Positions 1-11,817 of a stretch of DNA of 11,817 bases are shown here, in pieces (within the stretch, counting starts at the first letter, position 1; every line of letters begins with the position of its first letter). Origin of the DNA: an uncultured Clostridia bacterium (GTDB taxonomy: Bacteria > Bacillota > Clostridia > Monoglobales > Monoglobaceae); assembly GCA_945878965.1 (NCBI GenBank), contig CAMCUJ010000016.1:1-11817 (forward strand), given 5' to 3'. A program made the translations under genes and the position numbers. The notes below the pieces were generated by a model that was not told the origin of the DNA, made no database searches, and saw only the letters and a list, made by a program, of their open reading frames with translations.

Positions 1-89
1 GATTATGAATAGAGTTATAATTTGGAAAATAAATTTGTTAAATAATTTAAAAATTATTTAAATATATTTTTCTCCCCACATAAATAGGC

Positions 90-124
90 AAAGGCATACA
101 GGATTAATTTTCTGTATGCTTTTG
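90..124 (+). terminator. Rho-independent-like hairpin of an upstream gene
   Basis: Bases 90-101 pair with 112-123 in a 12-bp stem that includes one G-U pair, around a 10-nt loop. The right arm ends in TTTT and T-rich sequence follows. It lies ahead of the promoter at 225-253, so it would close a transcription unit entering from the left edge. The U-tract is short and interrupted by a G, so strength is uncertain. Confidence 0.55.
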
Positions 125-174
125 TTATTTAAATTTTTAGTTATTAGTAAAAATAAACAAAATTAAATCTGAAT

Positions 175-210
175 TTTTATTAAGAAATAATATTAAAATT
201 TTATTAAGAA
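175..210. repeat. 12-bp direct repeat upstream of the -35 box
   Basis: TTTTATTAAGAA occurs at 175-186 and again at 199-210, a 24-bp period. The second copy ends 14 bp before the -35 hexamer at 225. Position and spacing fit an activator-binding pair, but the region is very A/T-rich, so chance recurrence is possible. Confidence 0.35.
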
Positions 211-224
211 TACTAAGATTAATA

Positions 225-253
225 TAGACAAATGACTTAAAAAAATGTATAAT
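225..253 (+). promoter_or_regulatory. Sigma-A-type promoter of the secreted-protein gene
   Basis: TAGACA at 225-230 (five of six matches to TTGACA), a 17-bp spacer, and a perfect TATAAT at 248-253. Transcription should start near 260, giving a leader of about 45 nt before the ATG at 305. This is one of the best promoter matches in the window. Confidence 0.75.
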
Positions 254-304
254 GTAAAGTGATTACAAAATTAATTTTTTCTAAATTGGAACGGGGGAAA
301 AGGA

Positions 305-2101
305 ATGTTAGAAAGTTTAAAGAAAACTATGTGCAGTGTCACAGCGGCGGCTGTTATTACAACAACGCTTGGTATGTCAGCAGTATTTGCAAATGATACA
401 GCCTCAGGTGCAGATTATACATACAGCATTAAGGAGGCATATTTCAGCTCAAGCAGCGATGAGCTTAATGTAAATATTGAATATACGGGCGAAAGTGCAA
501 AGCCGGCAAAGCTTATTGCGGCAAGTTATAATGAAAGCGGTGTGGTTACAAATGCAAAGGTTGTAGATGTAAACGGAACTGAAAAGATTTCATTTGATTA
601 TGCTAAAAATAACGATGAAAATGTAAAGCTTTATGTGTGGGATAGTATGGATACGATATCACCGCTTAGCAGTACAACTGTTCCGACTCAGAGAACCGGA
701 AATGAGAAGTATACGGTAAGTGTTGCTGAAGGAATTACAGGCGGAACTGTAAAGATTGTTCAGCCTGAAAGCAAGATAAGTGAGTATTTAGTAACGGAGA
801 ATACACCGACAGAAGAAGATTCATATTTAAATAATGATATAATTTTGATGAATGATGATAATATAACGGTTACGAATTTATTCCGTGCAAAAATAATGGA
901 TAATTTAGAGAAAGACCCGGGCGATCCTATATCTGTAGAAATTGAAGGAAAGAACTGTTGTAAGTATATTCCGATAGGATTATCATCTGCACCTTCAGAT
1001 TATGATTCGTTAAGTCCGAGCGGTAAGGGTACGGCACTTGATATAACGGCAAAGAAGAATGGTACGTTTACAATTTATCACAGATGGTACACCGATGGAA
1101 GAAGCCTTAAGATTTCAGTATGGAATGAGGATTTTTCATCCGCAGAAGAATTGAGCGTAGAGAATACATCGGTTTCGGGAAGCATTCTTCCTGATGCTGC
1201 GGTAAATGTTCAATACGGCTACGGAACATTTGATGTTGAGGCGGGCAAAACATATTTGTTATGGTCTTCTGGTTATACGCCTGAGGTATTCGGTTATACT
1301 TTTGTGCCGGCTGAAGAAGCAGAATTAAGCGATGATAATGAAAATTCAGAGGAAGTTCTTGTTGATACTCTTGCAGGAGTTAAGGCAGGTGATACAGTTA
1401 CATTAAAGGTAACTGCCGATGATCCTGAGAGCAAGATTACCGTTACAACAGACACAAATGCAAAGGTTACGGAGGTTGCGGACAATCCGGGATATTACAC
1501 ATTTACAATGCCTGAGGAAGATACTGTTATAAATGCGAAATTTAAAGTCAGCAATATAAGTGAGTATTTAGTAACGGAAAGTACACCAACAGATGAAGAT
1601 TCATATTTAAATAATGATATAATTTTGATGAATGATGATAATATAACGGTTACGAATTTATTCCGTGCAAAAATAATGGATAATTTAGAGAAAGACCCGG
1701 GCGATCCTATATCTGTAGAAATTGAAGGAAAGAACTGTTGTAAGTATATTCCGATAGGATTATCATCTGCACCTTCAGATTATGATTCGTTAAGTCCGAG
1801 CGGTAAGGGTACGGCACTTGATATAACGGCAAAGAAGAATGGTACGTTTACAATTTATCACAGATGGTACACCGATGGAAGAAGCCTTAAGATTTCAGTA
1901 TGGAATGAGGATTTTTCATCCGCAGAAGAATTGAGCGTAGAGAATACATCGGTTTCGGGAAGCATTCTTCCTGATGCTGCGGTAAATGTTCAATACGGCT
2001 ACGGAACATTTGATGTTGAGGCGGGCAAAACATATTTGTTATGGTCTTCTGGTTATACGCCTGAGGTATTCGGTTATACATTTGAACCGGCTGAAGAATA
2101 A
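305..2101 (+). CDS. Secreted modular protein with two near-identical 181-aa modules
   Basis: No specific function is recognised. Residues 1-29 form a signal peptide: basic start (KK at 6-7), hydrophobic core, and a likely cleavage after VFA at 27-29. Residues about 37-128 resemble a beta-rich accessory domain common in secreted Clostridial proteins, with a KLYVWDSMD motif near 108-116. Residues 135-150 and about 353-414 look like two parts of one InlB-B-like (Flg_new type) bacterial repeat, the second ending in a TFTMPEEDTVINAKF motif. Between and after these lie two copies of a 181-residue module (158-338 and 418-598) differing at only three residues. Each module has a Cys-Cys pair and ends in a VEAGKTYLLW/GYTF segment reminiscent of beta-sandwich carbohydrate-binding or glycan-associated modules. 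There is no catalytic domain, sortase motif, SLH domain or membrane anchor, so release or non-covalent wall or glycan binding is likely. The ATG at 305 is preceded by GGGGG at 293-297. An ATG at codon 9 is a weaker alternative that would shorten the basic region of the signal peptide. Confidence 0.8.
   Translation: MLESLKKTMCSVTAAAVITTTLGMSAVFANDTASGADYTYSIKEAYFSSSSDELNVNIEYTGESAKPAKLIAASYNESGVVTNAKVVDVNGTEKISFDYAKNNDENVKLYVWDSMDTISPLSSTTVPTQRTGNEKYTVSVAEGITGGTVKIVQPESKISEYLVTENTPTEEDSYLNNDIILMNDDNITVTNLFRAKIMDNLEKDPGDPISVEIEGKNCCKYIPIGLSSAPSDYDSLSPSGKGTALDITAKKNGTFTIYHRWYTDGRSLKISVWNEDFSSAEELSVENTSVSGSILPDAAVNVQYGYGTFDVEAGKTYLLWSSGYTPEVFGYTFVPAEEAELSDDNENSEEVLVDTLAGVKAGDTVTLKVTADDPESKITVTTDTNAKVTEVADNPGYYTFTMPEEDTVINAKFKVSNISEYLVTESTPTDEDSYLNNDIILMNDDNITVTNLFRAKIMDNLEKDPGDPISVEIEGKNCCKYIPIGLSSAPSDYDSLSPSGKGTALDITAKKNGTFTIYHRWYTDGRSLKISVWNEDFSSAEELSVENTSVSGSILPDAAVNVQYGYGTFDVEAGKTYLLWSSGYTPEVFGYTFEPAEE
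776..1318 (+). repeat. Intragenic long direct repeat, copy 1
   Basis: This 543-bp unit encodes residues 158-338 of the secreted protein. It matches copy 2, located exactly 780 bp downstream, at all but seven positions (799, 801, 808, 814, 1300, 1305, 1306). Bases 815-1299 are identical to 1595-2079 with no silent change over 485 bp. All differences cluster at the two edges. Confidence 0.97.
1556..2098 (+). repeat. Intragenic long direct repeat, copy 2
   Basis: This is the second copy of the 181-codon unit, residues 418-598, ending directly at the stop codon. Relative to copy 1 it carries Asn-to-Ser, Glu-to-Asp and Val-to-Glu changes plus three silent changes. The perfect identity of the interior suggests very recent duplication or gene conversion. 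It could also be a collapse-prone or chimeric assembly region. Confidence 0.97.
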
Positions 2102-2142
2102 TACAGAGTTATAATCGGAAATTAGAACAAATAAATTCAAAT

Positions 2143-2180
2143 AAAAAAACACTTGGGCGGTTTACCCAAGTGTTTTTATT
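2143..2180. terminator. Bidirectional rho-independent terminator
   Basis: Bases 2145-2157 and 2165-2177 form a perfect 13-bp stem (core ACTTGGG/CCCAAGT) with a 7-nt loop. A run of A on the left and T on the right gives a U-tract in both directions. It lies between the convergent ends of the secreted-protein gene (+) and the ArsC/Spx-like gene (-), and should serve both. Confidence 0.9.
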
Positions 2181-2191
2181 TGAAAAATATA

Positions 2192-2542
2192 CTATTTTAA
2201 ATTTTCCCATTCGGATTCCTTAAAGCCTGTTAAAACTGTTTCGCCGCATATTAGGATAGGTCGTTTTACTAACATTCCATCACTTGCGAGAATTTTAAGC
2301 TGTTCATCCTCGCTTAAATTCGGGAGCTTATCTTTAAGGTTCATAGAGCGGTAAAGCATTCCGCTTGTATTAAAGAATTTTTTAAGCGGAAGACCGCTTA
2401 TTTTTTGCCATTCCTTTAATTCCTGATATGTAGGATTATTTTCCTTGATATCTCTTATTTCGTATTCAAAGCCGTTTTCGTCAAGCCATTTCTGAGCCTT
2501 TTTACAGGTTGAACATTTTGGGTAGCATATAAATTTAACCAT
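2192..2542 (-). CDS. ArsC/Spx-family thioredoxin-fold protein (YusI/YffB-like)
   Basis: A 116-residue cytosolic protein spanning the whole ArsC/Spx fold. The N-terminal strand is followed by a CSTC redox motif at residues 10-13. A conserved helix (KKAQKWLDENG) follows, and the C-terminal KRPI motif (93-96) supplies an Arg in the position expected for the family. Members are either glutathione- or thioredoxin-linked arsenate reductases or Spx-like redox-sensing partners of RNA polymerase. Many Clostridial members of this length are annotated only as arsenate reductase family, and no ars genes lie nearby, so arsenate reduction is not supported by context. The start is fixed by CGGAGGA on the minus strand (2548-2553), 5 nt from the ATG. 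It is divergent from the glyoxalase-like gene and has its own promoter. Confidence 0.85.
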   Translation of the reverse strand: MVKFICYPKCSTCKKAQKWLDENGFEYEIRDIKENNPTYQELKEWQKISGLPLKKFFNTSGMLYRSMNLKDKLPNLSEDEQLKILASDGMLVKRPILICGETVLTGFKESEWENLK

Positions 2543-2572
2543 AAGTTCCTCCGTTATTTTAATAGTAAATAT

Positions 2573-2589
2573 TTATACTAACAGTATAA
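2573..2589. promoter_or_regulatory. Perfect 7-3-7 palindrome over the minus-strand -10 box (candidate operator)
   Basis: TTATACT (2573-2579), AAC, AGTATAA (2583-2589). The right arm contains the -10 hexamer of the minus-strand promoter and the palindrome covers its expected start site. A dimeric repressor bound here would block that gene. Part of the symmetry is unavoidable because a -10 box is A/T-rich, so binding is inference. Confidence 0.45.
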
Positions 2590-2610
2590 CATAAGATTGT
2601 GAAAAGTCAA
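2583..2610 (-). promoter_or_regulatory. Extended -10 promoter of the ArsC/Spx-like gene
   Basis: On the minus strand: TTGACT (2605-2610), a 16-bp spacer ending in TGT, and TATACT (2583-2588), which gives an extended TGnTATACT -10 element. The predicted start near 2576 leaves a leader of roughly 34 nt containing the Shine-Dalgarno. Confidence 0.7.
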
Positions 2611-2619
2611 TTAAATATA

Positions 2620-2648
2620 TTGAATTTTAGAGTTAAATGCAGTATAAT
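2620..2648 (+). promoter_or_regulatory. Sigma-A-type promoter of the glyoxalase-like gene
   Basis: TTGAAT at 2620-2625, a 17-bp spacer and a perfect TATAAT at 2643-2648, about 50 bp before the ATG at 2698. It is divergent from the promoter at 2583-2610; the two -35 boxes are only 9 bp apart, so the two genes may compete or be co-regulated. Confidence 0.7.
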
Positions 2649-2697
2649 TTAATAGGGTAAATATTTTAAGTCACATAAAACAAGGAGATATTGAATT

Positions 2698-3066
2698 ATG
2701 AAATTTAAAATGGTACACGAAAACTATAATGTTTTAGATTTAGACAAGTCTATGGAGTTCTATAAGGCGGCACTTGGAATTACGGAAAAAAGACGAATTA
2801 CGGCTGAGGACGGTTCATTTATAATAGTTTATCTCGGAAATGATGAAACGGATTTTGTACTCGAGCTTACATGGCTTCGTGATATGGACAGACCTTATAA
2901 TCTCGGTGACTGCGAGTTCCATCTTGCGTTTGAAGCTGATGATTTTGAAGCGGCTCATAAGCTTCACGAGGAAATGGGTTGTATCTGTTTTGAAAATAAG
3001 GATATGGGCATTTATTTTATATCAGACCCGGATGGATATTGGCTTGAAATAGTTCCGGCAAAATAG
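2698..3066 (+). CDS. gloA: Glyoxalase I-like VOC family protein (lactoylglutathione lyase family)
   Basis: A 122-residue vicinal-oxygen-chelate protein of the single-domain glyoxalase I size, with two beta-alpha-beta-beta-beta halves. The family's four metal ligands are all in place: His7, Glu56, His75 and Glu117. The C-terminal signature DPDGYWLEIV covers residues 110-119. Glyoxalase I isomerises the methylglyoxal-thiol hemithioacetal in the cytosol. In Clostridia that lack glutathione the thiol partner may differ, so the symbol is by family resemblance. AAGGAG at 2682-2687 lies 10 nt before the ATG. Its own promoter is at 2620-2648 and a hairpin follows at 3077-3114, so it is probably monocistronic. 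A weak terminator could allow some read-through into the sugar operon. Confidence 0.85.
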   Translation: MKFKMVHENYNVLDLDKSMEFYKAALGITEKRRITAEDGSFIIVYLGNDETDFVLELTWLRDMDRPYNLGDCEFHLAFEADDFEAAHKLHEEMGCICFENKDMGIYFISDPDGYWLEIVPAK

Positions 3067-3076
3067 TTATTATCTG

Positions 3077-3114
3077 AATTCAGTATACTTTAATAAAATA
3101 AGGTATGCTGAATT
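3077..3114 (+). terminator. Hairpin after the glyoxalase-like gene, weak terminator
   Basis: Bases 3077-3090 pair with 3101-3114 in a 14-bp stem with two G-U pairs and a 10-nt loop. The tail is TATTATTATG rather than a clean T-run, so termination is probably incomplete. No convincing -35/-10 pair is visible between this hairpin and the rfbF start at 3213. The nearest candidate, TTGACG at 3162-3167, has no good -10 at proper spacing. Confidence 0.5.
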
Positions 3115-3196
3115 TATTATTATGAATTATATTTTGAAATTACTAAAGTTTTTTGTGAAAATTGACGATATATTATGTAAATGCAGCTATTTATAT

Positions 3197-3203
3197 AGGA
3201 GGG
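3197..3203 (+). promoter_or_regulatory. Shine-Dalgarno site that fixes the rfbF start
   Basis: AGGAGGG lies 9 nt before the ATG at 3213. The reading frame is open back to a TTG at 3162, but that start has no ribosome site and would add 17 residues ahead of the conserved MKVVILAGG N-terminus. Confidence 0.85.
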
Positions 3204-3212
3204 CAGCGTGAA

Positions 3213-3989
3213 ATGAAAGTAGTTATTTTGGCGGGAGGTCTTGGAACTCGTATAAGTGAGGAAAGTCACCTAAGACCTAAGCCTATGATTGAGATAGGGG
3301 GTTCTCCTATACTATGGCATATAATGAAGTATTATTCATATTTTGGGTATAATGAATTTGTGATTTGCTGTGGATATAAGGGATATATGATAAAGGAATA
3401 TTTTGCAGATTATTATTTACACCGTTCGGATATTACATTTGATTTTTCCGATAATAATAATATGACGATACATAATAATGTTGCAGAGCCTTGGAAGGTT
3501 ACGGTTGTAGATACGGGACTTAATACCCAGACAGGCGGAAGAATAAAGCGTGTTCAGAAGTATATCGGAAATGAGTCGTTTATGCTTACATACGGAGATG
3601 GTGTAAGTGATGTAGATATTAATGAGCTTGTAAGGTTTCACAATGCACATGGAAAGATTGCAACAATTACAGCTATACAGCCCGGCGGAAGATTTGGTGT
3701 TTTGGATATTGATGAAAATCAGGGAGTTCGTCAGTTTTCCGAGAAGAATAAAGAAGATGGCGGCTGGATAAACGCCGGGTTTATGGTTTTAAATCCCGAA
3801 GTTTTTGATTATCTTGGCGGTGATGACTGTGTTTTTGAACGTATTCCTCTTGAGAAGCTTGCAAAAAACGGCGAGCTTATGTCATTTAAACACAGAGGGT
3901 TTTGGCAGTGTATGGATACACTTCGTGACAAGGAACGATTAGAATATCTTTTATTACACGAGCAAGCAACGTGGAAAAAATGGAACTGA
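3213..3989 (+). CDS. rfbF: Glucose-1-phosphate cytidylyltransferase
   Basis: Makes CDP-glucose from CTP and glucose 1-phosphate in the cytosol, the entry step to CDP-linked deoxysugars. The protein is 258 residues, the usual RfbF length. It has the nucleotidyltransferase loop GGLGTRISEESHLRPKPM at 8-25, whose ESHLRPKPM version is characteristic of RfbF rather than RmlA or GalU. YGDGVSD at 127-133 (Asp129) and WQCMDTLRDK at 231-240 (Asp235) match the family's metal-binding aspartates. First gene of the eight-gene operon, with the next start 26 bp downstream. The cytidylyltransferase identity suggests that downstream sugar enzymes act on CDP-sugars, including those normally drawn as UDP-sugar enzymes. 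Confidence 0.95.
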   Translation: MKVVILAGGLGTRISEESHLRPKPMIEIGGSPILWHIMKYYSYFGYNEFVICCGYKGYMIKEYFADYYLHRSDITFDFSDNNNMTIHNNVAEPWKVTVVDTGLNTQTGGRIKRVQKYIGNESFMLTYGDGVSDVDINELVRFHNAHGKIATITAIQPGGRFGVLDIDENQGVRQFSEKNKEDGGWINAGFMVLNPEVFDYLGGDDCVFERIPLEKLAKNGELMSFKHRGFWQCMDTLRDKERLEYLLLHEQATWKKWN

Positions 3990-4015
3990 AATATAAGTAG
4001 AAAGGATTAGTTATA

Positions 4016-5116
4016 ATGAGCGGAATTTCTGATGTACTTAAAGAAGATTTAGAATATACATATAATAAGCTGTCGGCTGAAGAAGTGAAAAAATTAGAAA
4101 ATTCATCAATTTTAATTACCGGCTGTGCCGGATTTTTAGGTTATTATTTTGTTAATTTTTTTTATTATCATAAGGACAAGCTTAATCTTAAAAATGTAAT
4201 ATGTCTTGATAATTTTATGCTGGGATATCCGAAGTGGCTTAATGAAATTGCTGAGGACGAAAGATTTATTGTTAAGAAATTCGATATAATAAAAGACAAG
4301 ATTGAAGATATTTCCGAGGCTAAGGAGGCTGATTATGTAATACATATGGCGTCTATTGCATCTCCGGTATTTTACAGAAAGTATCCTATAGAAACTCTTG
4401 ATGCGAATATTTGGGGACTCAGACGTTTGTTTGATTTCTATATAGACAAAGAACTTAAAGGATTTTTGTTCTATTCTTCGAGTGAGCTTTACGGGGATCC
4501 TACTCCCGATGCGATACCGACAGATGAGGAATACAGAGGCTTTGTTTCGGCAACCGGACCACGTGCGTGTTATGATGAGTCTAAGAGGTTTGGCGAGACT
4601 ATGTGTATGCTGTTTGCACAGAAATATAATATGCCTATAGGTGTTGCAAGACCGTTTAATAACTACGGACCGGGGATGAAGCTTAATGATAAGCGTGTAC
4701 CTGCGGATTTTGCCAAAAATATTGTTGATGGAAATGATATAGTTATACTATCAAATGGAACACCTACGAGAACTTTTTGCTATATTGCGGATTCTATTGC
4801 CGGATATCTTAAGATTTTGCTTTACGGAAAATATGATTATTTCAATATAGGAATTGAAAAACCCGAAATTACAATAGCTCAGCTTGCGGAATTGTATATG
4901 AACGCCGGCAAGGAATTGTTTGATTATAAGGGACAGGTCATATATAAGGTTTCTGAGGAAAAAGAATATCTTACAAATAATCCTCAGAGGAGATGCCCAA
5001 AGATTGATAAAGCAAGACGTTTGCTTGGTTATGAGCCGGAGATTTATGCAGAGCAGGGTGTATATAGATTTTTGAAATTCATTAAAGAAAGTACAGAGGA
5101 GCAATTGATATGGTAA
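4016..5116 (+). CDS. UXS/ArnA-like NAD-dependent SDR, putative nucleotide-sugar decarboxylase
   Basis: An extended short-chain dehydrogenase of 366 residues. A 30-residue N-terminal extension precedes the Rossmann motif GCAGFLG (36-42). The catalytic region has SSSELYGD (154-161) and Tyr186-x3-Lys190 within GPRACYDESKR. NPQRRCPKI (322-330) follows near the C-terminus. Residues Ser156-Glu157 and an Arg in the NPQRR segment match the Ser-Glu/Arg signature of UDP-glucuronate decarboxylases (UXS and the ArnA decarboxylase domain), and GPRxCYDExKR is a UXS hallmark. It lacks the features of CDP-glucose 4,6-dehydratase (RfbG). A plausible role is oxidative decarboxylation of an NDP-glucuronate to a 4-keto-pentose or xylose derivative, supplied by the dehydrogenase encoded next. 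Its stop overlaps that gene by 7 bp. AAAGGA at 4001-4006 precedes the ATG by 9 nt. Substrate, nucleotide and exact outcome are inferred; a 4-epimerase or 4,6-dehydratase activity cannot be excluded. Confidence 0.8.
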   Translation: MSGISDVLKEDLEYTYNKLSAEEVKKLENSSILITGCAGFLGYYFVNFFYYHKDKLNLKNVICLDNFMLGYPKWLNEIAEDERFIVKKFDIIKDKIEDISEAKEADYVIHMASIASPVFYRKYPIETLDANIWGLRRLFDFYIDKELKGFLFYSSSELYGDPTPDAIPTDEEYRGFVSATGPRACYDESKRFGETMCMLFAQKYNMPIGVARPFNNYGPGMKLNDKRVPADFAKNIVDGNDIVILSNGTPTRTFCYIADSIAGYLKILLYGKYDYFNIGIEKPEITIAQLAELYMNAGKELFDYKGQVIYKVSEEKEYLTNNPQRRCPKIDKARRLLGYEPEIYAEQGVYRFLKFIKESTEEQLIW

Positions 5117-6342
5117 CAGTATTCGGATTGGGGTTTGTTGGTCTTACGACAGCTTTAGGTTTTGCACATCTTGGGTATAAGGTTTATGGAATAGATGTTG
5201 ACGAAGAAAGAAAAAACACATTAAGACACGGAGAACTTCCGTTTTATGAGCCATATATGGATGAGGTGCTTACAGAGCATCTTGATAAAAATTTTTTTGT
5301 TACCGATGATATAAAAAAGGCTGTTTCGGAAAGCGAATATATATATTATTGTGTGGGAACTCCATACGGTAAGAACGGAAGTGCAAATCTTGAATACTTG
5401 TTTTCCGCAATAGATATGGCGTCTAACGCAGTTGATGATGATAAGTTTAGGGTTATGGTTATTAAGTCCACCGTTCCTCCGTCAACTACGGCAGAAAAGG
5501 TATATCCTTATGTTAAGGCGAAAAATAAGAATTTCGGTGTTGCAAATAATCCGGAATTTTTGAGAGAAGGCTACTGCTGGAAGGACTTTATTGAAGCAGA
5601 CAGAATAGTGCTTGGCTGCAACGATGAAAAATCCAAAGAAATGCTTATAAAATTATATGAACCTATGAATATACCTATAAAATGTGTATCACATTCTACA
5701 GGCGAATTTATTAAGTATTTATCAAATACTCTTCTTGCAACATTAATAAGTTATTCAAATGAGATGTCTCAGGTTGCGGACGCTATCGGCGGAATTGAGA
5801 TTGGTGAAGCGTTTAAGATTTTACATATGGATAAGAGATGGAATAACTGTAATATGACAAGCTATGTTTATCCGGGCTGCGGATACGGCGGTTATTGTCT
5901 TCCAAAGGATACCTGTGCACTATACAGCCAATCTGAAGCTAAGGGCTTCAGTCCGCAGATACTTAAAAATGTTATAAACACAAATGAAAAAATTTCAAGA
6001 GCTATAGCCGAAAAAATAGCTAAGGGACTTGATAATAGTGCTAAAATAGGAATACTTGGTTTATCGTTTAAGCCTAATTCAGATGATGTAAGGGATACTC
6101 CGGCGGCTAAGATTATAAAAGAGCTTAATGCACTTGGATATAAGAATATATATGCATATGATCCGATTGCAAATGCTGAATTTAAGAGAAGGTATCCGGA
6201 GATTAATATAGAGTATAAGGAAAGCGCAAAGGCGGTTTCAGACAGCTCGGATGTTATTGCTATAGTTACGGCTTGGGATGAATTTAAGGTATTTAAGCAT
6301 GTTAAAGATAAAAAAATTATTGATTGCAGATATATGCTGTAA
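5110..6342 (+). CDS. Nucleotide-sugar 6-dehydrogenase (UDP-glucose/GDP-mannose dehydrogenase family)
   Basis: A complete 410-residue member of the family that oxidises the C6 hydroxyl of an NDP-hexose twice, using 2 NAD+, to an NDP-uronic acid. The N-terminal NAD domain starts with GLGFVG at 6-11. NPEFLREG at 147-154 and IKYLSN at 201-206 (Lys202, Asn206) supply expected active-site residues. GCGYGGYCLPKD at 256-267 holds the catalytic Cys263, and GLSFKPNSDDVRDTP lies at 317-331 in the C-terminal domain. The Cys loop departs from the common GPGFGGSCFPKD. The start overlaps the preceding gene by 7 bp, and GAGGAG at 5096-5101 serves it, so translation is probably coupled. UDP-glucose is the usual substrate. 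Placement between rfbF and rfbH makes CDP-glucose a reasonable alternative, which is inference. Confidence 0.9.
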   Translation: MVTVFGLGFVGLTTALGFAHLGYKVYGIDVDEERKNTLRHGELPFYEPYMDEVLTEHLDKNFFVTDDIKKAVSESEYIYYCVGTPYGKNGSANLEYLFSAIDMASNAVDDDKFRVMVIKSTVPPSTTAEKVYPYVKAKNKNFGVANNPEFLREGYCWKDFIEADRIVLGCNDEKSKEMLIKLYEPMNIPIKCVSHSTGEFIKYLSNTLLATLISYSNEMSQVADAIGGIEIGEAFKILHMDKRWNNCNMTSYVYPGCGYGGYCLPKDTCALYSQSEAKGFSPQILKNVINTNEKISRAIAEKIAKGLDNSAKIGILGLSFKPNSDDVRDTPAAKIIKELNALGYKNIYAYDPIANAEFKRRYPEINIEYKESAKAVSDSSDVIAIVTAWDEFKVFKHVKDKKIIDCRYML

Positions 6343-6364
6343 AAAAGGATAGAGGGTTAGGTTT

Positions 6365-7678
6365 ATGGATAAGCAAACTATACTTGAAAATGTTAAAGAA
6401 TATTACAAAGAGCATTGCTCGGTTAAAGAATACAAGGATGGCGATAGAATAAATTATGCCGGTCGTATATATGATGAAGAAGAATTATGCAATTTAGTAG
6501 ATTCATCTTTGGAATTTTGGCTTACTGCCGGAAGATATAATGATGAATTTGAAAAGGGGCTTGCAAAGTATCTTGGTGTACCGTTTTGTGCAACCACAAA
6601 TTCGGGTTCTTCCGCCAATCTTTTAGCGGTATCGGCTTTAACTTCGCCGCTTTTGGGTGATAGAAGAATTAAAAAGGGAGATGAAATAATTACAGTTGCA
6701 GCTTCATTTCCTACAACAGTTACACCGATAATTCAAATCGGTGCGGTTCCTGTATTTGTTGATATTGATGTACCGTCATATAATATTGACCCATCGAAGC
6801 TTGACGGAGCATTGAGTGATAAAACTAAAGCTGTTGTTATTGCACATAGTCTTGGAAATGTCTTTAATCTTAAGGCTGTTAAAGAATTTTGTGATGCTAA
6901 TAATTTATGGCTTGTTGAGGATAATTGTGATGCACTCGGCGGCGAATATACAATGAATGGAGTTACAGCAAAGACGGGAACAATCGGTGATATCGGAACG
7001 TCAAGCTTTTATCCGGCTCATCATATGACAATGGGAGAAGGCGGAGCGGTATATACTAAAAATCCTTTACTTAATAAGATTGTTCGTTCGCTTCGTGACT
7101 GGGGACGTGACTGTGTTTGCACAGGCGGTCAGGACAACAGATGCGGAAAGCGTTTTGAAGGTCAATATGGAGAACTTCCTTATGGATACGACCACAAATA
7201 TGTGTATTCACATTTGGGCTATAATCTTAAAATAACAGATATGCAGGCTGCTATCGGCTGTGCACAGCTTAAAAAGCTTCCGAGTTTTGTTGAAAAAAGA
7301 CGTTATAATTGGGATTATATGCGTGATGCGCTTAAGGATTTGGAAGATGTTTTGATTTTACCTGAAAAAGAAGAGAACTCTAATCCAAGCTGGTTTGGAT
7401 TTATTATGTCTGTAAAGGAAAGCTGTAAAAAAACACGTGATGAAATAGTGGATTACATTGAGAATAATAATATTCAGACACGTAATTTGTTTGCGGGAAA
7501 CATAGTAAGACATCCGTGCTTTACTTCACTTGAGAACGGAAAAGATTACAGAATAGCGGGAGGTTTGGAAAAAACCGATTTTGTTATGAAGAATAGCTTT
7601 TGGATAGGAGTTTATCCGGGAATGACAAAAGCTATGCTTGATAAAATGGTTACAGTAATTAAGGAAAGTGTTAAATAA
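6365..7678 (+). CDS. rfbH: CDP-4-keto-6-deoxyglucose-3-dehydrase (E1), RfbH
   Basis: Belongs to the DegT/DnrJ/EryC1 fold but is the PMP-dependent C3-dehydrase (E1, AscC/RfbH) rather than an aminotransferase. It removes the C3 hydroxyl of a CDP-4-keto sugar with electrons from an E3 reductase. Length is 437 residues, the usual RfbH size. SSFYPAHHMTMGEGGAV at 213-229 carries His (219-220) where aminotransferases have the PLP-binding Lys. Cys188 in EDNCDALGG together with Cys250, Cys252 and Cys260 (C-x-C-x7-C) match the [2Fe-2S] ligand pattern of E1. AGAGGG at 6351-6356 precedes the ATG, 22 bp after the dehydrogenase gene. No ferredoxin/flavin reductase (RfbI/AscD type) is seen in the window, so the electron donor must lie outside it. 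The native substrate may be a 4-keto-pentose here, given the neighbours. Confidence 0.95.
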   Translation: MDKQTILENVKEYYKEHCSVKEYKDGDRINYAGRIYDEEELCNLVDSSLEFWLTAGRYNDEFEKGLAKYLGVPFCATTNSGSSANLLAVSALTSPLLGDRRIKKGDEIITVAASFPTTVTPIIQIGAVPVFVDIDVPSYNIDPSKLDGALSDKTKAVVIAHSLGNVFNLKAVKEFCDANNLWLVEDNCDALGGEYTMNGVTAKTGTIGDIGTSSFYPAHHMTMGEGGAVYTKNPLLNKIVRSLRDWGRDCVCTGGQDNRCGKRFEGQYGELPYGYDHKYVYSHLGYNLKITDMQAAIGCAQLKKLPSFVEKRRYNWDYMRDALKDLEDVLILPEKEENSNPSWFGFIMSVKESCKKTRDEIVDYIENNNIQTRNLFAGNIVRHPCFTSLENGKDYRIAGGLEKTDFVMKNSFWIGVYPGMTKAMLDKMVTVIKESVK

Positions 7679-7705
7679 AAGACGGATAAAATAATCATTA
7701 AAATC

Positions 7706-7712
7706 AAGGAGG
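7706..7712 (+). promoter_or_regulatory. Shine-Dalgarno site that fixes the aldolase start
   Basis: AAGGAGG lies 8 nt before the ATG at 7721. An in-frame GTG at 7715 would sit only 2 nt from the site, so the ATG is preferred. Confidence 0.8.
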
Positions 7713-7720
7713 ATGTGCAT

Positions 7721-8542
7721 ATGATTAACAATATAAAGATTTTTGACTGTTCATTAAGAGAGATAGGATATCAGACAGGATGGTATTTTTCCGAAAAAAC
7801 AGTTAGGGATTTATATAAGTTTGCCCTTGGAAAGAGTATTGATTATGTTGAAATAGGATTTTTTCATAATATAGAGGCAGATCCCGGCTACGGCTGTTTC
7901 AGATATTGCAGTACAAAAAATGATGAAGTGGCAGAAATGTTTTGGCACGTAAAGAATTTAACTAAAATATCTGCTATGCGTGATGTGCAAAGACCGCTTT
8001 CGGAGCTTTTGCCTAAGAAAGAGAGTGTAGTTGATACAATTAGACTTTTAACACGTTCGCATGAAACCGACCTTGATATTTTAGACAGAATGACTGATGA
8101 AGCACTTGAGCTTGGCTATGAAGTTTTTTTGAATTTTACAAGTGCGGGTTATAACGATATAGAAAAGAATATTCGTTTTGCTGAATTTGCAAAATCAAAA
8201 GGCGTAGCCGGAATGGAGTTTGCAGATACCGAATCGGTTATGACAGAGGAATATGTTATTAATACAATTCGTGAATGCCATAAGGTAGGAGTAAAGCTTG
8301 GCTGTCATTTCCACGATAAAAACGGAACGGCGGATATGCTTGCAGATACAGCAATTCGTGAGGGTGCGGATTTTATGGATGTTACACATCTTGGACTTGG
8401 CGGAAAATGGCGTGACGGCAATCTTACTATGGAATATCTGCTCAGAAAGATGAACATAAATGCCGGATACGAGGCAACTGTTATAAAGAATGAGATTATT
8501 GAGGATTTAATTAAATATCACGAATTCAGTGCGGCGGTTTAA
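7721..8542 (+). CDS. Short HMGL-like (DRE-TIM metallolyase) aldolase
   Basis: A 273-residue TIM-barrel protein related to 4-hydroxy-2-oxovalerate aldolase and HMG-CoA lyase. FDCSLREIG (8-16) gives the metal-binding Asp9 and catalytic Arg13 of the D-x3-R signature. GCHFHDKNG (194-202) gives the HxH metal pair, and GLGGKWRDGN (225-234) is a variant of the GLGG-AGN loop. The family cleaves or forms carbon-carbon bonds next to a 2-oxo acid such as pyruvate, with a divalent metal. It ends soon after the barrel and lacks the C-terminal extension of the roughly 340-residue DmpG-type enzymes, so it should not need an aldehyde dehydrogenase partner. Its position between rfbH and a ThDP enzyme that uses 2-oxo acids suggests it makes or adjusts that donor, or acts on the sugar itself. 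The reaction cannot be assigned from sequence. Confidence 0.8.
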   Translation: MINNIKIFDCSLREIGYQTGWYFSEKTVRDLYKFALGKSIDYVEIGFFHNIEADPGYGCFRYCSTKNDEVAEMFWHVKNLTKISAMRDVQRPLSELLPKKESVVDTIRLLTRSHETDLDILDRMTDEALELGYEVFLNFTSAGYNDIEKNIRFAEFAKSKGVAGMEFADTESVMTEEYVINTIRECHKVGVKLGCHFHDKNGTADMLADTAIREGADFMDVTHLGLGGKWRDGNLTMEYLLRKMNINAGYEATVIKNEIIEDLIKYHEFSAAV

Positions 8543-8584
8543 GGAGAAGTATACTGATATTAACTAAAATTTTGGAGGATTAAA

Positions 8585-10360
8585 ATGAAAATATCCGATT
8601 ACGTTATGGATTTTATAGTCGATTTAGGTGTAAATCAGATTTTTTATATAAGCGGCGGCGGGGCTATGCACCTTAATGATTCGCTTGGAAGAAACGAAAG
8701 ATTAACCGGTGTTTGTATGCTGCATGAACAGGGCTGTTCAATTGCTGCGGAAAGCTATGCAAGAATATCGGAGAGTTACGGTGTATGTCTTGTAACCTCG
8801 GGTCCAGGAAGTACAAATGCAGTTACCGGAGTTGTAGGTGCTTACCTTGATTCAATTCCTGTTATTTTTATTTCGGGACAAGCTAAACGTGCGGATTTAG
8901 TGGGAAATCAAAAGATACGTCAATTCGGTATACAAGAGGTTGATATTGTATCAATGGTGAAGTCTGTTACTAAATATGCGGTCCAGATACAAAATCCTGA
9001 GGATATAAAATACGAAATGGAAAAAGCGGCGGCAGTTGCAATGAACGGCAGACCCGGTCCCGTGTGGATTGATATTCCGCTTGATATTCAGGCATCTCAA
9101 GTTGATATAGATGAACTTAAAGGCTTTGACAAGTCGGAGCTTTCGGATTATCCTTGCAAGCGTGATGATATTGATAAAACTATAGAATTATTTAATAAGG
9201 CAGAAAGACCTGTCTTAATTTTGGGAAATGGTATAAGACTTAGCGGTGCTGTGAAAGAAGCGAGAGAACTATATGAATTTTTGGGTGTTCCGTGCCTTAC
9301 CACATGGAACGGTGTTGATTTAATAGAGGATAATCACCCGTTGTTTTATGGAAGACCCGGAGCTATCGGTCACAGACATTCTAACTTTATTCAGCAGAAT
9401 GCGGATTTTGTTCTTACTATAGGAACAAGACTTAACCTTCTTTCAACCGGCTATAATTATGAAAGATTTTTGGGTAAGGCAAATCATATAATGGTTGATA
9501 TTGATATGTATGAAATGGAGAAAAAAAGCGTTCATCCTCAGCTTAAGGTTCATGCTGACGCTAAATCATTTATTGAATCAATGCTTAAGCGAAGGGATGA
9601 TATAGATAATTCAAAACGTGAAAATTGGATTAAGCATTGTGATATGCTGAAGGAAAAATATCCGCTTTCTATTCCGGAGCAGAAGCCGTCGGACGGATAT
9701 GTAAGCACTTATGATTTAATAGATGAGATAACAACTCAAATGACGGATAATGATATTTATCAGTTTACAAGCTCCGGAAGCTCGGTTGATATTGCAATGA
9801 AAACATTCAGAATTAAAAAGGGTCAGCGTGCATTTTTAACTAAGGGACTTGCAGCTATGGGTTATGATTTGCCTGCATCAATAGGCAGTTGTATTGCATC
9901 AAACGGAAAAAGAACCGTTTGTGTAACAGGTGACGGAAGCATTGTTATGAACATACAGGAGCTTGAGGTTTTAAAAAGACTGAATCTCCCTGTAAAATTG
10001 TTCGTAGTTGATAATAACGGCTACAGTATGATATACGGCTCGCAGAATGGAAATTTCAAAGGTCATTTAACAGGCTGTACTGTGGAATCCGGTCTTACAC
10101 TTCCGGATTTAAAGGCTGTTGCCGAGGCTTTTGGAATACAAGGTTTTCATATTGAGAATACGGAGGAGCTTCATAATACAGTTAAGGATGTTCTTGAGTT
10201 TGACGGTCCTGCCTTATGTACAGTTAAGGCGGATATAGCTCAAAAGATACTTCCGAAGCAGACAAATTATATGCGTGAGGACGGACAGATGGCGTCAAGA
10301 CCTCTTGAGGATATGTCGCCGCTGCTTGACAGAGAAGAATTTGAGGGGAATTTGATATGA
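8585..10360 (+). CDS. Acetolactate-synthase-like ThDP-dependent enzyme (YerE-like candidate)
   Basis: A full 591-residue three-domain thiamine-diphosphate enzyme. The N-terminal PYR domain has the catalytic Glu48 in MLHEQG and the TSGPGSTNAVTG loop (71-82). The central domain (about 190-330) resembles the FAD-binding domain of acetolactate synthases. The C-terminal PP domain has GDGSIVMNIQELEVL (449-463) and VVDNNGY (474-480), the Mg-ThDP motif. Such enzymes decarboxylate a 2-oxo acid and transfer the acyl carbanion equivalent to a carbonyl. No regulatory subunit (ilvN/ilvH) or other branched-chain amino acid gene is nearby. The context of rfbF, rfbH and an SDR parallels yersiniose synthesis, where YerE adds an acetyl unit from pyruvate to C4 of a CDP-3-deoxy-4-keto sugar. 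GGAGGA at 8574-8579 precedes the ATG, and the stop overlaps the next gene as ATGA. The acceptor and donor are inferred. Confidence 0.85.
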   Translation: MKISDYVMDFIVDLGVNQIFYISGGGAMHLNDSLGRNERLTGVCMLHEQGCSIAAESYARISESYGVCLVTSGPGSTNAVTGVVGAYLDSIPVIFISGQAKRADLVGNQKIRQFGIQEVDIVSMVKSVTKYAVQIQNPEDIKYEMEKAAAVAMNGRPGPVWIDIPLDIQASQVDIDELKGFDKSELSDYPCKRDDIDKTIELFNKAERPVLILGNGIRLSGAVKEARELYEFLGVPCLTTWNGVDLIEDNHPLFYGRPGAIGHRHSNFIQQNADFVLTIGTRLNLLSTGYNYERFLGKANHIMVDIDMYEMEKKSVHPQLKVHADAKSFIESMLKRRDDIDNSKRENWIKHCDMLKEKYPLSIPEQKPSDGYVSTYDLIDEITTQMTDNDIYQFTSSGSSVDIAMKTFRIKKGQRAFLTKGLAAMGYDLPASIGSCIASNGKRTVCVTGDGSIVMNIQELEVLKRLNLPVKLFVVDNNGYSMIYGSQNGNFKGHLTGCTVESGLTLPDLKAVAEAFGIQGFHIENTEELHNTVKDVLEFDGPALCTVKADIAQKILPKQTNYMREDGQMASRPLEDMSPLLDREEFEGNLI

Positions 10361-11232
10361 ATGTTTTGATAACCGGCGCAACAGGATTTATCGGAGCTGC
10401 ATTATGCTGTGAAATGCTTAACAGCGGTCATAACGTTACAGCAGTAACTCGCCCTAATTCACCTAAAAGAGATAAGCTTCCGAGCGGAGTTTCGGTTGTT
10501 GAACTTGAACTTGACAAAATTACGGAATTGACAGGAAGCTATGATGTATGTTATCATTTAGCATGGAACGGTTCATCGGGAAATGCGAGAAATGATTTTG
10601 ATATTCAGATGAGTAACATAAAATACACGGCTGATGTTATAAGAACTGCCAAAAGGCTTGGCTGTCAGAAATTTATAGGAGCGGGCAGTCAAGCAGAGTA
10701 TGGAGTTGTAAATGGAGTTTGTGATGAAAATATGGCTCCGAATCCGTTTATGATGTATGGTGCGGCAAAGCTTGCATCGTTTCATATGGGCAGAATTGTT
10801 GCGCTTCAAGAAGAGATAAGCTTTGTATGGCCGAGAATTTACAGTGTTTACGGCGTTGGCGAGAATGAAGGAACTTTAATCAGTTACCTTGTAGATTGTC
10901 TTAAGAATAATATAAAGGCAGAGCTTTCGCCGTGTGAAAATATGTGGGATTTTATGTACATAACAGACTGCACAAAGGCATTGAGAATACTTGGTGAAGT
11001 AAAAAAAACGGACGGAATTTACAATGTTTCGGCAGGCAAGCCGAGGCTTTTAAAGGAGTTTGTAAATGAGGCAAGAGCGGTAATAAATCCGAATGCGGAA
11101 ATTGAATTCGGAGCAAAGACCGCAGACCCTAAGCGAACATTTTGGCTTGAACCGAATGTGGAGAAGCTTTTTAAGTTGGGTTTTGAATGTGAAGTTGAGT
11201 TTAAAGAAGGAATCAGGAGGAAAATGGGATGA
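10357..11232 (+). CDS. NAD(P)-dependent SDR, likely nucleotide-sugar ketoreductase
   Basis: An extended SDR of 291 residues. GATGFIG at 7-13 binds the cofactor, and GAGSQAEYG (108-116) gives the catalytic Ser111. Tyr134-x3-Lys138 lies in MYGAAK, and DFMYITD lies downstream. Size and motif layout resemble ketoreductases that finish CDP-dideoxysugars (CDP-paratose and CDP-abequose synthase types) and the reductase paired with YerE in yersiniose synthesis. In this operon it would reduce the keto or acetyl group left after C3 deoxygenation and branching. Coupled at both ends: the start overlaps the ThDP gene stop by 4 bp, and the stop overlaps the radical SAM start by 4 bp. GAGGGG at 10343-10348 is its ribosome site. 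An epimerase is also possible. Confidence 0.85.
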   Translation: MNVLITGATGFIGAALCCEMLNSGHNVTAVTRPNSPKRDKLPSGVSVVELELDKITELTGSYDVCYHLAWNGSSGNARNDFDIQMSNIKYTADVIRTAKRLGCQKFIGAGSQAEYGVVNGVCDENMAPNPFMMYGAAKLASFHMGRIVALQEEISFVWPRIYSVYGVGENEGTLISYLVDCLKNNIKAELSPCENMWDFMYITDCTKALRILGEVKKTDGIYNVSAGKPRLLKEFVNEARAVINPNAEIEFGAKTADPKRTFWLEPNVEKLFKLGFECEVEFKEGIRRKMG

Positions 11233-11817
11233 ATAGTGATAAACTGCATGGATTAGAGTTATCGTTGACAATAGGCTGCAAGCTTGATTGCGATTATTGT
11301 CCTCAAAAGTTATTACTTGGTAAGTATTATGGCGAGGATAAAAGCAGGGCGAGAAAGCTGAGTTTTGAGAATTTTAAGATTGTGCTTGACAAGGTTCAGC
11401 AGGGAGCAACATTGTCTTTTTGTGGTATGTCAGAACCGTTTCACAATGAAGAATGTGCTGATATGATAGTATATGCTTATGAAAGAGGATATAAGGTATG
11501 CCTTAATACTACATTGGTTGGTATGACTGTTTCGGATTTTGAGAAGATAAAGAACGTGCAGTTTGAAAATTTTATTTTGCATATTCCCGATAAAGATAAT
11601 CATTCTAAATTTGTTATTACAGATGAGTATTTAAAGCTTTTAAAGCTTGTTAATGATAATATAAAAATTGACTATTATTCATGTCATGGAATTGTTCATG
11701 AAGCAATAGAAAATATAATTGATAAAGATAAATATGCAGGTATTGTACTTAAAAATCGTGCGGGAAATCTTGAGATTGAAAATGTGAAACAAATCTCAAG
11801 AAAAGGTAAGATTATTT
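11229..11817 (+). CDS. Radical SAM protein, 3' end outside the window
   Basis: Open from the ATG at 11229 to the right edge, 196 codons with no stop. Cys17-x3-Cys21-x2-Cys24 (CKLDCDYC) binds the [4Fe-4S] cluster that cleaves S-adenosylmethionine. SFCGMSEPF (63-71) matches the GxxEP-type motif that contacts the methionine part. AGGAGG at 11215-11220 lies 8 nt upstream and the start overlaps the SDR stop by 4 bp, so it is translationally coupled and belongs to the sugar operon. Radical SAM proteins in glycan clusters may epimerise, deoxygenate or modify a nucleotide sugar, or carry a C-terminal SPASM or Twitch domain. That part is not visible, so the substrate is unknown. Confidence 0.9.
   Translation, partial: MNSDKLHGLELSLTIGCKLDCDYCPQKLLLGKYYGEDKSRARKLSFENFKIVLDKVQQGATLSFCGMSEPFHNEECADMIVYAYERGYKVCLNTTLVGMTVSDFEKIKNVQFENFILHIPDKDNHSKFVITDEYLKLLKLVNDNIKIDYYSCHGIVHEAIENIIDKDKYAGIVLKNRAGNLEIENVKQISRKGKII

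Follow-up and report, generated by a model that had tools for sequence, protein, structure and literature searches.

A candidate CDP-4-keto-pentose pathway encoded by an rfbF-rfbH operon of an uncultured Clostridia bacterium

Overview

The window, i.e., the whole 11,817-nucleotide stretch analysed (contig CAMCUJ010000016.1, assembly GCA_945878965.1), carried rfbF, a UXS/ArnA-like SDR, a nucleotide-sugar 6-dehydrogenase and rfbH head to tail on the plus strand. The first three genes most probably supply a CDP-4-keto-pentose, which RfbH and branching enzymes would then modify. Gene content, family, residues and recurrence were observed in the sequences, and the nucleotide used, the reactions and the products are predictions throughout. 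The order CDP-glucose, CDP-glucuronate, CDP-4-keto-pentose, RfbH, suggested by the first-pass annotation, was kept as the best reading, with each catalytic step predicted from gene content, recurrence and base residues.

In the proposed pathway, RfbF would produce CDP-glucose, which the dehydrogenase would oxidise at C6, forming CDP-glucuronate. The UXS-like SDR would oxidise C4, decarboxylate the sugar and release the 4-keto-pentose, as ArnA does with the UDP sugar. RfbH would take off the C3 hydroxyl of the CDP-4-keto-pentose. A YerE/ErwE-like ThDP enzyme would put an acyl unit on C4, its donor probably being a 4-hydroxy-2-oxo acid that the aldolase makes, and the ketone of this branch would be reduced by a second SDR. 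The pathway would end in a CDP-3-deoxy-4-C-branched pentose destined for a surface glycan.

Locus organization

In order from rfbF to rfbH, the first two genes are 26 bases apart, the next two overlap by 7 bases, and 22 bases separate the last two (Table 1). All four lay on the plus strand at the positions first given, and rfbF, the dehydrogenase and RfbH scored over the cut-offs of their family models. A strong terminator-like hairpin was located between an upstream glyoxalase gene and the rfbF operon. The gene run extended beyond position 7678 through aldolase, ThDP enzyme, SDR and radical-SAM genes, the last ending at the contig limit. The earlier reading had stopped at rfbH, and the C4-branching genes and the 4-keto-sugar partners in other genomes lay beyond it. 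The radical-SAM family was also found in three loci (L019, L021, and L026).

Table 1. Predicted features of the rfbF operon and its upstream boundary
Feature	Position	Strand	Basis
Terminator-like hairpin, 18 pairs	3075..3116	+	Consensus match only; 8 such in region vs 5.0 expected
rfbF, glucose-1-phosphate cytidylyltransferase, CDP-glucose maker	3213..3989	+	TIGR02623 413 bits, cut-off 300
UXS/ArnA-like SDR, proposed CDP-glucuronate decarboxylase giving CDP-4-keto-pentose	4016..5116	+	Human UXS1 158 bits; catalytic and base residues
Nucleotide-sugar 6-dehydrogenase, proposed CDP-glucose 6-dehydrogenase giving CDP-glucuronate	5110..6342	+	TIGR03026 354 bits, cut-off 190; Cys263
RfbH, PLP/[2Fe-2S] CDP-4-keto-sugar 3-dehydrase	6365..7678	+	PRK15407 702 bits, cut-off 423; 3bcx 517 bits
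DRE-TIM aldolase, proposed 4-hydroxy-2-oxo acid donor maker	7721..8542	+	Alternative GTG start 7715
YerE/JanthE-like ThDP enzyme, proposed acyl addition to C4 ketone	8585..10360	+	8rph 415 bits; GDG at 449
Extended SDR, proposed branch-ketone reductase, YerF-like role	10357..11232	+	PF01370 115 bits
Radical SAM protein, cut by contig end	11229..11817	+	PF04055 25.6 bits, below cut-off 29.5

The UXS-like SDR

The SDR reached no NCBIfam model at cut-off. Its closest solved structures were human UXS1 chains (155-158 bits), followed by a next match at 82 bits, with ArnA at 68 bits or less. In profile search, the SDR family scored 186 bits with UXS1, 108 with 8V4G, and 78 with UAXS. The catalytic [S/T]SE, YxxxK and conserved Arg of UXS/ArnA NDP-glucuronate decarboxylases were all present, i.e., Ser156, Glu157, Tyr186, Lys190, and Arg326 were fixed in 87/87 SDRs (81/81 of a first lineage and 6/6 of a second), counted without six very divergent rows (L016, L182-L184, L186, and L187). 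The own-genome RmlB and C82 rows were likewise left out of this comparison. The Ser-Glu pair and Arg of the SDR, pointed out in the first-pass annotation together with Cys263 of the dehydrogenase, are real and conserved in the family.

The SDR sits where rfbG would be expected, between rfbF and rfbH, as a cryptic CDP-glucose 4,6-dehydratase standing in for RfbG would. However, it scored 31.5 bits with the RfbG model TIGR02622 (cut-off 278), it has Ser-Glu against the Asp-Lys pair of RfbG, and the neighbouring 6-dehydrogenase would be left without a role. The SDR was therefore ruled out as RfbG itself, a stand-in dehydratase is highly improbable, and the original assignment as UXS-like rather than 4,6-dehydratase-like was upheld. 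It is similarly far-fetched that the SDR contracts the ring in the manner of an apiose synthase and produces CDP-apiose. UAXS belongs to the same SDR group (46 bits, or 78 with the profile), but UXS1 was far closer with 158 and 186 bits, and apiose is no suitable RfbH substrate. Ser precedes the catalytic Glu in 87/87 SDRs, whereas UAXS has Cys there.

In the SDR tree, both rfbF-linked lineages formed one clade (100/96) separate from 23 others, the bootstrap being short of full settling. With midpoint rooting, this clade and 17 UXS rows lay on the same side of a 100/100 branch, and six remoter SDRs lay opposite. For this tree, 38 of the 81 first-lineage SDRs were thinned out at approximately 80% identity, and L015 and L185 were omitted for length. 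By sequence, the rfbF-linked SDRs are a clade distinct from ordinary UDP-xylose synthases.

The accessible part of the EvdS6 paper (PMC10338323) implicates a Thr in the reductive half-reaction. This position was Ser in 79/81 SDRs, and the hydroxyl is thus kept. Ketone-releasing and xylose-finishing UXS look alike in sequence, and we infer ketone release for this SDR.

Cytosine-type residues and the 6-dehydrogenase

In the CDP-dependent SDR 8V4G, Asp212 and Thr227 hold the cytosine, as described in the accessible text of PMC10918830. Asp231 and Ser246 of the window SDR aligned with these two residues and were fixed in 87/87. Among 17 UXS controls, the Asp231 place was Asn in 13, Thr in 3, and Lys in 1, and the Ser246 place was Gly in all 17. 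RfbG also carried Asp at the first place in 32/32 rows (27 distinct, since some rows are one gene twice). At the second place the RfbG references had Arg rather than Ser/Thr, which counts against the proposed pathway. The SDR carries cytosine-type base residues, and these suggest use of a CDP sugar.

The dehydrogenase had the three domains (PF03721, PF00984, and PF03720) and the catalytic Cys of the UDP-glucose 6-dehydrogenase family, with Cys263 in 84/84 dehydrogenases. In the alignment, the loop preceding this Cys held Tyr252 and Cys257 in the two core lineages alike (78 and 6 sequences), against less than 10% of 29 controls. Only one dehydrogenase of this family was encoded in the own genome (79% complete), and UDP-glucose might therefore be its substrate.

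Recurrence of the core and its partners

The gene order, whose recurrence elsewhere the first-pass annotation had suggested checking, was seen in other genomes, many of them from rumen and gut. Of 217 loci carrying the SDR, the best 80 were compared. The dehydrogenase was found in 79 of these, rfbF in 72 (including 53 of the 56 without RfbH), RfbH in 24, and rfbG, within the stretch covered, in 2, i.e., in L081 beside an RmlC-like gene and in one more. The SDR and dehydrogenase lay within 100 bp of each other in 76 of the 79 loci with both, and in 23/24 loci RfbH was no more than 106 bp from the core, so the co-location is not chance. In the second lineage (44-47% identity), rfbF, an SDR, the UXS and the dehydrogenase occurred together in 6/6 loci, with rfbF reversed in L221.

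No rfbF was found within 1.5 kb or up to the contig end of 18 weaker matches from the same genome sample (29-38% identity, approximately 12 being true UXS), nor within 9 kb of six plasmid UXS loci. One of these six carried galU and aglM instead, i.e., the UDP counterpart. Weight is placed on these counts rather than on a Fisher test, which included the window itself (7 of 7) and 18 controls, approximately six of which may not be UXS. In 30 loci among 41 rfbF matches, rfbG (at least 38% identity) was within 1.5 kb in 16 and a UXS-like gene in one, i.e., the window. The other 13 had neither, and four of these had a weaker rfbG match (33-35%).

ArnB-like transaminases, RmlC-like epimerases, FdtA-like cupins and RfbH are families acting on NDP-4-keto sugars. 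Of the best 80 of 217 loci, 68 had RfbH (24), an ArnB-like transaminase (38) or an RmlC-like gene (6) beside the core, and seven of the remaining 12 were cut by contig ends. RfbH and the ArnB-like transaminase (over 700 bits) did not co-occur in the 80 loci. The second lineage had an FdtA-like cupin in 5/6 loci and an RmlC-like gene in 1/6. In four cupin copies tested, PF14667 scored higher (61-65 bits) than FdtA (40-50 bits, cut-off 23).

These partners bear on whether the SDR closes the UXS cycle, with CDP-xylose as the end product and RfbH and the others using something else or a leaked ketone. Its catalytic residues are those of UXS, and enzymes of the EvdS6 type can yield mixtures according to the accessible part of PMC10338323. 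However, with 4-keto-sugar families beside the core in 68/80 loci, and FdtA-like or RmlC-like genes in all six second-lineage loci, CDP-xylose is an unlikely end point. Release of the CDP-4-keto-pentose remains the preferred reading, and the core beside varied 4-keto-sugar enzymes fits a CDP-glucose/CDP-glucuronate/CDP-4-keto-pentose hub. It seems likely that CDP-4-keto-pentose is a nucleotide-sugar hub in bacteria and some archaea, supplied by one rfbF-linked decarboxylase clade. RfbH, ArnB-like transaminases, RmlC-like epimerases or FdtA-like ketoisomerases would then lead to different CDP-pentoses, including a 3-deoxy C4-branched pentose that may decorate flagellin in some Clostridia.

RfbH and rfbG

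His219, presumably the His replacing the PLP Lys, and Cys188/250/252/260, which we take to be cluster ligands, were kept in 23/23 core-linked RfbH including that of the window. No E3 reductase for RfbH was found in the window, and the incomplete own genome gave one marginal PF00175 match (22.7 bits). RfbH-like matches of 24-30% in Bacteroidales loci were refuted as RfbH by Lys at the PLP position in 37/37. One scanned representative was best matched by PseC/ArnB-like models, under cut-offs.

Three RfbH positions differed between core-linked copies and those with rfbG, i.e., Ala/Ser at 114 (21/23 vs 5/20), Ser at 162 (19/23 vs 1/20), and Gln/Phe at 220 (13/23 vs 0/20), the window's RfbH retaining His220. 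The RfbH tree, from which partial L018 and L025 were removed, did not group context into one clade. Fourteen core-linked copies formed a clade (100/99), and context changed five times on the tree, at least three of these changes being forced by supported branches. The shifts were dropped as evidence of a pentose substrate because, after tree correction, a sign test over three supported independent pairs was not significant.

The replacement of rfbG, central to the first-pass annotation, was supported. No rfbG was found in the operon, and in the own genome, 79% complete, none scored above the cut-off. Among 24 genomes with the core and RfbH, scanned entire in assemblies of whatever completeness, rfbG was absent above the cut-off in 18 and present in six. 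These six genomes would suit two unrelated routes in one operon, i.e., UDP-glucuronate/UDP-xylose from the dehydrogenase and SDR, and RfbF/RfbH served by an RfbG encoded elsewhere, as would the UDP sugars known for both enzyme families and the single dehydrogenase of the own genome. Such a coincidence is nevertheless improbable given the 18 genomes without rfbG, the company of rfbF with the SDR clade even where RfbH is missing and in all second-lineage loci, the fixed cytosine-type residues, and the galU of the true UDP set.

Downstream genes

The ThDP enzyme was closest to YerE-like structures, with 415 bits for 8rph and 267 for the next, acetolactate synthase. 8rph is JanthE, as given in the accessible part of PMC12188165. 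The structure match and GDG motif suggest a YerE-like enzyme, for which activity on a ketone acceptor is predicted. The aldolase showed the TIM-barrel fold and the metal-ligand pattern D..HxH. It stayed below the cut-offs of PRK08195 and TIGR03217 (33 and 27 bits, cut-offs 229 and 286), so at most it works like a 4-hydroxy-2-oxo acid aldolase. Its role as donor maker is proposed from fold and position, and the role of the second SDR is predicted from its position behind the ThDP gene.

Comparison with known systems

Among the nearest known systems is RfbF-RfbG-RfbH (DdhA-DdhB-DdhC) of the CDP-3,6-dideoxyhexoses, with the same standard-family RfbF and RfbH, CDP linkage and C3 deoxygenation of a 4-keto sugar. 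Here a 6-dehydrogenase and a UXS-like decarboxylase take the place of RfbG, which would make the backbone a pentose. The Ugd-ArnA-ArnB route to UDP-4-amino-4-deoxy-L-arabinose, as far as described in the accessible part of PMC10338323, shares the 6-dehydrogenase, a decarboxylase releasing a 4-keto-pentose, and a PLP enzyme acting at the ketone. In contrast, the present operon includes a cytidylyltransferase, its SDR has cytosine-type residues, and its PLP enzyme is RfbH (ArnB-like in 38/80 loci). In the everninomicin system (EvdS6/eurekanate), a branched sugar was also proposed from a UXS-family 4-keto-pentose. However, UDP-glucuronate was assayed there, the accessible text (PMC10338323) names no RfbH step, and the ThDP enzyme proposed there is a heterodimer resembling pyruvate dehydrogenase.

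The YerE/ErwE branching of CDP-3,6-dideoxy-4-keto-hexose to yersiniose and erwiniose likewise has a YerE-like ThDP enzyme after RfbH. ErwE uses 4-hydroxy-2-oxo acids according to the accessible part of PMC12247030, which fits the aldolase of this operon. Here the acceptor would be a pentose, and the aldolase gene adjoins the ThDP gene. The CDP-6-D-glucitol oxidoreductase of C. jejuni HS5.17 (8V4G/8V4H) is, in the accessible part of PMC10918830, also a CDP-dependent extended SDR with an N-terminal extension, and its cytosine likewise faces an Asp and a hydroxyl-bearing residue. It is an oxidoreductase rather than a decarboxylase and was the more distant match to the SDR family than UXS1.

In the accessible parts of PMC8987622 and PMC10918830, CDP-D-xylose appears where a crystal of RfbG with this compound is cited. 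The open literature searched (subscription papers and preprints were outside) yielded no pathway for CDP-glucuronate, CDP-4-keto-pentose or a CDP-pentose, in line with the first impression that the pathway was not one recognised as described.

To our knowledge, known CDP-deoxysugars all derive from CDP-4-keto-6-deoxyglucose, the RfbG product. If the proposed pathway is true, a CDP-linked branch through a uronate and its decarboxylation would be a second entry to CDP-deoxysugar chemistry, and RfbH would gain a new substrate class. The core narrows the enzymes to assay directly with CDP-glucose to a few candidates. It also leads one to expect pentoses, amino-pentoses and branched pentoses, so far unrecognised, in the surface glycans of rumen and gut bacteria.

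Gene organization of the operon

Eight genes, all on the plus strand and with small or overlapping gaps, were located 3' of a strong terminator-like hairpin. The nearest relative of the UXS-like SDR was human UXS1 (158 bits), and against the RfbG model it scored only 31.5 bits, for a cut-off of 278. In the source draft genome (1.52 Mb, 255 contigs, 79% complete), of which the window is one entire contig (C16, 11,817 bases), no clear candidate for the reductase required by RfbH was found, the one PF00175 hit (22.7 bits) being marginal. The radical SAM gene possibly encodes a late sugar-tailoring step. Its family was also placed 3' of the ThDP gene in the related loci L019 (two copies), L021, and L026. 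In the upstream secreted-looking protein, the doubled block either arose by duplication recently or is an artefact of assembly.

Table. Features predicted in the window
Feature	Position	Strand	Remark
Secreted-looking protein	305-2101		300-nt block twice (770-1069, 1550-1849), DNA 98% identical
ArsC/Spx-like protein	2192-2542	-	upstream, ordinary neighbour
Glyoxalase-like protein	2698-3066	+	upstream, ordinary neighbour
Terminator-like hairpin	3075-3116		strong
rfbF	3213-3989	+	over curated equivalog cut-off
UXS-like SDR	4016-5116	+	under all curated cut-offs
Nucleotide-sugar 6-dehydrogenase	5110-6342	+	
rfbH	6365-7678	+	over curated equivalog cut-off
DRE-TIM aldolase	7721-8542	+	
ThDP enzyme	8585-10360	+	
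Extended SDR	10357-11232	+	
Radical SAM gene	11229-11817	+	truncated by contig end

Recurrence of the core

GTDB genomes were scanned with 20 aligned SDR homologues, which gave 217 relatives, and the counts cover the best 80 of these 217. Identity thresholds were at least 40% for rfbF, 45% for RfbH, and 40% for rfbG. Among these 80 best loci, the dehydrogenase was found in 79 (the one exception was cut by the contig end), rfbF in 72, RfbH in 24, and rfbG in 2 within the stretch compared. RfbH was at most 106 bp from the core in 23 of its 24 loci. Upstream of the eight loci without rfbF, the sequence extended 7 to 10 kb in L022, L026, and L042, so rfbF is truly non-adjacent there; it extended 4 kb in L055 and less than 2.5 kb in the other four. 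The hosts were Bacillota, Bacteroidota, Spirochaetota, Synergistota, Actinomycetota, Chloroflexota, and archaeal MAGs. The archaeal loci with SDR and dehydrogenase, i.e., L025, L054, and L080 (Thermoplasmata, Methanomassiliicoccaceae, Methanobrevibacter), of which L025 and L054 also have RfbH, probably reflect gene transfer with gut bacteria, or else binning error.

An even sample of the phylum (299 genomes) was searched with the window SDR, giving six further genomes at 44-47% identity, the second lineage, and 18 matches at 29-38%. In all six, rfbF, an SDR, UXS, and dehydrogenase were side by side, with rfbF of L221 on the opposite strand to the rest. In all 18 weaker matches, about six of which are probably other SDRs judged by tree, rfbF was absent up to 1.5 kb away or up to where the contig stops, though several have a dehydrogenase. 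At six plasmid UXS loci, annotation and tblastn detected no rfbF within 9 kb, save a 22% match to galU. The galU and aglM set of the Halolamina plasmid UXS locus is a UDP counterpart to the three-gene core logic. One clade (100/96, bootstrap not fully settled) united the rfbF-linked SDRs of both lineages, separate from 23 other rows. For rfbF itself, rfbG is the commoner neighbour, adjoining it in 16 of 30 rfbF loci fetched from the sample.

Nucleotide specificity

In C. jejuni CDP-6-glucitol oxidoreductase (8V4G), cytosine is held by the Asp212 side chain and Thr227, according to PMC10918830. In the profile alignment, whose 8V4G chain numbering is offset by 2 relative to that paper, the window SDR has Asp231 and Ser246 at these places. 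The two residues are invariant in 81/81 first-lineage and 6/6 second-lineage SDRs; 17 ordinary UXS proteins have Asn (13), Thr (3), or Lys (1) at position 231 and Gly (17/17) at position 246. RfbG, a CDP enzyme, has Asp at the first cytosine place in 32/32 rows (27 distinct sequences) and Arg at the second in the four references examined. The amino group of cytosine would be the partner of this Asp, as the carbonyl of uracil is of Asn. In the dehydrogenase loop N-terminal to the catalytic Cys, Tyr252 and Cys257 occur in both core lineages and in less than 10% of 29 controls, and this loop is a candidate base-contact site. A dehydrogenase 51% identical to that of the window, with identical base-loop sequence, was found in L189 (G279:C174), on a 4 kb contig with no core genes visible.

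Partner enzymes

The first-pass annotation proposed that the dehydrogenase and SDR may stand in for rfbG and feed RfbH. In the tree of 51 RfbH, core-linked members need five context changes, at least three on supported branches, and one core-linked clade of 14 takes in the window and an archaeal MAG. RfbH was recruited to the core more than once. RfbH residue shifts with core context were not significant once tree-corrected.

Among the best 80 of 217 loci, 38 carried a PLP transaminase resembling ArnB/PseC no more than 100 bp away from the core, and six an RmlC-like protein within 2 kb. RfbH and the transaminase (>700 bits) co-occurred in none of the 80. Twelve had neither RfbH, transaminase, nor RmlC-like gene, seven of them cut by contig ends. 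The PLP Lys was present in 37/37 core-linked transaminases; one representative was PseC/ArnB-like by NCBIfam, below equivalog cut-offs. In the second lineage, FdtA/WxcM-like cupin was found in 5/6 loci and an RmlC-like gene in 1/6. The four of these cupins that were scanned all scored higher for PF14667 than for FdtA, both above cut-off. An in-frame stop interrupts the FdtA-like cupin of L223 (11244-11609), where the core is otherwise intact. In L081 (11068-14743), the dehydrogenase lies in two frames, followed by rfbG beside the RmlC-like gene; this locus may have exchanged the pentose route for the 6-deoxyhexose one.

The RfbH, ArnB/PseC-like, RmlC-like, and FdtA-like families use NDP-4-keto sugars, and the varied core neighbours mostly fit such a substrate. 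Because of these families and the precedents for NDP-4-keto-pentose release in PMC10338323, i.e., EvdS6, ArnA, CalS9, and AtmS9, the UXS-like SDR would by analogy let the 4-keto-pentose go.

Possible destination of the sugar

Neither flagellin nor LicD-family genes were found on the window contig (11,817 bases). A flagellin gene (>300 bits) flanks 7 of the best 80 of 217 loci, all seven with RfbH, which makes flagellin a candidate acceptor of the sugar in these Bacillota. LicD-family genes (>300 bits) were found in 40/80, mostly Bacteroidales and often inside the core, and two representative proteins were PF04991. LicD proteins transfer phospho-groups from CDP-linked donors. In Bacteroidales loci L028-L083, LicD-family genes in or next to the core adjoin the ArnB-like transaminase, and this pairing suggests sugar phosphate transfer from a CDP-amino-pentose.
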